Assembly: GCF_001645185.1 (NCBI RefSeq)
Contig: NZ_LXTQ01000040.1
Coordinates: 62,001-126,000, forward strand
Source: Methylobacillus sp. MM3
Lineage (GTDB): Bacteria > Pseudomonadota > Gammaproteobacteria > Burkholderiales > Methylophilaceae
Direction: 5' to 3'
DNA: 64,000 nucleotides
The notes under the pieces were generated by a model. The model saw only the letters and a list, made by a program, of their open reading frames with translations, ran no database searches and had not been told where the DNA came from. Both the position numbers and the translations under genes were made by a program. This document shows positions 1 through 64,000 of this stretch, in pieces (the first letter of the stretch is position 1; each line of letters starts with the position of its first letter).

Positions 1-229
1 CTGGGCCGACCGCCCTGACGATTCCGCTGGCATCCCAGCCCAGGACTTTCCACTCGCCCTTTGCCGGGGATGATCCTGCGCGCACTTTGACGTCCGCTGG
101 ATTGACAGAAACGGCTTTGACTTCCACGAGAAGATCGCGCCCTTCTGCCACGGGATCGGGCAGCAGGATATCGATTAGCGATTCCGGATGGTGAGTTGGA
201 TGGGGCTTCTGGTAGGCAACGGCTTTCAT
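1..229 (-). CDS. MDR-superfamily zinc-type alcohol dehydrogenase/quinone oxidoreductase, N-terminal part
   Basis: The N-terminal 76 residues of a medium-chain dehydrogenase/reductase; the rest lies beyond the left edge. It opens MKAVAYQKPHP and runs into the GroES-like fold with the family signature VEVKAVSVNPADVKVRAG, followed by LGWDASGIVRAVGP, where the family has its conserved GxDxxGxV. The lack of the GHE zinc-site residues in the visible part fits the zinc-independent quinone-reductase-like branch (YhdH/ZADH type), which reduces quinones or enones with NAD(P)H in the cytoplasm. The ATG at 229 has a purine-rich upstream sequence on the minus strand. It is divergent from a LysR gene 92 bp away, the usual arrangement for a LysR-controlled target. 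Substrate cannot be told. Confidence 0.85.
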   Translation of the reverse strand, partial: MKAVAYQKPHPTHHPESLIDILLPDPVAEGRDLLVEVKAVSVNPADVKVRAGSSPAKGEWKVLGWDASGIVRAVGP

Positions 230-263
230 GATGACTCCTTTGGTCTGTTTATGGACCTCATTG

Positions 264-308
264 TTATTTAATCCATTGCATTGATAAACTACGTAATTAA
301 ATAATTAC
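264..308. promoter_or_regulatory. inverted repeats between the MDR and LysR genes (candidate LysR-type operator)
   Basis: TTATTTAAT at 264-272 is repeated as its exact complement ATTAAATAA at 296-304. A second palindrome, GTAATTA-AA-TAATTAC, covers 293-308. The region is very A+T-rich and sits in the 92-bp divergent intergenic space, where LysR-type regulators normally bind. Assignment as operator is inference from position and symmetry. Confidence 0.45.
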
Positions 309-321
309 CTTCAATAATATT

Positions 322-1239
322 TTGAAAATAAAGAGTCTTCAGGATCTGGAAGTATTCGTGCGTACCGCCGATTGCGGTAGCCTGTCCGCGGCGGCACGCC
401 TACTTGGTATCTCGCCCGCAGTTGCGAGTGTTGCCCTCAAGCGATTGGAAAGCGACCTCGACCTCATATTGTTCGTCCGCACTACCCGCAGCATGCGGCT
501 GACGCCCGAAGGCGAAACTTTGCTTGCGCGCTGCAGGCCTCTTCTGGAGGGATTCCGCGAGGCAGAAGAGGAACTTGGCGCCGGACATGCGTTGATTGGA
601 AGCCTGCAAATTTCCATGCCTTCCGATCTGGGCCGTAATCTCATTCTCCCTTGGTTGGATGAATTTCAAACCCGATATCCAAGGGTGCATTTGCGCATAC
701 AGGTCTCGGATCGCCTGGCGGATATCTATCGCCAGCCGGTCGATATTGCCATCCGCTATGGCACACCTCCGAGTTCGGGCCTGGTTGCGCTGCCTTTGGT
801 GCAGGAGAACCGCCGTGTTTTATGCGCGGCACCAGCTTACCTCAGGCAATATGGCACGCCAGCGTCTCCACATGAGCTTACCGCCCATAACTGCTTGTGC
901 TTCATGCTCAACGACACCGTGTACGACAGCTGGCGCTTCTGGAAAGGCGATAAAGAGTCGCTCGTAAATGTGCGCGGCAATCGATTGTCCGATGATTCGG
1001 ATGCCGTGCGCCGCTGGGCGGTTGCAGGCTATGGCGTTGTTTACCGCTCGCGCATCGATGTCGTCGGCGATCTCGTAGCGGGACGTTTGCAACTCTTATG
1101 CCCGGACTGGCTGGGAGAATCTGTGCCATTGCATCTGGTATGTGCCGATCGCAGGCAGTTGTCGCCCACGGTACGCCTGCTCAGGGAGTTTCTCGAAATT
1201 CGCTTTAACGGTCTGGTTGGCACTGCCGGCCGCACATGA
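322..1239 (+). CDS. LysR-family transcriptional regulator
   Basis: A 305-residue LysR-type regulator of normal family length. The N-terminal winged helix-turn-helix occupies about residues 5-65 (LEVFVRTADCGSLSAAARLL, then SPAVASVALKRLE). The effector-binding domain follows from about residue 92 (GSLQISMPSDLGRNLILPWL), with a typical DIAIRYG segment. The start is a TTG at 322, giving M-K-I-K-S-L-Q-D-L. It belongs to the CrgA/AaeR-like group that often controls an adjacent oxidoreductase. Here the divergent MDR gene is the obvious candidate target. The inducer is unknown. Confidence 0.9.
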   Translation: MKIKSLQDLEVFVRTADCGSLSAAARLLGISPAVASVALKRLESDLDLILFVRTTRSMRLTPEGETLLARCRPLLEGFREAEEELGAGHALIGSLQISMPSDLGRNLILPWLDEFQTRYPRVHLRIQVSDRLADIYRQPVDIAIRYGTPPSSGLVALPLVQENRRVLCAAPAYLRQYGTPASPHELTAHNCLCFMLNDTVYDSWRFWKGDKESLVNVRGNRLSDDSDAVRRWAVAGYGVVYRSRIDVVGDLVAGRLQLLCPDWLGESVPLHLVCADRRQLSPTVRLLREFLEIRFNGLVGTAGRT

Positions 1240-1242
1240 TAA

Positions 1243-1282
1243 ATTAAATCGCTTGCAAACTAATTTTGTACGATTTAATATG
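1243..1282. promoter_or_regulatory. candidate OhrR operator in front of the MarR/OhrR gene
   Basis: ATTAAATCG at 1243-1251 and its exact complement CGATTTAAT at 1271-1279 form an inverted repeat just upstream of the start codon at 1288. The right half reads ACGATTTAATATG (1270-1282) and shares its core with the perfect palindrome in front of the downstream peroxidase gene. This suggests one repressor for both promoters. Confidence 0.55.
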
Positions 1283-1287
1283 CTGCC

Positions 1288-1737
1288 ATGAATACGAAAG
1301 CGGACTCCACTCCTTTGCTCGATGAACAACTTTGCTTTGCGATCTATTCGACTTCGCTCGCAATGTCCAAGGTCTATCGGCCCTTGCTGACCGGGCTGGG
1401 AGTCACCTATCCGCAATATCTGGTGCTGATGGCGCTATGGAATCGGGATCAGGTGACGGTGTCGGAGATCGGTAGCCAGGTATTTCTGGATTCGGCAACC
1501 CTGACGCCGCTGCTGAAGCGCATGGAAACGGCCGGACTGGTTGAACGGGCGCGCTCTGCGCGTGACGAGCGCCAGGTGATCGTCAGCCTGACGCCGGCTG
1601 GCCGGGAAATGCAGAAAGAGGCGGGCAGGATCATGTCTTCCGTCCTCTGCGCGGCACAGTGTTCGGAGGAGGAAGCGCTGGCATTGAAAGACCAATTGGT
1701 CGCGCTGCGTAACAATCTTGAAAAAAGCATTCAATGA
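1288..1737 (+). CDS. ohrR: OhrR-type MarR-family organic peroxide sensor/repressor
   Basis: A 149-residue MarR-family protein. [20 protein letters not shown] at about residues 11-30 matches the OhrR signature, with the peroxide-reactive N-terminal cysteine (residue 16) followed by the Tyr-containing helix. The winged helix-turn-helix runs through [22 protein letters not shown] to [15 protein letters not shown]. OhrR normally represses an Ohr thiol peroxidase until its cysteine is oxidised by organic hydroperoxides. Here the next gene is a catalase-family peroxidase instead, and a shared operator core sits in front of both. Family assignment is firm; the substitution of the target gene is read from the context. 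Confidence 0.88.
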
Positions 1738-1780
1738 TCGAGTAATACAATCACTGCTAAAAACAGCATAAACATCGTAC

Positions 1781-1793
1781 ACGATTTAATCGT
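1781..1793. promoter_or_regulatory. palindromic operator upstream of the peroxidase gene
   Basis: ACGATT-T-AATCGT is a perfect odd-centred palindrome 61 bp before the peroxidase start. The same core (ACGATTTAAT) occurs at 1270-1279 in front of the OhrR-type gene. It is likely bound by the OhrR-type repressor. Confidence 0.6.
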
Positions 1794-1853
1794 AATAAAT
1801 TTAAGTGGGCGGCAATTCTTAAACGGTGCATTCTTAATCGATAGGAGAGGCAA

Positions 1854-2870
1854 ATGAAACAACAGCAGATCAAAAACATCACCAGACTGATAGCTACGGC
1901 ATTACTGTTAGGCAGCGTCGGAGTCACCGCGGCAGACGAGGCAACCACAGCGAAGCCCGTGACGGAGCAGTTGGTCGATACCATGACCAAACTTGCGAAT
2001 GGACCGTACAAGGGGTTCCGCGCCAACCATGCCAAAGGCATCATGGCCGAAGGAACGTTTACGCCGTCTGCCGAAGCGGCGGGGATAAGCAAGGCGCCGC
2101 ATTTGCAAGGGGTGGCAACTCCCGTGCTGGTGCGGTTCTCCAATGCCACGGGCGTGCCGACCATCGCCGATGCCAATGGCAATGCGATGCCCAAGGGCAT
2201 GGCCATCCGCTTCACCTTGCCCGATGGCAGCAGCACCGACATCGTGGCGATTTCCGTGAATGGATTCCCGGCCGCCACGCCTGAGGATTTTCTGGGGCTG
2301 CTGAACGCAGTCGCGGCGAGTGGCCCGGACGTCGCATCGCCCAAGCCGGTCGAGCAGTTCCTGGCATCGCATCCGGCGGCGATGAAGTTCGTCAGCACGC
2401 CTAAACCGGCGCCGGTGAGCTTTGCTACCCAGCCCTTTTTCGGCGTCAATGCGTTTCAGTTTACCAATGCAAAAGGCGAAACACAGTATGGGCGCTATCG
2501 CATCGTTCCGATTGCAGGCGCGCAATTCCTGACTGACGCAGAAGCTGCCAAGCAGGCCCCCAACTACCTGATGGATGAACTGCCGGTCCGGCTTGGGAAA
2601 CAGGAAGCTCAATACCGCATCGTGCTGCAACTCGCCGAAGCGGGCGATTCCGTGGACGACCCAACTGCAATATGGCCGGATGACCGCAAGCAGGTCGAAC
2701 TGGGAGTGCTGACGATCAAGTCGGCCGTGGCGAATAGCCAGGAAGCGGAACGAAGCCTGATGTTCAACCCGCTGGTGCTGCCGGACGGGATCGCGCCGTC
2801 CAACGACCCGGTGCTGCTGGCGCGGCCGGGCGCATATGCAGTGAGTTACGGCAGGCGTCTCGCCAATTGA
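1854..2870 (+). CDS. periplasmic catalase-family peroxidase
   Basis: A 338-residue haem protein of the short catalase-family peroxidase group (SrpA/KatA-like mini-catalases), far shorter than true catalases of about 480-500 residues. A signal peptide at residues 1-27 (LIATALLLGSVGVTAADE) sends it to the periplasm. The distal catalytic histidine lies in FRANHAKGIMAEGTF, the haem-pocket strand in PVLVRFSNATGVP, and the proximal tyrosine region in RPGAYAVSYGRR near the C-terminus. The ATG follows a clear AGGAG. It probably destroys organic or hydrogen peroxide under control of the OhrR-type gene upstream. A strong hairpin terminates the unit. Confidence 0.9.
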   Translation: MKQQQIKNITRLIATALLLGSVGVTAADEATTAKPVTEQLVDTMTKLANGPYKGFRANHAKGIMAEGTFTPSAEAAGISKAPHLQGVATPVLVRFSNATGVPTIADANGNAMPKGMAIRFTLPDGSSTDIVAISVNGFPAATPEDFLGLLNAVAASGPDVASPKPVEQFLASHPAAMKFVSTPKPAPVSFATQPFFGVNAFQFTNAKGETQYGRYRIVPIAGAQFLTDAEAAKQAPNYLMDELPVRLGKQEAQYRIVLQLAEAGDSVDDPTAIWPDDRKQVELGVLTIKSAVANSQEAERSLMFNPLVLPDGIAPSNDPVLLARPGAYAVSYGRRLAN

Positions 2871-2877
2871 TCCATTG

Positions 2878-2908
2878 CAACCCGGCCCGTACCGCACGGG
2901 CCGGGTTG
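2878..2908. terminator. bidirectional hairpin terminator
   Basis: A 13-bp perfect stem (CAACCCGGCCCGT with its complement) and a 5-base loop lie between the convergent peroxidase gene (ending 2870) and the small minus-strand gene (ending 2910), so it can serve both. Confidence 0.85.
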
Positions 2909-2909
2909 T

Positions 2910-3158
2910 TCATAATTCCGGGGATTCGCTGGCGTCATGCAATCGCATGACGAGGAACTCCGCCAACTCGGCTTGCCGCACTGTCGCGAGCCGCCAAAGT
3001 TCGTCCGCGGCAGTTTGCATGCCGAGCGGCGGCGCCTCCTGTTTGCCATGCAGATACTGCTGCATGAAGAGGACGCTGTCATGCTGGGCTTGAATGGCAG
3101 CCTCGGCCGCGTCCTGCCACGCGCGATACAACGCATTGATGTGTTCGAGATCGTTCAT
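2910..3158 (-). CDS. small conserved-looking hypothetical protein
   Basis: An 82-residue, mostly helical soluble protein without signal peptide or membrane segment. It begins MNDLEHINALYRAWQDAAEA, contains HGKQEAPPLGMQTAADELWRLATVRQAELAEF, and has a good Shine-Dalgarno (GAGG) before the ATG at 3158. In size, helical character and layout it resembles another small protein at 13038-13304 (aromatic-rich start, then a glycine/proline break followed by a DxLW/DLRL helix), so the two may be distant relatives. Function unknown. Confidence 0.6.
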   Translation of the reverse strand: MNDLEHINALYRAWQDAAEAAIQAQHDSVLFMQQYLHGKQEAPPLGMQTAADELWRLATVRQAELAEFLVMRLHDASESPEL

Positions 3159-3221
3159 CGCCTGACCTCCTCGTTAGGAGCCTGGTGCTACCCAAATTGG
3201 TCAACGGGAAAAGAGGGTGGT

Positions 3222-5540
3222 TCACTTTCCGCCGATCACCCACCAGCGTGGCAGCAACTCCCTGATTTCCGGTTGCGAATAGCGCTCGTCGATCAGATGA
3301 ATCACGCCGCGGTCGTCCCTGGTGCGAATGACGCGTCCCGCTGCCTGCACCACCTTCTGCATGCCGGGGTAGAGGTAGGTGTATTCGTAGCCGAGGCCGA
3401 AGATATTCTCCATGCGCACGCGCATCTGCTCGTTGATTTCGTTGATCTGCGGTAATCCTATCGTGGCGATGAAAGCGCCAACCAGGCGGTCGCCAGGCAA
3501 ATCGATACCTTCGCCAAAAGAGCCGCCCAGCACCGCAAAGGCGATGCCTTCCGAGGTTGGGGTGAAACGGTTGATGAATTCCTCGCGCTCCGCTTCATTC
3601 ATCATCCGCGATTGCTGGCGGATGGGAATCTCCGGAAAGCGCTCGCTGAACGCTTCGTATACCTGCTCCAGATAATCGAAACTGCTGACAAACAGTAGAT
3701 AGTTCCCGGGCTGTGCGCGGTATTGCTTCGCCATCAGTTGAGCTATGGGCATGATGGAATAGCGGCGGCGGAGGTAGCGGGTCGAGATATGGTCTACGAC
3801 GTTCACCTTCAGTTGTTCCGGTGTAAAAGGCGATTGCACGTCGATGAACGGTGTTTTCTCAGGCAATCCCAGCATGTCGCTGTAAAAGTGCGAAGGGCTG
3901 AGCGTCGCGGAAAACAGCGTCGCCGATTGCGCGGCCTCGAAGCGGCCTTTCAGGAAAGGCGCAGGCACGACGTTGCGGATGCACAGCGTGGTGTTGTCGT
4001 GCAGCAGGCTGGTGCGCTGCTCGGTGCGCGTGATGTCGAACATCGAATGCGGCCCGAACGAATCAGCCAGCGTGACGAATTGCAGCGCGTCGAAGTAGAA
4101 ATTCAACAGCCCGGCGTCGTTGGTCGTCGGGTGCTCCGCCAGGTAATCGGTGATGCGCGTCACCACGCGCTGCAGCGCAAAGTGCAACTCTTCATCGATG
4201 ACCGGGTAGACTTCGTAGGTCGCTTCCTGCGCCTGCACCAGCCTGATCCAGGCCAGGCTCAGCTTATCCAGCGCGGATTTCAACGCCTTGGGCGCGCCTT
4301 GACGCATGTGCTCGAACGCAAACTGGCTCAGTTCCACGCTGTACATCTTGCGTCCGCGCTCAATCATGTTGTGCGCTTCGTCCACCAGCACGCTGACGCG
4401 CCACTCGTTCATCACCGTCCCGGCGTATAGCACGGCATAGAGATCGAAGTAGTAGTTGTAATCGCCCACCACCACATCGCTCCAGCTCACCAGATCCTGC
4501 CCCAGGTAATACGGGCAGACCTGATGCTTGCGCGCCACGTCGCGCAGGGTGTCGCGGTCCATCATGCCGCGTTCCAGCGCCTCGATGCGCGCCTCGGGCA
4601 GGCGGTCATAAAAGCCCTTGGCGAGCGGGCAGGATTCGCCGTGGCAGGATTTGTCCGGGTGTTCGCACGATTTCTCGCGGGCGACCAGCTCCAGCGTGCG
4701 CAGCTTCAGCTCCGGGTTGGATTCGTGGATAACATTCAACGCATCCAGCGCCAGCTTGCGCCCGGAAGTCTTGGCGGTGAGGAAGAAAATCTTGTCGAGC
4801 TTCTTTTCCGGCATGGCCTTGAGCAACGGAAACAAGGTCCCCAGCGTTTTGCCGATACCGGTCGTGGCCTGTGCCATCAGGCACTTGCCGAGGCTGGCCG
4901 TTTTATAAACCGATTCGGATAAATGCCGTTGACCAGTGCGGAAACTGGGGTGGGGAAAGTTCAGCTCCGTCAGTTGCCGATCGCGCGCCATGCGATGCGC
5001 CACTTCGCGATCCGCCCACGCCTGCAGCTTTTCGCATTGCCCGGCGAAATACGCCTCCAGATCGGCAGCGCTATACAGCTCGCTGATGGGGATTTCATCC
5101 TTGCTGGAGACGTTGTAATACACCAGCGCCGCGTTGATTTCCGCGAGGCTGCGCTCGTCGGCCAGCAGCCACGCATAAATCCTGGCTTGCGCCCAATGAA
5201 GGTGCCGGTGATTTTCCGGCATGCGTTCCAGCAAGCCTTTGTAGGTTTTGATTTCTTCCAGCTGGTTGATGTCCGGGTCGTAGCCATCGGCACGCCCGCG
5301 CACGAAGATATTCTTGTACTCGCCGGTGAGGGTTATTTCGGTCTGGTAGCCGGGCGGGCGACGCGAGGTCACCGTGTTGTGGCCCATCATGCCCTCCAGC
5401 GCGGTGGGCGAGGGCGTGAAGCGCTGGTCGAGGTCGCCGATGCGTGCGACCAGGTCGCATAATGCCCGGACGGAGATGACATACCTGAACGGATCGGACG
5501 GATTTTCCGAAACGGTCAGGCTTTGAGCGAGCTTGATAAT
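3222..5540 (-). CDS. PD-(D/E)XK nuclease fused to a DinG/XPD-type Fe-S helicase
   Basis: About 772 residues. The N-terminal roughly 220 residues hold a RecB/Cas4-like nuclease signature: GRADGYD, then LEEIKTYKG (E-x-K), then QARIYAWLL (motif QxxxY). The rest is a superfamily 2 5'-3' helicase with Walker A ATTGIGKT, four Fe-S cysteines (SCEHPDKSCHGESC and HQVCPYYL), Walker B VLVDEAHNM and motif VI QAAGRVIRT. Expected role: ATP-driven unwinding with end resection in DNA repair. The frame stays open to an ATG at 5699, but that overlaps the divergent tamA start. No ATG, GTG or TTG lies in frame between them and the conserved part. An ATT at 5540 with AAGG seven bases upstream is the best-placed start, so the N-terminus is uncertain. 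Confidence 0.88.
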   Translation of the reverse strand: MIKLAQSLTVSENPSDPFRYVISVRALCDLVARIGDLDQRFTPSPTALEGMMGHNTVTSRRPPGYQTEITLTGEYKNIFVRGRADGYDPDINQLEEIKTYKGLLERMPENHRHLHWAQARIYAWLLADERSLAEINAALVYYNVSSKDEIPISELYSAADLEAYFAGQCEKLQAWADREVAHRMARDRQLTELNFPHPSFRTGQRHLSESVYKTASLGKCLMAQATTGIGKTLGTLFPLLKAMPEKKLDKIFFLTAKTSGRKLALDALNVIHESNPELKLRTLELVAREKSCEHPDKSCHGESCPLAKGFYDRLPEARIEALERGMMDRDTLRDVARKHQVCPYYLGQDLVSWSDVVVGDYNYYFDLYAVLYAGTVMNEWRVSVLVDEAHNMIERGRKMYSVELSQFAFEHMRQGAPKALKSALDKLSLAWIRLVQAQEATYEVYPVIDEELHFALQRVVTRITDYLAEHPTTNDAGLLNFYFDALQFVTLADSFGPHSMFDITRTEQRTSLLHDNTTLCIRNVVPAPFLKGRFEAAQSATLFSATLSPSHFYSDMLGLPEKTPFIDVQSPFTPEQLKVNVVDHISTRYLRRRYSIMPIAQLMAKQYRAQPGNYLLFVSSFDYLEQVYEAFSERFPEIPIRQQSRMMNEAEREEFINRFTPTSEGIAFAVLGGSFGEGIDLPGDRLVGAFIATIGLPQINEINEQMRVRMENIFGLGYEYTYLYPGMQKVVQAAGRVIRTRDDRGVIHLIDERYSQPEIRELLPRWWVIGGK

Positions 5541-5681
5541 GAAAAGACCTTCTAGGCAGGAGCTGGTGAAAGTATAGCAATTCGACCTCTCTCGAGACAG
5601 CCGCGTTCGTAAGATGTGTGTGCGGCCGAACTGATGATTTCCACCGAAACTTTTATTGTTGTAAGAGAGTCCAGCTTTAAG

Positions 5682-7472
5682 ATGAACAACACTTCTCATA
5701 CTTCCTTATCTGGCAACACCAGCAAGACAATCTTATTTGCGTTGCTTCTCAGTCTGTCCATCAGCGCACAAGCGGAATATGAGGTAAAAATCGATGCGCC
5801 CAAACCGCTGCGCGACTTTCTGGTGCAGTTTCTCGACCTTTCTCGCTACAAAAACCGGAAGGATCTGAGCGAGGATCAATTCAACTTCATGTTAGCCACG
5901 GTGGAAGAGCAAGTGGCCAAGCTGGTAGCCACCGAAGGCTATTTTTCACCCAAGACGGTCGTCAAGGTGGCGCAGGTTAATGGCAAGCAGAGCATCCATG
6001 TAGACGTCAACCCTGGGCCGCGCAGCTATATATCGCTGGTTGATCTGACAGTGCAAGGCCCGGCGGGGCAGGACTCTCCCAGCCAGATTGATCGATTGAT
6101 CAAACAATGGCCACTGATTAAAGGGGCACCCTTCCGCCAGGAGGATTGGGATAACGCCAAGCGCCAAAGCCTGCAACAGTTGCGCAATTATTTGTATGCA
6201 GCCGCGCAGATAACCTCTTCCGAAGCCCGCATAATGGCCGACCAGCAGCAGGCTGAGCTTTCCGTGACTTACGAAAGCGGCCCGCCGTTTACGCTCGGTC
6301 CTTTGCAGGTAAAAGGCGCTCAACGTTATCCGGAATGGATCGTGCAGAACGTCAGCCCGCTGAACGAGGGCGAGCCTTATGACGCCGAACGCTTGCTTGC
6401 CTTGCAGCGCCAAATCATGCGCACGCCGTACTACAGCAATGCCGTGATCGATATCGATCGCGACCCGGCACATGCCGATCGCACACCGGTGACCGTTGCG
6501 GTAACGGAATTCCCCACACAACGCATAAGCGGCGGGGTGGGCTATTCGACCGATACCGGCGCCAGCATCGAAGGCCACTATGGGCATAACAACGTTTTCG
6601 GCAAGGCCTGGGTGCTCGATACCCAGGCCAAGTTCGAGCAGGAGCAGCAGACGGCCAGCCTGAATCTGGCTTTGCCGCCCGACAGGAGCAATTTCGTCAA
6701 CAGTGCAGACCTTTCCTACACGCGCATGACCCTGGAAGGGATCGACCTGCGTAGCATACGCTACGGTCTGTGGCGGTCCCGGGCCACCGATAAGCTGGAT
6801 CTGGCCTTCAAGCTTCAGTATTACCAGGACAGCCTGAAACAACTCAATGGCGCTGATATTCCATCGGACATCATCGTGCGGCCGGGAGATCATCAAGCCT
6901 TGATGGCGAGCGTGGAATGGACAGTCCGCAAAGTGGATGACCTGGTGTTTCCGCGTCGCGGCTATATTGTTTCCAACATGCTGGGCGTTGCGTTGAAGAG
7001 CGCGCTCAGCGACGAGAACTTTCTCCGTGCGCAAACCCGGCTGCGGCATTTCTTTCCCGTGGGGCAGCGTGACTTGGTCATGTTGAGTGCTAACCTGGGC
7101 GCCGTCATTGCCAGGCACGGCGACGACATCTCCATCCCGGCGTCGTTACTGTTCCGCGCCGGCGGCACTGAAACCATACGCGGCTACGATTATCTCTCCA
7201 TCGGGAATTCGGTCGGCGGAACGGTGTATCCCACGCGCTACATGGCTGCCGGCAGCATTGAATACCAGCATTGGTTTCTGCCGAAATGGGGCGCGGCTGT
7301 GTTTTATGACATCGGTACGGCGACCGACAACTGGCCCGACAAGGAAATTTTTCAGGGCGTAGGAGTGGGCGCTCGCTGGCGCAGCCCGGTGGGGCCGGTA
7401 AACGCCGATCTGGCATATGGGATAGAGCGCGGCGAAATACATCCGCATTTTTCCCTGAGCGTTGCTTTTTGA
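5682..7472 (+). CDS. tamA: TamA, Omp85-family outer membrane assembly protein
   Basis: 596 residues. A signal peptide covers residues 1-31 (ILFALLLSLSISAQAE). Three POTRA-like repeats fill up to about residue 270. The C-terminal 16-strand Omp85 barrel includes the characteristic RAGGTETIRGYDYLSIG (lid-lock RGY motif) and ends in phenylalanine (SLSVAF), as outer-membrane barrels do. TamA works with TamB, encoded immediately downstream, to insert a subset of outer-membrane proteins and move phospholipid. The ATG at 5682 was preferred over an upstream ATG at 5616 because it directly precedes the signal peptide. Confidence 0.95.
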   Translation: MNNTSHTSLSGNTSKTILFALLLSLSISAQAEYEVKIDAPKPLRDFLVQFLDLSRYKNRKDLSEDQFNFMLATVEEQVAKLVATEGYFSPKTVVKVAQVNGKQSIHVDVNPGPRSYISLVDLTVQGPAGQDSPSQIDRLIKQWPLIKGAPFRQEDWDNAKRQSLQQLRNYLYAAAQITSSEARIMADQQQAELSVTYESGPPFTLGPLQVKGAQRYPEWIVQNVSPLNEGEPYDAERLLALQRQIMRTPYYSNAVIDIDRDPAHADRTPVTVAVTEFPTQRISGGVGYSTDTGASIEGHYGHNNVFGKAWVLDTQAKFEQEQQTASLNLALPPDRSNFVNSADLSYTRMTLEGIDLRSIRYGLWRSRATDKLDLAFKLQYYQDSLKQLNGADIPSDIIVRPGDHQALMASVEWTVRKVDDLVFPRRGYIVSNMLGVALKSALSDENFLRAQTRLRHFFPVGQRDLVMLSANLGAVIARHGDDISIPASLLFRAGGTETIRGYDYLSIGNSVGGTVYPTRYMAAGSIEYQHWFLPKWGAAVFYDIGTATDNWPDKEIFQGVGVGARWRSPVGPVNADLAYGIERGEIHPHFSLSVAF

Positions 7473-7473
7473 G

Positions 7474-10400
7474 ATGGCTCAAACGTATCCCAAGGATCAG
7501 CTGCATTCCAGAAAATGGCTGGGAATCGTGCTGCTGCTATGCGTGTCGGGAATGCTGGCGGCTGCTTGGGTCACGGCCATCAATACCGAGTTCGGGGCAC
7601 GCATGGTCTGGCGCATCGCCACCACGATGGTGCCCGAGCTGACGGGTGAGTATGAGAGCGGTACGCTCAGCCATGGTCTGCAACTGCGGGAGGTGCAGTA
7701 CCAGGATGCGGAACGAAAAGTCGCGATAGACCGCTTACGCTCTGATTGGCAATTCCAATGGTCGCCATTAAAGCTGACGGTAACCGAACTCGCGCTTGAT
7801 GAGGTCGAAGTCACGCTGCTGCCTTCGCCACCTGAACCACGCACATTACCGGATAGCCTGCGCTTCCCGCTCGCGCTTGATCTCAGGCGGGCCACAGTGC
7901 AGAAACTGACGCTGAAAACCACGGATGCAAGCTTTGCGTTTTCCGGGATTAAGCTTCATGCCAGCACCGATAAGGTTCACCATGCACTGGTGTTGGAGCA
8001 GGCGGATACGCCCGTGGGCAAGGCGAACTTGCAGTTGAGCCTGAATGGCGACAAGCCCTTTGCCCTGAATGGTCAGGCCAGCCTTGGCGGCCGCACCGCG
8101 CAGGACGCCAAGCTTCAGGAAACATACACGGTCCAGGCGCAGATTTTCGGTGCGCTAGCCAATATAGATGTCATTGCCGACATCACCGGCAGCCGGGCAC
8201 AGGGGCGGCTGGATATCGCCCTCACGCCATTTGCGGACATTCCCTTTACCCGTGCCCTTGTCGATATCCGCCAGGTAAATTTGGCAACATTCCGTTCCGG
8301 CCTGCCGAAGACACGGATAGATATTCATGCCGACCTCAAGCCAGCTGAAACGCAGCCGCTGGTGGATATCTCGGCGCTGCAAGTGGTTGGGCCGATCTCG
8401 ATTACCAATGCCGTTCCGGGCAAGATCGATCAAGGGTTGCTGCCGGTGGTCTCCTTGACCGGCAACGCCCGGCTCGATAAAGATGCGCAAGCGATATCTG
8501 CCCTGACCGTCAAGCTTTCCGGCGGTGCGCAGTTGATCGGCAGTGCCCATCGCCGCAGCCCGATCAAAGGCGGACTGGATTTGCAGGCGCAGGGCTTGAA
8601 CCTGGCTGCGCTGCATGGCGCGCTGCGGCCCACGTCGCTGGCGGGCCCGCTGACGCTGGTGCTCGAGGAATCCAGGCAGCGCATCCATATCGATCTGGCG
8701 GACAAGGCCTATTCCATCGCGGCGGATGGCACGATCGATCCTTTCAAATTCGTGCTCGATCATGCCGGATTAAAATCCGGCCCCGCCCAGCTTGTCTTGC
8801 AGGGCAGTTTGACCAGAGACACGCAGGCGGCCTATACGGTGAAGGGAACGCTGAGCCAGTTCAACCCCGGCCTATTCTTCAACACTATGCACATCCGGGC
8901 GCCGGAGCCGAGCAGGCAATTCCCTTTCAAGGTCTATCAGGCAAACATCAACAGTACGTTCGAGGTGAACGGCAGACTTAATCCGTCTTTGGTCGCCCAG
9001 GCCCGCTTCAACATCCATGACAGTACCTACAACAACCTGCCCATGCGCGGCGGCGGCACTGTGCAAGTCGCAAATGAAACGGTGCGGGAGAGTGATGCAA
9101 CGCTCGACATCGCAGGCAACAACCTCAACGTCAAAGGTGCATTCGGTAGACCGAACGATACGCTATTGGTAGCTGTCGATGCGCCAGCGCTGGATAAGCT
9201 GGGCTTCGGCCTATCGGGTTTGCTCAAATTGCAGGGCAGTTTTGCCGGCACGCTCAAAAAGCCCAAGGTGATGGCCAACTTCACCGCGAAAGGGCTGCGG
9301 TTTGGGAAGCATAGTCTGGCGAGTGCAGCTGGCAATATTCAGGCGCTTGGGCTGCCGGCAGATGGTTCGGACGCCACGCTTAAGCTCGATATCAATGCAA
9401 ATGGTTACTACCTCGGAGAAGTCCATTTGGAGCGCTTCAACGCGAATGTTTCCGGGAGCTATGGCTATCATCAAATCCACCTGGCCACCACGGGGCAGTT
9501 GCAGGGCCAGAAGGTTGATCTCCTGCTGGCTGCCGACGGGCGCTTGAAGCAAGCCCGGAACGGCATGGCGTGGTCGGGCATCGTAAGCAGGTTCGATAAC
9601 CGTGTCTTTCCCCGCGTGCATCTGGCAAAACCTGTCACCCTCGATGCGGCATCGCAACAGCTCAGGCTGGGCAAGACTGCCATCACGATAGAAAAAACCA
9701 ATCTCGCACTGGAGCGCTTTGCCTACGAGAATGGCGCGATAAGCTCTGCCGGCCAGGCCGATGCTGTGCAGGTCGCGAACCTGCTGGCATTAAGGAAGGA
9801 GCTCACGGGGGGCGAATCGCTGCCGATGCAAACCGATCTGGTGCTGGATGCGCGCTGGGATTTCAAGCTCGCCCGGCAAGCAGAAGGATTTGTGCAAATC
9901 GAGCGCCGCAGCGGCGATATAAGCGGCAAGGGAAAAGCGGGCGATATTTTGCTCGGCTTAGGCAAACTTAAATTCAGGGCCGATCTCAGCGGTAAACAGG
10001 TCGCCTTCAATATAGAGGCCGATGCCAGTCGCGTCGGTCAGCTGCAAGGCAACGGCCATGTAGGTTTGATGCCGTCCGGCGACGTGCTGACCATTACCTC
10101 GCAATCTCCGGTGAACGGGCAGGTAACAATGGACATGGCGTTGCAAAAAGCCGGCATCCTTGCCGGACCGCGTGTCTCCCTCAATGGCAGGGTGAGCGCT
10201 GATCTCAAAATGCAGGGCACGGTGGGCGGAATCGCGTTGTCCGGGCTGATCAACGGCGATGACATGGCGCTGACCCTGTATGACCAGGGCGTGAAACTGC
10301 ACGATGGCACGGCCCGCCTCGTGCTGCACGATCAGGTGCTGGAAATCAGGCAGGCAGTATTTCATGGCGGCAAAGGCCAGCTCCGCATCACCGGCAGCAT

Positions 10401-11379
10401 TCCTCTGGACCAGCAGCATCCCGATCTGACTGCCACCATGGTGGCCGATAAATTGCAGCTATTGGCCAAACCGGGATCGCAGCTCACGCTTTCCGGCAAT
10501 GCCAGGATCACCAATAGCGCCGGCCAGCTCGCTGTGGATGGCAAGTTCGTGGTGGATAATGCCTTGTTCAACCTGCCTGAAACGCCTGCCCCCGAGCTGG
10601 GCGACGATGTGGTGGTCGTGCGTAGTAACGAGGCTGGATCCAGTCGGGCCAATGACCGGCAAGCGCCAGCGAGCCCTTTCTCGCCGCTAATCAAGCTTGC
10701 CATCGATCTGGGCAACGATTTCCGTTTCCGCGGACAAGGTGCCGACCTGCGGATGACCGGCCTCGTCACGATTATCCAACAGCCGCGGCAAGAACCTGAT
10801 GCTCAAGGCACAATCAACGTGGCGGAAGGGACATTCGAGGCATTCGGCACCAAGCTTGCCATCGAGCGCGGCATCCTCAACTTTCAGGGGGTGATGGATA
10901 ACCCCAATATCAACATCAAGGCCATGCGCCGCAATCAGGAAGTGGCGGCCGGCGTAAATGTCACCGGCACGGCAAAAACGCCTAGGGTTACGTTGGTTTC
11001 CGAGCCGGACGTGCCGGAAGAGCAGAAGCTGTCCTGGCTGGTATACGGCCATGCCGGTGGGGGCGGTGGTGAAAACGGTGCTCGGTCGGCGGCACAAAAT
11101 GCTGCTCTGGGACTTGTTAACAGTATCGTGGGTGGTAAAAAGTTGGCAAAAAATCTTGGACTGGATGAAATCTCGCTCACAACGGGAGCATCTGGCGAAC
11201 AGCTGGTGACGCTGGGCAAATCCATCACCGATAAACTCACCTTGGGCTACAAGCAGGGGCTGAGCAGTGCCGAAAGCGCGTTCGAGCTCACATATCTGCT
11301 TTCGCAGCACTGGTCGGTTGTCACACGCGGCGGCCAGATACTGGGCATCAGCATACGCTACTCAAATCGGTTCGATTAG
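7474..11379 (+). CDS. tamB: TamB, translocation and assembly module inner-membrane subunit
   Basis: 1301 residues. A single N-terminal membrane anchor (LGIVLLLCVSGMLAAAWVTAI, about residues 16-36) is followed by about 1000 residues of repetitive beta-strand sequence that forms the hydrophobic groove bridging the periplasm. The C-terminal conserved TamB domain (former DUF490) includes the region around GTINVAEGTFEAFGTKLAIE and the LSWLVYGHAG segment. It starts one base after the tamA stop, so the two are translationally coupled. Two glycine-rich stretches (AGGGGGENGARSAAQNAAL) near residue 1190 are typical. An in-frame TTG at 7462 could add four residues. Confidence 0.95.
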   Translation: MAQTYPKDQLHSRKWLGIVLLLCVSGMLAAAWVTAINTEFGARMVWRIATTMVPELTGEYESGTLSHGLQLREVQYQDAERKVAIDRLRSDWQFQWSPLKLTVTELALDEVEVTLLPSPPEPRTLPDSLRFPLALDLRRATVQKLTLKTTDASFAFSGIKLHASTDKVHHALVLEQADTPVGKANLQLSLNGDKPFALNGQASLGGRTAQDAKLQETYTVQAQIFGALANIDVIADITGSRAQGRLDIALTPFADIPFTRALVDIRQVNLATFRSGLPKTRIDIHADLKPAETQPLVDISALQVVGPISITNAVPGKIDQGLLPVVSLTGNARLDKDAQAISALTVKLSGGAQLIGSAHRRSPIKGGLDLQAQGLNLAALHGALRPTSLAGPLTLVLEESRQRIHIDLADKAYSIAADGTIDPFKFVLDHAGLKSGPAQLVLQGSLTRDTQAAYTVKGTLSQFNPGLFFNTMHIRAPEPSRQFPFKVYQANINSTFEVNGRLNPSLVAQARFNIHDSTYNNLPMRGGGTVQVANETVRESDATLDIAGNNLNVKGAFGRPNDTLLVAVDAPALDKLGFGLSGLLKLQGSFAGTLKKPKVMANFTAKGLRFGKHSLASAAGNIQALGLPADGSDATLKLDINANGYYLGEVHLERFNANVSGSYGYHQIHLATTGQLQGQKVDLLLAADGRLKQARNGMAWSGIVSRFDNRVFPRVHLAKPVTLDAASQQLRLGKTAITIEKTNLALERFAYENGAISSAGQADAVQVANLLALRKELTGGESLPMQTDLVLDARWDFKLARQAEGFVQIERRSGDISGKGKAGDILLGLGKLKFRADLSGKQVAFNIEADASRVGQLQGNGHVGLMPSGDVLTITSQSPVNGQVTMDMALQKAGILAGPRVSLNGRVSADLKMQGTVGGIALSGLINGDDMALTLYDQGVKLHDGTARLVLHDQVLEIRQAVFHGGKGQLRITGSIPLDQQHPDLTATMVADKLQLLAKPGSQLTLSGNARITNSAGQLAVDGKFVVDNALFNLPETPAPELGDDVVVVRSNEAGSSRANDRQAPASPFSPLIKLAIDLGNDFRFRGQGADLRMTGLVTIIQQPRQEPDAQGTINVAEGTFEAFGTKLAIERGILNFQGVMDNPNINIKAMRRNQEVAAGVNVTGTAKTPRVTLVSEPDVPEEQKLSWLVYGHAGGGGGENGARSAAQNAALGLVNSIVGGKKLAKNLGLDEISLTTGASGEQLVTLGKSITDKLTLGYKQGLSSAESAFELTYLLSQHWSVVTRGGQILGISIRYSNRFD

Positions 11380-11408
11380 GCGCATGCCGCTGGTTTTCCG
11401 GCATGCGC
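11380..11408. terminator. hairpin terminator between tamB and selO
   Basis: GCGCATGCCG (11380-11389) pairs with CGGCATGCGC (11399-11408) across a 9-base loop, between the convergent tamB and selO stops. Confidence 0.75.
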
Positions 11409-11417
11409 TTCAATGGC

Positions 11418-12902
11418 CTATGTCCCGCAGAAGGTCTGGTAAGGCCATCGCGAAGGCGGCGCCGGGGCGCGGTAGTCCACATTCTCCGGGGTCTCCTCGA
11501 AGGGCGAAGCCAACACCGCCAGCAACTTTTCAAACGGCGCGAGATCATTGTCTTCCACTGCCGCCGTGAGTGCCGCTTCCACCAGATGATTGCGCGGGAT
11601 CACCGCCGGGTTGGCGGACCGCATCGCCGCAATCGCCGCCTCGCGTGAGGCGGATTGGCTATTCAATCGACTCTGCCAACGTGCCAGCCATGCCTGCATA
11701 TCCGATTCGTCGGAGTGGATCGGATGCTCCGTAGCCAGTTCGCGGAAGGTGTTGGTGTAATCCATCCCGTGTTTCAGCATGCAAGCCAGGAGCTCGTTGA
11801 CCAGCCCAACATCCTCTGCCGCTTCATCCAGCAGCCCCAGCTTGGCGCGCATGCCGGTCAGCCAGTAATGCTCATATTTCTGTGGGTATGACTGGATGGC
11901 ATCTTCCGCCAGCGCAAGGGACTGATCGATGTCCGCATGCAGCAAGGGCAGCAGCGTTTCCGCAAGGCGCGCCAGATTCCACTGCGCAATCGGCGGCTGG
12001 TTGCCGAAGGCATAACGGCCTTGCTGGTCGATGGAGCTGAACACCGTCGCCGGATCGTAAGCGTCCATGAACGCGCACGGGCCGTAATCGATGGTCTCGC
12101 CGCTGATCGCCATGTTGTCGGTATTCATCACCCCATGGATAAAGCCGATCTGCATCCACTTGGCTACCAGCGCTGCCTGCCTGTCGATCACCGCGTTCAG
12201 GAAGGCGAGATAAGGGTTTTCTGCGACCGCCAGAGCCGGGTAATGCCGGTGGATCGTGTAATCCGCCAGGGCTTTCAGGGCCGCGGCGTCGTCAATGGCA
12301 TAAGCGAACTGGAAAGTCCCCACCCGGATGTGGCTGGACGCCACGCGCGTCAATACCGCCCCGGGCAACACCGCATCCCGCATCACCGGCTCGCCCGTCG
12401 TTACCACTGCGAGACTGCGCGTGGTGGGGATGCCCAGCGCGTGCATCGCCTCGCTGATGAGATATTCCCGCAACATCGGGCCCAGCGCGGCGCGCCCGTC
12501 GCCGCGCCGCGAGTAAGGCGTCTGGCCCGAGCCTTTGAGCTGGATATCGAAACGCGCGCCATCCGGCGCAATATGTTCGCCTAACAGCAAGGCGCGCCCG
12601 TCGCCCAGCATCGTGAAATTGCCGAACTGATGGCCCGCATAAGCCTGCGCCAGAGGTTCCGAGCCTATGGGCGCGTCGTTGCCGGAAAAAATGAATTTTC
12701 CGTTATCTTCGGCCAGGCGCTTGGCGTCCAAGCCGAGAGATTCCGCCAGCGCATGGTTGAACACGGCCATGCGCGGCTCGCGCACTAACGCAGCATTTTG
12801 ACTTCTGTAAAACGCAGAAGGTAGCTGGGCGTAGGTGTTGTCGAAGTGCCAGCCGGTTGTAGATACGCCGATGCTATCCATGTCTTTCAAATCCGAATTC
12901 AT
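11418..12902 (-). CDS. selO: SelO protein adenylyltransferase (YdiU family)
   Basis: 494 residues, the family's usual length. SelO is a pseudokinase that transfers AMP to Ser/Thr/Tyr of target proteins under oxidative stress. Visible hallmarks are AYAGHQFGNFTMLGDGRALLLGE near residue 90, IQLKGSGQTPYSRRGDGRAAL near 122, and the active-site stretch HGVMNTDNM...IDYGPCAFMDAYDP near 260-280. The C-terminal tail YQTFCGT carries the conserved cysteine that is selenocysteine in animal homologues and here is encoded as ordinary TGC. The gene is monocistronic, between a shared terminator and its own upstream region. Confidence 0.95.
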   Translation of the reverse strand: MNSDLKDMDSIGVSTTGWHFDNTYAQLPSAFYRSQNAALVREPRMAVFNHALAESLGLDAKRLAEDNGKFIFSGNDAPIGSEPLAQAYAGHQFGNFTMLGDGRALLLGEHIAPDGARFDIQLKGSGQTPYSRRGDGRAALGPMLREYLISEAMHALGIPTTRSLAVVTTGEPVMRDAVLPGAVLTRVASSHIRVGTFQFAYAIDDAAALKALADYTIHRHYPALAVAENPYLAFLNAVIDRQAALVAKWMQIGFIHGVMNTDNMAISGETIDYGPCAFMDAYDPATVFSSIDQQGRYAFGNQPPIAQWNLARLAETLLPLLHADIDQSLALAEDAIQSYPQKYEHYWLTGMRAKLGLLDEAAEDVGLVNELLACMLKHGMDYTNTFRELATEHPIHSDESDMQAWLARWQSRLNSQSASREAAIAAMRSANPAVIPRNHLVEAALTAAVEDNDLAPFEKLLAVLASPFEETPENVDYRAPAPPSRWPYQTFCGT

Positions 12903-13037
12903 AAAATTTCCCGACGCTTACTTTAGCGCATGCGCTTGCATAATTGCCTTTAGATTAAAGACTGGCCTGTTTCAAATGCGTTCGGCCAGGTGGAACCTTG
13001 TCCGTGCGGCTCCGTCACATCAACAGGAGGAAACATC

Positions 13038-13304
13038 ATGGTGATGAATGGAGAGATAGAGTGGCTCCAGCTTTCCAAAGGCTGGCAACAGAAACAATCC
13101 GACTACTTCTCGGCACAAAAGGCGTTGGACGATACGATGTCGTCGTATCTGGGTGCGAAAGGGACGCCACCCAGCCGCCAGGTGATGGATAAGGTAAGCG
13201 ATTTACGGCTCCAGATGTTCGAGGCAAGAGCCGCGATGGATGCGTTTATTGCCGCTCACGCATCAGGCCAACAGGAAAAACATAATCTGCCGCGGCATCA
13301 GTGA
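13038..13304 (+). CDS. small hypothetical protein
   Basis: An 88-residue soluble helical protein (MVMNGEIEWLQLSKGWQQKQ...), preceded by a textbook AGGAGG at 13025-13030 that fixes the ATG at 13038. It contains a PPSRQVMDKVSDLRLQMFEARAAMDAFIAAH helix and ends in a charged tail. There is no signal peptide or membrane segment. It stands alone between selO (divergent) and a degenerate LysR remnant (convergent). It loosely resembles the 82-residue product at 2910-3158. Function not recognised. Confidence 0.7.
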   Translation: MVMNGEIEWLQLSKGWQQKQSDYFSAQKALDDTMSSYLGAKGTPPSRQVMDKVSDLRLQMFEARAAMDAFIAAHASGQQEKHNLPRHQ

Positions 13305-13328
13305 CGATGCCTGATGGAGAGCGATGCG

Positions 13329-13400
13329 CTATCGTCGCAACTTTTCCACCAAAAAGTCAACGAAGGACGTCAGCTTGGGCACTGACTGGCGAGCTTTGTC
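13329..13400 (-). pseudogene. C-terminal remnant of a LysR-family regulator
   Basis: In the gap before the hydrolase stop, the minus strand reads DKARQSVPKLTSFVDFLVEK followed by LRR and a stop at 13329. This is the characteristic last helix of LysR-type regulators (S/PPKLxxFVDFLxE). No start or upstream part of such a gene remains, because the neighbouring hydrolase stop abuts at 13402. It is read as a 24-codon scar of a deleted regulator that once stood beside this cassette. Confidence 0.55.
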
Positions 13401-13401
13401 T

Positions 13402-14451
13402 TTACAGTGATTTGCTGTAGAACTGAGTCAGTTTTTCCATGGCTTGATTCACATACTGCGGCTTCCAATAGGTTTCAATGTGGGTCGCACCGTCAATCAA
13501 GAATAATTCCTTATTTTTTGCGTTGACTGCTTTCTTGAAAGCGCTTTGGGTCATATACAAGGAGTCGGCCTTGCTTCCGGCCATCATCAGCAATGGTTGA
13601 TTGATCAAATCCATATTGCTGGCTGCATCGAAATTCATTAAATCAAGCAGGCTGCTCATTGTGTATTTGAAGGTGGAATTGGGGTGGGCGTGAGTCTTGC
13701 CATAGTAATCAAAGCCCTCGCGATACAAATCAAAAGGCAATCTGGCGATTTGCTCGTCCGTCATCACAGTATCGCCCACGTAGATAATCTTGCCTCCGGC
13801 AGCTTCTTGCGCGCGGGCGTTTGACGCTTGCTTCAAGCGCTCCTGTATGGTGGATAGCTGAGAATCCAGATAGCCATTGCGTCTGACCAAACCTGAATTA
13901 AACATGCTCAACGTGGCAATGGATTTGAAGCGCTTATCGGTTTGTGCCGCTTTTAATGAATAGCCACCGCCGCCACAGATGCCCAGCAGTCCTAGACGAT
14001 CAGCATCAACGCCAGCATATTGGGTGATGTAGTCCGCCATGCCATGAATGTCTTCAATACGGTAAGCAGGCTTGTCCACATTGCGAGGCATGCCACCGCT
14101 TGCACCCTGATATGCCGCATCGGCAGCAATGGTGATGTATCCCTGTTCAGCCAGACGCTGAGCATACAAGCCCGCGACTTGCTCTTTTACACCGCCATTG
14201 GGGTGGGCCACCACAACTGCCGGGTATTTTTGTCTTTGGTCATAGTTCGCGGGGGTATAAACATTGGCAGAGATCTCAATGCCATTGAGTTTGTAGGTAA
14301 CCGGGTGAATGTTGACCTTTCCTTTCACGTTTTCGGTAATCGCGCCGTCATAGGTCAGCGTGAACGGATTTTGTTTGTAGTCTGCTGCCACAGAAACTCC
14401 GGATAAGACGCTAATAGTTATGGCGACTACAGCTCTATTAAAAAATTTCAC
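13402..14451 (-). CDS. secreted alpha/beta hydrolase (dienelactone-hydrolase-like)
   Basis: 349 residues from a GTG at 14451 with TAGGAG seven bases upstream; the following signal peptide (FFNRAVVAITISVLSGVSVAA) supports this start. The alpha/beta-hydrolase fold shows PAVVVAHPNGGVKEQ (oxyanion strand) and the nucleophile elbow LGICGGGGYS, in which a cysteine stands where most family members have serine, as in dienelactone hydrolases. The catalytic His is likely in IDGATHIETYW near the end, with the Asp in MMAGSKAD. Exported hydrolase of unknown substrate. First-degree neighbours are another secreted hydrolase, a cupin fusion and an aldo/keto reductase on the same strand. Confidence 0.85.
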   Translation of the reverse strand: MKFFNRAVVAITISVLSGVSVAADYKQNPFTLTYDGAITENVKGKVNIHPVTYKLNGIEISANVYTPANYDQRQKYPAVVVAHPNGGVKEQVAGLYAQRLAEQGYITIAADAAYQGASGGMPRNVDKPAYRIEDIHGMADYITQYAGVDADRLGLLGICGGGGYSLKAAQTDKRFKSIATLSMFNSGLVRRNGYLDSQLSTIQERLKQASNARAQEAAGGKIIYVGDTVMTDEQIARLPFDLYREGFDYYGKTHAHPNSTFKYTMSSLLDLMNFDAASNMDLINQPLLMMAGSKADSLYMTQSAFKKAVNAKNKELFLIDGATHIETYWKPQYVNQAMEKLTQFYSKSL

Positions 14452-14485
14452 GTTGATAACTCCTAATTGAAATTTTGGTTTCAAA

Positions 14486-15568
14486 TCAGTCCAGATGCTT
14501 TTCGGCAAGGAATCGCGACATCAGATCAGCGATCTGGACATTGTTGAGGTCGGAAAACGGGAAGTGCGTGTTGCCGTGAATGCCGATCTCCGGCAGGTGG
14601 ACAACCTTTGCATCGCCGCCATGGCGATTGATTGCCTCAGCCCACTGCTTGGCCATGGCCAGGCGTACTCGCCAGCCATCCTGGCCAGGATTGGTTACGG
14701 GATCCCTGGGAATGAAATCGCCGTAGTAGATGACGATGGGGATGCGGGTGAGCTTCATGAACTCGGCCAGGGGCATCCCGATGCCTTCCAATTTGCCGGC
14801 GGCACTGGACATCGCTGGTGGCACCTCGCCCTCCGGAAAGACGAAGCCGCTTCCCGGCTCGTAGGAGACGATGGCCCGGATGCGCGGATTTTTCATGGCG
14901 GCCAGCCAACCCATGCCGCCACTGTGCGAATGAGTCACGAGGATGCCGGCGCCAATCTTGTCGAACAAGGCAGAGACGGCATCGCTGGTCACGTTCGTAT
15001 CGATGGGGCCGGTGTCTGGCGTCATTGCCCGGAAGTACTGATCCAGCGTCTCCGGCGAGCGGGAGAACTGCACGCCGGGGAAGTAGTTCGGCCAGATGCC
15101 GACACGGAAGGTATCGAACCATCGCTGCTCATCCGGCGTAGCGCTGATCGTCCCGGCCACGCTGCCTCGGCCGGCCGAACCGCGACGTGGCTGATCGAGC
15201 ACATAGGTCGCAAAACCCCGACGCAGAAAGATGTTCTGGTAGCCTTCGCGGCCATCCGGTGTGGATTCCCATGTTTTCGAGAACTGTCCGAATCCATGCC
15301 ACATCACGAGTGGCAATTTGCGGGCCTGGGCCGGAATTTGGTAAAACACACGGGCATGGTCGCCATGGAGCGTCTGACCGCCGGAGGTTGGGTTGAGTGG
15401 GTCGTAGTTTCCCGGACTTTGAACAACCGTTCCGCCAACGGCAAAGCTGCCTTGTTCCTGAATCACCAACGGTGCTTCAGGATTCTGCGGTGCGGCCGCA
15501 GAAAGTCCTGCCGTAAACAGCGTGCAAGCCACCCAGGTGAGCACGCACTTTCGCAAGTTAGAAGTCAT
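14486..15568 (-). CDS. secreted alpha/beta hydrolase
   Basis: 360 residues with a signal peptide (VLTWVACTLFTAGLSAAAP). The hydrolase fold includes LPLVMWHGFGQFSKTWESTPDGREGYQNIFLRRG (HG oxyanion motif), the nucleophile elbow THSHSGGMGW with Ser at about residue 220, and a probable catalytic histidine in LPEIGIHGNTHFPFSD. The length and the HGxGQ/TWE features match a group of exported esterases often annotated only as alpha/beta hydrolase. It lies 34 bp upstream of the companion hydrolase and 27 bp downstream of the cupin fusion gene, indicating one operon. Substrate unknown. Confidence 0.85.
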   Translation of the reverse strand: MTSNLRKCVLTWVACTLFTAGLSAAAPQNPEAPLVIQEQGSFAVGGTVVQSPGNYDPLNPTSGGQTLHGDHARVFYQIPAQARKLPLVMWHGFGQFSKTWESTPDGREGYQNIFLRRGFATYVLDQPRRGSAGRGSVAGTISATPDEQRWFDTFRVGIWPNYFPGVQFSRSPETLDQYFRAMTPDTGPIDTNVTSDAVSALFDKIGAGILVTHSHSGGMGWLAAMKNPRIRAIVSYEPGSGFVFPEGEVPPAMSSAAGKLEGIGMPLAEFMKLTRIPIVIYYGDFIPRDPVTNPGQDGWRVRLAMAKQWAEAINRHGGDAKVVHLPEIGIHGNTHFPFSDLNNVQIADLMSRFLAEKHLD

Positions 15569-15595
15569 GATCGAAAATTCCTTTGGCTGAATGGG

Positions 15596-16435
15596 CTACT
15601 TGGCCGGTAGCACTTCCTTGGCGACAGAAATGGCCGAGACAGCACTTGGCCAGCCGGCATAGAAGGCCAAATGGGTTATCACCTCGGCAAGTTCCTCTCG
15701 CGTCATGCCGTTCTGGACAGCCAGGGCCAGGTGCGAACGAAGTTGGTCGGGGCGATTCAGCGCAATCAGCGCGCTGACCGTTGCCAGGCTTCTGTCCCGC
15801 TTCGATAGTCCAGGACGCTCCCAGATGTCGCCATACAGCACGTTGTCGGTCAGGTCGGCCAGTTTCGGGGCAACATCGCCCATCAACTGCTGGGCACGAG
15901 ATGGCTGCATGGAGGGTGTGGCGCTTTCCTTGGCAGAAGGCTCATTGGGGTATTGGGCATCCGAGACCTTCTCCAGCCAGTCCACCGATTTGCCATCGAG
16001 TTGCTCCTGGATGGCAAGGTGCGTCATGGTCTCTGTGGCCGACGCACCATGCCAATGCTTTTGGCCGGGAGGGATCGATATCACATCTCCACGCTCAATG
16101 CGTTGGATGGGGCCACCCCAGAACTGGATCAGTCCATTACCTTCGGTCACGACCAGCGTCTGCCCCAACGGATGGGTATGCCAATCGGTGCGCGCGCCGG
16201 GCGCGAAGGTGACGTAGGCTGCCGATGTCCTGGCCGGCGCATTCGGGGAAAAGAGCGGTGCCACGCGAGCCTTGCCGGTGAAATGCTCGGAGGGTGCTTC
16301 ATATGGGGTTCGCGAAGCGCTACGCGAAATATGTGCCGAATTGCTGCCGGAAATATTCGCCTTAATATCCGTTGTTTCGGCATATGAGGACGAGAAAACC
16401 GGCATCAATAGCAGCAGTAAGAGTGTATTTTTCAT
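15596..16435 (-). CDS. exported cupin-carboxymuconolactone decarboxylase fusion
   Basis: 279 residues. A signal peptide ([16 protein letters not shown]) is followed by a cupin domain at about residues 55-145 with metal-ligand motifs [19 protein letters not shown] and [12 protein letters not shown] carboxymuconolactone decarboxylase/AhpD-like domain follows from about residue 180 ([63 protein letters not shown]). The second domain lacks the CxxC of AhpD and keeps the family HLAFYAGWP end. The fusion recurs in proteobacterial oxidoreductase/hydrolase cassettes. The likely role is metal-dependent processing of small organic acids or lactones in the envelope. Confidence 0.88.
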
Positions 16436-16437
16436 GA

Positions 16438-17622
<1,185 letters not shown>

Positions 17623-17661
17623 ACGCTAAAATCAGCATGGGTTTATGCGTGGGATTAATAA

Positions 17662-18555
17662 ATGGCTGCCGGCGACTTTAGCGATCTTGTTGCGTTTATT
17701 GCAGTAGCGCGTGAAAGAAGTTTCACCCGCGCTGCCGCTCAATTAGGGATGTCGCAATCGGCGCTGAGTCACACGATTCGTAGCCTGGAAACCCGGCTCG
17801 GGGTTCGCTTGCTGGCGCGCACTACGCGGAGTGTGTCGCCAACCGAGGCAGGGGCCAAGTTGCTGGAAACCGTGGCCCCGCGCCTGGAGGAAATCGATAA
17901 CGAACTGGCGACGTTAAGCGAGCAAAAAAACAAGCCAAGTGGCCTGATACGCATCACGACCGCAGAACATGCAGCCAATACCGTGCTTTGGCCTCGCCTA
18001 CAGGGACTTTTACAGGATTACCCCGAAATCAGGGTCGAGATAAACGTCAATTACGGGATGACCGATATCGTTGCGCAGCGCTTTCATGCCGGTGTGCGCC
18101 TTGGCGATCAAGTCGAGAAGGATATGGTAGCGGTACGGATCGGGCCCGATCTAAGGGTAGCCGTTGTTGGCTCGCCGGACTATTTCTCTCATCATCCACA
18201 GCCACAATCCCCTCAGGATCTTTCCAGACACAAGTGCATCAATCTCCGACTGCCCACTCACGATAGCTACATGGTTTGGGAATTCGAGAAAGGGGGAAAC
18301 CCGTTGAAAGCTCATGTCGAGGGGCAATGGACATTCAATTTGGGGTCTCACATTCTTCGGGCAGCGGTGGCTGGTTGTGGTTTGGCTTATCTGCCGGCCG
18401 ACATGGCAAAAGAAGAAATCGCCAGCGGGAAACTAATTTCGGTACTGGAGGATTGGTGCCAGCCCTATCCCGGATATCACCTTTACTACCCGAGCAGCCG
18501 GCAGTCTTCTCCGGCATTTAGTCTCTTGGTGGATTGTCTGCGATATCGGCCCTGA
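17662..18555 (+). CDS. LysR-family transcriptional regulator
   Basis: 297 residues. The helix-turn-helix covers about residues 6-65 (VAFIAVARERSFTRAAAQLGMSQSALSHTIRSLE), and the effector domain starts with SGLIRITTAEHAANTVLWPRLQ near residue 93. HAGVRLGDQVEKDMVAVRIGP and the C-terminal YYPSSRQSSPAFSLLVDCLRY are typical of the group that sits beside aldo/keto reductase and hydrolase genes. It is divergent from the aldo/keto reductase cassette and presumably its activator, responding to an unknown aromatic or aldehyde signal. Confidence 0.9.
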   Translation: MAAGDFSDLVAFIAVARERSFTRAAAQLGMSQSALSHTIRSLETRLGVRLLARTTRSVSPTEAGAKLLETVAPRLEEIDNELATLSEQKNKPSGLIRITTAEHAANTVLWPRLQGLLQDYPEIRVEINVNYGMTDIVAQRFHAGVRLGDQVEKDMVAVRIGPDLRVAVVGSPDYFSHHPQPQSPQDLSRHKCINLRLPTHDSYMVWEFEKGGNPLKAHVEGQWTFNLGSHILRAAVAGCGLAYLPADMAKEEIASGKLISVLEDWCQPYPGYHLYYPSSRQSSPAFSLLVDCLRYRP

Positions 18556-18603
18556 GTCGAATTGGCTGCTGACTGCATTCAGACCGCCGAAATTTCCGCT
18601 CGA

Positions 18604-18990
18604 TCAGGCTGACTCTGCAAATGCCTTGAGCTTCGTCAACGCCACGTCCCATTGTCTGCCGATCATCTCCAGCGTCCGTTTCGCTTCCTCGATCTGGCCG
18701 GGTTCTAGCTGCCAGAGCCGTTCCCGGCCCAGCTTCACGTCGCGCACCACGCCTGCGTCCGCCAGTACCTGCAGGTGCTTGGTTACGCCCTGCCGGCTGA
18801 TTTCGGTATTCGCCGTCAACTGCGCAATCGAGAAAGCGCCGCCGGCGCAGAGTACGGCGATCAGCTTCAGACGGGTAGGGTCGCCCAGCGCGGCAAAGAC
18901 GTTCGCAAGAGTTTCACTCGTTTGAACGATCGCGTGCAGGTCGTTTTCATTCTGATTTGCATGCATTGTGCTGTCGTTATGCCCTGACAT
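18604..18990 (-). CDS. ArsR-family winged-helix repressor
   Basis: 128 residues; winged helix-turn-helix at about residues 28-105 (ANVFAALGDPTRLKLIAVLCAGGAFSIAQL, then TEISRQGVTKHLQVLADAGVV). No metal-binding cysteine pair is seen, so it belongs to the SRPBCC-linked ArsR group rather than to the metal sensors. It overlaps the end of the upstream SRPBCC gene by 14 bp and so is translated with it. Two identical-architecture operators in front of the operon suggest autoregulation. Confidence 0.9.
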   Translation of the reverse strand: MSGHNDSTMHANQNENDLHAIVQTSETLANVFAALGDPTRLKLIAVLCAGGAFSIAQLTANTEISRQGVTKHLQVLADAGVVRDVKLGRERLWQLEPGQIEEAKRTLEMIGRQWDVALTKLKAFAESA

Positions 18991-19450
18991 GGTTTGCGAT
19001 GTTGTCGAGTTGATATGCCCAGCCGCGATCGTTCATGCGGAATGCTTCCAGGCGGCGGGCCGGGGGAATGTTGTCGAAGCCGGATTCCACCACTGTCAGC
19101 AGCGTGCCGTTGCCCGGGGCGTCTTTCAGGGTAAAGGTTACCAGCGTCGGCTGCTCCTGCGTATAGTTCGCTGCGGGGTCGATGGCGTAAGGATGCCAGC
19201 GAAACGAGAGCAGATTCTGCGGCTCGATGCGCTCGATAACCACGTCAAAATAGCAGTCATCATGCCCACACATTGCAGTGTCGATTATTCCACGTGTGCG
19301 TTGCCCGGGCGCGAAAGTCAGGCCTTTCAGGTTTGCGCCGAACCAGGTGCCGAACTCTTCGGCATCCGAGATGGCTTGCCACACGCGATCGCGGGGTGCG
19401 TTGATGACGATGCTGCGTTCGATCTGGTCGGTTTCAGAAGTAATGGTCAT
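18977..19450 (-). CDS. SRPBCC/AHSA1-type polyketide cyclase-like protein
   Basis: 157 residues with the AHSA1 (START-like) hydrophobic-pocket fold: IERSIVINAPRDRVWQAISDAEEFGTWFGANLKG at the N-terminus, then LSFRWHPYAID, and LTVVESGFDNIPPARR near the C-terminus. Proteins of this family bind small hydrophobic ligands; a specific role is not known for this subgroup. The ATG at 19450 has AGGAGCAAATC in front. It is paired with an ArsR regulator in one operon, a conserved pairing in proteobacteria. Confidence 0.9.
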   Translation of the reverse strand: MTITSETDQIERSIVINAPRDRVWQAISDAEEFGTWFGANLKGLTFAPGQRTRGIIDTAMCGHDDCYFDVVIERIEPQNLLSFRWHPYAIDPAANYTQEQPTLVTFTLKDAPGNGTLLTVVESGFDNIPPARRLEAFRMNDRGWAYQLDNIANHVRA

Positions 19451-19480
19451 GATTTGCTCCTTGCTATGGGAACTCATTTT

Positions 19481-19547
19481 GCAACCGAATGGTTGCGTGA
19501 AGGGAGTATGGAGCAAATAGCCGATTAATGCAACTTTTTGGTTGCAT
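19481..19547. promoter_or_regulatory. tandem ArsR operators, GCAAC-N6-GTTGC twice
   Basis: GCAAC-N6-GTTGC occurs at 19481-19496 and again at 19530-19545. The second extends to ATGCAAC/GTTGCAT (19528-19547). The centres are 49 bp apart. Both lie upstream of the SRPBCC-ArsR operon start at 19450. Same half-sites and same spacer length twice make a regulator-binding pair very likely, with the ArsR product as the obvious binder. Confidence 0.7.
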
Positions 19548-19686
19548 TTAATTGCGGCTTTTTATGCCCAGCTGTCGCCTTGCGGCAACAGATCGCTGTG
19601 AGACCGAGTCCGATCATCCTAATCGCATCAACTTATTGGCTGAGAATGCGGTCGCAATTTATAGAATACGCATCATGGAGATTTTC

Positions 19687-20259
19687 ATGGTTCACTACCC
19701 AGCAACAAATGAAGACTCGAACTCGGGTATTCACGTGCCGCACAGGTTGGCCAAATTGGTTTTGGCCATTGCCGCCGGCGTTGCCTTGCTCGCCCTGCCA
19801 TTTGCGGCTGCCAATGACGCTGCGGCACAAGAAGCGCCCGCGTCTCAACCTGCCAAAGCCAAGCCCAGGCTCGACCGCTCCGGCGACACGCGAGTCGGGA
19901 AAGCCTCCATCTATTCGCATAAGTTCACCAATCAGAAAATGGCGGACGGCAACAAAATGGATCCACTCGACGACAATGCCGCCAGCAAAACGCTGCCGCT
20001 CGGCACACGGGCGAAGGTGACCAACCTGGAAACCGGCCAGAGCACGGAAGTCACCATTCAGGACCGTGGACCCTATGTGCCGGGCCGCATTGTGGACCTC
20101 CCGCGCGCCAAGGCGGAGGAGATTGGCATTACCCTCAAGGAAGGCGTGGCGAAGGTGGAAGTGGCGCCTATCGAAGTGCCGATGCCGGACGGGAGCGTGA
20201 AACGGGGGGATGGGGCGGAGCAGGCAGAATTAGCCGGCGCTGGCCCGATCCGGGATTAA
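19687..20259 (+). CDS. RlpA-like lipo/septal protein with double-psi beta-barrel
   Basis: 190 residues. A membrane/signal segment (LVLAIAAGVALLALPFAAA) is followed by a proline/lysine-rich linker and the RlpA double-psi beta-barrel (GKASIYSHKFTNQKMADGNKMDPLDDNAASKTLPLGTRAKVTNLETGQST, then VTIQDRGPYVPGRIVDLPRAKAEEIG). RlpA proteins bind or cleave denuded glycan strands at the septum. The SPOR domain found in E. coli RlpA is absent, and the family's catalytic aspartate is present in QDRGPY. ATG 19687 is preceded by GGAGATTTT; an upstream in-frame ATG at 19675 is possible. No lipobox cysteine is seen. Confidence 0.85.
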   Translation: MVHYPATNEDSNSGIHVPHRLAKLVLAIAAGVALLALPFAAANDAAAQEAPASQPAKAKPRLDRSGDTRVGKASIYSHKFTNQKMADGNKMDPLDDNAASKTLPLGTRAKVTNLETGQSTEVTIQDRGPYVPGRIVDLPRAKAEEIGITLKEGVAKVEVAPIEVPMPDGSVKRGDGAEQAELAGAGPIRD

Positions 20260-20284
20260 GGTTGTGTTCTGCCGGCCAGGCTTG

Positions 20285-20749
20285 TCAGTTGAGCAGTTCG
20301 GTGATGCGTGCGGTCACGGACTGCCCTTCGACAAGCAATTCTGCTGCGGCAACGGGAAGGCGAAACCTTCTTGGGCCGGCGCTCCCGGGGTTCACGAAAA
20401 GGATACCGTTTCGTTCTTCAATGTGCGGCTTGTGCGAGTGTCCTGAAACAACGACCCGGATTCCGGCCGACGATAGATCGATGTCGAGGTCGGCAAGGTC
20501 ATGGACAACATGGATTGTGACTTCACCGACCCGAAGGGACTCCGCGCAACGTAGTTCTTCTGCCCATGGACCGCGATCGTTGTTCCCCCTGACGGCAGTG
20601 ACCGGTGCAAGCGCGTCAAGCCCGGAGAGGATTCTCGGTTCGCAGATGTCGCCGGCATGTACGATGAAATGGCTTCCGCGCAGGAACTCCATGGCTTCCG
20701 GTCGCAGTAGCCCGTGTGTATCGGAGATCAGTCCTACTCTTAGAATCAA
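20285..20749 (-). CDS. YfcE/MJ0936-type metallophosphoesterase
   Basis: 154 residues of the calcineurin-like phosphoesterase family. All metal-binding motifs are present: GLISDTHG (D-x-H), HAGDI (GD), VRGNND (GNxD), VHD (motif H) and VSGHSHKP (GHxH), followed by FVNPGSAGPRRF. Such small enzymes hydrolyse phosphodiesters or phosphatases' model substrates with Mn or Mg in the cytoplasm; the natural substrate is not established. It lies 37 bp downstream of a TonB receptor gene, same strand. Confidence 0.92.
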   Translation of the reverse strand: MILRVGLISDTHGLLRPEAMEFLRGSHFIVHAGDICEPRILSGLDALAPVTAVRGNNDRGPWAEELRCAESLRVGEVTIHVVHDLADLDIDLSSAGIRVVVSGHSHKPHIEERNGILFVNPGSAGPRRFRLPVAAAELLVEGQSVTARITELLN

Positions 20750-20786
20750 GGGTCTTCCTCAACGCGGATGGGAGACTTGGCGCGGC

Positions 20787-22751
20787 TTAAGGCTGCCAGA
20801 CCACCTTGAAAAATATCGCTTGGGGGATTTCACTACGGAACTGACGTGCGCCATATTCCGCATGCTCGGTGCCCAGCAAATTCTGGCCAATAATAGAAAG
20901 CTCAATATCCTTGCGCACACGCCAGCCAAAACGCGCATCAACGGCCGTATATTCGGGTACTTTTTCCGGGCTCGATAACTCACCTGCATGGCGCACGGAT
21001 AAATCAAATTCCTTGTCATGCGATATATTGAATGCGGAGCGTATTTGCCAGGTATGGGAAGGATCCCTGCCTGCCGCGTCGGGGGCTGCAAGATCGAAAC
21101 TACCGGGCTTGAGCTCCAGTTTTTCATTCAGGAAGGTTGCTCCGGCGCTTATGCGCCATTGCGGTAACACTTGATAAGTGCCCCACATTTCAATCCCATG
21201 GGAAGACCCTTCCATTTCATTGGCAAATACAAGAAACGGACCGCTGAAATCGATCTCCGTCGTTCTTAAATGATCATATTCATTGCGAAAAGCGGTGATC
21301 TCGAAATTGAGCTTGGAACTGATTTGCCCGCGATAGCCAAGCTGATATACGGTCGCAATCTCGGACCGAATATCAGGGCCGCCGTTGAGCAGAAATGGCG
21401 GATCTCTCGGTATGAATGCGTCGGCATCGAGTCGAGAGGGCGCTCGTACGGCGCGCGACACTGCCGTCCACAAAAGATGGTGCGGAGTGACCTTCCAGGC
21501 CAGTCTCGCATCGGGTAAAAATTCATAGCCTGTATAGTCGTTCCGCTCCAGCCTCGCACCCAGCGTGAGATTCAGATTTGTTGTCAGGGATATTTCGTCC
21601 TGGCCATATAGACTTAGCCAGCTTTGATTCACATCTTCAGGCAGGATGCCGATGCTCGGGTGGTCGCTTTTGAATTCATCCTGGCTATAGCGGTAATTGG
21701 CGCCCCAGGTCAGGGCATGCCTTCCGATGGGCTTCAGCGAGTGCTGGAATTCCACATCGAAAATATTGTTTGCGTCCCTGAAAGTAGGCGGGACTTTACG
21801 TAAAGTCCGGTCGTAATAAGCCTGAAAGCGAATCTTTGAGCCGTTATCCAGCAGATGCTGCCAGTTGGCGGTTAAATTGACCCCCGATATCGATACGGTA
21901 TCAAGCGCTAGAGTCGTGCCGGTAACTGAAAGAGACCCGGGCCGGGGTTGGCCGATATCGCCTTCGTAGACGTTACCGGTTACGCTAAGTTGATTTTCTG
22001 CATGGTCCCAATCCATGCGAAAGCCGGCCTGGTTTTTATTCCATCCGTCGGAAATGTCCGTGCCATCCTCCAGCGAACTATCCTCGCGGTGGGATGATTT
22101 TGCATACACCCGAAAATGGCCGTCGCCTCCTACGGTTACGCCATAACGGAATGCAGTATCGCTGCCGATATTGCCGCTTCTTGCCGATGCCAGGGCGCCC
22201 TGGGTATCTTTTGCGGAACGGGTGATGATATTGACCACGCCATTGACGGCGTTGGTGCCCCAAAGCGTGCTGCCGGGGCCGCTGATGACCTCGATACGCT
22301 CAACATCCTCAAGCATGACATCCTGCGCATCCCAGAATATGCCTGAAAAAAGCGGCGAATAGACGGAGCGGCCGTCGATGAGGACCAGTAGTTTATTCGG
22401 GGCACTACCGGTGCCGTTAAGGCCGCGCGCGCTGATGGCATGGCCGCTGGCACTAACTTGCGCAACCTGAAGATTCGGTGCCAGCCGCAAGGCGTCCGGC
22501 AAGGTTGCGGCGCCTGAACGGCGGATATCCTCATTGGTGATAATGAATACCGAAGCGGCGGCATCCGACAGGCTTTGCGGTTTTTTGGAAACCGAGGTGA
22601 TCTCTATATTGCCGAGCTCCTCAATGGACATGTCCGCAAATGAATCGATAGCCAGGGGATCTGCAGAGGCCGAAAAGGAGGCAAACGGAATGCACAAGCT
22701 TATCAGAAACCTGATATGGCCTTTTTGCATTCTCGGTAATTGCAAGGGCAT
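20787..22751 (-). CDS. TonB-dependent outer membrane receptor
   Basis: 654 residues. A signal peptide (IRFLISLCIPFASFSASADP) is followed by the plug domain at about residues 55-165 (SLSDAAASVFIITNEDIRRSG, ALRLAPNLQVAQ, ARGLNGTGSAPNKLLVLIDGRSVYSP, VERIEVISGPGSTLWGTNAVNGVVNIIT). The 22-strand barrel ends FFKVVWQP. The plug with a SIEELGNIEITSVSKK leader matches the vitamin B12/colicin-type receptor group found beside sensory GGDEF genes in proteobacteria. Ligand unknown. An alternative ATG at 22766 adds five residues; the ATG at 22751 has GGAATCCAC before it. A CHASE3-GGDEF gene follows upstream on the same strand. Confidence 0.9.
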   Translation of the reverse strand: MPLQLPRMQKGHIRFLISLCIPFASFSASADPLAIDSFADMSIEELGNIEITSVSKKPQSLSDAAASVFIITNEDIRRSGAATLPDALRLAPNLQVAQVSASGHAISARGLNGTGSAPNKLLVLIDGRSVYSPLFSGIFWDAQDVMLEDVERIEVISGPGSTLWGTNAVNGVVNIITRSAKDTQGALASARSGNIGSDTAFRYGVTVGGDGHFRVYAKSSHREDSSLEDGTDISDGWNKNQAGFRMDWDHAENQLSVTGNVYEGDIGQPRPGSLSVTGTTLALDTVSISGVNLTANWQHLLDNGSKIRFQAYYDRTLRKVPPTFRDANNIFDVEFQHSLKPIGRHALTWGANYRYSQDEFKSDHPSIGILPEDVNQSWLSLYGQDEISLTTNLNLTLGARLERNDYTGYEFLPDARLAWKVTPHHLLWTAVSRAVRAPSRLDADAFIPRDPPFLLNGGPDIRSEIATVYQLGYRGQISSKLNFEITAFRNEYDHLRTTEIDFSGPFLVFANEMEGSSHGIEMWGTYQVLPQWRISAGATFLNEKLELKPGSFDLAAPDAAGRDPSHTWQIRSAFNISHDKEFDLSVRHAGELSSPEKVPEYTAVDARFGWRVRKDIELSIIGQNLLGTEHAEYGARQFRSEIPQAIFFKVVWQP

Positions 22752-22914
22752 GTGGATTCCGTTCAACTAGGTGGGCGGTGGATTGCCTTCTTGGCCTGCC
22801 GAATTCAGAGCTGTCATGCTTGCAGAGGGATATTGCCATGTCAACCATTAACTTGCCGCATGTGTCGCATTTACTCCACAACACATGGCTTGGGAGACGC
22901 CTATGGAAAGTCGG

Positions 22915-24153
22915 CTATTTCACGGCATCATCCTGGGAGTAGTCCGGGATTCCCTGATCGGTCATTCGATGACCTCCCGCAGAAAAACAAGCCCGATTCT
23001 TCCCCTGATGCTTTGCCTGATACATCGCTACATCCGCAGCGGTTAATAAATCGTCGATGGATTGCCCGTTCTGGGGGTAAGAGGCGATGCCAATACTGAC
23101 ACCCAGTTTCACCTCTCCTCCAGGCAGCTTGATGGGCTGCTCCAGGGATTCGATGAGGCGATGAGCGAGCATGGATAATTGCTCCCGGTCTGCGGCATTG
23201 TGAGCTACAAGCGCAAATTCATCGCCCCCAAGCCGTGCAATCATGTCGGAATCCCTTATTGTGGACTTGAACCGATCAATGGCTGTTATCAGTGTCTGAT
23301 CGCCCGCATCATGCCCATGCTGGTCATTGATGGCCTTGAATCCATCCAGATCGAGATAAAAGATGGAAAAAGGCATGCCGGTCCGCTGCGCCAAAGCAAA
23401 GTGATTTTGAACGCACTCTTCAAATCCTCGCCGGTTTGGAATTTTGGTCAGAGAATCTATCGTAACCTGCTGTTGCAAATTATTTGCGCGCGTTTGCATT
23501 TGAGCGGCACGCTCAAATAAATAAACGATATGGCGATATCCAAAGAACAGAATCAACGAAATGGCTGCAACTGTAAAACTTGCCCCCACAATGACCTGCA
23601 TCAGATCCTGATGAATGCTGCGTTCGATGGATCGCTTTTGCTCCAGCAACTGACGATCCGCATTCGAGGCAAGCTTTCGGATTTCGAGCATGATGCCTTC
23701 CCCGGGGTCTTTGGAAAGATGGAGATGTGGCGCGTACGAGCCGGCATTGAGCTGGATCTTGAACGAGGATTCAATGGACTGAAACTTGCGATCAACCAGT
23801 GATTGCAATTGGGGCTCAAGAGATGTGAACTCCGGATAAAAGCTCGAAAGGGCGCGCATGGCGCGGAGATCGGCTATCGCTTGTTCATAAGCTCCATTAT
23901 ATGGATCCAGAAAAGATGGATGACCCGTAAGTAAATAGCCACGTTGCCCGGTTTCCGCATCAACGACGGCACGCGTAAACTTTTCTATCACCAGGCGAGC
24001 TTCGTCGACCTGTATTCGGTCCTGGTTAATCTGGATCAGGTGATAGGAAATCGCGAACAACCATATTACCGATACAAGCAATATGCTCGCAGCGAGAAGC
24101 AAGGGCCGCAGTATCTGGGTACGGTAATTGTTTTCAGGTTCAGAAGTAGCCAT
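22915..24153 (-). CDS. CHASE3-GGDEF diguanylate cyclase
   Basis: 412 residues: membrane segment 1 at about 17-37 (LLLAASILLVSVIWLFAISY), a periplasmic CHASE3 sensor domain (VVDAETGQRGYLLTGHPSFLDPYNGA), membrane segment 2 near 190-208 (ASFTVAAISLILFFGY), a short coiled linker and a GGDEF domain. The active-site loop is intact (RLGGDEFALV), and an RxxD inhibition site (RDSD) sits five residues before it, so product inhibition by c-di-GMP is expected. It makes the second messenger c-di-GMP from two GTP in response to an unknown extracytoplasmic cue. It is upstream of a TonB receptor gene. Confidence 0.93.
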   Translation of the reverse strand: MATSEPENNYRTQILRPLLLAASILLVSVIWLFAISYHLIQINQDRIQVDEARLVIEKFTRAVVDAETGQRGYLLTGHPSFLDPYNGAYEQAIADLRAMRALSSFYPEFTSLEPQLQSLVDRKFQSIESSFKIQLNAGSYAPHLHLSKDPGEGIMLEIRKLASNADRQLLEQKRSIERSIHQDLMQVIVGASFTVAAISLILFFGYRHIVYLFERAAQMQTRANNLQQQVTIDSLTKIPNRRGFEECVQNHFALAQRTGMPFSIFYLDLDGFKAINDQHGHDAGDQTLITAIDRFKSTIRDSDMIARLGGDEFALVAHNAADREQLSMLAHRLIESLEQPIKLPGGEVKLGVSIGIASYPQNGQSIDDLLTAADVAMYQAKHQGKNRACFSAGGHRMTDQGIPDYSQDDAVK

Positions 24154-24426
24154 TGAAAATAGGATAGCGATTCATATATCCACTCTCTTTTTTCATTACT
24201 ACATAACCGGATAAACCCCAGAAAGTGGTGCATTGTTGGCCGAGGCCGCAGCCTTTGTCTCCGTTCAAGGCATTCTTCTAATGGTCACGGAACGGATAAT
24301 TTTGATATGCGATAGACACTTGCAAGTACATAATTAGTTCAAAATCGCTTGCATGTGCCCCTGGAAAGCTGATGTGCGGTCAGCCTGCGTTGCGGCCGCA
24401 TCATGATGAAAAACAGGATTCTGACC

Positions 24427-24828
24427 ATGCTTGAATTCTATCCTCAGATCAAACAGGCGCATGTGATGCTGGCGCTGCTTAGCGGGACAGTTTTTTCCGT
24501 CAGAGGCATCGCTGCGCTGATGAATGGCGAATGGCAGCAGCGCCGGCCGGTAAAACTGCTCAGCTATGCCATCGACATCGCATTGCTGACAGCCGCGCTA
24601 ATCCTGCTGACCCTATTGCCGTGGACCATGTTCGGCAATGGCTGGCTGGTAATGAAACTGATTCTGCTGGTCGTCTATGTGACGCTGGGGGTTTACACGC
24701 TGCGGCTGGCCCGGAATCCCCGGTTGAGGGCCATTTGCTACGTGCTGGCCCTGCTGGTATTCGGATGGATGGTGACGATTGCCCGCGCGCATCATCCTCT
24801 TGGATTGTTTCGCGCGTTTATGTCCTGA
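24427..24828 (+). CDS. SirB2-family membrane protein
   Basis: 133 residues with four hydrophobic helices (VMLALLSGTVFSVRGIAALM, LLSYAIDIALLTAALILLTLL, LVMKLILLVVYVTLGVYTL, AICYVLALLVFGWMVTIA). The layout FYPQIKQAHVMLALLSG...RHPVKLLSYAIDIALL is that of SirB2 proteins, a small inner-membrane family of unknown role (invasion gene expression-up-regulator family). AGGATT eight bases before the ATG at 24427 supports this start; ATGs at 24403/24406 are upstream alternatives. Monocistronic. Function not established for the family. Confidence 0.82.
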   Translation: MLEFYPQIKQAHVMLALLSGTVFSVRGIAALMNGEWQQRRPVKLLSYAIDIALLTAALILLTLLPWTMFGNGWLVMKLILLVVYVTLGVYTLRLARNPRLRAICYVLALLVFGWMVTIARAHHPLGLFRAFMS

Positions 24829-24942
24829 CGCAAGGCGCTGGGTCGGAATTCCTGGTTTTCCAATGCTTGCCACGCCCTGTGGAGCTGTCTGTTCATTTTG
24901 AAGGCATAAAGGTTGACAGACGGCATCTCTGCTTGCCATCAT

Positions 24943-24960
24943 GGTAATGATTCTCATTTG
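24943..24960. promoter_or_regulatory. Fur box upstream of the FTR1 permease
   Basis: GGTAATGATTCTCATTTG matches the 19-bp Fur consensus at about 13 positions, with the TGA-N3-TCA core intact. A TTGACA-like -35 lies at 24913. The gene start is about 97 bp downstream. Iron-responsive repression of the permease is the straightforward reading. Confidence 0.75.
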
Positions 24961-25056
24961 TAAGGGTGGATGGCAAGGCTATCTCGCCCAAGACCAAACG
25001 CGAGAGTATTCGCCGGCATCGGCCATCCAGCATTCATGAATCAGGAAGGATTCGAA

Positions 25057-25824
25057 ATGCTCCAGACTTTCATCATTACACTGCGCGAAGGCATAGAGGC
25101 CTTCCTGATTGTCGCCATCATGCTTGCCTATCTGAACAAGACGGGGCGCGCCCATCTGGCGCATGCCGTCTATTGGGGGATAGGCGTGGCGTTGGTCGCT
25201 AGCGCGGGAGCAGGCCTGCTGTTTGCTGAAGCGCAGAACAAGCCATTGTGGGAAGGGCTGCTCGCTTTTGTGGCTGCGCTGCTGGTGCTCTCCCTGATTA
25301 TCTTCATGTGGCGCAAGGCTCCGCAGCTTCGCGCGGAGATTGGCAACCGGCTGGAAAACGAGGCGCGCAAGCAGGGCCCTGCCGCCGCGTGGGGAGTGTT
25401 TGCCTTTACGCTGCTGATGATTACCCGCGAAGGGATGGAAACGGCGCTGCTGCTCAACAATGTCCTTTTCAATGCCGATATGCGTGACATGGCGCTGGGC
25501 GCAATGCTAGGCGTGGCGGCCGCGGCGGTGCTCGCGTGGGGCTGGGCGCGCTATGGCAGGCGCGTCAACCTGGCGCTGCTGCTGCAGGTCACCGCGATTT
25601 TCCTGGCCTTGTTCGTGGTGCAACTCTTCGTCTACGCCTTCCATGAACTCACCGAGGCTGGCGTGCTGCCGCTCGACAACGAGTTCTGGCACATCGCCAC
25701 CGAACCATACGGTCCCGAAGGCAGTTATGGACAATGGTTGACCTATGCCATGGTGCTGCTGCCGGCAGGGTGGCTGATGGCTATGTGTCTGCGCGACAAG
25801 TGGGCAAGCCCGCGCAGGGCTTGA
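25057..25824 (+). CDS. FTR1-family high-affinity iron permease
   Basis: 255 residues, seven membrane helices predicted by eye. Both REGxE iron-channel motifs of the FTR1/EfeU family are present: TLREGIEAF near residue 10 and ITREGMETAL near 130. It transports ferrous/ferric iron across the inner membrane after oxidation. The partners EfeO and EfeB of the E. coli system are not adjacent, so it is either a stand-alone permease or uses partners elsewhere. AGGAAGGATTCGAA precedes the ATG at 25057, and a Fur box sits about 100 bp upstream. An in-frame ATG at 25036 is an alternative. Confidence 0.93.
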   Translation: MLQTFIITLREGIEAFLIVAIMLAYLNKTGRAHLAHAVYWGIGVALVASAGAGLLFAEAQNKPLWEGLLAFVAALLVLSLIIFMWRKAPQLRAEIGNRLENEARKQGPAAAWGVFAFTLLMITREGMETALLLNNVLFNADMRDMALGAMLGVAAAAVLAWGWARYGRRVNLALLLQVTAIFLALFVVQLFVYAFHELTEAGVLPLDNEFWHIATEPYGPEGSYGQWLTYAMVLLPAGWLMAMCLRDKWASPRRA

Positions 25825-25854
25825 GCGTGTGCTCGCTTAGGGTTCACGCAACTC

Positions 25855-25886
25855 AATAGTAAAGCCCGCATGCGGACTTTACTATT
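25855..25886. terminator. hairpin terminator after the FTR1 permease
   Basis: AATAGTAAAG and CTTTACTATT flank an inner CCGCATGCGG palindrome, giving a long near-perfect stem 31 bp after the permease stop. Confidence 0.7.
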
Positions 25887-25944
25887 TGCGTCACATGGTT
25901 TTACGCACAAGGGTATCGAAGTCAACGGCTGCGATTAGGTGTTG

Positions 25945-25983
25945 TTGTTCCTATTAAAACAAAATTTGTGTTAATAGGAACAA
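25945..25983. promoter_or_regulatory. inverted-repeat operator of the toxin-antitoxin operon
   Basis: TTGTTCCTATTAA (25945-25957) and its exact complement TTAATAGGAACAA (25971-25983) are separated by 13 bp. The repeat lies 51 bp before the antitoxin ATG, overlapping where the promoter must be. A perfect 13-bp dyad in front of an Xre/ParS-RES pair is the expected autoregulatory binding site of the antitoxin-toxin complex. Confidence 0.75.
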
Positions 25984-26033
25984 AGATCTAAACTTCATGT
26001 CATGAGTAATGAGATGAATTCAGGAGCATCGTC

Positions 26034-26429
26034 ATGACTGTCGCAATGGATCGTCATTCCACCCCATCTCAGGACCGTGGTGCCCTGGCCAGGATGGTGA
26101 TGACATTACTCGACCACTGGAGCCTGACGACTGAGGATCAGGCGGCCCTGCTTGGAATAGCACCAAGCAATAGAGCAGCGCTGACCCGGTATCGCAAAGG
26201 GGAACCGATCGGTACCAGTCGTGACCAATACGAACGTGTTGGGCATCTCCTCGGCATCCACAAAAATCTGCGCTTGTTGTTTCCCCAGAATCGAGAGCTG
26301 GCCTACCGCTGGATGTCGACGCGCAACAAGGCCTTTGATAATTTGAGTCCAGTTGAAGTCATTAAAGAGTGGGGGTTCGCCGGCCTGCTGATGGTACGTG
26401 CTTATCTGGATCGTGCTCGCGGCGTTTGA
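26034..26429 (+). CDS. Xre/MbcA/ParS-type antitoxin
   Basis: 131 residues. An N-terminal Xre-like helix-turn-helix ([30 protein letters not shown], about residues 34-65) is followed by the toxin-binding MbcA/ParS domain (former DUF2384): [43 protein letters not shown]. It neutralises and co-represses with the RES toxin encoded next. Its stop overlaps the toxin ATG (TGATG), the normal coupled arrangement. A perfect inverted repeat upstream is the likely operator. Confidence 0.92.
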
Positions 26430-27142
26430 TGCTTCAGTTTTTCTCGCAACTGACCCTTGCCGATGTCCATCAGGATGTCATTCGTAACATCGTCTCGCTC
26501 AGGGAATCGCAAGATCTGTTCGATGATCTGACCGATAACCCCGAAGAGTGGGGACTGGCGCAGCAAGTCGAAGACGAGGTCAAGCCGCCTCCATACAGGT
26601 CAGTAACGCCAGTTATTCATCGTCCATTTGAAGATGCGGAGTGGTTCTCCGTTATCGCCTGGCCATTCAACAACTGGCAGAAAAGTCGCTTTTCGGATGG
26701 GTCGTTTGGCGTTTGGTATGGATCAGACAGTGTTATTACCACGGTCTACGAGTCTGCATACCATTGGTATCACGGGTTACTACGAGATGCCGGTTTTGAA
26801 ACAGAGCGCGTGGTGGGTGAGCGCAAAGTCTATTCTGTCGGCTGTCATGCCGCGATGCTGAATATGAAGGGGGCTGTTCAACACTATCCCGAGCTCCTGC
26901 ATAAAACGGATTACACCTTTGCCCAATCGATAGGCGCGAGAATCCATAGAGAAGGGCACCCGGGCCTGGTCGTACCTTCCGTGCGCCATAACCCAGGCGA
27001 AAATTATGTCGTGTTCAATCCTGCGGTTTTATCGAATCCTCGCATGAAATGTCAGCTAACGTATCGGCTGGACGGGTCGAAGATTGTGATAGAAAAGTCA
27101 CCGGGTAAAACCTGGCTGCAAATAGCCATCGAAGAATTTTAG
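26429..27142 (+). CDS. RES-domain toxin (NAD-degrading)
   Basis: 237 residues of the RES family, toxins that deplete NAD+ by phosphorolysis or hydrolysis. The family's namesake residues are visible in [25 protein letters not shown] (Arg/Glu/Ser catalytic cluster with YES), and the C-terminal part shows [22 protein letters not shown]. The region ahead of the RES domain ([25 protein letters not shown]) is longer than in minimal toxins. The ATG overlaps the antitoxin stop. Toxin of a type II toxin-antitoxin module; its biological trigger is unknown. Confidence 0.92.
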
Positions 27143-27249
27143 TCCTGCCAGCACCTGAATCAGATACAGCCGATACAGAGACGCTTGTTGAGTTTTCGGA
27201 ATCCGCAATCAGAAGCAGACGAGGGGCTGCAACCCAGAAGGCCGTGTAA

Positions 27250-27639
27250 TTACTGCGGTCTGGGGCCGCACTCCGCGGTGGAGGATCGCAGCTGGTGATC
27301 GATGGCCGGCATGATCAGATTGTGGCTCGCCTGGTTTTCCATGTTCTTCCAGTAGAGGATCTTGCCCTTCCATTTGGGCCGTGCCTGGAGAACTTTTTCA
27401 TATGCTGTTTTCGCGATGCCTGCCTCTCCCGCGTGGCGGCAGAAACATTCGGGAGGGCTCCCGGCGCCGGAGTCGATGCATCGCGTCATGCGGTCGTTAA
27501 ATGCATGGATGGCGGTATCCAGTTCCTGTGCAAGCAGGATGTCGCCATATTCAGTGAGCGGCCTGGGGCGCATGAATTCCGTGGCGGATGCGGGAAGACA
27601 GGCGAGGAAAGACAACAGCACCATGGCAACCAGTCGCAT
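27250..27639 (-). CDS. exported hypothetical protein
   Basis: 129 residues with a clear signal peptide (MRLVAMVLLSFLACLPASATE). The mature part has four cysteines (CIDSGAGSPPECFCR and AECG) that could form disulfides, and a helical region AIAKTAYEKVLQARPKWKGKILYWKN. The start at 27639 puts the signal peptide at the N-terminus; an ATG at 27663 is possible. No family recognised. It stands alone and is convergent with the RES toxin gene. Confidence 0.65.
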   Translation of the reverse strand: MRLVAMVLLSFLACLPASATEFMRPRPLTEYGDILLAQELDTAIHAFNDRMTRCIDSGAGSPPECFCRHAGEAGIAKTAYEKVLQARPKWKGKILYWKNMENQASHNLIMPAIDHQLRSSTAECGPRPQ

Positions 27640-27787
27640 GGGTGAGACAGTCGTGATTAGCATGCCCTGTGTTCCCTATTCGATCAAAATCTCAAGGTAA
27701 CAGCAGTCATCCTGAAAACAGACGGAAAATTTCTGAAATGAAGCGGGAAAATTTCCCGACTTAATGACGGTCCGATTGACGGCCTTG

Positions 27788-28027
27788 TTATAAGTGGTGC
27801 GACTGTGCCAATGCAATCGCAGCCTGGATAGCCGCGCGAGCTTGTGGGCTGTTTTTCCAGCAAGTGGAGCCGACGATAGCCGAGGCTTGAGAGACGATGT
27901 CCAGCGTATTGGCTTTGCTCAGGTGTGCCAGCGATTCAAACCCCATTTGTTCAAGACGGGCCACCACGGCGGGGCCCACGCCTTTCACGTTCAGCAATGC
28001 CTCGCGTTCTTCTGGTGGAAATGGCAT
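27788..28027 (-). CDS. small helix-hairpin-helix protein
   Basis: 79 residues. An N-terminal helix-hairpin-helix (LNVKGVGPAVVARLEQMGFESLAHLSKAN) of the type that binds DNA backbone non-specifically is followed by DIVSQASAIVGSTCWKNSPQARAAIQAAIALAQSH, a composition seen in short HhH proteins related to Cdd1/pathogenicity-locus proteins. No enzymatic domain. The ATG at 28027 has AGGATT before it. It probably acts as a small DNA-binding accessory protein, but the role is unknown. Confidence 0.8.
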   Translation of the reverse strand: MPFPPEEREALLNVKGVGPAVVARLEQMGFESLAHLSKANTLDIVSQASAIVGSTCWKNSPQARAAIQAAIALAQSHHL

Positions 28028-28057
28028 GGGAATCCTCTATTGATATTAACTGCCGTC

Positions 28058-28624
28058 TCAACTGTGCAGCCAGCGATGCACCAGCCTGGTATAGCGCGGC
28101 ATCACGACATACACCATCAGCCACACCACAACACCGGTGATGAGCAGCAACTGCAGGTAATGGTGATCGGCAATGCCCAGGTGGCGCCGCAAGAATTCCA
28201 CAAGGAGCGATATGCCCAACACCAGGGGATAAATTGCCGACCATGTCAGCACGCTCTGTTTCCAGCGCTTAGGAAATTTCGGCTTGATGCCTTCCGGCGT
28301 AAACCAGAAATCGAGCCCGCTCTGCACCAGGTAGCGATCCTCCTCCATGAGCAAAGGCTGTACCTTCTCGATCAGCCGGTTGCGATCGGCTGAGCCCATC
28401 CAGGCTAGCAGGTGGTCGCGCGTATCGAAGCGGATGACGATGGTGTAAGCGGATGTGGCACCGGGGATCGGGCGAATGATCATCACCCCCAAATGGCCTG
28501 GATACGACCTGGCGATGGAACCGATTTCCTTCAGCCAGTTTTCGTAATCGTCATGGTGAATGTCCAGCACATGATGGGTAATGACGACGGTTGCGCTTTG
28601 ATCGGACTCCAGCGAGTCGATCAT
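28058..28624 (-). CDS. antibiotic-biosynthesis-monooxygenase-like membrane protein
   Basis: 188 residues. The N-terminal ferredoxin-like ABM domain (VVITHHVLDIHHDDYENWLKEIGSIARSYPGHLGVMIIRPIPGATSAYTIVIRFDTRDHLLAWMGSADRNRLIEKVQPLL) is joined to two C-terminal membrane helices (VLTWSAIYPLVLGISLLVEFL and YLQLLLITGVVVWLMVYVVM). This ABM plus two-TM form is a recurrent but uncharacterised family. The ATG at 28624 has AAAAGGAATCC upstream. It lies 29 bp downstream of the M20 amidohydrolase gene, so one operon is likely. Confidence 0.82.
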   Translation of the reverse strand: MIDSLESDQSATVVITHHVLDIHHDDYENWLKEIGSIARSYPGHLGVMIIRPIPGATSAYTIVIRFDTRDHLLAWMGSADRNRLIEKVQPLLMEEDRYLVQSGLDFWFTPEGIKPKFPKRWKQSVLTWSAIYPLVLGISLLVEFLRRHLGIADHHYLQLLLITGVVVWLMVYVVMPRYTRLVHRWLHS

Positions 28625-28652
28625 GACAGGATTCCTTTTCAGCATGAAGTGA

Positions 28653-29825
28653 TTACGGCAGAAGCCGCGCCACAAGTTTGCACCAGTACTCCGTACCCAA
28701 GGGCAGCACCTCGTCATTGAAGTCGTAATGCGGGTTATGCAACATGCAGCCGCCTTCACCCAGCCCGTTGCCGAGCCAGATATAGCATCCGGGTTTCTTC
28801 TTGAGCATGAAGGAGAAATCCTCGGCGCCCATCGAAGGCTGCAGATCGGTCCTGACGTTGTCGTCGCCGACCAGTTCTGCGGCCACGCTGCGGCAGAGTT
28901 CGGCTTCCGCAGCCGTGTTGACCGTGGCCGGATAACCGTAATGCATGTCGAACGCCACGAGAACGCCGAAACTATCGCCCACGCCTTTGCAAATGCGGCG
29001 AATTTCACCTTCGACCTGATCCCGTACACGGTCGTTGAAGGCGCGTATCGTTCCGGCAAGGTGCGCTTTCTCAGGCAGAATGTTGTACGCGTCGCCTGCG
29101 TGAAAACGCGTGATGCTCAGCACCGCCTGGTCCAGCGGGTCCAGCTTGCGGCTCACCACGCTTTGCAGGGCTTGAATGAGCACACTGCCAGCCAGGATCA
29201 CGTCATTGCCCTGATGCGGCATGGCAGCATGGGCGCCCCGCCCCGTGAGGGTAATGTCGAATCGGTCGGCCGATGCCATCACCGGCCCCGCATGCACCGC
29301 GAATTGCCCGGCCGGCAGTCCTGGCCAGTTGTGCAGGCCGAACACCGCATCCATGGCGAATTGATCGAACAGCCCTTGCTCCACCATCACGCGGCCGCCG
29401 CCCTCTGTTTCTTCTGCCGGCTGAAAGATGAAATACACCGTGCCATTGAAATTGCGAATTTTCGACAGCGCATCTGCTGCCGCCAGCAACATCGCCGTAT
29501 GCCCGTCGTGGCCGCAGGCGTGCATGCGGCCATCGTGCCGGGACCGGTGCGTAAAGTCGTTCTTCTCCTGTATCGGCAGCGCATCCATATCGGCTCGCAA
29601 ACCGATGGCACGCGAGGAATCGCCGCAGCGAAGCTTGCCAATCACTCCTGTGCCGGCCAAGCCGCGATGCACCTCGATGCCGAGAGATTCCAGCGTGGAA
29701 GCCACGAGACCGCTGGTTCGATGCTCGTTAAAAGCCAGTTCCGGATGCGCATGCAGCTCGCGCCGGAGGGCGACGTATTTCGAATTCACGCTGGACGGTG
29801 CAGGTTTGCCGGAGGAGTTATCCAT
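28653..29825 (-). CDS. M20-family amidohydrolase (hippurate hydrolase-like)
   Basis: 390 residues of the M20D aminoacylase/hippurate hydrolase family. Two zinc-site motifs are visible: GLRADMDALP with HACGHDGHTAMLL, then EETEGGGRVMVEQG with HNWPGLP, and the C-terminal GAEDFSFMLKK...GEGGCMLHNPHYDFND. It hydrolyses N-acyl amino acids in the cytoplasm; the natural substrate cannot be told. It is transcribed towards the ABM-like gene and lies behind a LysR gene on the same strand. Confidence 0.92.
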   Translation of the reverse strand: MDNSSGKPAPSSVNSKYVALRRELHAHPELAFNEHRTSGLVASTLESLGIEVHRGLAGTGVIGKLRCGDSSRAIGLRADMDALPIQEKNDFTHRSRHDGRMHACGHDGHTAMLLAAADALSKIRNFNGTVYFIFQPAEETEGGGRVMVEQGLFDQFAMDAVFGLHNWPGLPAGQFAVHAGPVMASADRFDITLTGRGAHAAMPHQGNDVILAGSVLIQALQSVVSRKLDPLDQAVLSITRFHAGDAYNILPEKAHLAGTIRAFNDRVRDQVEGEIRRICKGVGDSFGVLVAFDMHYGYPATVNTAAEAELCRSVAAELVGDDNVRTDLQPSMGAEDFSFMLKKKPGCYIWLGNGLGEGGCMLHNPHYDFNDEVLPLGTEYWCKLVARLLP

Positions 29826-29855
29826 AAATCGCAATCATCGGAATGTGGTGATCAT

Positions 29856-30776
29856 CTATCTTAGTGCTGAAATAGGCTCTTGGGTGTCATCGCCGAACCA
29901 TAGTTGCAATTCCGCCTGCGCGAGATCGATAAAGGCGCGCAGCTTGGGTGGCATGAAGCGCTGCCGCGGGTAGATCAGGTGCACCGGATCGGCCCGGCCT
30001 TGCCATTCCGGCAGTACGCGTACCAGATCGCCCGTCGCCAGCCCCGGCTTGCAGATGAAGGTCGGCAGCAGTGCTACCCCTTGCCCGTTCGCCACCATGG
30101 ATCGCACCACGCCTATGCTGTTGGCCATGGCGCGGCCGGAAAGGGGGATGGTGATGCTGTTGCGACCATTGCTCAAATCCCAGCCATCGCGTCCCATCGG
30201 AGTGAATTGCAGACAATGATGGGCATGCAGATGCTGCGGCTCTTCCAGTGGGGCGGCCTGCTGCAAATAATCGCGGCTCGCGAATATCGCCCAGCGCACC
30301 GTGCCGAGTGACTTTGCCACCAGGCTGGAGTCGCGCAGCTCGCCGGTGCGGATCGCGACATCGACGCCTTCGGCTACCAGATCGAGATAGCGGTCGGTCA
30401 ATAGCAGTTCTACTTCCAGCGCGGGGAATTCGCGCTGCGTGCGCTCGATCAAACCTGCGAGCAGGCTGTCGCCGAGGTCGGCGGGGGCTGTCACCTTCAA
30501 TCTGCCTTGCGGTTGATGGCGCGCTTCATCCACGGCGGCTTCCGCTTCCAGCATGTAGCCCAGGCCCAGCGACGCATGGTGATAATAAGCCGTGCCGGCT
30601 TCGGTGAGATGGAGTTTCCGGGTGGTGCGTTGCAGCAAGGTGATGCCCAGGCGCCGCTCCAGCCGGGAGATCCGGGTGCTGACGGTCGAAGTCGGCAAAC
30701 CCAGTTGCCGCGCTGCGGCGCTGAAACTGCCTGCCTGCACTACCTTGACGAATACCGCCGCTTCGTTGAAATCCAT
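29856..30776 (-). CDS. LysR-family transcriptional regulator
   Basis: 306 residues. Helix-turn-helix at about residues 4-62 (EAAVFVKVVQAGSFSAAARQLGLPTSTVSTRISRLERRLG), with the effector domain starting GRLKVTAPADLGDSL near residue 93. The CrgA/DsdC-like family architecture, ending in YPRQRFMPPKLRAFIDLAQAEL, is complete. It is divergent from the pirin gene with a candidate operator in the 117-bp gap. The likely target is the pirin-isochorismatase pair. Confidence 0.92.
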   Translation of the reverse strand: MDFNEAAVFVKVVQAGSFSAAARQLGLPTSTVSTRISRLERRLGITLLQRTTRKLHLTEAGTAYYHHASLGLGYMLEAEAAVDEARHQPQGRLKVTAPADLGDSLLAGLIERTQREFPALEVELLLTDRYLDLVAEGVDVAIRTGELRDSSLVAKSLGTVRWAIFASRDYLQQAAPLEEPQHLHAHHCLQFTPMGRDGWDLSNGRNSITIPLSGRAMANSIGVVRSMVANGQGVALLPTFICKPGLATGDLVRVLPEWQGRADPVHLIYPRQRFMPPKLRAFIDLAQAELQLWFGDDTQEPISALR

Positions 30777-30786
30777 GATTGTTCAA

Positions 30787-30813
30787 TTAAATGAAAAGTA
30801 ATTTCGCATTTAA
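30787..30813. promoter_or_regulatory. candidate LysR operator, TTAAATG-N13-CATTTAA
   Basis: TTAAATG (30787-30793) and its exact complement CATTTAA (30807-30813) lie in the space between the divergent LysR and pirin genes. The interrupted dyad fits LysR-type binding. Function inferred from position. Confidence 0.45.
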
Positions 30814-30893
30814 CCATCTAGTACCCTCAATGTCATGTGCCTATAGTGGGAACCATTGCAACGCACTACCGAGAAATCAGAAAGGAACGCATC

Positions 30894-31760
30894 ATGAAAA
30901 AACTGGCATTCATCAAACTCAGCAACGGCAATCACTGGGTGGGTGATGGTTTTCCCGTGCAGAGCATTTTTTCCTATCGTGACATTGCGGAAGAAATCTC
31001 GCCTTTCCTGCTGATGGACTACGCCGGCCCGACCCGTTTCGAGCCGACCGAACAGCGACGCGGCGTCGGCCAGCACCCGCACCGCGGTTTCGAGACCGTC
31101 ACCATTGTCTATGACGGCCAAGTGTCACATCGCGATTCCACCAATGCGGGCGGCACCATCGGCCCCGGCGACGTGCAATGGATGACGGCCGGCTCCGGCA
31201 TCATCCACGAGGAATATCATGGTGACGAATACGCCCATACCGGCGGGCCGTTCGAGATGATACAACTGTGGGTCAACCTGCCCGCCAGGGACAAGATGAC
31301 GAAGCCCGGCTACCAAGGCATCACCCGCGCGCAGATTCCTGAAATACAACTCGCCGATGATGCAGGCAAGGTGCGCGTGATTGCCGGCGAATACGCAGGC
31401 CGGCAAGGCCCGGCGCATACCTTCACCCCGATGAACGTCTGGGATGTGCGGCTGAATGCCGGCAGCACGACGACCTTCACCTTGCCGGAAGGGCATACCA
31501 CTGCCGTATTCGTGCTGCATGGCGCGGTCGGCCTGGGCGGTGCGCACACCATCCGCCCAGCCGAACTGGGGGTGATGCAGCGCGCGGGTAGCGAATTGGT
31601 GCTGGAGGCGCAGCAAGACACTGTTTTGTTGTTGTTGAACGGGGAGCCGCTGAATGAACCAGTGGTCGGCCATGGCCCCTTTGTCATGAATAGCGAGGAA
31701 GAAATCCACCAGGCGATTGATGACTACAACCAAGGCCGTTTTGTACAGGCAGCGGCATAA
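30894..31760 (+). CDS. pirin-family protein
   Basis: 288 residues. N-terminal pirin cupin: VGQHPHRGFETVTIVYDGQVSHRDS and DVQWMTAGSGIIHEEY provide the metal-binding His-His-His-Glu set, and the C-terminal pirin domain follows (TPMNVWDVRLNAGSTTTFTLPEGHTTAVFVLHG). Bacterial pirins show quercetinase-type dioxygenase activity or regulate pyruvate metabolism; which applies here cannot be told. The ATG at 30894 has AAAGGAACGC upstream. It is followed 53 bp later by an isochorismatase-like gene in the same direction. Confidence 0.93.
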   Translation: MKKLAFIKLSNGNHWVGDGFPVQSIFSYRDIAEEISPFLLMDYAGPTRFEPTEQRRGVGQHPHRGFETVTIVYDGQVSHRDSTNAGGTIGPGDVQWMTAGSGIIHEEYHGDEYAHTGGPFEMIQLWVNLPARDKMTKPGYQGITRAQIPEIQLADDAGKVRVIAGEYAGRQGPAHTFTPMNVWDVRLNAGSTTTFTLPEGHTTAVFVLHGAVGLGGAHTIRPAELGVMQRAGSELVLEAQQDTVLLLLNGEPLNEPVVGHGPFVMNSEEEIHQAIDDYNQGRFVQAAA

Positions 31761-31813
31761 CGCCAAGCCATCTTCAATTATTTGGACTTCATTTATCTGA
31801 AAAGGAAAAAATC

Positions 31814-32440
31814 ATGAACAAGCCCTACGTACGTCTCGATCGCGATAACGCCGCCGTGCTGCTGGTGGATCACCAGGCTGGCCTTCTTTCCCTGGTGCGC
31901 GATATCGACCCCGACAAGTTCAAGAACAACGTGCTGGCCCTCGCCGACGCCGCCAAGTTCTTCAACCTGCCGACCATCCTTACCACCAGTTTTGAAAACG
32001 GCCCCAACGGCCCGCTGATGCCGGAGTTGAAGGAGATGTTCCCGGACGCACCGTACATCGCCCGTCCCGGCCAGATCAACGCCTGGGACAATGAAGATTT
32101 CGTCAAGGCGATCAAGGCCACCGGCAAGAAGCAACTGATCATCGCCGGCGTGGTGACGGAAGTGTGCGTGGGATTCGTGGCGCTGTCGGCCATCGAAGCC
32201 GGGTTTGAAGTGTTCGTCGTGGCCGACGCCTCCGGCACCTTCAACGAGATGACGCGTGACGCTGCCTGGCGCCGCATGGAAGCCGCCGGCGCGCAGCTCA
32301 TGACCTGGTTCGGCGTGGCGTGCGAACTGCACCGCGACTGGCGCAATGACATCGAGGGCCTGGCCGCGCTGTGCTCCAACCACATTCCGGACTACCGCAA
32401 CCTCATCACTTCGTACACGGCGCTGACTGCGAATAAGTAA
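31814..32440 (+). CDS. isochorismatase-family hydrolase (YcaC-like)
   Basis: 208 residues of the cysteine hydrolase superfamily. Catalytic Asp in VLLVDHQAGL (about residue 19), Lys in the KATGKKQLIIAG segment and Cys in GVVTEVCVGFVAL (about residue 118). The closest recognisable relative is YcaC, an octameric hydrolase of unknown substrate. It shares the transcription unit with pirin and ends at a strong terminator. Confidence 0.9.
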   Translation: MNKPYVRLDRDNAAVLLVDHQAGLLSLVRDIDPDKFKNNVLALADAAKFFNLPTILTTSFENGPNGPLMPELKEMFPDAPYIARPGQINAWDNEDFVKAIKATGKKQLIIAGVVTEVCVGFVALSAIEAGFEVFVVADASGTFNEMTRDAAWRRMEAAGAQLMTWFGVACELHRDWRNDIEGLAALCSNHIPDYRNLITSYTALTANK

Positions 32441-32452
32441 CTCATGCAAACC

Positions 32453-32490
32453 GGCTGCCGCCGTTTAAGGAATCATTTCCGGCGGCAGCC
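32453..32490. terminator. hairpin terminator after the YcaC-like gene
   Basis: GGCTGCCGCCG (32453-32463) pairs with CGGCGGCAGCC (32480-32490) across a 16-base loop, between the convergent hydrolase and the MHYT-GGDEF-EAL gene. Confidence 0.75.
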
Positions 32491-32518
32491 TGTGTCTCAT
32501 GACATGTATATTTTCTTT

Positions 32519-34954
32519 TCAGGCGAGTGAATGAGAGTGACGAGGAAACTCATCAATGGGTACTGGTTTTGAGAATAGAAATCCTTGCCCGTAATCACAA
32601 CCGGCATTAAGCAGGATATCTCGTTGTTCTGCCGTTTCTATACCTTCCGCAATGACCTTCATGCCTAACCTGTGCGCCATGACTATCATGGCTTCGCATA
32701 TGGCTAAATCGTCAGAACCTTCGGTTAAGTTGGATACAAATGATCTGTCAATCTTGAGATAGTCGACATCGAATTTTTTAAGGTAAGACAGGGATGAGTA
32801 GCCGGTACCGAAATCATCAAGGGACAGCTCCAATCCGGCGGTGCGGAAATCGAGCAGTTGTTTGTATATGGATGCGCTCGAATCCATTAGCAAACCCTCT
32901 GTAATTTCTATGACTAAGCTTTCTCCGGGCAGGCCAAGTTCATTCAGGTATTCAAACCAATCTTCATGGTAGTCGTTCGCATTGTAGAAATGCACGGGCG
33001 AGACGTTCACGCTGGTTTGAAATCTCGGATCATGCGTTGCTCTCAATTTTGCTGTTTGCCTGGCTGCTTCGCGGAATACCCAATCGCCAATTTCAACAAT
33101 GAGCCCGGTATCTTCAGCGATAGGAATAAATTCCGCTGGGCTGATATTTCCACGGGAAGGATGCTGCCATCGAATCAAAGCCTCTGCCTTATGTATGGCA
33201 CCGGTCTTCAATTCAATAATTGGCTGGTAATGAACGCTAAATTGATTTTCGGCCAAGGCCGTATGTAAATCGTTCGCAATCGACATGCGTGCATCGGCGA
33301 GTGTTTGCATGGACTGCGTAAAGTACCGTGAGCGATTGCCGCCTTGATTTTTAGCGGTATACATGGCCTGGTCCGCACTTTTCATCAACTGAGTGGCATC
33401 CGCGGCATCTTCGGGGAAAAAGGCGATGCCAATGCTCGCTGTTATATAAGCTGTCTGATCCTTTAACTGGAATGGCTGAGACATCTTGTACAGCAATGCC
33501 TGTACTACATGCTCCACACTCTCGGTGTCGTGTAAATCGGGAAGAATTACTGTAAATTCATCGCCACCTTGCCTGGCAACAGTATCGCTCGCCCGCAAGC
33601 ATCCACCTAAACGGAACGCAGCCTCCTTTAGCAAAATATCGCCCATATCATGCCCAAGCGTATCGTTAATTTCCTTGAAATGGTCCAGGTCGATGAAGAG
33701 AAGAGCAAGGTTCAGGCTTGACCGTCCCGCCCGGGTTAGTTCCTGCTCCAGACGATCATGGAACAAGCGCCGATTGGGCAACTGGGTGAGCGGATCGTGG
33801 AAGGCAAGTAGAAGAATGTTTTCCTGAGCTTCTTTGAACTCTCGGATATCGGAAAATGCTGCGACATAATTCGTGGTCCTGCCATCAGGATTGGAAACTA
33901 TCGTTATTGTGAGGCGATAGGGGTTGATTACTTCATCCTTGTGCCTGATCCAGACCTCACCCAGCCAGTATTTCTCATTCTGCAGTGCTTGCAGCATACC
34001 CTCATAAAATTGTTCATCATGACGCTCGGAGATAAGAAATTCAGCGGTCTTGCCGACGACCTCTTCCGCGCTATAGCCGATTAACTTACTGAAGGATTGG
34101 TTGACACGCAAAATGGTGTTGTTGGCATCAGTAATCATCACGCCTTCCTGGACTTCAAAGGCGCTAGCTGAGATCTGTAATTCCTTCTGGCTTGATTCCA
34201 ACTGGTCATGGGCCAGTCGCAACTTGTCCAGTGCCATATGGCGGTCCAGGGAATTGGCGAACCCGCCTATGCTGAAAAGACCCAGGCAACCCAGCGTGAC
34301 CATCAAAGCCAGCAAATTGGGATCCATTTCCAACCCGCCGACCAGGCAGACACTGTTGGGTGCGAAATTGGCCGCCGCCATCGCTGTGTAATGCATGCCC
34401 GCGATCGCAAAACCCATAATCACTGCGCCTAACAAATGCTGGATTAATGGGTGCAACCCGGTTTTCTCGCCGGCATAAACAATTAACAGCGCGCCTATAG
34501 CGGCTGTGATGGCAATGACAACGGAAAGAGCCAATATAGTGGGGTGATAACTGATGGCGGGCTGCATTTTGAGCGCGGCCATCCCTGTGTAATGCATGGC
34601 CGTGATCCCTAACCCCATAAAGAAACCACCAATTAGAACTTTGCCCAACTGCAATTTAGGACTGCGGAGCAAATGAAAGCCAAGTAACGCCGCGGCGATG
34701 GCGGGTAAGGCAGAGATAAAGGTCAGGAGGGTGTCATAAGCGATCGGGATGGGTAAATGAAAGGCCAGCATGCCGATAAAATGCATCGACCAGACGGCCA
34801 TGCCCAAGGTCACGCCTCCAGCCAGCATCCACGCTTTTGCCTGGCGGCCTGTGCTTTCACGCATGCGCTCTGCGTGCGACAACGCTGTGAAGGAGCCCAA
34901 CATGGCTATCAACACAGATAAAACTATAAGGCTACCGTTCCAGCTTATCGGCAA
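32519..34954 (-). CDS. MHYT-PAS-GGDEF-EAL c-di-GMP signalling protein
   Basis: 811 residues. Seven N-terminal membrane helices contain the MHYT motifs (AMHYTGMAALKM, GMHYTAMAAANF and SMHFIGML) that are thought to bind copper and sense oxygen, CO or NO. A PAS domain (ANNTILRVNQSFSKLIGYSAEEVVGK) follows, then GGDEF with intact RQGGDEFTVI and an RxxD inhibition site five residues earlier, then EAL with AEALIRW, DDFGTGYSSLSYLKKF, DYLKIDRSFV and EGIETAEQ. Both cyclase and phosphodiesterase motifs are intact, so the enzyme could both make and break c-di-GMP, with the gas-sensing membrane module setting the balance. Confidence 0.94.
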   Translation of the reverse strand: MPISWNGSLIVLSVLIAMLGSFTALSHAERMRESTGRQAKAWMLAGGVTLGMAVWSMHFIGMLAFHLPIPIAYDTLLTFISALPAIAAALLGFHLLRSPKLQLGKVLIGGFFMGLGITAMHYTGMAALKMQPAISYHPTILALSVVIAITAAIGALLIVYAGEKTGLHPLIQHLLGAVIMGFAIAGMHYTAMAAANFAPNSVCLVGGLEMDPNLLALMVTLGCLGLFSIGGFANSLDRHMALDKLRLAHDQLESSQKELQISASAFEVQEGVMITDANNTILRVNQSFSKLIGYSAEEVVGKTAEFLISERHDEQFYEGMLQALQNEKYWLGEVWIRHKDEVINPYRLTITIVSNPDGRTTNYVAAFSDIREFKEAQENILLLAFHDPLTQLPNRRLFHDRLEQELTRAGRSSLNLALLFIDLDHFKEINDTLGHDMGDILLKEAAFRLGGCLRASDTVARQGGDEFTVILPDLHDTESVEHVVQALLYKMSQPFQLKDQTAYITASIGIAFFPEDAADATQLMKSADQAMYTAKNQGGNRSRYFTQSMQTLADARMSIANDLHTALAENQFSVHYQPIIELKTGAIHKAEALIRWQHPSRGNISPAEFIPIAEDTGLIVEIGDWVFREAARQTAKLRATHDPRFQTSVNVSPVHFYNANDYHEDWFEYLNELGLPGESLVIEITEGLLMDSSASIYKQLLDFRTAGLELSLDDFGTGYSSLSYLKKFDVDYLKIDRSFVSNLTEGSDDLAICEAMIVMAHRLGMKVIAEGIETAEQRDILLNAGCDYGQGFLFSKPVPIDEFPRHSHSLA

Positions 34955-35095
34955 GCTTTGGTCTCCCGCGACTCAAATTCTTTTTGATGTTGTGATATTT
35001 TTTGAATTACATCAGGAAGTTACCTCGTCGATATCGTACCACCTCCAGCTTGCGTAGGAATAAGGGGGTTCACTGAGTCGGAATTTCTGACAGCC

Positions 35096-36475
35096 TCAGG
35101 CGGAATTCTCGACGACGATGCGGTAGCAAGGCTCGTATTTCCCCATCAGTTTCATCCGGTTCTGCTCGACGAAAGCGGTCAGCAGGGCGTCCATCCGTTT
35201 CATGATGGCCGCCTCGCCGTGAATCTCGAATTTCCCGTGCTTCTCGATCGCGCGTATCCCCGCATCCTTGATATTGCCGGCCACGATGCCCGAAAAGGCG
35301 CGCCGCAGGTTGGCGACCAGCGTGTGCTTGGGCTGTTGCCCGTTCAGCTTCAGCTTGCGCATGTTCTCGTGCGTGGGGTGAAACGGCCGCTGCAGCTCGT
35401 GCTCGATCTTGAGCTGCGAGTCGAAATAATAGGCGTCGCGGTGTTGCCTGCGGAAAGTGCGCACCGTCTTGATGCCGGCCTGAATCTCAAGGGCCACCTG
35501 CACCGGGTCGTCAATGATGATTTTGTAGCGGCGCTGTGCTTCCTCACCCAGCACGTCGCCGATGAACGAATCGATCTGGCGGAAATAATCCTCTGCGCTT
35601 TTCGGCCCGGTAAAAATGAGCGGAAAAGGCAGCTCCGCATTATCCGGGTGCAACAGCACGCCGAGGACGTAGAGGATTTCCTCCGCTGTGCCGGCGCCGC
35701 CGGGGAAAACGACAAAACCGTGGCCGAAACGGAGAAAGGCCTCCAGCCGCTTTTCCACGTCCGGCAAGATCACCAGTTCGTGCACGATGGGGTTGGGCGG
35801 CTCGCCCGCAATAATCCCGGGCTCGGTGAAGCCGATATAGCGCCCCTTGCCGACACGCTGCTTGGCGTGCCCGATGGCGGCGCCTTTCATCGGCCCTTTC
35901 ATCGCGCCGGGGCCGCAACCGGTGCAGATGTCGAAACCGCGCAGGCCCAACTGGTAACCGACCAGCTTGGTGTATTCGTATTCCTCGCGGCTGATGGAAT
36001 GCCCGCCCCAGCACACCACCACATTCGGATCGGTGCGCGGCTTGAGGACCGACGCGTTGCGCAGGATATGAAAAATGGCCTCGGTAATGCCTTCCGAGCT
36101 TTGCAGGTCGAAACGCTGATTCGCGGAAATTTCTTCGTGCGCAAAGATCACATCGCGCAACACGGAGAACAGGTGCTCCTGGATGCCGACGATCATCTTG
36201 CCGTCCACAAACGCGGTGCCCGGCGCATTGATGATGTCGAGCTTGATGCCGCGCGGGCGCTGGATGATATGGATATCGAAAGTACTGTAGCGCTCCAGCA
36301 GCTCCTTGGCGTTGTCGATTTCGTTCCCGGTATTGAGGACAGCCAGGGAACAGTCGCGATAGAGCTGATGCAGGCTGCCGTGCCCGCGATTGAGGAGTTT
36401 GGTTGCTTCGTTTTTGGAGAGGACTTCCAGCCTGCCCATCGGGGCGATCTGGGTATCGGTGACTTTATATTCCAT
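35096..36475 (-). CDS. ppnN: PpnN (YgdH) nucleotide 5'-monophosphate nucleosidase
   Basis: 459 residues, matching the long LOG-fold protein PpnN. The LOG motifs CWGGHSISREEYEYT, CTGCGPGAMKGPMKGAAIGH and VVFPGGAGTAEEI (PGGxGTxxE) are all present, flanked by family-specific N- and C-terminal regions of PpnN. The enzyme splits the N-glycosidic bond of purine and pyrimidine monophosphates to base and ribose-5-phosphate and is stimulated by (p)ppGpp in E. coli. A typical short single-gene unit. Confidence 0.94.
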   Translation of the reverse strand: MEYKVTDTQIAPMGRLEVLSKNEATKLLNRGHGSLHQLYRDCSLAVLNTGNEIDNAKELLERYSTFDIHIIQRPRGIKLDIINAPGTAFVDGKMIVGIQEHLFSVLRDVIFAHEEISANQRFDLQSSEGITEAIFHILRNASVLKPRTDPNVVVCWGGHSISREEYEYTKLVGYQLGLRGFDICTGCGPGAMKGPMKGAAIGHAKQRVGKGRYIGFTEPGIIAGEPPNPIVHELVILPDVEKRLEAFLRFGHGFVVFPGGAGTAEEILYVLGVLLHPDNAELPFPLIFTGPKSAEDYFRQIDSFIGDVLGEEAQRRYKIIIDDPVQVALEIQAGIKTVRTFRRQHRDAYYFDSQLKIEHELQRPFHPTHENMRKLKLNGQQPKHTLVANLRRAFSGIVAGNIKDAGIRAIEKHGKFEIHGEAAIMKRMDALLTAFVEQNRMKLMGKYEPCYRIVVENSA

Positions 36476-36498
36476 CGTGTTTTGGTCCCTTGTTTTAG

Positions 36499-37374
36499 TT
36501 ATTGTTCAAAGGTAGCGAGCCGATTGGGTCGCGTTTCAGACAACGCAACCGGCTCTGTTTTGGCGCTTTCGTAGTAAGAAGAAGTTTGCCTGACCGGTTT
36601 CCTGAAGTTGGTCATGAACAGTTCTTTTGCCATGGTGAAATGAAATTTCGCTCTTTCCGGCCTGAGGCGCAAAAATGCCAGCATTGCTCTTGCCAGTCGT
36701 GGAACGATATATTTCGGTCTCCGCAATTCGGGATGCGTGAAGTAGGCCATGGAGATGAATTCATTCATCGTTTTCAACTCATTCACATGGGGGTTCAGAT
36801 ACTTTACATACACCGAGTGAAAACTGAAAAAACAGGCGTCATGATTGCGCAAATAGTAGGCCGCCCACTCCTGATCCTCTGCCGAGAATACATCTTCCCT
36901 GAAAGGCCGGTCGACGATGTACTGCTTTTTCAGGAAGGCGCAGGAATTGGACAAGCCCAGCAGTAGCGAAAAATTTCCCTTGTCCACCCGGGTAACCCCA
37001 TAGGTTTTTTCATAATCGCCCCCTTGATTGAAGCAGCACCCCAAACAACGATCCCCGCCCTCCGAAATATGGTTGATGCCGTATGAAATGAGGTGCGGAT
37101 CGGTCAGCAAAACGTGTGAGCTGATGATCAGCACATACTCGGTTTCGCAGGCCTCTATCCCGATATTGATGGCCTTCGAGTAATTGAATGGCTCGCTGGG
37201 GTAATCGATGACCTGGTCGCAAATCGCATTGAGCGCTAATCTTTGCTCCACGCAGGAGTTGGAGTCCACCGCGATGATTTTTTCCGGCGGCACCGCTTGC
37301 GCACGCAAGGCGGAAATAACCTCCGCCACCAGCGGGAAACTGTTGTAAGTTCGAATTAACGCAGTATATTTCAT
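36499..37374 (-). CDS. family 2 glycosyltransferase
   Basis: 291 residues. GT-A fold N-terminus: YTALIRTYNSFPLVAEVISALRAQAVPPEKIIAVDSNS, then NYSKAINIGIEACETEYVLIISSHVLLTD. The second part carries a DFxxE-like acceptor region (FREDVFSAEDQEWAAYYLRNHDACFFSFHSVYVKYLNPHV). It likely transfers a sugar to a lipid- or glycan-linked acceptor in surface polysaccharide synthesis. It is 24 bp downstream of ppnN, divergent from an acyltransferase gene and close to an ABC exporter gene. Substrates unknown. Confidence 0.85.
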   Translation of the reverse strand: MKYTALIRTYNSFPLVAEVISALRAQAVPPEKIIAVDSNSCVEQRLALNAICDQVIDYPSEPFNYSKAINIGIEACETEYVLIISSHVLLTDPHLISYGINHISEGGDRCLGCCFNQGGDYEKTYGVTRVDKGNFSLLLGLSNSCAFLKKQYIVDRPFREDVFSAEDQEWAAYYLRNHDACFFSFHSVYVKYLNPHVNELKTMNEFISMAYFTHPELRRPKYIVPRLARAMLAFLRLRPERAKFHFTMAKELFMTNFRKPVRQTSSYYESAKTEPVALSETRPNRLATFEQ

Positions 37375-37445
37375 ATATTTGAAACCACTTTTATGCGAAT
37401 TGCATACTGTTATCGATAATATATTTGTATTGTTTTTTAGGTGAT

Positions 37446-38069
37446 ATGGAAAATTTCTTGAATATCAGCCCTCAGCGGGGCATATGGTCTCGGGCAAGAT
37501 CGGCTTTGCTCGCTTTTAGAAAAAAGACGCGCTGCATTTCCATTTTCCCAAATGTGAGCGTTTTCGCCGCCCCGTCTTCAACGCTTTCGGGTGACGGCAA
37601 GCTTGAGTTGGGGTGCAAGTGGGAAGGGTTGAGATATTTTCCTTCAGAGTTCAAGCTGGCCGAGAATGCGAAAATTGCGGTGGAAGGTCATTTTTACTTG
37701 ATGACGGGCTGCCATCTGGCAGTTAATGAGGGTGCAACGCTCACCCTGGGCAGCGGCTACATCAACAACAATGCCACCATCGACTGCTTTTCCTCCATCA
37801 CTATCGGGCATGGCGTCGCCATCTCCAGCGGGGTCACCATCCGCGATAGCGATAATCACGCGATCAATGGCAATACCATGATTTCGGCGCCTATCGTGAT
37901 CGAAGATCATGTATGGATCGGCTTGAACGCCACCATTCTCAAAGGCGTACGCATTGGCAGCGGCGCGGTCATCGCCGCCGGCGCGGTCGTCACCGCCGAC
38001 GTTTCCAAAAATTCGCTGGTGGGTGGCGTGCCTGCCAAGGTCATCAAACACGATATCGTATGGGAATGA
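37446..38069 (+). CDS. hexapeptide-repeat acyltransferase
   Basis: 207 residues. The C-terminal half is a left-handed beta-helix of hexapeptide repeats ([32 protein letters not shown], then [36 protein letters not shown]). It ends with the family signature [11 protein letters not shown]. This is the XAT/WcaF-like CoA-dependent sugar O-acetyltransferase type, with the active-site His in DSDNHAI. AGGTG just before the ATG at 37446 supports the start. It sits between a GT2 gene (divergent) and an ABC exporter gene (convergent); together they form a small surface-sugar block. Confidence 0.88.
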
Positions 38070-38097
38070 CATCCGGCTTTCCTCGTAAAAATCGTCC

Positions 38098-39918
38098 TTA
38101 ACTCGCATGGCTGGATGACATGGCCTTGAATTGTGCATTTCTTGCCATCAAGGCCTCATAAGTCCCCTGATCGATAACTCTCCCTTTGTCGATGAAATAA
38201 ATCATGTCGCACTGCTGAATAGTGGTGAAGCGATGCGCGATCAGGAGAATGGTCTTCTTGCCCGAGAAATCGCTAATGGCTTCCATGATGGATTTCTCCG
38301 TAATGCCATCCAGGGCACTGGTTGCCTCATCAAACACCAGGATTTCCGGATTATGGTAAAGCGACCTCGCGATTCCCACCCGCTGGCGCTGCCCGCCCGA
38401 AAGCTGCACCCCGCGCTCGCCCACCCGCGTTTCAATTCCATCCGGCAGTTCGGCAATCAATTCATCCAGATGCGCCAGCGCAAGTACTTCGAGCACGCGG
38501 CGGGTATCGATATTTTCCAAGGGAATGCCGAAGGCAACATTTTCCCTGATGCTCGCATCAGAAAGAAAAATGCTCTGCGAGACCAGGCCTATCCTGTTTT
38601 GCCAGGCGCGCACATTGCGGGGCGTCAACGGCACGCCATCGATCAGTATTTCTCCCGCATCGGGCGAGAGCAGACCAATCACCAGGTCAACCAGCGTGGA
38701 TTTGCCGGAACCGGTCGCCCCCACGAAACCCACGGATTTATTCGCCGGAATCTCCAGGCTCAGGGATTGCAGCGCCGGCTGAACCTTGCCGGGATAGGTA
38801 AAGGTAACGTCGCGCAACTCGATGCTTTGCGTCAACGCATGGATAGTCTCTGCCGTATTCGCGCTTTTTCCTGATTCATCCATCTCGCTCTCAAAGGCAA
38901 GGCTGTTTTTCAGGTCTTCCTTGATTGCATCGAATGCAGGCGAAGAGCCTTTGATCGTCGCCACCGCGTGATAGATCTGCTGCAACGCAGGCAGCACCTT
39001 GAACCCCGCCAGCGCGTACAAGGCCAGCATCGGCAAAATGGAGGCCAGATCCCCTTCGTAGCTTTTTGTCAGATACAGAAACAGCAATATCACCGAGCTG
39101 AAAGCCACCATATCCATGAAATACTTGGGCGCCATCGCCAGCGCGTCATTCGTGCTCAAACTCATGGAAAGCGTATCGCCGCTGGTTTGAAACCGATTTA
39201 CGAAAACGGCCTGCCGGCCTAATAACAGCACATCCTTGATGCCGCCGAAACCTTCAGACATGAGTTTGTATCGCCGGGTAGCGATTTCAGAAATCTTTTT
39301 GCCGTTCAGCATCAATCGCTGTCGAACCATCCTGTACAAAACGGCATAGCCGCAGCCAAAAATGACAAGCGCGATCAGAATCACCCATGGATTGAGGATG
39401 ATCAGCCCCAGAATCATGAAAAAAGTCAGGATGACCTTGGTATTGATCTGCATCAGCGGATAAACGACCTGGGAAGACACTACATAGGCGTCGGAAGCAA
39501 TCCGCTTGGTCAATTCCGCACTGCTGCCCCAAGAGTGAAACAACCAGGGCTGGTGCATGTAATAGCGATAAAGCCTATCGGCCATTTCCTGCCCGACCCG
39601 CGCGGAAAATAAAGCCGCACGCCAGACAGTCAACATCGAAATCATCGCAGTCACCACCAGCACGACCACCGCCACAACGCCCACCAGATAAATAAACTCG
39701 CCGGGATCGCCCACGCCGCTGAACTGATAGAGTTTCCCGATAAGATTGGTGCGATCCAGAATGTTCGGATCGGCGACCACCGCCATGAAAACACCGATGG
39801 CAGACACCCCGCCGATCTCCGCAAAGGCCATCAGCACCATCAGCGCTTGCAGCATCAAAAGACGCCTGCGCTGGCTCCGCGTAAAGATGCTGAATAGATC
39901 CTGAACCAATAAAAACAT
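38098..39918 (-). CDS. ABC transporter, fused permease and ATPase (MsbA-like)
   Basis: 606 residues: a six-helix type I ABC exporter membrane domain (residues about 20-330) joined to a nucleotide-binding domain. Walker A is GATGSGKSTLVDLVIG, the signature is LSGGQRQRVGIARSL, and Walker B is EILVFDEATSALD. It probably flips a lipid-linked sugar or polysaccharide precursor. It is in the neighbourhood of GT2 and acetyltransferase genes, which supports a glycan export role. The Q-loop SQSIFLSDASIRENVAFG is also present. Confidence 0.92.
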   Translation of the reverse strand: MFLLVQDLFSIFTRSQRRRLLMLQALMVLMAFAEIGGVSAIGVFMAVVADPNILDRTNLIGKLYQFSGVGDPGEFIYLVGVVAVVVLVVTAMISMLTVWRAALFSARVGQEMADRLYRYYMHQPWLFHSWGSSAELTKRIASDAYVVSSQVVYPLMQINTKVILTFFMILGLIILNPWVILIALVIFGCGYAVLYRMVRQRLMLNGKKISEIATRRYKLMSEGFGGIKDVLLLGRQAVFVNRFQTSGDTLSMSLSTNDALAMAPKYFMDMVAFSSVILLFLYLTKSYEGDLASILPMLALYALAGFKVLPALQQIYHAVATIKGSSPAFDAIKEDLKNSLAFESEMDESGKSANTAETIHALTQSIELRDVTFTYPGKVQPALQSLSLEIPANKSVGFVGATGSGKSTLVDLVIGLLSPDAGEILIDGVPLTPRNVRAWQNRIGLVSQSIFLSDASIRENVAFGIPLENIDTRRVLEVLALAHLDELIAELPDGIETRVGERGVQLSGGQRQRVGIARSLYHNPEILVFDEATSALDGITEKSIMEAISDFSGKKTILLIAHRFTTIQQCDMIYFIDKGRVIDQGTYEALMARNAQFKAMSSSHAS

Positions 39919-40243
39919 CGAGTTTCCTGTCGTGGCTGATGGAAGAAGTCACTGACAGGACTTCTCTATTTAAACAAGATAGTAGACTCGTTATCGGCGG
40001 CTTCCTATGGTATGAATGGATCAATAAAACAGGAGTGTTTGGTCTTGCTTGTCGTCAAATAAAAGGGCCTTTGATCAGCCATGGTTGATCGGAGCAAAGC
40101 CAGCAAAAGCCGGCTTTTTGCTTCCAGTATCCGTTCGGCCCGATTGTCCTTGAGCATGCTGATTTCCCGATGATGCAGGAGCACTTCGGGAGCGTTCTGA
40201 GAGTCTATTTTTCCGGGATTTGAAGCATGACAGGAGGCCGATC
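39919..40243. other. intergenic region with a hairpin, no gene seen
   Basis: A 325-bp region between the ABC exporter start and the small secreted-looking reading frame. The only structured element is GCAAAAGCC facing GGCTTTTTGC (40103-40121), a near-perfect terminator-like stem. A GACAGGAGGCC ribosome-binding sequence begins the following short reading frame. Otherwise nothing recognised. Confidence 0.5.
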
Positions 40244-40396
40244 ATGGACATGCGATCACTTTCTGCTGGCACAGCCTTGTTGCTAGGGCTTGCGTTACCT
40301 CCGCTGGCCGACAGCCAGGTCACCGTGCACTGGGCGCTGGCTGCTATGAGATATGCGCAAAGAGAATCCCGTCAAAGGATTTCATTCAGCAAATAG
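40244..40396 (+). pseudogene. truncated secreted-protein 5' end with strong ribosome-binding site
   Basis: A 50-codon frame opening MDMRSLSAGTALLLGLALPP, a plausible signal peptide, after a textbook GGAGG seven bases upstream. It stops at 40396 after running 25 bp into the convergent phospholipase gene (which ends at 40372). The strong start and abrupt end against another gene suggest a beheaded gene whose body was lost in a rearrangement, but it could also be a genuine small exported peptide. No family recognised. Confidence 0.35.
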
Positions 40397-41655
40397 AAAG
40401 CATTGTCTTTCAGCTTGTGCCACGCCCCGCGCTTGCGCCATTTCTCAAGCTCAATTTCCCTGCAAAGCGGTGCGTACTTCTCAAAGACGGCGTCGAGCCG
40501 CTGTGCCGTTGCCGAGTCCAGAATCCCGAGCGTGATCTCGTCATTGGTCTCGAAAGAACGGTCATCGAAGTTGCTTGAACCGATTGCGGTCCACACGCCA
40601 TCGACGGTCATTACTTTCTGGTGCAGTAGCGTGTGGGGATACTCGAACAGCCGCACGCCGCAACGCAAAAGCTTTTCAAAGTTGCGATGCCCGGCGTGTT
40701 GCACCATGGGATTATCGGAACCCGAAGTCGAAGGCATCATCACGCGTACATCGACACCGCGTGCAACGGCTTCTCCGAAGGCGTCGATCGCATCCGGCTC
40801 GGGTATGAAATAGGGGTTCTGAATCCAGATGCGCTTGCGGGCGAGGCAGATGGCCGTATGGTGAAGTATTTTCACGGCAGGCGCCGAGCCTTCGGGCTTC
40901 GCATAGGCCGCGTGGATCACCACATCGCCGGCTGGCGCCAGGGCCGGAAATACATCGTCGCCGACGAACAGTTCCCCTGTTTCACCCGCCCAGTTTTCAC
41001 TGAACGCGGATTGCACACTGTGGACGATGGGGCCTTGCAGCCTGAGGCTGATATCGGCGAAGTGCTCATTGTCCTGCGCGTCCCCCAGCCAACTATCCAC
41101 GATGCAATGGCCGCCCACGAAAGCTTCGCGGCCGTCGATGACGACCAGTTTGCGATGATCGCGGTCGTTCAGCACGCCGAGGTTACGGAGCCGCGTTTCA
41201 TGGAAAAACACGACGCGGCATCCGGCTTCCTCCATCTGGCGCGTAGCTTCCTTGCCTATTCTTCTCGAACCCGTTGCATCAAGCAGCACACGCACCTGTT
41301 TGCCCGCCCGCGCCCGCTCGGTCAGCGCATCTGCCATGCGCTGACCGAGAATTCCTTCCTTCCACAAAAACGTTTCGAAATGGACAGACTTTTCAGCAGA
41401 TCGAATGCGCTGCAGCAGAACTTCGAAGAAAGCGCCGTTCTCCAGGACTTCCACTGAATTGCCGGCAACGGCAGTGCTGAGTGTGAGACCGGCGATGGAA
41501 GGAACCAGCACATCGATCGACGAATCGCTTTCAATGTGCAGTTTGGGATCGCGATGACGCCGGATTGACCAAATGACGATCGATAGCAGCAGTATCACGC
41601 AAAATAACACCGCTGCCGTCATAATGAACACTTCGTACCAATTTGATTGATTCAT
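40372..41655 (-). CDS. cardiolipin synthase-type phospholipase D family protein
   Basis: 427 residues. An N-terminal membrane helix (VFIMTAAVLFCVILLLSIVIWSI) is followed by two phospholipase D active-site motifs: NDRDHRKLVVIDGREAFVGG and LLHQKVMTVDGVWTAIGSSNFDDRSF. The spacing and the YFIPEPDAIDAFGEA segment match ClsB/ClsC-like cardiolipin synthases, which join phosphatidylglycerol to another phospholipid. Monocistronic by position. Confidence 0.9.
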   Translation of the reverse strand: MNQSNWYEVFIMTAAVLFCVILLLSIVIWSIRRHRDPKLHIESDSSIDVLVPSIAGLTLSTAVAGNSVEVLENGAFFEVLLQRIRSAEKSVHFETFLWKEGILGQRMADALTERARAGKQVRVLLDATGSRRIGKEATRQMEEAGCRVVFFHETRLRNLGVLNDRDHRKLVVIDGREAFVGGHCIVDSWLGDAQDNEHFADISLRLQGPIVHSVQSAFSENWAGETGELFVGDDVFPALAPAGDVVIHAAYAKPEGSAPAVKILHHTAICLARKRIWIQNPYFIPEPDAIDAFGEAVARGVDVRVMMPSTSGSDNPMVQHAGHRNFEKLLRCGVRLFEYPHTLLHQKVMTVDGVWTAIGSSNFDDRSFETNDEITLGILDSATAQRLDAVFEKYAPLCREIELEKWRKRGAWHKLKDNAFYLLNEIL

Positions 41656-41831
41656 CGTATCCGTGTTCTATGAAGTCGAATGCAGCAAATATCTGCACGC
41701 GACTGGTTGGCTCGCACAATCCGTTTACGGCATGGTTGTTTCTTGAAAGTCTTGAATGTGGCTTGTTTGATTAGAGACAGCGGATTTCAAATAATTCGAT
41801 AAAGCGATTAAAAGCACATAATCCAGTAGAT

Positions 41832-43064
41832 TTAGCGCGGTTTCATTTTTCGCAACCAGATGGCGATACCTGTCAGCACCAGAGCGACAATAACGATACC
41901 CGAAAGCCCGATCAGCACACGTCCGGGCAACCCGAGCATTTGCCCGGTATGCAGGGAAAATTGCATGCCGAGGAATTGGTCCGCGGCCGTACCGTTCAAA
42001 TAACTCACATGCGAAATCAAATGGCCAGTGCTGCTGTCGATATAGAGTCTTTCCAGGCCGACATTGAAAGCTTCTTCACGAAAGCCCGGATAAGCAAAAA
42101 ACACCGCGTATGTACGTTGGGCTGGTAAATGACGCACTGACACCGGACGCATCCCGCGCATCTGGGCGGGCAATACGGCTGTCGCCAGCGATATTGCACG
42201 GTCATAGGTAATTTGCGGCAGCGCTTCCGGATCGGTGCGCACCTCTAGTCGATCCTGGGTGATATTGCCGAACCACCCTACAACCGGCCGGAAAACCTCA
42301 TTGCCCAATGTGAGTGCAACACCGCTCATCGCCACGATCAGCATCACCCCCGACAGCCACAACCCTCCGGCACGATGCAGATCAAAGTTAAGACGCGTAG
42401 CGCTTGCGCCCGACTTGATCTTCCAGGCCGGCCGCCATCGCCCCAACCAGGAGCGGCGGGGTTTTTGCAAGGATGTTGCGCCACTTTGCTTGCCGTGACG
42501 CCCGGCAGGTAGCGTAAGGTAGAAGCCAATCAGCGTTCCCGTCATCCAGAGCATTGCGGCAATCCCGAACAGCCATTCTCCCCAGCGTCCCGGAAGATGC
42601 AGGGAATAATGCAGTTTGTAGATGAAGGGCATGATATGCAGGCGGTCGAATTTGAAGGCATCCCGATTACGCTCGCCGAGAATCTCGCCGGTATGGGGGT
42701 TGAGATATATATCACTTACTTTCTGCGGATATGGCTTGCCGGTTGCAGGGTCGATTCTTGGCGTCAACGACACGCGCAAGCTCTGATCGAAGTCACGTTT
42801 CAGGCTGACGACGCGAATGCGCGATTCCGGATAAGACCGTGTGACGATAGAGACAACTTCCTGCAGTTGCAGCGACGGTGCGGTACTCGGCAGTATCTTG
42901 AACAAGCGAGGATTCAGCGCTTGATCGATCTCATAGTAGAACGCGAGCAGCGCGCCGGTTGCACCGGCAACGAGCAGGAACAAGGCGATCGTCAGGCCGA
43001 GGTAGCGGTGTGCAATGAGAAGAAGGGGGCGCATGCGCAAGCTGCGCCCTGTGGCATGCGGCAT
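41832..43064 (-). CDS. PepSY-associated transmembrane iron-uptake accessory protein
   Basis: 410 residues, four membrane segments including the first (LLLIAHRYLGLTIALFLLVAGATGALLAF) and the last (LIGLSGIVIVALVLTGIAIWL), with two PepSY-type domains between (DIYLNPHTGEILGERNRDAFKFDRLHIMPFIYKLHYSLHLPGRWGEWLFG; then YIDSSTGHLISHVSYLNGTAADQFLGMQFSLHTGQ). Proteins of this group are ferric-siderophore reductases or receptors' partners in the inner membrane. Its ATG overlaps the stop of the TonB receptor gene (TGATG), so it belongs to the same iron-uptake operon. Confidence 0.9.
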   Translation of the reverse strand: MPHATGRSLRMRPLLLIAHRYLGLTIALFLLVAGATGALLAFYYEIDQALNPRLFKILPSTAPSLQLQEVVSIVTRSYPESRIRVVSLKRDFDQSLRVSLTPRIDPATGKPYPQKVSDIYLNPHTGEILGERNRDAFKFDRLHIMPFIYKLHYSLHLPGRWGEWLFGIAAMLWMTGTLIGFYLTLPAGRHGKQSGATSLQKPRRSWLGRWRPAWKIKSGASATRLNFDLHRAGGLWLSGVMLIVAMSGVALTLGNEVFRPVVGWFGNITQDRLEVRTDPEALPQITYDRAISLATAVLPAQMRGMRPVSVRHLPAQRTYAVFFAYPGFREEAFNVGLERLYIDSSTGHLISHVSYLNGTAADQFLGMQFSLHTGQMLGLPGRVLIGLSGIVIVALVLTGIAIWLRKMKPR

Positions 43065-45499
43065 CAGAAGTCTATCGTGGCGGAAACGATAGCGGTGCGA
43101 GGCGCGCCGAAGGACATGCCGAATTCCGTGGCGCTCTCCCAGTATCGCTTGTCAAACAGATTGTCGACATTGGCGCGCAGGGTGACGGTCTTGTCTCCTT
43201 GTGTGAACACGTAGCGCGCCCCGATATCCACACGCGTCCAGTCGGGTATCTCCTGAGTGTTGGCCTGGTCCAGATACTGGTCGCTGGTATAGATCACCCG
43301 GGCGGTCAGGGTCAATCCGGGCAGGAATGGCGTATCCCACTCGCCGCCGAGATTCGCGTTCAGGCGCGCCACGCCTATGGCCGTATTGCCATCAAAGGCG
43401 CCATCCCTGGTTTTGGTCAATTCGCCATCCAGCCACATGAGGCCGCCCAGCACGCGCGTATTCGCCGTGGGCGCTCCAAACACATTCCACTCCATGCCGG
43501 TATTTCGTTGTTCGCCGTCGACGCCAAATACGTTAGTGGCTGCATTCGTGAAACCACTCGGCTCCTCGATCCTGAAAATGCTCAGTGTGGAGGCGATCCT
43601 GCCCCCATCGAACTTGATTCCGGCTTCCACTTGCCGTGTCTTGCTGGGTGCAAACACCTGACCTTCGTTTTCCGCGCCAAGCGGCGCAGTGGGGCCTTGG
43701 GAAAGTGCTTCAATATAGTTGCCGTACAGCGATACGCGGTCGTTTGCCTTGACCAGCAACGCAACGGCCGGCGTCAAGGCGTTCTTGTCGTATTCCGAAG
43801 TTTTCGTGCCGTTCTCGGCATAGGACTTCACCACAGCGCGCTGCTGTCGAGCACCCAGCGTCAGCTGAAAACGATCGTCCAGCCAGGAGAGGGTGTCGGT
43901 CAGTGCCACGCTGGTGAGTTCGGTTTCGCCGGTTCGCGGCACCGAGTCCGACAGCGTAATGACGGGTTCCGGGCGATCAACAGGATTGTAGATATTGGAA
44001 GAGATAGTCGCGCCCCGCAATCTGGCATTACCGAACTCGAACTTGAGCATATTAACTCCCAGATTCAGCTGATGCCGAATCGGGCCGGTCGTGAAATTGG
44101 CAGCACGAATGCCGGCTTCGCCAGACACGGCATTTTCCTCCCGGAGGAACTTGTCTGCCCTGGCGGAGAAATTGCCGGCGGAGTTCACTTCCACAGGATT
44201 GATCCGCATGAAATCGTATTGCCCGCGCCGCGCGCCAAAGGCGGCATAAGTGGTGATGTTTTCGGTCAGGTCGAATTCGCCCCGCGCGCTGGCCATGGTG
44301 TCCCGGGAATTGGCATAGGTCCAGTCTTGCGCGAAATTGCTGTCGATTTTGTCGGCATCAGGTATCGCTGCCCCCGGCAGTATTCGCACGCGCTCCATCG
44401 GTGCCGTTCCTCTGCGCTCCTGATGCTGGAGGTCGCCGCTGAGGCGCAGGCGCTCGCCGCGGAAGTCCAGTCCCAGGGTCGCCAGGCTGCGTTCCAGCGT
44501 TTGGTCCGAAAACGAGGTATCGCCATCCTGGTGTACCAGATTCACGCGTGCCCCGAACTGATGGTCGGCACCGAATCGGCGCCCCACGTCCAGATGCACG
44601 CCTCCTTGCGCTTCATTGCCGTAGGATGCGGTCAGTTGAGTCACCGGCTCGTCCGTCGCGCGTTTGGTAACCATGTTGACCGTACCTCCCACCGCGCCGC
44701 TCGGAGCCATGCCATTGAGCAAGGCATTCGGCCCCTTGAGAATCTCGACGCGCTCGGCACCTTCAACCGGCGTACTGTAGGTGGGCACCAGGCCGAAGAG
44801 GCCATTCATCGCCACTTCGCTATTGACCAGCCGGAAACCGCGAATGCTGAACTGGTCGAAGCGGCCGCCTCTGGGATTGGTGGAGCGCATGGAAGGTTCG
44901 TTGGCGATCACGTCCGCCAGGGTGCTCGCCTGCTGATCCTGTATGAGCTGCTGCGTGTAAGCCGTGATACTGAACGGCGTGTCCATCGCGTCCTTGTCGC
45001 CGAGCACGCCCACGCGCCCTCCGCGCGCCACTTGGCCGCCGGCGTAGGCTTTAGGGCGATCGCCCGGTAGTTCCGCGCTGGCCGCCACTTCGACTTCTGC
45101 CAATGTGGTGGCTGCTTCCGTTTGTTGGCTGGTCACGGGTGCAGGTGCCGCTTTTCTCAAGGTATAGCTACCGTCGGTCTTGGCCACCAGTTCGAGTTCA
45201 CTCTCGGTCAGCAGCCTGTGCAGGGCCTCGCGAACCGTATAGTTACCCGTCAGGGCTGGATTTGAGCGTCCTTCGGTCAAGGCTGGATCGAAGGAAAGCG
45301 CGATCCCTGCGCCGGCCGCTACATTGACAAGGCTCCGGCCAAGCGGGCCGGCTGGAATCTGATAAGAGCGGGTGGCGGGACTGTTTAAGGCACTTTCAGC
45401 CGCAGAAGCATCAGTAATGAAAGTGGCCGTTAAAGTCAGACTGAGCAGGGCCGCTTGAATAGCGCGAGAAAGCTTGCGCGGAGTGGCGTGGCGTTGCAT
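43064..45499 (-). CDS. TonB-dependent siderophore receptor with STN signalling domain
   Basis: 811 residues. Signal peptide (IQAALLSLTLTATFITDASAAE), then an STN signalling domain at about residues 45-110 (RSYQIPAGPLGRSLVNVAAGAGIALSFDP...ALTGNYTVREALHRLL), then the plug (DTPFSITAYTQQLIQDQQASTLADVIANEPSMR; FSIRGFRLVNSEVAMNGLFGL; VEGAERVEILKGPNALLNGMAPSGAVGGTVNMVTKRA) and the barrel ending SATIDF. The STN domain signals through FecR/FecI, encoded upstream. This is the FpvA/PupB-type ferric-siderophore receptor layout; the siderophore is unknown. Confidence 0.94.
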   Translation of the reverse strand: MQRHATPRKLSRAIQAALLSLTLTATFITDASAAESALNSPATRSYQIPAGPLGRSLVNVAAGAGIALSFDPALTEGRSNPALTGNYTVREALHRLLTESELELVAKTDGSYTLRKAAPAPVTSQQTEAATTLAEVEVAASAELPGDRPKAYAGGQVARGGRVGVLGDKDAMDTPFSITAYTQQLIQDQQASTLADVIANEPSMRSTNPRGGRFDQFSIRGFRLVNSEVAMNGLFGLVPTYSTPVEGAERVEILKGPNALLNGMAPSGAVGGTVNMVTKRATDEPVTQLTASYGNEAQGGVHLDVGRRFGADHQFGARVNLVHQDGDTSFSDQTLERSLATLGLDFRGERLRLSGDLQHQERRGTAPMERVRILPGAAIPDADKIDSNFAQDWTYANSRDTMASARGEFDLTENITTYAAFGARRGQYDFMRINPVEVNSAGNFSARADKFLREENAVSGEAGIRAANFTTGPIRHQLNLGVNMLKFEFGNARLRGATISSNIYNPVDRPEPVITLSDSVPRTGETELTSVALTDTLSWLDDRFQLTLGARQQRAVVKSYAENGTKTSEYDKNALTPAVALLVKANDRVSLYGNYIEALSQGPTAPLGAENEGQVFAPSKTRQVEAGIKFDGGRIASTLSIFRIEEPSGFTNAATNVFGVDGEQRNTGMEWNVFGAPTANTRVLGGLMWLDGELTKTRDGAFDGNTAIGVARLNANLGGEWDTPFLPGLTLTARVIYTSDQYLDQANTQEIPDWTRVDIGARYVFTQGDKTVTLRANVDNLFDKRYWESATEFGMSFGAPRTAIVSATIDF

Positions 45500-45563
45500 C
45501 CAAAATCCTTTCGGTTGTATATGAGGCTCCTAACTCATATGCCAATCGAAAATAAAAAAAGTA

Positions 45564-46520
45564 TCACTGGCGAGGAACGAGAGTAATCACGTAGCCCAAC
45601 ATGGCGGCCTTTGCCTCCACGGGATAGGTTGAAGAGAGCATTGTCATCACGTGCTCCGGTTTATCCAGCGGATACGCCCCGGAAATTTTAAGGTCAGCCA
45701 CTGCAGGGTCCACGCGTAGCAGCCCTTTACGATAACGCGTCATCTCTTGCGCAAAATCGCGAAGGCGCATTCCATCTGCCACAAGCATGCCTTGTGTCCA
45801 GGCGGCCGCCGCCAGGTCGGCAGTTTTGCGGTCGATGACGCCCGTTGGCGTCATGATGCATTGCTCGCCGGCGTCCAATGTGACAGCTTCGCCTGAATTC
45901 GGAGTCACACGAACCGCGCCTTCGAATACCGCGATCAGCGTCCTGCCTTCATTATCCCGTCTGACATCGAAACGTGTGCCCAGGGCCTGCAAGCGTCCTT
46001 CATCCGTTTCGATCATGAAAGCCCTGGCGGGTGTATAGGCGTCCTTGGCTGTCTCAATCAGGATTTCCCCGCGACGGAGCACAATAAGCCGCCGCTGCTC
46101 ATCGAAATAGGTATCGACTGCGGTATCCGTATTGAGTGTGATGTGACTGCCGTCGGTCAGACGAAACTCTCGCCATTCGCCCTTGGCCGTGCGGAAATCC
46201 GCGACCCAGCCCTGTTTTTCGGAAATCTCGAAAGCTGCCCATCCCAATGGCACGCTGCCCAGTACAACCAGAAGATGTTTAAGTGCGGCACGTCGCTTGG
46301 GATCCGATGGCCGGTTCAGCACCGGCATGGAAATCTGCGGTGGGAGGCCATCGAGTTTATGCAATAACCGCTCGGCTCTCTGCCATGCTTGAGCATGCGC
46401 GGCGCTGCGGTTTCGCCAGCGATTCAGCTCATCGCGTTCTCCCTCACTCAAGCCGGCATTGAGTCGCATGAGCCAGTCTGCGGCTTCATCCAGGATATCC
46501 GGGCTGATGTGCGTATCCAT
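45564..46520 (-). CDS. FecR-type anti-sigma / signal transducer
   Basis: 318 residues. The N-terminal cytoplasmic sigma-binding part (ILDEAADWLMRLNAGLSEGERDELNRWRNRSAAHAQAWQRAERL) is followed by a membrane segment (LLVVLGSVPLGWAAFEI) and the periplasmic FecR domain (LTDGSHITLNTDTAVDTYFDEQRRLIVLRRGEILIETAKDA; then RTLIAVFEGAVRVTPNSGEAVTLDAGEQ). It holds the ECF sigma factor in check until the receptor signals. The start at 46520 is nine bases after the fecI stop; upstream in-frame ATGs at 46532 and 46556 are possible. Confidence 0.92.
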   Translation of the reverse strand: MDTHISPDILDEAADWLMRLNAGLSEGERDELNRWRNRSAAHAQAWQRAERLLHKLDGLPPQISMPVLNRPSDPKRRAALKHLLVVLGSVPLGWAAFEISEKQGWVADFRTAKGEWREFRLTDGSHITLNTDTAVDTYFDEQRRLIVLRRGEILIETAKDAYTPARAFMIETDEGRLQALGTRFDVRRDNEGRTLIAVFEGAVRVTPNSGEAVTLDAGEQCIMTPTGVIDRKTADLAAAAWTQGMLVADGMRLRDFAQEMTRYRKGLLRVDPAVADLKISGAYPLDKPEHVMTMLSSTYPVEAKAAMLGYVITLVPRQ

Positions 46521-46528
46521 GGCGCCTC

Positions 46529-47041
46529 TCATTGCCAGCCGTTTATTTCCAGGCAAAGACGGAAAGCCTGTTTCATATAGCGTTTGACCGTGATCTCGGA
46601 GACTTCCAGTAGTCGTGCGATCTCGGAGTATCGGCGTCCTTCGATTTGCGACAACAGAAAGGCATGCTTGGCCTTGGCGGGCAAGCTATCCAGTGCGGCA
46701 TCGATTTCGTACAGGGTTTCGAGGAGCGCCAGACGCTGCTCCGGGGCGGGGGTTTCCGGCTCCGGAAGCTGCGCAAGCGCTTCAAGGTAGGCGCGCTCGA
46801 GCGTTTGCCGGCGATACCAGTTGACCAGAATGCCATTGGCAACGGTAGCAAGAAAGGCGCGAGGTTCACGCAATGCTTCCAGCTCGGGCTTGAGCATTAT
46901 GCGCACAAACGTATCCTGGGTGAGATCGGCTGCATGTGCGACGCACCCTGTCTTCCGGCTGAGCAAATTCAGCAACCACCCGTGATGAGCGCTGTATAGG
47001 GTATGCACTGCCTGATGCAATGTGGTTTCACCCACCGCCAT
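46529..47041 (-). CDS. FecI-type ECF sigma factor
   Basis: 170 residues. Region 2 (SAHHGWLLNLLSRKTGCVAHAADLTQDTFVRIML) and region 4 (LDSLPAKAKHAFLLSQIEGRRYSEIARLLEVSEITVKRYMKQAFRLC) match the iron-responsive ECF sigma factors of the FecI family. It directs RNA polymerase to the receptor operon once FecR releases it. First gene of the locus. A Fur box 50 bp upstream links it to iron status. Confidence 0.93.
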   Translation of the reverse strand: MAVGETTLHQAVHTLYSAHHGWLLNLLSRKTGCVAHAADLTQDTFVRIMLKPELEALREPRAFLATVANGILVNWYRRQTLERAYLEALAQLPEPETPAPEQRLALLETLYEIDAALDSLPAKAKHAFLLSQIEGRRYSEIARLLEVSEITVKRYMKQAFRLCLEINGWQ

Positions 47042-47090
47042 GTATCGTCGTCTCCCCAGCAGGCATGTTGGCGCCCAGGTGATTTAATCA

Positions 47091-47107
47091 AGAATGATTC
47101 TCATTCT
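47091..47107. promoter_or_regulatory. Fur box upstream of fecI
   Basis: AGAATGA-TTC-TCATTCT, two perfect 7-bp arms around a 3-bp centre, lies 50 bp before the sigma factor start on the minus strand. It is the classic Fur-binding dyad, putting the receptor locus under iron repression. Confidence 0.8.
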
Positions 47108-47256
47108 ACAGCGACCTGGGTCAGTTGGGCAAGATTGGCGATACCCTACAAAATGGGAGCCACAAGACTACCCAATCCACGCCGTTACTGACTTTTCACT
47201 TCTGCTCGCTGGCACGATTGGTTACCATGCTTTAATTTGGCGCGCCGGATAACCCA

Positions 47257-48147
47257 TTGAACGAACCCGTCACTCTGCTGCGAATTTTCTCCATCGTATT
47301 TCCGATACTGGCCATCGCGCTCGTCGGCTGGGCCTATGGCAAACGGCGCGGTGTGGAGATGGGCGGGGCCAACCAGCTCAACATGGCGATCTTCATCCCG
47401 GCGCTGGTATTCTCCGCGCTGGCGGATAAATCCTTCACGCTCGCGGGCCACTGGAACCTGGCGCTGGGCGCTTTCCTGATGGCCGTTGGCTCGGGGATTA
47501 TCGGCCATATGCTTGCCCCGCGTCTGGGCATTGCGCCCAAGGTGCTGGTGATCACCATGATGTTCAACAACTGCGGCAATCTGGGCCTGCCGCTCGCGCT
47601 GCTGGCGTTTGGGCCGGAGGGCCTGCCGGGGGCGGTGGTGATGTTTCTCGTTATCAACTTTCTGCAATTCTCGTTCGGCATCTGGCTGCTCGATCACCAT
47701 GCCCGGTGGTGGAGTTTCTGGCGCTCGCCGGTCATTCTCGCCGCTGTGGCCGGGCTGGCCGTGAGCATTTTCGGTTTTTCGCTGTGGCCGCCGCTGCAAC
47801 TGGCGATCAAGATGCTGGGTGATGTCTCGATTCCGCTGGCGCTGTTCGCGCTGGGTGTTCGTATCGCCCAATCGCACGTTAACCACGACCTGCGGGTTGG
47901 CATCATCGGCGCGCTTGCCCGACCGGCGGCGGGCATTCTGCTCAGTTGGCTGCTTGCGCTGCTGCTCGGACTGCAAGGGCAGGAGAAAGCCATGCTGATC
48001 ATCTTCGGCGCCCTGCCGCCGGCAGTGATCAACTACATATTCGCTGAGCGCTATCAGCAGGCTCCGCATGAAGTGGCGGCCATCGTGCTGGTGGGCAACA
48101 TCGCCGCGATTCTGGTGGTGCCCCTGGTGCTGGCGGTAGTGCTGTAA
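47257..48147 (+). CDS. AEC-family transporter (auxin efflux carrier-like)
   Basis: 296 residues with about ten hydrophobic helices, the standard AEC layout: VTLLRIFSIVFPILAIALVGWAYGKRRG at the start, MMFNNCGNLGLPLALLAFGPEGL with the conserved N-N-x-G motif in helix 4, and ILVVPLVLAVVL at the end. Family members export small organic acids or malonate-like anions. The start is a TTG at 47257 with GGA-like purines upstream. It is monocistronic with a terminator right after. A scrambled scrap of its 3' end is found at 53713. Confidence 0.88.
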   Translation: MNEPVTLLRIFSIVFPILAIALVGWAYGKRRGVEMGGANQLNMAIFIPALVFSALADKSFTLAGHWNLALGAFLMAVGSGIIGHMLAPRLGIAPKVLVITMMFNNCGNLGLPLALLAFGPEGLPGAVVMFLVINFLQFSFGIWLLDHHARWWSFWRSPVILAAVAGLAVSIFGFSLWPPLQLAIKMLGDVSIPLALFALGVRIAQSHVNHDLRVGIIGALARPAAGILLSWLLALLLGLQGQEKAMLIIFGALPPAVINYIFAERYQQAPHEVAAIVLVGNIAAILVVPLVLAVVL

Positions 48148-48152
48148 AGATG

Positions 48153-48183
48153 ATGGGTGGGCTGATCGGGTCGGCCCACCCAT
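48153..48183. terminator. hairpin terminator after the AEC transporter
   Basis: ATGGGTGGGC (48153-48162) pairs with GCCCACCCAT (48174-48183) across an 11-base loop, six bases after the stop. Confidence 0.8.
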
Positions 48184-48228
48184 GCGGTTTGACCCCATGA
48201 ATGTGGTAACTCAAGGATGGCAATCGTT

Positions 48229-48489
48229 ATGGAAATGATCAAGGTCAGCGCCGGAAAACTCCGCGGCATCGGATACGATGCAAAAACCCGCACCCTGCGT
48301 GTGCAGATGGATGACGGCAGCGCCCTGGAATACAGCGGTATCGCCGAAGCCCTGTGGCACCGGTTTCAAAACTCCGGCTCGCAGTGGAGCTTTTACCGCG
48401 ACAATATCGAAGAAGAATTCACCGCCAGGCGCGTTTCAGCCAGCGCCCCAGGCGGCAAGAACCCGCTCGACGATCTGTTCAAGCCCTAA
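48229..48489 (+). CDS. KTSC-domain protein
   Basis: 86 residues. The KTSC fold is obvious: IKVSAGKLRGIGYDAKTRTLRVQMDDGSALEYSGIAEALWHRF, with the tail SAPGGKNPLDDLF. The family is of unknown function and is frequently found in phage or defence contexts and as stand-alone genes. The ATG at 48229 is nine bases after AAGGATGG; an upstream in-frame ATG at 48217 is possible. A degenerate copy of its last 25 codons lies at 53764. Confidence 0.85.
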   Translation: MEMIKVSAGKLRGIGYDAKTRTLRVQMDDGSALEYSGIAEALWHRFQNSGSQWSFYRDNIEEEFTARRVSASAPGGKNPLDDLFKP

Positions 48490-48622
48490 CAGGCCGTCAA
48501 GCCGGAGCTGTTTCCGGTTGGATATTGCGAAGTTGCCCTTTTTGCCACTTTGTCTTGGGGTGCTGCCGGGTGTTAAAGTGGATGGGACAGACATCGTGGC
48601 TCTGAGACAGTGGGGGTGGCCC

Positions 48623-48988
48623 ATGGACATCGATAGCTTGCGCGATCAGACTGTTGCCTATCTGGCGCTACGCTGGCCCGAATTGCAGGAAGGCGCTCCG
48701 CGGCTGGTCGATGAGTGTTTCGCCAGCGCCAGAAAATCATTTCGTAACGAATTCATCTGTCAGCTCAGCCCACAAGCCTGGGCCAGGATCACGCTGATCT
48801 ACTTCAAGCATTTCCTCGATACCGGCTGCGATGTGTCAGTTGGCGAAATGTTCGCCGCCGTGATCCGCGATTCGATCAATTTGAACCGCCTGGATGTGCT
48901 GACCCTGGATCTCGCCCAACAAAAGCAGGAGCCGGCCGGGCACCAGAAAAAAACGCCGCTCAAGGTCGTCAAGAAGGATGAGACTTGA
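48623..48988 (+). CDS. hypothetical protein
   Basis: 121 residues, soluble, starting MDIDSLRDQTVAYLALRWPE after a GGGGGTGG ribosome-binding sequence. A helical middle (LVDECFASARKSFRNEFICQLSPQAWARITLIYFKHFLDTG) is followed by the acidic/hydrophobic VSVGEMFAAVIRDSINLNRLDVLTLDL and a basic tail. No signal peptide. Not a family I recognise. It lies 133 bp after the KTSC gene, same direction, and could share its transcript. Confidence 0.6.
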   Translation: MDIDSLRDQTVAYLALRWPELQEGAPRLVDECFASARKSFRNEFICQLSPQAWARITLIYFKHFLDTGCDVSVGEMFAAVIRDSINLNRLDVLTLDLAQQKQEPAGHQKKTPLKVVKKDET

Positions 48989-49034
48989 GGCACTCTTAAA
49001 GTAGCGAGTTCTGAAGGTTCTGCAATTACCCGGC

Positions 49035-49397
49035 TTATTTGACCGTAACCGTCACAATACTTTGAATCCCAGTCAAGGCATGGCTCGAAGTCGCCTCTTT
49101 AACAGCGATGGTATGCTTGCCTGGGGTCAAATCAGGTAAATCCACACTGCAAGGACAGCGGCCAACATCCTGGTAAACGATGGGTTTCTGGTTGTCCACA
49201 TAGATATGGACGTGATTATCTTTTGCGCTCAAATGCACATCAAAATCCACTTTGTTTCCCATAGCGCTTTTCAGCACAACGCCATCGGCAGGGGAGGTGA
49301 TCGTGATCGACCCGTCAGCCGCAGCATCGGCGGCTAGAGCAGAACTTGTAGGTATCGCGAGCGAAAAACAGATAAGCAGATGTTTTAACAGTTTCAT
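49035..49397 (-). CDS. small exported Ig-like/DUF4399-type protein
   Basis: 120 residues with a signal peptide (LLKHLLICFSLAIPTSSALA). The mature part is a beta-rich domain (ITITSPADGVVLKSAMGNKVDFDVHLSAKDNHVHIYVDNQKPI, then PCSVDLPDLTPGKHTIAVKEATSSHAL) resembling small periplasmic Ig-like proteins that include a DNHVHIYVD metal-like cluster. A GGAG precedes the ATG at 49397. Role unknown. Confidence 0.72.
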   Translation of the reverse strand: MKLLKHLLICFSLAIPTSSALAADAAADGSITITSPADGVVLKSAMGNKVDFDVHLSAKDNHVHIYVDNQKPIVYQDVGRCPCSVDLPDLTPGKHTIAVKEATSSHALTGIQSIVTVTVK

Positions 49398-49503
49398 GAT
49401 GGTCTCCTTGGGGCCTGTATCAAAAATACTGCCTGAGTCGGCGAAGACGGTGTAGCTATGGTGTGACTAATGGCGCGCTTGATGGAAAGGATAGGCCGCA
49501 ATC

Positions 49504-49689
49504 TCATGGGTGCGTTTCCCGCCAAACCATAACCGCAAGCCCTGCCGCTACCAGGCATGCGACCGCGCTTGCCCACAGAGGAATATTGACGCCGTTGATA
49601 ACGACTGACCACCCCAAGGCCAGGCGTAGCAACTGCATCAGCGCGATCAGCCCGAACACCACGGCTGCGAAGGAACTGAACGGTTTCAT
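49504..49689 (-). CDS. small two-helix membrane protein
   Basis: 61 residues with two membrane segments (FSSFAAVVFGLIALMQLLRLALGW and LWASAVACLVAAGLAVMVWRE). AGGAGG nine bases before the ATG at 49689 fixes the start. Small inner-membrane protein of unknown function, on the same strand as the exported protein downstream. Confidence 0.7.
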   Translation of the reverse strand: MKPFSSFAAVVFGLIALMQLLRLALGWSVVINGVNIPLWASAVACLVAAGLAVMVWRETHP

Positions 49690-49965
49690 GTGGGCCTCCT
49701 GTACGCTGCCCTTGCCCGAAATCTTTGTTGTGTGGTGAAGGGCCGTGCCATGCATATCTCTGTCATGGAGTCTTGAATCGCGGGCAACTTGGTAAGCATG
49801 TCCGGGTTATTCGGGCGGTGTCGAGCACAGCTTCCCCCGACTTTCTATCTCAATAATTTACTTTGAAATCAGATTAATAGGTAAGTTTCACCGTTTGCGC
49901 CGGTTTCCGCACAAGCAGAATTGGAAATCTTGCCAATGCTCTTCGTGGCAGGAACAGTTTATTGA

Positions 49966-50010
49966 GATAACACGGATAAATAGGGCCTGACCCCATTTAT
50001 CCGTGTTATC
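49966..50010. repeat. REP-like element with long outer dyad
   Basis: GATAACACGGATAAAT (49966-49981) and its exact complement (49995-50010) flank AGGGCCTGACCCC. It contains the inner GGG-CCTGA-CCC core shared with three other copies at 51666, 53492 and 53691. It overlaps the 3' end of the downstream ArsR gene (stop at 50006), for which it can serve as terminator. Confidence 0.75.
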
Positions 50011-50347
50011 TGGGTGGCTGTCTGAAGATATCGAAATCAATGGCTGTAGTTGCCTTGAGTACAGACTGTAGAACACCGGGATACTTCCGCTCGATTTCCT
50101 CGATCCTCAAGGAATTCATGTGCTCAGTACCGTCAATCACAGTCTCAACAAGCCCCGCGCTTCGCAGTATCTTGAAGTGATGTGACATGCTTGATTTCGG
50201 ACGATTCAGATCGAATTCCCCACATGTCATTTTTCTTCCTGCCTTGGCAAGGCGCGCAACAATTTCCAGACGCGTAGGGTCCGCAAGGGCATACATGATG
50301 TCCGTCAGTTCTACCTGCTCGATGGTCGGGTGTTTGATTTGTCGCAT
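50006..50347 (-). CDS. ArsR-family repressor
   Basis: 113 residues with a winged helix-turn-helix (DIMYALADPTRLEIVARLAKAGRKMTCGEFDLNRPKSSMSHHFKILRSAGLV, about residues 15-68). It has a single cysteine (CGEF) and otherwise no metal-site pattern. It is divergent from an Old Yellow Enzyme gene. The operator is a palindrome in the intergenic region. No Shine-Dalgarno is visible, so translation may be leaderless. An in-frame TTG six bases upstream is an alternative start. Confidence 0.87.
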   Translation of the reverse strand: MRQIKHPTIEQVELTDIMYALADPTRLEIVARLAKAGRKMTCGEFDLNRPKSSMSHHFKILRSAGLVETVIDGTEHMNSLRIEEIERKYPGVLQSVLKATTAIDFDIFRQPPR

Positions 50348-50384
50348 GTGCAAAATTTATCACAAGGCTTGATATCATCCTATA

Positions 50385-50402
50385 GTTCGATTATATTCGA
50401 AC
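50385..50402. promoter_or_regulatory. ArsR operator GTTCGA-N6-TCGAAC
   Basis: GTTCGA (50385-50390) and TCGAAC (50397-50402) are exact complements around a 6-bp A+T centre, in the divergent space between the ArsR and OYE genes. It is the likely binding site through which ArsR represses both. Confidence 0.65.
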
Positions 50403-50465
50403 AACAGAATTAAGCGGCTTACTTTATTGGCAAGCTATCCCTGAACATTGATCAAGAGGTTCACC

Positions 50466-51572
50466 ATGGCAGATCTATTTTCTTCCTTTCAATTAAAGGA
50501 TGTCACATTAAAAAACCGAATTGCGATCCCTCCGATGTGCCAGTACATGGCCGACGATGGCCTCGTGAATGACTGGCACAGAGCGCATTATGCGAATCTG
50601 GCGCGTGGTGGAAGTGGCCTGGTAATCGTGGAGGCGACAGCAGTGGCACCGGACGGACGCATCACGCCGCACTGTCTGGGCATATGGAATGATGCTCAGG
50701 CTGAACGGCTGCGTGAAATAGCAGCCGCAATCAAGGCTGCCGGTGCCGTACCAGGCATCCAGATCGCGCACGCTGGACGTAAGGCGAGTGCCAATGTGCC
50801 ATGGGAAGGCGACGACCATATCTCTGCGGATGATGCACGTGCATGGCAACCAATTGGACCGTCAGCCATCGCATTTGGTGGCGGCCTTCCTCGTGTACCG
50901 ACTGAGATGACGATTGATGACATCAAACGAGTGAAAAGTGAGTTTGTTGCAGCGACACGCCGTGCCCGCGAGGCCGGGTTTGAATGGCTGGAACTGCACT
51001 TTGCACATGGATATTTGGCTCAGAGCTTTACTTCGCCTCACGCTAACCTTCGCACGGATGAATACGGCGGCAGCTATGAGAACAGAGCCCGATTCACACA
51101 TGAGACGCTTTCGGCAGTCAGGGATGTTTGGCCGGAGAGTCTGCCGTTAACCGCTCGATTCGGCGTTGTGGAATTCGATGGCAAAGACGAGGATACACTG
51201 AGCGAATCCATTCAATTGGTTAAAGAGTGGCGCAAGCTCGGGCTAGACATGCTAAGTGTCAGCGTTGGATTCACCATCCCAGACACCAATATCCCATGGG
51301 GGCCAGCATTCATGGCACCTATCGCCCAGCGAGTCCGGAATGAGGTTCAGATGCCAGTGTCTTCTGCATGGGGCTTTGGCGCGCCAAAGCTTGCCGATCA
51401 AGCCATACGCAACGAACAGCTGGATTTGGCGATGATCGGACGAGCCCATCTGGAGAATCCCAATTGGCCATATCAAGCTGCAAAGGAACTAGGTAAAAAG
51501 AGCCCGGCCTGGGTACTGCCCCCACCGTATGCTCATTGGTTATCCAGATATAAAAGTCCTACAGCAGGCTAA
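50466..51572 (+). CDS. Old Yellow Enzyme-family NADH:flavin oxidoreductase (XenA/YqjM-like)
   Basis: 368 residues. FMN-binding TIM-barrel of the OYE family: IAIPPMCQYMADDGLVNDWH has the YqjM/XenA-class cysteine, HAGRKAS the FMN/substrate His, ELHFAHGYLAQSFTSPHANLRTDEYGG the family signature, then RFGVVEF and AMIGRAHLENPNWPYQAAKEL. It reduces alpha,beta-unsaturated carbonyls or xenobiotics with NAD(P)H. Start: AGAGGTTCACC before ATG 50466. It is divergently controlled by an ArsR gene. Its last 24 residues are encoded a second time, as a remnant, at 53523-53597. Confidence 0.93.
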   Translation: MADLFSSFQLKDVTLKNRIAIPPMCQYMADDGLVNDWHRAHYANLARGGSGLVIVEATAVAPDGRITPHCLGIWNDAQAERLREIAAAIKAAGAVPGIQIAHAGRKASANVPWEGDDHISADDARAWQPIGPSAIAFGGGLPRVPTEMTIDDIKRVKSEFVAATRRAREAGFEWLELHFAHGYLAQSFTSPHANLRTDEYGGSYENRARFTHETLSAVRDVWPESLPLTARFGVVEFDGKDEDTLSESIQLVKEWRKLGLDMLSVSVGFTIPDTNIPWGPAFMAPIAQRVRNEVQMPVSSAWGFGAPKLADQAIRNEQLDLAMIGRAHLENPNWPYQAAKELGKKSPAWVLPPPYAHWLSRYKSPTAG

Positions 51573-51689
51573 TTGACGATAACTCTTTTGGTTGAGGGCG
51601 CCTATTTGCAGCCGCGTACCTGGCATCTTGGGTACGCGGGCCTTTGAAACCACAACTAAATATCGAATAAATGGGGGCTGACCCCATTT
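51496..51689. repeat. direct repeat copy A (OYE 3' end, spacer and REP)
   Basis: 194 bp covering the OYE C-terminus, 77 bp of downstream spacer and most of a REP-like palindrome. It recurs at equal length at 53521-53714. The first roughly 103 bp differ at about five positions by eye, and the rest is more diverged. Confidence 0.85.
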
Positions 51690-51692
51690 ATT
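51666..51692. repeat. REP-like element
   Basis: AATAAATGGGG-GCTGA-CCCCATTTATT, perfect 11-bp arms. It lies just after the HD gene stop (51694), where it could also act as terminator for that gene and the convergent OYE gene. Confidence 0.8.
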
Positions 51693-51693
51693 G

Positions 51694-52371
51694 TTATTTT
51701 CCATGCACTGGACAATTGGCTGACTGGCATCCGTCATTCCATGCAGAACCCAGAATCAAGCTGCAAAAGTTTATTCTTTTGTAATTGGGCGCCTTCAAAG
51801 CCAATACATCCGCTTTTACATTGCCGAATGTGGTTTCAGGTTTATGCATGGTCCCTTTCGCGAAGGCATCGATGATGCCTTCCTTGAAATTGGCTTCTCT
51901 AGGATGGGCCTGTACTACAGCCTCTCGATCCTCAGCGTTGAACAACTCATAAGCCATTCCAAGTACATCCATTTCTACCCCGGCAGTGACCAGGGAAACG
52001 ACAGGTTTTTTATGCTGGGGGATACCCGGCGTGGTATGCAATGCGATGGAATCCCATACCTGCTCGATATCCTGCTCTGGGATGCTGTAGCTTTTCAAGA
52101 AAGCCTTCGCCGCATTGGCACCATCCACCTCAAACCGATCCTCCTTGCTGCTATAGGAAGCGACCAAACCCATGTCATGGAACATCGCGCCGATATAAAG
52201 CAACTCAGGATCGAAATCCAATTTCTTGCGTTTACCCGTCAAGGCGCCAAACAAAAATACACGTGATGAATGGTTAAACAACAGTTCTGTCTCCGTGTCC
52301 CTTACCAATTCAGTGGCGGCTTTCGCCATGGGACTATCTGGAATCTGGATGCCGGCAATAGTAATGCTCAT
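51694..52371 (-). CDS. HD-domain protein (cyanamide hydratase-like)
   Basis: 225 residues. The HD metal motif is clear (NHSSRVFLFGAL, then YIGAMFHDMGLVAS), with a second-sphere HTTPGI near residue 110 and the family AKAFLKSYSIPEQDIEQVWDSIALHTT segment. This is the HD subfamily that includes cyanamide hydratases and related metal hydrolases. The C-terminal tail KRINFCSLILGSAWNDGCQSANCPVHGK is cysteine-rich. It stands between the two direct-repeat copies, minus strand. Confidence 0.85.
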   Translation of the reverse strand: MSITIAGIQIPDSPMAKAATELVRDTETELLFNHSSRVFLFGALTGKRKKLDFDPELLYIGAMFHDMGLVASYSSKEDRFEVDGANAAKAFLKSYSIPEQDIEQVWDSIALHTTPGIPQHKKPVVSLVTAGVEMDVLGMAYELFNAEDREAVVQAHPREANFKEGIIDAFAKGTMHKPETTFGNVKADVLALKAPNYKRINFCSLILGSAWNDGCQSANCPVHGK

Positions 52372-52529
52372 ATAATCTCCGAATGCTTGATGAACGAATC
52401 CTGCAAGGCTTCAGAACCTTGAGGTGACGGAAATCACTTTAGGAGCGCTTACTATTCGGAACAACTCGATTCATCCCACCTTCTCTGCCATCCATACCAT
52501 CAATGCTGCCAAGCCTCTCTTGAGACGAT

Positions 52530-53489
52530 ATGAGAACAATCGCGATTGCCATTTTTCCTGACGTTCAAGCCCTGGATGTTGCTGGCCCACAAGATGTTTT
52601 TGCTGAAGCGAATCAGTTTCTTGCGGCTGAAGATCGCTATCAGTTACTGCTGGTTGCTGAAGGCCTGGAACCGGTAAGAGCTTCAAACGGAATGCAGTTG
52701 ATCGCGGATCAATGTTTTAAAGATTCAGTCAAGGCATTCGATACCGCACTGGTCCCCGGCGGGCCACAACTGCCTTTTACAGATCCGCTTCACAGCCTTG
52801 TCGGCTGGATCACTTCAACAGCGCCGCTTTGCAAGCGATATGGTTCAATCTGCACGGGTGCCTTTGTACTGGGCCATGCGGGATTGATCAGAGGTAAACG
52901 GGTCACCACCCATTGGCAGAATGCCTCACTGCTGGCTCAACGATTCATCGACAGCAAGGTGGAACTCGACAGCATTTACATTCGCGATGGACATTTGCTG
53001 ACTTCCGCTGGCGTTACAGCGGGCATTGATGCGGCGCTGGCGCTCGTCGCAGAGGACCACGGATCACAAGTGGCACTGGCGGTCGCCAAGAGACTGGTTG
53101 TCTTTGTGCAACGACGAGGCGGGCAATCGCAGTTCAGCCCTTATCTGACGTTGACAGGTGATGAGAACTCACCCCTTTCCGAAGTCCAGAATTTTGTACT
53201 AAACAACATCCAGGAACAGTTTACGGTTGACCGACTGGCAAAAGTCGCCGGCATGAGCCCTCGCAACTTTGCCCGTATGTTTGTTCAGGCCACGCAACTG
53301 ACACCGCACGAATTTATCGAAAGGGCGAGAATCGATACCGCCAGGCGATTATTGGAAAGCTCTTCTTTGCCGTTTAAAACGGTAGCCTTTGAAAGTGGCT
53401 TCACCAGTGCGGAACGAATGCGTATAACTTTTATAAAACGAATTGGTGTGTCCCCACGGGACTATAGAGACGGCTTTCGGCGAAATTGA
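52530..53489 (+). CDS. GlxA-family regulator (DJ-1/PfpI domain plus AraC helix-turn-helix)
   Basis: 319 residues. N-terminal class I glutamine amidotransferase-like DJ-1/PfpI domain (IAIAIFPDVQALDVAGPQDVFAEANQFL; TALVPGGPQLPF; GSICTGAFVLGHAG with the nucleophile-elbow cysteine; THWQNASLLAQRF). C-terminal AraC helix-turn-helix pair from about residue 215 (VQNFVLNNIQEQFTVDRLAKVAGMSPRNFARMFVQATQLTPHEFIERARIDTARRLLE). A transcriptional activator of unknown inducer. It is followed three bases later by a REP-like element. Confidence 0.93.
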   Translation: MRTIAIAIFPDVQALDVAGPQDVFAEANQFLAAEDRYQLLLVAEGLEPVRASNGMQLIADQCFKDSVKAFDTALVPGGPQLPFTDPLHSLVGWITSTAPLCKRYGSICTGAFVLGHAGLIRGKRVTTHWQNASLLAQRFIDSKVELDSIYIRDGHLLTSAGVTAGIDAALALVAEDHGSQVALAVAKRLVVFVQRRGGQSQFSPYLTLTGDENSPLSEVQNFVLNNIQEQFTVDRLAKVAGMSPRNFARMFVQATQLTPHEFIERARIDTARRLLESSSLPFKTVAFESGFTSAERMRITFIKRIGVSPRDYRDGFRRN

Positions 53490-53491
53490 CG

Positions 53492-53518
53492 AATAAATGG
53501 GGTCTGACCCCATTTATT
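53492..53518. repeat. REP-like element
   Basis: AATAAATGGGG-TCTGA-CCCCATTTATT, perfect 11-bp arms that extend to 13 by TC/GA pairing. It lies three bases after the GlxA stop and directly in front of direct-repeat copy B. Confidence 0.82.
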
Positions 53519-53520
53519 TG

Positions 53521-53714
53521 AAAAGAGTCCGGCCTGGGTACTGCCACCACCATATGCTCATTGGTTATCCAGATATAAAAGTCCTACAGCAGGCTAATCG
53601 ACGATAACCCTTTTGGTTGAGGGGCTCTTTGTAGCACTTCCGCGTACTAGCATCTTTGTACGCGGTTCGTGAAATCTCTACTGAACATCGAATAAATGGG
53701 ATATGACCCCATTT
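53521..53714. repeat. direct repeat copy B with the 3' end of a second OYE gene
   Basis: 194 bp matching 51496-51689. It carries 24 intact sense codons of the OYE C-terminus plus the stop, reading KSPAWVLPPPYAHWLSRYKS then PTAG and stop, with three synonymous changes and no amino-acid change. A fourth, degenerated REP (AATAAATGGG-ATATGA-CCCCATTT, 53691-53714) ends it. No start or upstream part of an OYE gene precedes it, only the REP at 53492-53518. Confidence 0.8.
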
Positions 53715-53837
53715 GAAGTGGCCGCCATCGTGCTGGTGAGCACATTGCCACCAATATCGAAGAAAAATTCACAGCGAGGCGCGTTCAGCCAACGCTCCGG
53801 GGCGGTAAAAACCCCCTCGACGATCTTTCAAGTCGTA
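53713..53837 (+). pseudogene. chimeric scrap of AEC-transporter and KTSC gene 3' ends
   Basis: GAAGTGGC-GCCATCGTGCTGGTG at 53715-53738 matches the AEC gene near 48069-48092 with one change. Straight after a break the sequence matches 48408-48483, the KTSC tail (AATATCGAAGAA-AATTCAC through CTCGACGATCT), with mostly synonymous changes plus a one-base deletion that breaks the frame. About 300 bp between the two source segments are missing. It does not encode a product. Confidence 0.72.
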
Positions 53838-54010
53838 ATAGTGGGTGGCAGTTCGCATGGAATCATGCTGGTACTATGTTGCGGGCGGAGGGGCTACGCC
53901 CCCAGACTGACTATCGGGGGCGATCGAGACAACGCTATAGCCGGCCTTCACACACATGTAGGTAACTATTCTCCATGCAGCCGGTGCCCGCATAGTGGGT
54001 ACTTAATAAA
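53838..54010. other. intergenic region, nothing recognised
   Basis: Between the chimeric scrap and the glycosylase stop. Apart from a GGGGGCG/CGCCCCC-like complementarity near 53885-53925, no gene, promoter or RNA feature was seen. This is the left edge of the A+T-richer island. Confidence 0.4.
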
Positions 54011-54730
54011 TTACTTTTGTTTTGTTCTAAGCACACCTATTTTCTTGCACCATGCTGCGATCGGGCAAATGTCGCATTTAGGCTTTCTCGCATTGCAAAT
54101 CTCTCTACCTAGGGAGACAAAATTTACATGTAACGAGAAGCGGAGTTCGGCAGGGATCTTGGATTGGAGGCGGTCCATATCTCGAGGTGAGCAATGACCG
54201 CCTTTCTGCGTTGGTCGAATCCACCCGAGCCTCCGTGCGATACGCCAACAGTGGGTGTCTACTGGAAAGACATTACGGCCCAGACTGTACATCATTACGC
54301 AGCGGGCGACTTTTCTGCCAACGGTGGGCAACGTGGTGAGGAATCTCTCGATTTCAGCGTCTGACATTTGATGTAAAACTTCTAAAGTCGGGGCCCCGAA
54401 CCGGGTAGCAACAATGCTCAATATCGCTTTTATCGCCTTGGCTTTCGTATTGGATAGCCCTCCGCTAGCGATGGTCGCCGCAATTTCTGGCTCAGTCGCA
54501 TCGAGTAGACATTGCCCACTGGGGAACACGGATTTCAATGCTTGGTAAGAAGCTAGATAGCTCGGTTCTGTGGTTTTCGTGCTACAAACGATGAACATGA
54601 GTTCGTCGAGAGGGTCGTCGAGGTTGTAGTGATCGAAATCGTGATAGCGAGACTTGAGCGCGGCGGCGACCTCGAACACGCTGCGCGGAGCTTTCGTTTT
54701 TGGCGGTGAAGATTTCTTTACTGAAGTCAT
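54011..54730 (-). CDS. EndoIII-family DNA glycosylase (HhH-GPD with Fe-S motif)
   Basis: 239 residues. The HhH-GPD core reads TLPTVGRKVARCVMMYSLGR with the catalytic-lysine position (GRK), then FPVDTHCWRIARRLGW with the conserved aspartate (VDTH). The C-terminal four-cysteine Fe-S loop is intact with the C-x6-C-x2-C-x5-C spacing (CNARKPKCDICPIAAWC). It would remove damaged or mispaired bases, most plausibly T or U opposite G. It is the last gene of the island operon, 34 bp after the nuclease-signature gene. A glycosylase beside a cytosine-C5 methyltransferase fits repair of deaminated 5-methylcytosine, as with MIG.Mth. An ordinary Nth role is the alternative. Confidence 0.88.
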   Translation of the reverse strand: MTSVKKSSPPKTKAPRSVFEVAAALKSRYHDFDHYNLDDPLDELMFIVCSTKTTEPSYLASYQALKSVFPSGQCLLDATEPEIAATIASGGLSNTKAKAIKAILSIVATRFGAPTLEVLHQMSDAEIERFLTTLPTVGRKVARCVMMYSLGRNVFPVDTHCWRIARRLGWIRPTQKGGHCSPRDMDRLQSKIPAELRFSLHVNFVSLGREICNARKPKCDICPIAAWCKKIGVLRTKQK

Positions 54731-54764
54731 GGGCAGGCAAACGTGATGTTTACGCCAGCGTTAA

Positions 54765-55967
54765 TTACAGCTGCAGCCCATGGAGCCTTTTAGGCCACGG
54801 CTGTGCTGGGTCATATATAAGGGCTTGTATACCTAGTTTCGTGAGCACCTCGATGGCGTAACTTTGAATCTCGCGGCACCCTGTTTCGTGAAGAACTAAA
54901 CGAGCTTCTAAGTTCCCATAGTCTTTGATGAGTTCGTTTAGATAACAGGCTAATTGAAAAGCCCCCTTCGCAGCCTGAGCCAGTAAGTTGCCAGCGTTGG
55001 AGCTTTTGATTTCGAACACGTTCAGTTTGCTGCCGGACCTGAACATCAGATCGATAGAGCCGCTTTCATAAGGAACGACACCCTTGGTTAGAAGATAGCT
55101 AGAGATGTCCTTCAACATCGCCTGGTGAACCTTCTCCGCATGTTCCGTTTTGTTGAGCGTTTCTTCCAGGTCACGGAATTTGCTGTCTACGGAGATAAAT
55201 TTCCTCGCATAAATTTTATCTGGGTCGATTTCAGTGAACTCAACGTCTACAGACGGCGCTCTCGAGGGTGCTGCGTGCGCATCTGTTTCGTGGTCTAACG
55301 CCATTTCAGCGAGCATCAAAGAAAGGGGATCTGAAGCTTTTAAGGCCTCGATGGTGTCGGGGCTGAGAGGTGATCCGATTCGCTCGAGGAGTAGAGCGTA
55401 AGCGTAATTCGAATAAGCGCCCAATTTCTCGCCGTTACCTTTCGCCCAAACCTGATTTAAAGTTAGGCCAGATATGACGGCTCGCAGAGCGCTCTGAGCC
55501 ATACGAAGTCTGTTGTGAGGTAGCAGCTGGAGATTGATTTGTGAAAGCGATCTATTGTCTGGCGGGAGTAATTTAGTTTGCACGGAGTTTCTGACGAGTG
55601 CCCTGAGTGAATCAAATGCGGCAACGTCTAGCTCAGATACGCCTAACGACAGCTGGCGTGTCTGGGGCGCTCTGTATTTCGCTGCGCCTGAATAGTCTGT
55701 CGCGAGTCTTAGCGATGCTGTGATCTCTGGCGTAAGCAAATAGTCGCCGGAGTGATAGCCTTCGATTATCTGCTCGATCTTCTTTATTCTTACGACTAGA
55801 AAGAGCCTGTTTTCGGGACCTCGCAGCACGACCCAAAGCCGCCTACCAGCTAGGCTCTTCGGCTCTAAGGTAATTTCATTATTGGGGAGAATGTAGCTGG
55901 CAGAAACTCCTGCGTTCCCGAAGAAAGCGCCTTTATCGCTATTGATAACCCAGGCTAGGTCAAGCAT
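54765..55967 (-). CDS. protein with C-terminal PD-(D/E)XK nuclease signature
   Basis: 400 residues, no family recognised as a whole. The C-terminal part has the nuclease pattern in order: YLLTKGVVPYESGSIDLMFR (acidic residue at SIDL), KLNVFEIKSS (E-x-K), then AAKGAFQLACYLNEL (the trailing Gln helix). The N-terminal 90 residues (RRLWVVLRGPENRLFLVVRIKKIEQIIEG) are beta-rich and look like a small reader-type domain, but this is inference. It overlaps the ATPase gene by 8 bp, so the two are co-translated. The best guess is the cleaving subunit of the island's system. Confidence 0.72.
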   Translation of the reverse strand: MLDLAWVINSDKGAFFGNAGVSASYILPNNEITLEPKSLAGRRLWVVLRGPENRLFLVVRIKKIEQIIEGYHSGDYLLTPEITASLRLATDYSGAAKYRAPQTRQLSLGVSELDVAAFDSLRALVRNSVQTKLLPPDNRSLSQINLQLLPHNRLRMAQSALRAVISGLTLNQVWAKGNGEKLGAYSNYAYALLLERIGSPLSPDTIEALKASDPLSLMLAEMALDHETDAHAAPSRAPSVDVEFTEIDPDKIYARKFISVDSKFRDLEETLNKTEHAEKVHQAMLKDISSYLLTKGVVPYESGSIDLMFRSGSKLNVFEIKSSNAGNLLAQAAKGAFQLACYLNELIKDYGNLEARLVLHETGCREIQSYAIEVLTKLGIQALIYDPAQPWPKRLHGLQL

Positions 55968-57642
55968 GAGGGGCTAGTTCTGCTAACGCGTCATCGAGAG
56001 ACGTTGGCCAAGGGATATGGTCGCCCAGCAAATCGTGTTGGCGAACTTCTTTCCCTCTTAACCTAACCACCTCAGTTTCTTCCACTGTGTCTTTGCAGAT
56101 TAAAAGGTAATAGTTGACCTCTGCCGCAACCTGCCCTCGTCTATGAATCCTATCTAACGACTGTAGGTAGTGCGCTGCTTGGTTAGAATAGGACAAATAC
56201 ACGGCATCGTAAGAGGCGTGCAATGTTATACCGGCGCCGGCGGCTGCAGGATTGCCGATAAACAGCATTGTTCCAGGGTTTTCTTGGAAAGATAGAACTG
56301 CTTCTCGTCTGTCCGACGAGAGGACGGACCCATCAACTCTGACCGGGTTAAAGCGCGTGTATCGATTCGCGATTTCGTCCAAACTTTTTTTATAAAAAGA
56401 CCAGACGATGACTTTCCTTCCTTGAGAAATCAAGTCCCCAAGGAGTTTGTCGAGTACAGCATATTTCGCTGGAGTGTCTGAGAAAGTCGGGTCAATAGCG
56501 CTAGGACAAGCACATATCTGCATCAGCGCAGCTCTCCGCTGAAAATACGTCGCCAGACTTTTCTTAAAAGTCTCGTTGTTCAGATGTTTAAGTTCTAATT
56601 CCAATTCGGTGCGCGCCTTGTCGTACATCAAGGCTTGTTTACCACTCAGCTCGATCCTGAGAACGTGGAAGTTTTTCTCGGGTACATGCTGCAGAATTTC
56701 TGGTTTAAGCCGGCGAATGAAAACGCCTTTCGTGTCCACTAAAGACGCAATTTTGTCCCAATCGTCCGCCGGGTCCTTAGATTTTTTAAATCCACCAAAG
56801 GTGAACCCGAGGTCCGCCAAATCGAACTGGTTGACAAGGTCGTGCGCGGAGTTCGGCGCAGGAGTACCACATAGGACGAAGCACCGTTGGCATTTCGCTC
56901 TTAATTTTCCAACAGTTTCAGAGCGAAATGATTCGCCATTCTTTAAGTAGTACGATTCGTCGACGACAAGTAGGTAGCGGCTAGAAGATGCACTCCCTAC
57001 CAGAGAGCTTAACATCGTCTCAACGCTTTCGTAGTTCGACACGAGAACATCGAAGTCACGTAGCGCAGCTTCGTACTTCTGCCGACGGTTGCCTTCTGCC
57101 GTTGCGACTCTGCACTCAGACCCGAGGAACCGAGCGATGTCTTTCGGCCATTCGCTAACCATACTTTTAGGACACACAACGATCATCGCATCGATTTCGG
57201 AGAGCTTTCTGAGCTCGTCGAACGCGGCGATGGTCATCACGGTTTTGCCACTACCCTGCTCGTCGAACAAGCAAAGTCCCAAGAGCCCGGGAAGCTTCAT
57301 CGCTGCGACAGCAGAGGCCTGCGCAGGCTCTAGAATGTTATTCCAGTCGCCAGATAAAGAGGAGTGCTCGTTGCTCTCGATGATGTTTAGCGCTTTTGCT
57401 CTAGCTGCCTCATGTCCGTTGAATTTAGCCAGAGTGTCCGCAGTTAGTTCATCGAGCTCGCCTTGCCCAAGAAGGTCTGAAACAGCGGAAAGAGAAGGTA
57501 AAGGGAAAGAGACGAAATCTTTTCCTGATTTAACACGAGAACCGATACGTTGAGAGAGCTGGGCCTTAAGCTTTAGAAGCTGGATCCCCGAACACTCGAC
57601 ATAGACGCTCTCATCTGCGACCCTAACTTTCATAATCGTCAC
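55960..57642 (-). CDS. SNF2-type ATPase/helicase of the island
   Basis: 560 residues. Superfamily 2 SNF2 motifs: Walker A DEQGSGKTVMTIAAFDEL near residue 127, motif Ia VVCPKSMVSEWP, a Walker B of unusual form LLVVDESYYLKN (DESY instead of DEAH/DEGH), motif III LCGTPAPNS, motif V GNPAAAGAGITLHAS and motif VI QSLDRIHRRGQ. It would use ATP to translocate or remodel DNA. The GTG at 57642 overlaps the ParB-like gene's stop (GTGA); an ATG nine bases on is the alternative. The C-terminus overlaps the nuclease-signature gene. Confidence 0.88.
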   Translation of the reverse strand: MTIMKVRVADESVYVECSGIQLLKLKAQLSQRIGSRVKSGKDFVSFPLPSLSAVSDLLGQGELDELTADTLAKFNGHEAARAKALNIIESNEHSSLSGDWNNILEPAQASAVAAMKLPGLLGLCLFDEQGSGKTVMTIAAFDELRKLSEIDAMIVVCPKSMVSEWPKDIARFLGSECRVATAEGNRRQKYEAALRDFDVLVSNYESVETMLSSLVGSASSSRYLLVVDESYYLKNGESFRSETVGKLRAKCQRCFVLCGTPAPNSAHDLVNQFDLADLGFTFGGFKKSKDPADDWDKIASLVDTKGVFIRRLKPEILQHVPEKNFHVLRIELSGKQALMYDKARTELELELKHLNNETFKKSLATYFQRRAALMQICACPSAIDPTFSDTPAKYAVLDKLLGDLISQGRKVIVWSFYKKSLDEIANRYTRFNPVRVDGSVLSSDRREAVLSFQENPGTMLFIGNPAAAGAGITLHASYDAVYLSYSNQAAHYLQSLDRIHRRGQVAAEVNYYLLICKDTVEETEVVRLRGKEVRQHDLLGDHIPWPTSLDDALAELAPHA

Positions 57643-58760
57643 TCTGACGCAGCTTTGCTCAATCTAATGACAAGTTCCAGCGCTGACTCAAGGTTATTAC
57701 GAGAGTTGACGGGAATCTGTTTGATATCTGCGGCAGTCATTCCGTGTAGAAATTTCACGAACGTGTCGATTCTACCCACCGCTTCGTCCGCACTTTTCAC
57801 AACTCTAGCGTTATAGTCGAGAATGGCTTTGGCAGACTTCGCGGCCGCAGGGTCGATTTGTAACAGCGCGGCTTTGGCTTCGGGATGTTGCCACGCCTTG
57901 TATGCGACTCTGACTTCCGGAAAGCTCGAAAACTTTGATTCGTATATCCATCTAAAGAATTGAATTTTGAAGTCGATATCTGTCTTGAGCGGCTCGAAGA
58001 ACGATTTTTGGGCTTCGTTGAAGTACTGATAATTTTTCGCCGCTATCGTTTCTGCTTCTTGTTCCGATAAACCTAGACCACCGCCAAATTCATCACTCAT
58101 GTCACGCGGGGTTGACGCGAACATTATGAACTCGGTGATTATTTCGTGGATCCTTAAGGTTTCCTTAATTTTCGATCTGGCCCAACTGAACTTTTTGGAA
58201 ATCTCTTCGGGCTTGAAGCCGTCTTCATGAGCTTCAACCACTTTCACGGCTTTCACGTAATCGGGCCACTCGATCTTAAGCGAAGCGGAGAAGTTTTCTT
58301 CTACGAGAACGTTCTGTTCATCTTCAGCGGTAGCTACTTCTGACAATACGTGAACATCGATGGATTCGAGGTCCTGACGGTTAGGGTCAGTCGATGGCAT
58401 GTTCTCCAGCGCGTACTTTACGGCGAAGAATCTACGGTTCCCGTCTAAGAGCTTACCTTTGAACGACAAAGTCAGTGGTTCACGCAAGCCGTTTTTTAAA
58501 ATGTCATCGCGAAGTTCTTTTAATTTGACCTCCGGGTCGTTTTTCATTAAATCGAATATTTCGTCTTGAGTGAGCTCTCTGTCGCCGACTTTGGATAGAA
58601 ATTTCTTTTTCTCAAGTTCGATTCTGGGGTTATCTACCCAGCCTTGAATCGATGAAACTTTAATTTTCCCTTCCCAAACAATGATCTTTCTCCCGTTGTA
58701 AAGCCTTTGTTTGACTTGAGGTTTGGGGGTGTTTAACAGAAACGGTGGCTGGGTTGTCAT
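57639..58760 (-). CDS. ParB/Srx-like protein with DGNRR motif
   Basis: 373 residues. The ParB/sulfiredoxin-fold N-terminal domain (WVDNPRIELEKKKF...LRDDILKNGLREPLTLSFKGKLLDGNRRFFAVKYAL) places GLREP and LDGNRR where ParB-like nucleotide-handling domains keep GxxxP and DG(N/Q)RR. A helix-turn-helix-like stretch follows (FKPEEISKKFSWARSKIKETLRIHEII), and the C-terminal half is helical. In defence islands, DGQ/NRR-type ParB-like domains are seen in several nuclease or nucleotide-hydrolysing effectors. Here it lies between the unknown protein and the ATPase. Function inferred only as a component. Confidence 0.78.
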   Translation of the reverse strand: MTTQPPFLLNTPKPQVKQRLYNGRKIIVWEGKIKVSSIQGWVDNPRIELEKKKFLSKVGDRELTQDEIFDLMKNDPEVKLKELRDDILKNGLREPLTLSFKGKLLDGNRRFFAVKYALENMPSTDPNRQDLESIDVHVLSEVATAEDEQNVLVEENFSASLKIEWPDYVKAVKVVEAHEDGFKPEEISKKFSWARSKIKETLRIHEIITEFIMFASTPRDMSDEFGGGLGLSEQEAETIAAKNYQYFNEAQKSFFEPLKTDIDFKIQFFRWIYESKFSSFPEVRVAYKAWQHPEAKAALLQIDPAAAKSAKAILDYNARVVKSADEAVGRIDTFVKFLHGMTAADIKQIPVNSRNNLESALELVIRLSKAASE

Positions 58761-58778
58761 TGTTAATTAGTTCCAATC

Positions 58779-59612
58779 TTATTTAACGGTCGCCTCTAGT
58801 GCATTCAACTTACATTCTAGATAGAGAATACGCTTGATGAGGTCTGCTTTCTTCATTTGATCGTAGCATTTAGCGGGCGCCGGTTTTTCCTTGTAACAAC
58901 TTGCGAAAGGAGAATGATTGTCGACGAACGGTGTATTTATATGTCGGGCCAAAAGTTTTTCTTTCTCTATTCTCGACACCCAGAAGTTCGCCATGTCCGC
59001 GGTGAAGCGTTTGTACAATTGCTTGCTTAGGGCCGGAATTAGCCCTCCAGCGGTCTCTTCAAAAGAACAGTCTCGGCATATAAAAACGGCTAAGTCCAAA
59101 GCGGCAGTCGAGCTCTTCGTCTCCGCGAGGAGTACAAGGAAATTCGACATCCAGTCCTCGTGGTAGCTAATACCCCATTTCATTCCGGTTGCTGTTGGTC
59201 CCATTTTAAGCACGGGTGCAGCGGGTCTACGGGGATAAAAGTAGCTCTCGATCTGGCCTGATGCTTTTTTTAATGGCACCGTTAGGAAATTGGAGGAAAT
59301 TCTTTTCTCTGGATTCTTTTCTCCGCCAGTGATTTTACCTAGCTCGATAACCTGTTTGAGGCCTTCTGGGGTATTCGCAACTAAAACTAGCCGGGTGAAT
59401 TCAAGCTCGATTTGCTTTCGAAAATTTTTACCATTGAAAGTATCTGGGTTGAGATCCAAGCTACTAACGGTGAAGTGCTTGCACGCGGCATCGAATGATA
59501 AGAAATACATTAATACCGATGTCCGTTCCAAGTGAGTTTTCCCCGTCTGGTTCCGGGAAGAAAGCCTTTCGAAGCAGTCACAGACAAACTCGGGACGAAG
59601 GTAATTCGACAT
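58779..59612 (-). CDS. unrecognised island protein
   Basis: 277 residues starting MSNYLRPEFVCDCFERLSSR, five bases after the methyltransferase stop (an in-frame ATG at 59681 lies inside the methyltransferase gene). No family recognised. Visible features are a conserved-looking FDAACKHFTVSSLDLNPDTFNGKNFRKQIELEFTR stretch, a basic/proline patch SYFYPRRPAAP, TGMKWGISYHEDWMSNFLVLLAE and FICRDCSFEE, and a C-terminal coiled region (QMKKADLIKRILYLECKLNALEATVK). In a type II-style arrangement, this position beside the methyltransferase is where the restriction endonuclease usually sits. That is inference from position only. Confidence 0.62.
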   Translation of the reverse strand: MSNYLRPEFVCDCFERLSSRNQTGKTHLERTSVLMYFLSFDAACKHFTVSSLDLNPDTFNGKNFRKQIELEFTRLVLVANTPEGLKQVIELGKITGGEKNPEKRISSNFLTVPLKKASGQIESYFYPRRPAAPVLKMGPTATGMKWGISYHEDWMSNFLVLLAETKSSTAALDLAVFICRDCSFEETAGGLIPALSKQLYKRFTADMANFWVSRIEKEKLLARHINTPFVDNHSPFASCYKEKPAPAKCYDQMKKADLIKRILYLECKLNALEATVK

Positions 59613-59616
59613 TGTT

Positions 59617-61044
59617 TTACTCTCGCTTTTTCTTAGTTCTTGAAATCGATTTCTCATCAGAAAAGATAATGTCTCTGTCACGAGCGCGTAGTGGCTTTCC
59701 AGAGCTTACGAACTGCTCGAAAGACATGTATTCGGATTCACCCCTCAAGTTGTGACCCGTTAGTACGGCCTTGATCTGTGTGGCGATTTCATAAGCTAGG
59801 CGCGGCGGTACCGCGTTGCCGATTTGTTGGTATTTCGTTTTTACAGTTTTTCCTTCAAAAACGAACCAGTCAGGAAACGTTTGGATACGAGCAACTTCTC
59901 TCACCGAGAATATACGCTTCTCTGTAGGGTGCCAGACACCTGCGTTCTCTGGTTTAAAAGCTGCGGTGATCGTGCCCGCGATTTCGTCGCGGTGGAATCT
60001 TCGATAAAAATTTGGCCATCGATAGCGCTCTATGTTGTCCCACACTCTCTTGAGGCGCTCAGGAAGTTTCTCATACGGAATATCCTTCCACGAGCCGCCT
60101 TCAGGGACCATGCTACCAATATGTAGGGCCTGGGGGTTCAACTGCATGAGCTCATTTTGGTTTGGAACGCTAGTGCTCAGGTCCAAAACAGTATGCTTGA
60201 GACTAAGATCCTGTCTATCTATCGGATGCGGGAACGAAAAAGTCCCAGAAGTTTGAGACCTATCGACGCCAACGATTAGAACTCGCAACCTTTTTTGAGG
60301 TACATGGTGACGAGATGCATCAATTAGGCTGAAGACAACGTTGTAACCTAAAGCGTTAAGCTCTTCGCATATCTCCTGGATCAATAGCTTCTCGCCGTTC
60401 TTGAACGAGAGTAACCCACGGACGTTTTCGAAAACCACACACTTTGGCTTCAGATCGCGAACGAAAGCTAAGGCAGTTTGATATAGGGTTCCTCTGCCAT
60501 CCTCAAGCCCACGCCTAGAGCCGGCGTTCGAGAAAGGTTGGCAAGGAAACCCCGCGGTTAGAACGTCTGGACGATCGCCTAACTTAGGCGGGGGGATTTC
60601 TCTAATGTCTTGATCGTAAATCTCACCGATGTTTCGACGATACGTCATGCACGCATCTGCGTTGATGTCGTTTGCAAATACTGTTTTGAAGCCTGCTTGG
60701 TGAAAGCCTAAATCAAACCCACCGCAACCCGAAAAAAGGCTGACGTGAGTTAACTTACCACCGGCGTTAACCGATGATGGCCGAGTGAAAATTTCCCACG
60801 GGCGCACTGCGGCCACTTCAGAGGCCGGTGATTGAACGATCGCGTTCAGGGCTGAAGAAAGCAAATCTTGTATTGTCGTTTGTTTTTCACCGGCGAGCTG
60901 TTTGATTTTGCCGTGCGTTTCTTTATTAACCTCGACGGTGATTGTTTTGATTTCTAAGCGCTTTCTTCTGGCAGCTTGAGAGGCTCTTATTTTTTCGGTA
61001 CGGCTCGGCGCACCAACCGTTTTTTTTTCTGATGCTACTTTCAT
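59617..61044 (-). CDS. cytosine-C5 DNA methyltransferase with N-terminal ribbon-helix-helix-like segment
   Basis: 475 residues. Residues about 1-75 include KTITVEVNKETHGKIKQLAG followed by EKQTTIQDLLSSALNAIVQS, which looks like a ribbon-helix-helix DNA-binding domain. The rest is a complete C5 methyltransferase: motif I LFSGCGGFDLGFHQAG, motif IV GFPCQPFSNAG with the catalytic Cys, motif VI ENVRG, motif VIII QKRLRVLIVG, a short target-recognition region, and motif X QIGNAVPPRLAYEIA. It makes 5-methylcytosine in an unknown short site. The ATG at 61044 was chosen because the frame upstream would run through the palindrome. First gene of the operon, with the operator-like dyads just in front. 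Confidence 0.93.
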   Translation of the reverse strand: MKVASEKKTVGAPSRTEKIRASQAARRKRLEIKTITVEVNKETHGKIKQLAGEKQTTIQDLLSSALNAIVQSPASEVAAVRPWEIFTRPSSVNAGGKLTHVSLFSGCGGFDLGFHQAGFKTVFANDINADACMTYRRNIGEIYDQDIREIPPPKLGDRPDVLTAGFPCQPFSNAGSRRGLEDGRGTLYQTALAFVRDLKPKCVVFENVRGLLSFKNGEKLLIQEICEELNALGYNVVFSLIDASRHHVPQKRLRVLIVGVDRSQTSGTFSFPHPIDRQDLSLKHTVLDLSTSVPNQNELMQLNPQALHIGSMVPEGGSWKDIPYEKLPERLKRVWDNIERYRWPNFYRRFHRDEIAGTITAAFKPENAGVWHPTEKRIFSVREVARIQTFPDWFVFEGKTVKTKYQQIGNAVPPRLAYEIATQIKAVLTGHNLRGESEYMSFEQFVSSGKPLRARDRDIIFSDEKSISRTKKKRE

Positions 61045-61054
61045 CGAGATTCTC

Positions 61055-61110
61055 ACGCCTAGTTTGAGGCGTAAATTAACGTTTTTCTGTTTACATGTAA
61101 ACAGAAAAAC
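61055..61110. promoter_or_regulatory. two dyads in front of the methyltransferase
   Basis: ACGCCT-N6-AGGCGT at 61055-61072 is followed by a perfect 30-bp palindrome at 61081-61110, whose half is GTTTTTCTGTTTACA. They lie 11 and 37 bp upstream of the methyltransferase ATG at 61044, at the promoter and leader of the minus-strand operon. The palindrome is a strong candidate autoregulatory site for the ribbon-helix-helix-like segment of the methyltransferase. Symmetry is observed; binding is inferred. Confidence 0.7.
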
Positions 61111-61361
61111 TATCAAAAAAGACCAGGTATTTTCTCCGATCAATTAAAGCGTATGAATTTACTGCAGATATTAATTGAAAGCGTCATAGCATATTGCTTC
61201 GTGGAGAAGGATCTGAGAATGAAGCTATGTAGCTGTTGCAGTAGAAGGTCGGTTAGAATTTTCAAGAAGAAAAATATCGCCCTGATCTCTTGGCGCTGAA
61301 AATCATAAATAAAAAAGCCATCATGATGATAATGGCTAAATTATTATGCAATTAACCTACC
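61111..61361. other. intergenic region with a hairpin, no gene seen
   Basis: About 250 bp upstream of the island promoter. AGCCAT (61316-61321) and ATGGCT (61332-61337) form a small hairpin preceded by A6, terminator-like for either side. No gene recognised. Base composition changes from A+T-rich to normal across this stretch, marking the island's right edge. Confidence 0.45.
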
Positions 61362-61490
61362 TCAACCGCACTTACTTTCCCCGCAGTTCAAGCAAGTCAA
61401 ACACCCAACCATGATGATCGCAGCCTTGGTTCTGCATTTGGCGCATAGCTGGGGCGCCGGGCGGGAAGCGCGATACTCAGCATTCGATGC
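61362..61490 (-). pseudogene. nrdJ: 3' remnant of a B12-dependent ribonucleotide reductase gene (C-terminal zinc ribbon)
   Basis: The minus strand from about 61490 reads SNAEYRASRPAPQLCAKCRT, then KAAIIMVGCLTCLNCGESKC and a terminal G before the stop at 61362. The CxxC plus GCxTCLxCGxSKC ending is the zinc-ribbon signature of the vitamin B12-dependent class II ribonucleotide reductase. No other part of the large (about 700-1100 residue) enzyme is present, and the fragment joins the start of an SDR gene upstream, so it is a broken-off gene end. Confidence 0.7.
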
Positions 61491-61536
61491 GACTTAACCC
61501 TATGGCGCCAGTTGCGCCTGCGACAAATACTTTCAT
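61477..61536 (-). pseudogene. truncated SDR/NmrA-type gene start
   Basis: From an ATG at 61536 the minus strand reads MKVFVAGATGAIG, the first Rossmann beta-alpha unit of an NAD(P)-binding short-chain/NmrA-like protein. It then breaks into an unrelated end (LSRIEC) and a stop at 61477, inside the ribonucleotide reductase fragment. It lies downstream of the AhpD-like and cupin genes on the same strand, where such SDR genes often stand. The junction around 61480-61497 is a recombination scar. Confidence 0.6.
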
Positions 61537-61548
61537 GAATTTCTCCTG

Positions 61549-62004
61549 TCAATTCGCCAATGCGGCCTGGGGTGTATTCCGGAAGCTGATGGCCATGCGG
61601 TTATATGCGTTCATGAGGCCGATGGCGATCGTCATATCGACGATTTCGCGCTCCTCAAAAACCGTACGCACGGCCTGATAGGCATCGTCAGGTACGCCCG
61701 TTTCGGCGACGCGTGTCACCGTTTCGGCCCATGCTAGGGCAGCTCTTTCGCGGGCATCGAACAAATTTCCCGCTTCAGGCCAAGCTTGAAGCAGCGCGAG
61801 CTTCTCGATGGGCTGGCCCTTTTTCAATAGGTCACGCGTATGCATGTCCAGGCAAAAGGCGCAGTTATTGATCTGCGAAACGCGCAAAAAGACCAGATCG
61901 ATAAGAGCGGCAGGAAGGCCGCTTTGCATCACGTAGCCATAGACTGCGCCAAGAGCCTGCACTCCTGCTGGCGCAATCCGGTTGTAGTCGAGACGTTTAC
62001 TCAT
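61549..62004 (-). CDS. AhpD-like carboxymuconolactone decarboxylase-family protein
   Basis: 151 residues. The AhpD/CMD core is present with the redox CxxC and His: LRVSQINNCAFCLDMHTRDLLKKGQPIEKLALL. The following helices (RERAALAWAETVTRVAETGVPDDAYQAVRTVFEEREIVDMTIAIGLMNAYNRMAISFRNTP) match the small alkylhydroperoxidase group. It reduces peroxides or acts on small organic substrates in the cytoplasm. It sits 30 bp downstream of a cupin gene and before a truncated SDR gene, on the same strand. Confidence 0.92.
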   Translation of the reverse strand: MSKRLDYNRIAPAGVQALGAVYGYVMQSGLPAALIDLVFLRVSQINNCAFCLDMHTRDLLKKGQPIEKLALLQAWPEAGNLFDARERAALAWAETVTRVAETGVPDDAYQAVRTVFEEREIVDMTIAIGLMNAYNRMAISFRNTPQAALAN

Positions 62005-62034
62005 TCGATTTCCTTGACTTGAATGGCAAATGGT

Positions 62035-62451
62035 TTATTTAACGGGGGTCACAAGTTGCTTGTCGTCCGTATCCACGACAAACACGGCGAGAAGTTTTGC
62101 CGGCTTGGTTTTGCTTGCATTTCGACTCACGGCATGGGTTGAACCGGGCGTCTCGTGAAAACTTTCGCCTGCGTGATATATCCGTTTGGGGCCGTCGTTG
62201 ACCTGCGATTCAATCGCACCGGACACCACATAGGCATAGATGAATGCAGATTTGGCATGCGTGTGGGATGGGGAGGCTGCGCCTGGCGCGTAATTAACCT
62301 CAACCGCAATCAGCGATTTGCCGGGGATATTAGGGATTGCTTGATTGAATTTTGGCGTGGCCTTTTCGCCAGCTTCATGTGCGGCCGCTGGCAGTACGGT
62401 ATTGATCGTGATTGCAGCCAGGATTGCAGTGAATAGTGAACGTAATTGCAT
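62035..62451 (-). CDS. exported small cupin protein
   Basis: 138 residues with a signal peptide (LFTAILAAITINTVLPAAAHE). One cupin domain with metal motifs PGAASPSHTHAKSAFIYAYVVSGAIESQ and GESFHETPGSTHAVSRNAS. Such single-domain periplasmic cupins accompany AhpD-like and SDR genes in proteobacterial redox cassettes. The gene is divergent from a MocR-type regulator, whose half-site operator is in the gap. Confidence 0.88.
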   Translation of the reverse strand: MQLRSLFTAILAAITINTVLPAAAHEAGEKATPKFNQAIPNIPGKSLIAVEVNYAPGAASPSHTHAKSAFIYAYVVSGAIESQVNDGPKRIYHAGESFHETPGSTHAVSRNASKTKPAKLLAVFVVDTDDKQLVTPVK

Positions 62452-62501
62452 GATAGCTCTCCTTAAATATAGGGATTGGGATATGCATTTTTAGCCCAAA
62501 A

Positions 62502-62545
62502 TGGTACAAATTAAAGAACCAAGAATTGACTATTTTTATGTACCA
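62502..62545. promoter_or_regulatory. candidate MocR operator TGGTACA-N30-TGTACCA
   Basis: TGGTACA (62502-62508) and its exact complement TGTACCA (62539-62545) are separated by 30 bp in front of the ATG at 62555. It covers the cupin promoter region. Widely spaced inverted half-sites are typical of MocR/PdxR-type regulators. It also argues that an ATG at 62501 is not the real start. Confidence 0.55.
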
Positions 62546-62554
62546 CTACCATCT

Positions 62555-63973
62555 ATGACCAAACCGCTAAATATAGAACTGGACCGATCTGCCAAGACGT
62601 CGCTAGCAGAGCAAATTCGAAAGGGAATCACTTCCGCAATTGAGGGCGGAGTGCTCTTGCCTGGCGCTCGACTACCATCCTGGTTGGATTTGGCGGCGCA
62701 ACTAGGTGTCGCTCGAGGAACGGTGAGATTGGCTTATGAAAGGCTGATGGATGCACAACTCATTACAGCATCGCGTGCAACAGGTACCCGCGTCGCTGAC
62801 CGGCCACGTATTCTTGGCGGGCGAGATGAACCGCCTGATCACGGACCCTTTATGGATATGTATCAGGAACTCATGGCGGGACCGGCGATATTCCAAATGG
62901 GCGTCCCTGCACAGGAGACCCTGCCTGCGAAACTCTTCACACGAATCCATTCCTACGCCATTCGCGCAGAACTCAGTAAGGCTGCTCTTTACCCCGATCC
63001 TCGCGGTGAGCCTGAACTGCGCCGCGAAATTGCTGCATATCTGACTATTGCCCGCGGTCTGGAATGTTCCCCTTCACAAATCTTCATTACAGGAGGATTT
63101 AGTAGCGGGCTTGGATTGACGATGCGTGTGCTCGGGCTGCAAGGACAGAAGGCTTGGGTAGAAGATCCCAGTTTTCCTATTACAAAGCATGGACTAGGTT
63201 TGGCTGGTTTGTCGCTGGCGCCCATACCGGTAGACGAGGAGGGCATCGATATCGACTATGGGATGCGTACCGCAGCGGATGCGGCCCTTTGTGTCGTTAC
63301 TCCTGGCCAACAGGCACCGCTGGGTATGACCATGTCACTGGCAAGACGATTGCAATTATTGGATTGGGCCGCGCAAAAAGAGCAGTGGGTGATTGAAGAC
63401 GATTATTTGAGTGAATTGCAACTGAGCGCCCGGGCCGCACCTGCGCTTGCTTCACTCGATCGCGCAGGACGCGTCATCCATATTGGCTCGTTCAGTAAAA
63501 CCATCACGCCCACATTGCGTTTGGGATTCATCGTGTCGCCTCCATCCATTGCATCACGATTCGCAGAAGTTGCAGCATGTCTTGCGCCTGCACCTATCCC
63601 GGCCGTGCAGTTGGCAACTGCAGAATTCATGCGAGATGGTCATTACATTCGACATCTTCGACGTACTAAACGGCTTTATTCAGCACAACAAGATGCCTTG
63701 CAGAATTATCTGGAACCGCGGGTCAACGGTATCGATGTTGCAACCGCAGGGCTAGCCGCACTATTGTATTTGCCAGACGGAACCGACGATATTTCTCTGG
63801 TACGGGAAACATTGGCATATGGCCTGGCTCCTGCACCGCTGTCGGCATGGTATGCCTCCCCGGCGTCAGCACGGTCAGGATTGCTGCTTGGTATCTCTAC
63901 CGCACCCCAACAGCACATTGGAAGAGCCTGTGACCGCCTATTGGAGATTTTAGAGCGCTATAAAAAGCACTAG
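62555..63973 (+). CDS. MocR/PdxR-type GntR-aminotransferase fusion regulator
   Basis: 472 residues. N-terminal GntR winged helix-turn-helix (SLAEQIRKGITSAIEGGVLLPGARLPSWLDLAAQLGVARGTVRLAYERLMDAQLI, about residues 15-68), then a type I aminotransferase-fold domain. The probable PLP-lysine motif HIGSFSKTITPTLRLGFIV lies near residue 320, and other fold elements include YPDPRGEPELRREIAAYL and EDDYLSELQLS. MocR regulators bind PLP or amino-acid derivatives. The regulator is divergent from the cupin-AhpD pair and probably controls it. In-frame ATG at 62501 is an alternative start. Confidence 0.92.
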   Translation: MTKPLNIELDRSAKTSLAEQIRKGITSAIEGGVLLPGARLPSWLDLAAQLGVARGTVRLAYERLMDAQLITASRATGTRVADRPRILGGRDEPPDHGPFMDMYQELMAGPAIFQMGVPAQETLPAKLFTRIHSYAIRAELSKAALYPDPRGEPELRREIAAYLTIARGLECSPSQIFITGGFSSGLGLTMRVLGLQGQKAWVEDPSFPITKHGLGLAGLSLAPIPVDEEGIDIDYGMRTAADAALCVVTPGQQAPLGMTMSLARRLQLLDWAAQKEQWVIEDDYLSELQLSARAAPALASLDRAGRVIHIGSFSKTITPTLRLGFIVSPPSIASRFAEVAACLAPAPIPAVQLATAEFMRDGHYIRHLRRTKRLYSAQQDALQNYLEPRVNGIDVATAGLAALLYLPDGTDDISLVRETLAYGLAPAPLSAWYASPASARSGLLLGISTAPQQHIGRACDRLLEILERYKKH

Positions 63974-64000
63974 CTGCCAGCTGAGTTTATTGCCTTGGAG

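Follow-up and report, generated by a model that had tools for sequence, protein, structure and literature searches.

A C5 cytosine methyltransferase with a predicted N-terminal ribbon-helix-helix domain and a candidate operator palindrome at its predicted promoter

Does the dcm gene in the 64,000-nucleotide stretch of Methylobacillus sp. MM3 DNA analysed here (the window) repress its own transcription through a ribbon-helix-helix (RHH) domain fused to the methyltransferase that it encodes? An initial annotation had proposed as much from an RHH-like N-terminus and a perfect palindrome upstream of the start codon. The answer depends on what the N-terminus is, on whether the palindrome is a plausible operator, and on which protein would bind it. 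The gene and its parts are as follows.

59617-61044, minus strand: dcm, 475 aa, first gene of its operon; start at ATG 61044 (probable)
60952-61044, minus strand: basic N-terminal tail, dcm residues 1-31, as in ParG-like proteins (alignment)
60832-60951, minus strand: predicted RHH domain, dcm residues 32-71 (strand KTITVEV, helix 41-54, helix 58-71), from profile matches; the single-sequence structure model disagrees
59755-60756, minus strand: C5 cytosine methyltransferase domain, dcm residues 97-430 (PF00145, 5.6e-77; TIGR00675, 1.1e-67)

The PF00145 domain, together with PCQ and ENV motifs, identifies the product as a C5 cytosine DNA methyltransferase. The open frame containing the gene spans 59617-61143 on the minus strand, with its upstream end at TTG 61143. 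A start at this codon, with the frame crossing the palindrome, is unlikely, because the relative L001 has the same leader, GTGAGAATCT, followed by the same MKV..EK start at its ATG.

Curated libraries yielded no helix-turn-helix (HTH) match in the dcm N-terminus and returned RHH families instead. Specifically, the first 97 residues matched PF20605 (Antitox_RHH) at 2.4e-4, although the score of 21.6 bits is below the Pfam cut-off of 27.2, and two PHROG families of Arc-like repressors at 2e-4 and 0.016. The N-terminal core also matched the ORF56 RHH family (0.0096), and its sole sequence match in the PDB was ParG, in register, with an E of 0.93. Among the weak tblastn neighbours on plasmids are RHH proteins; four of these adjoin a ParA-type gene and belong to PF20605. 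An HMM of these ParA-partner proteins gave the dcm N-terminus 36.8 bits versus at most 13.6 in 5000 shuffles, and hhalign against their profile gave 95.3% (E 2.3e-8), figures that are somewhat favourable because the four proteins were chosen by their likeness to the query, a bias from which the library searches are free. Homology to RHH proteins, closest to the ParA-partner (ParG-like) ones, is thus supported for residues ~32-71; the earlier suggestion of an RHH-like segment holds over strand, helix and helix, with these limits fitting better than the residues 20-75 first proposed. One residue counts against a DNA-binding reading: the ribbon position expected from the alignment to face DNA is a glutamate, E38. 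Two open frames of 317 and 407 aa, considered as RHH-methyltransferase fusions in a survey of PF20605, showed no sign of fusion.

Structure prediction, proposed in the initial annotation as a check, gave a divided result. From the single sequence, AlphaFold returned one long helix (residues 15-71) at high pLDDT, which is not RHH, whereas a five-row alignment produced helices 41-54 and 58-71 in RHH register, with an extended stretch ahead of them. That alignment had RHH relatives built in (three viral RHH proteins, alongside L001), and the PDB matches of the resulting model, mostly RHH (CopG, ORF56, Arc and NikA), all had E above 0.5, which makes for weak support from AlphaFold. Single-sequence models of lone RHH chains, which miss the partner strand, may be unreliable, and the RHH assignment rests on sequence rather than on these models. 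If the long helix were taken at face value, the N-terminus could be a basic linker, mostly helical or disordered, with a superficial RHH match, and the palindrome would be unrelated to it; the aligned N-terminus of L001, which is not RHH, points in the same direction. We consider this very unlikely, given that the profile evidence is far above shuffles and that several libraries indicate one fold.

An RHH repressor would need a site, and the region upstream of dcm contains the following elements.

61081-61110, no strand: perfect 30-bp palindrome GTTTTTCTGTTTACATGTAAACAGAAAAAC, candidate operator; beyond chance, core unique, overlapping the predicted -35 box
61096-61101, minus strand: predicted -35 box TTTACA, within the palindrome; best sigma-70 weight-matrix score upstream of dcm
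61073-61078, minus strand: predicted -10 box TAATTT, just downstream of the palindrome (weight-matrix scan)
61055-61072, no strand: second dyad ACGCCT-N6-AGGCGT, where transcription is expected to start; close to chance level
61316-61337, minus strand: good terminator-like hairpin separating the dcm promoter from the upstream gene

The palindrome was confirmed as perfect, with 15-bp arms (GTTTTTCTGTTTACA and TGTAAACAGAAAAAC) matching at 100% around a zero spacer; its distance to the dcm ATG, previously given as 37 bp, was counted as 36 bp. A first-order Markov model of the window predicts 0.025 gapless palindromes per 64 kb when each arm spans 12 or more, and 40 simulations produced none with arms of at least 13. 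The 16-bp core has no other copy at up to two mismatches in the 2.96 Mb host genome, on which ground it was rejected as a host regulon site, and the exact 18-bp core is absent from the viral contigs searched. Comparison of the promoter region with plasmids and phages returned short AT-rich matches, those on Arsenophonus plasmids lying within a capsid gene, and these were taken as chance. The second dyad is present as first described, at a level near chance (P ~0.06), and it carries little weight because shuffling the 36-bp leader yields a dyad like it ~6% of the time. Elsewhere in the window, a near-identical pair of 27-bp palindromes, AATAAATGGGG[T/G]CTGACCCCATTTATT, occurs at 51666-51692 and 53492-53518, the only two copies in the genome.

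The predicted -35 and -10 boxes are separated by a 17-bp spacer in the weight-matrix scan; a strict-consensus sigma-70 scan upstream of dcm found no site. Since the predicted -35 box lies inside the palindrome, a repressor bound there would exclude RNA polymerase. A terminator scan also lists the palindrome on the minus strand, as might be expected of an RNA terminator for the upstream gene, but the stem has no loop and only 3 G-C pairs, it is directly followed by an A-run and not a T-run, and the better terminator at 61316-61337 stands between it and that gene. This reading is scarcely credible and was rejected on the wrong tail and the better hairpin.

Downstream of dcm, five further genes complete the operon.

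58779-59612, minus strand: P0006, 277 aa, similar to an McrB-like (LlaJI-type) subunit (N-terminal half of the latter); separated from dcm by 4 bp
57639-58760, minus strand: P0005, ParB-like protein (PHROG ParB-like, 4.5e-5; Spo0J, 0.023)
55960-57642, minus strand: P0004, SNF2-type helicase/translocase (PF00176, 5e-28)
54765-55967, minus strand: P0003, probable PD-(D/E)XK nuclease (IDLMF...LNVFEIKS, motif by eye; weak Cas4 match there)
54011-54730, minus strand: P0002, HhH-GPD DNA glycosylase, last gene (PF00730, 6e-11; NF053634, 4e-28)

The six genes (54011-61044) all point the same way and are spaced by -8 to +34 bp, and one promoter therefore probably serves them all. PADLOC did not match the operon as one system, no ParA/ParF-type ATPase is encoded among its genes, and its G+C is 48% compared with 56% for the part of the window that precedes it. 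The operon looks like an undescribed restriction-type system, in which the P0002 glycosylase may repair T:G mismatches left by deaminated 5-methylcytosine.

Relatives of the operon provide a comparison of N-terminus and palindrome. Five of its genes (dcm, P0006, ParB-like, SNF2 and nuclease) recur in L001, a gammaproteobacterial MAG whose operon is without the HhH-GPD glycosylase, and in two viral contigs, L010 and L011; dcm is 72% identical overall in L001 (83% in the core, per the tree) and 58-59% identical in L010 and L011. The initial annotation had held that loss of the palindrome from relatives keeping the operon would refute its proposal, and the palindrome is indeed absent upstream of dcm in 3/3 of them. 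The same three have no recognisable RHH domain. The L001 N-terminus can be aligned at 35% with few gaps, is lysine/proline-rich with prolines in both helices, and has no RHH score; those of L010 and L011 are short and unrelated. We do not count the missing palindrome against the RHH link, because RHH was lost or never present in these loci. With the window as the one positive case, the co-absence is suggestive only. No close relative with both RHH and palindrome was found, the window being the single such locus, so co-conservation of the two cannot be shown in its lineage. With P0005 as query, no further operon copy appeared in ~800 genomes of the order and phylum, and none of the plasmid or phage records contained P0005; the only close dcm relatives in ~850 genomes of the family, class and phylum were those in G147 and G022. 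The viral copies of the five-gene operon lie at L010:6851-13041 and L011:6899-13054, that of L010 sitting between terminase-like and portal-like genes (by eye). The operon may travel with phages.

These relatives also bear on a different candidate ligand. The ParB-like P0005, which has an HTH-like stretch, could bind the palindrome in place of the methyltransferase, with the palindrome serving as a parS-like site: the core, TGTTTACATGTAAACA, and parS, TGTTTCACGTGAAACA, have TGTTT......AAACA in common and agree at 10/16 positions. However, L001 has P0005 at 83% identity and L010/L011 have it at ~61%, yet no such site exists at those loci, and the joint absence of RHH and palindrome from loci that retain the ParB-like protein argues against the latter as ligand. 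In addition, the central CACGTG of parS is missing from the palindrome, and host parS-like sites are located elsewhere in the genome, on which ground the palindrome was rejected as host parS. Overall, we regard binding by P0005 as quite unlikely.

A second comparison concerns what other dcm loci hold at the position of the RHH domain. In the sister locus L016, from the host's own family, dcm is 58% identical and a separate RHH_9 gene (5.8e-9) lies ~24 bp upstream, itself preceded at 26-44 bp by the inverted repeat GTGTATC-N5-GATACAC; the locus, L016:7667-11863, is LlaJI-like and includes McrB- and McrC-like genes. A Cro/C1 HTH is fused to dcm in L030 and L050, and a separate Cro/C1-type HTH gene occupies the regulator position in L002 and L005, while L031 has neither a separate nor a fused HTH regulator. 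In L028, the RHH protein adjoining dcm is of NikA type. By comparison with these loci, the window fills the regulator position with a fused RHH domain. The NikA-type neighbour in L028 would also suit a different role, in which the RHH domain is real and serves to dimerise the methyltransferase or to target it to DNA or a partner, with the palindrome being the site of an unlinked host regulator; ParG- and NikA-type RHH domains also act in partition and mobilisation. We think this unlikely, since the unique core leaves no evident host regulon and the corresponding position in related dcm loci is taken by genes or domains of regulator type.

Returning to autorepression by the fused domain, N-terminal extensions that read as RHH were also found on viral C5 methyltransferases. 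A survey of 80 methyltransferase loci from viral contigs revealed them in L069, L100, L109, L091 and L125, and a second scan covered 30 relatives of L109 (L126 = L109); the phage fusions comprise L069, L100, L126-L132, L135, L143, L091 and L125. We name them only RHH-like, because their Pfam matches are weak and sub-threshold (RHH_7, 0.026; RHH_1, 0.03) and hhalign to RHH profiles is likewise weak. PDB matches of the GAGR-type profile to the designed Pizza protein were discarded as repeat artefacts. The inverted repeat TTGATTT-N11-AAATCAA (at most two mismatches) occurs in 8/11 loci with a GAGR-type extension versus ~1/21 without, a count that overstates independence because most positives form one clade, with L069 outside it. 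The Fisher p of 3.6e-5 was computed on a tally of 8/10 versus 1/22, in which L100, its repeat a one-base variant, was misfiled. The repeat sits 71-77 bp before the start (chance per region, 0.7%), and in most positive GAGR-type loci a -35/-10 pair spans its right half, with TTGCAA-17-TATAAT in several. The phage fusions thus resemble the window in carrying an RHH-like N-terminus on a C5 methyltransferase, most of the GAGR type with an inverted repeat over the -35. They differ in belonging to a distant methyltransferase clade, with a separate origin and another N-terminal type and operator sequence; placement of the two in different clades of the tree indicates at least two separate changes. 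The comparative pattern, namely the separate RHH gene of L016 and the conserved repeats over the -35 in RHH-like fusions, fits autorepression.

Autorepression of dcm through its fused RHH domain appears to be the best explanation of this locus, and we consider it likely. The methyltransferase would be bifunctional, its basic tail and ParG-like RHH domain (residues ~32-71) forming a dimer that would bind the 30-bp palindrome over the -35 of the operon's only evident promoter and block RNA polymerase. Accumulating methyltransferase would lower transcription of dcm and of the co-transcribed, probably restriction-related genes; with these putative restriction genes placed behind dcm in one operon, methylase and restriction parts would fall together under repression. 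Such feedback would give the system a low set point; upon entering a naive cell, the operon would switch on in a burst and then settle as protein builds up.

By 2013, six C5 methyltransferases had been shown to act as regulators (PMC3695355); the autoregulatory enzymes closest to dcm are M.SsoII, M.Ecl18kI, M.EcoRII, M.MspI, M.ScrFIA and M1.LlaJI. In M.SsoII and M.Ecl18kI, the N-terminal ~70 residues bind an inverted repeat at the promoter and compete with RNA polymerase (PMC3695355, PMC3978073). The N-terminal region of autoregulatory C5 methyltransferases is described as helix-turn-helix, C-protein-like or 434-repressor-like (PMC3695355, PMC3978073, PMC3874152), and a review describes methyltransferase autorepression only via helix-turn-helix N-termini (PMC3874152). 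Within the open-licence literature, we found no paper placing RHH in this role. The window dcm resembles SsoII/Ecl18kI in its inverted repeat overlapping the (predicted) methyltransferase promoter and in the proposed autoregulation by the N-terminus of a C5 methyltransferase. It differs in that the N-terminal domain is predicted to be RHH and not helix-turn-helix, for which reason we did not place it in the SsoII-like group. Furthermore, the restriction gene of SsoII/Ecl18kI is divergent from the methyltransferase (PMC3695355, PMC3874152), whereas all genes of the window operon are co-directional; with the putative restriction genes behind dcm, this gene order means that an SsoII-type switch is not possible.

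With ParG and the ParA-partner RHH proteins (PF20605), its closest sequence relatives, the dcm N-terminus has in common a basic tail and an RHH core. Plasmid partition proteins are the usual setting of this type of domain, and ParG, a stand-alone partition protein, represses its own operon; in the window, by contrast, the RHH domain is fused to a methyltransferase, in an operon without parA. Omega and PaaR, dedicated RHH repressors of addiction-type toxin-antitoxin loci (PMC3874152), are likewise RHH proteins but small and encoded on their own, with no enzyme attached. Operons of the LlaJI-type (McrBC-like) restriction-modification kind house related methyltransferases (L016, L030), and P0006 resembles part of their McrB-like subunit; in the window, ParB-like, SNF2 and PD-(D/E)XK-like genes take the place of the GTPase and McrC.

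RHH autoregulation, as the best explanation, would be a known kind of methyltransferase feedback carried out with a different DNA-binding fold. For the wider family, we see roughly even chances that HTH and RHH modules, separate or fused, have independently filled an exchangeable regulatory position of restriction-type C5 methyltransferases, with at least two RHH or RHH-like fusions, one of them derived from ParG-like plasmid-partition proteins (the window), each having its own operator at the -35. Methyltransferase level must stay balanced against restriction activity. If our reading is true, the RHH version, with its phage parallels and their conserved candidate operators, would mean that unrelated DNA-binding folds have served to rebuild one feedback loop, and dcm would represent a compact, testable natural autoregulator.
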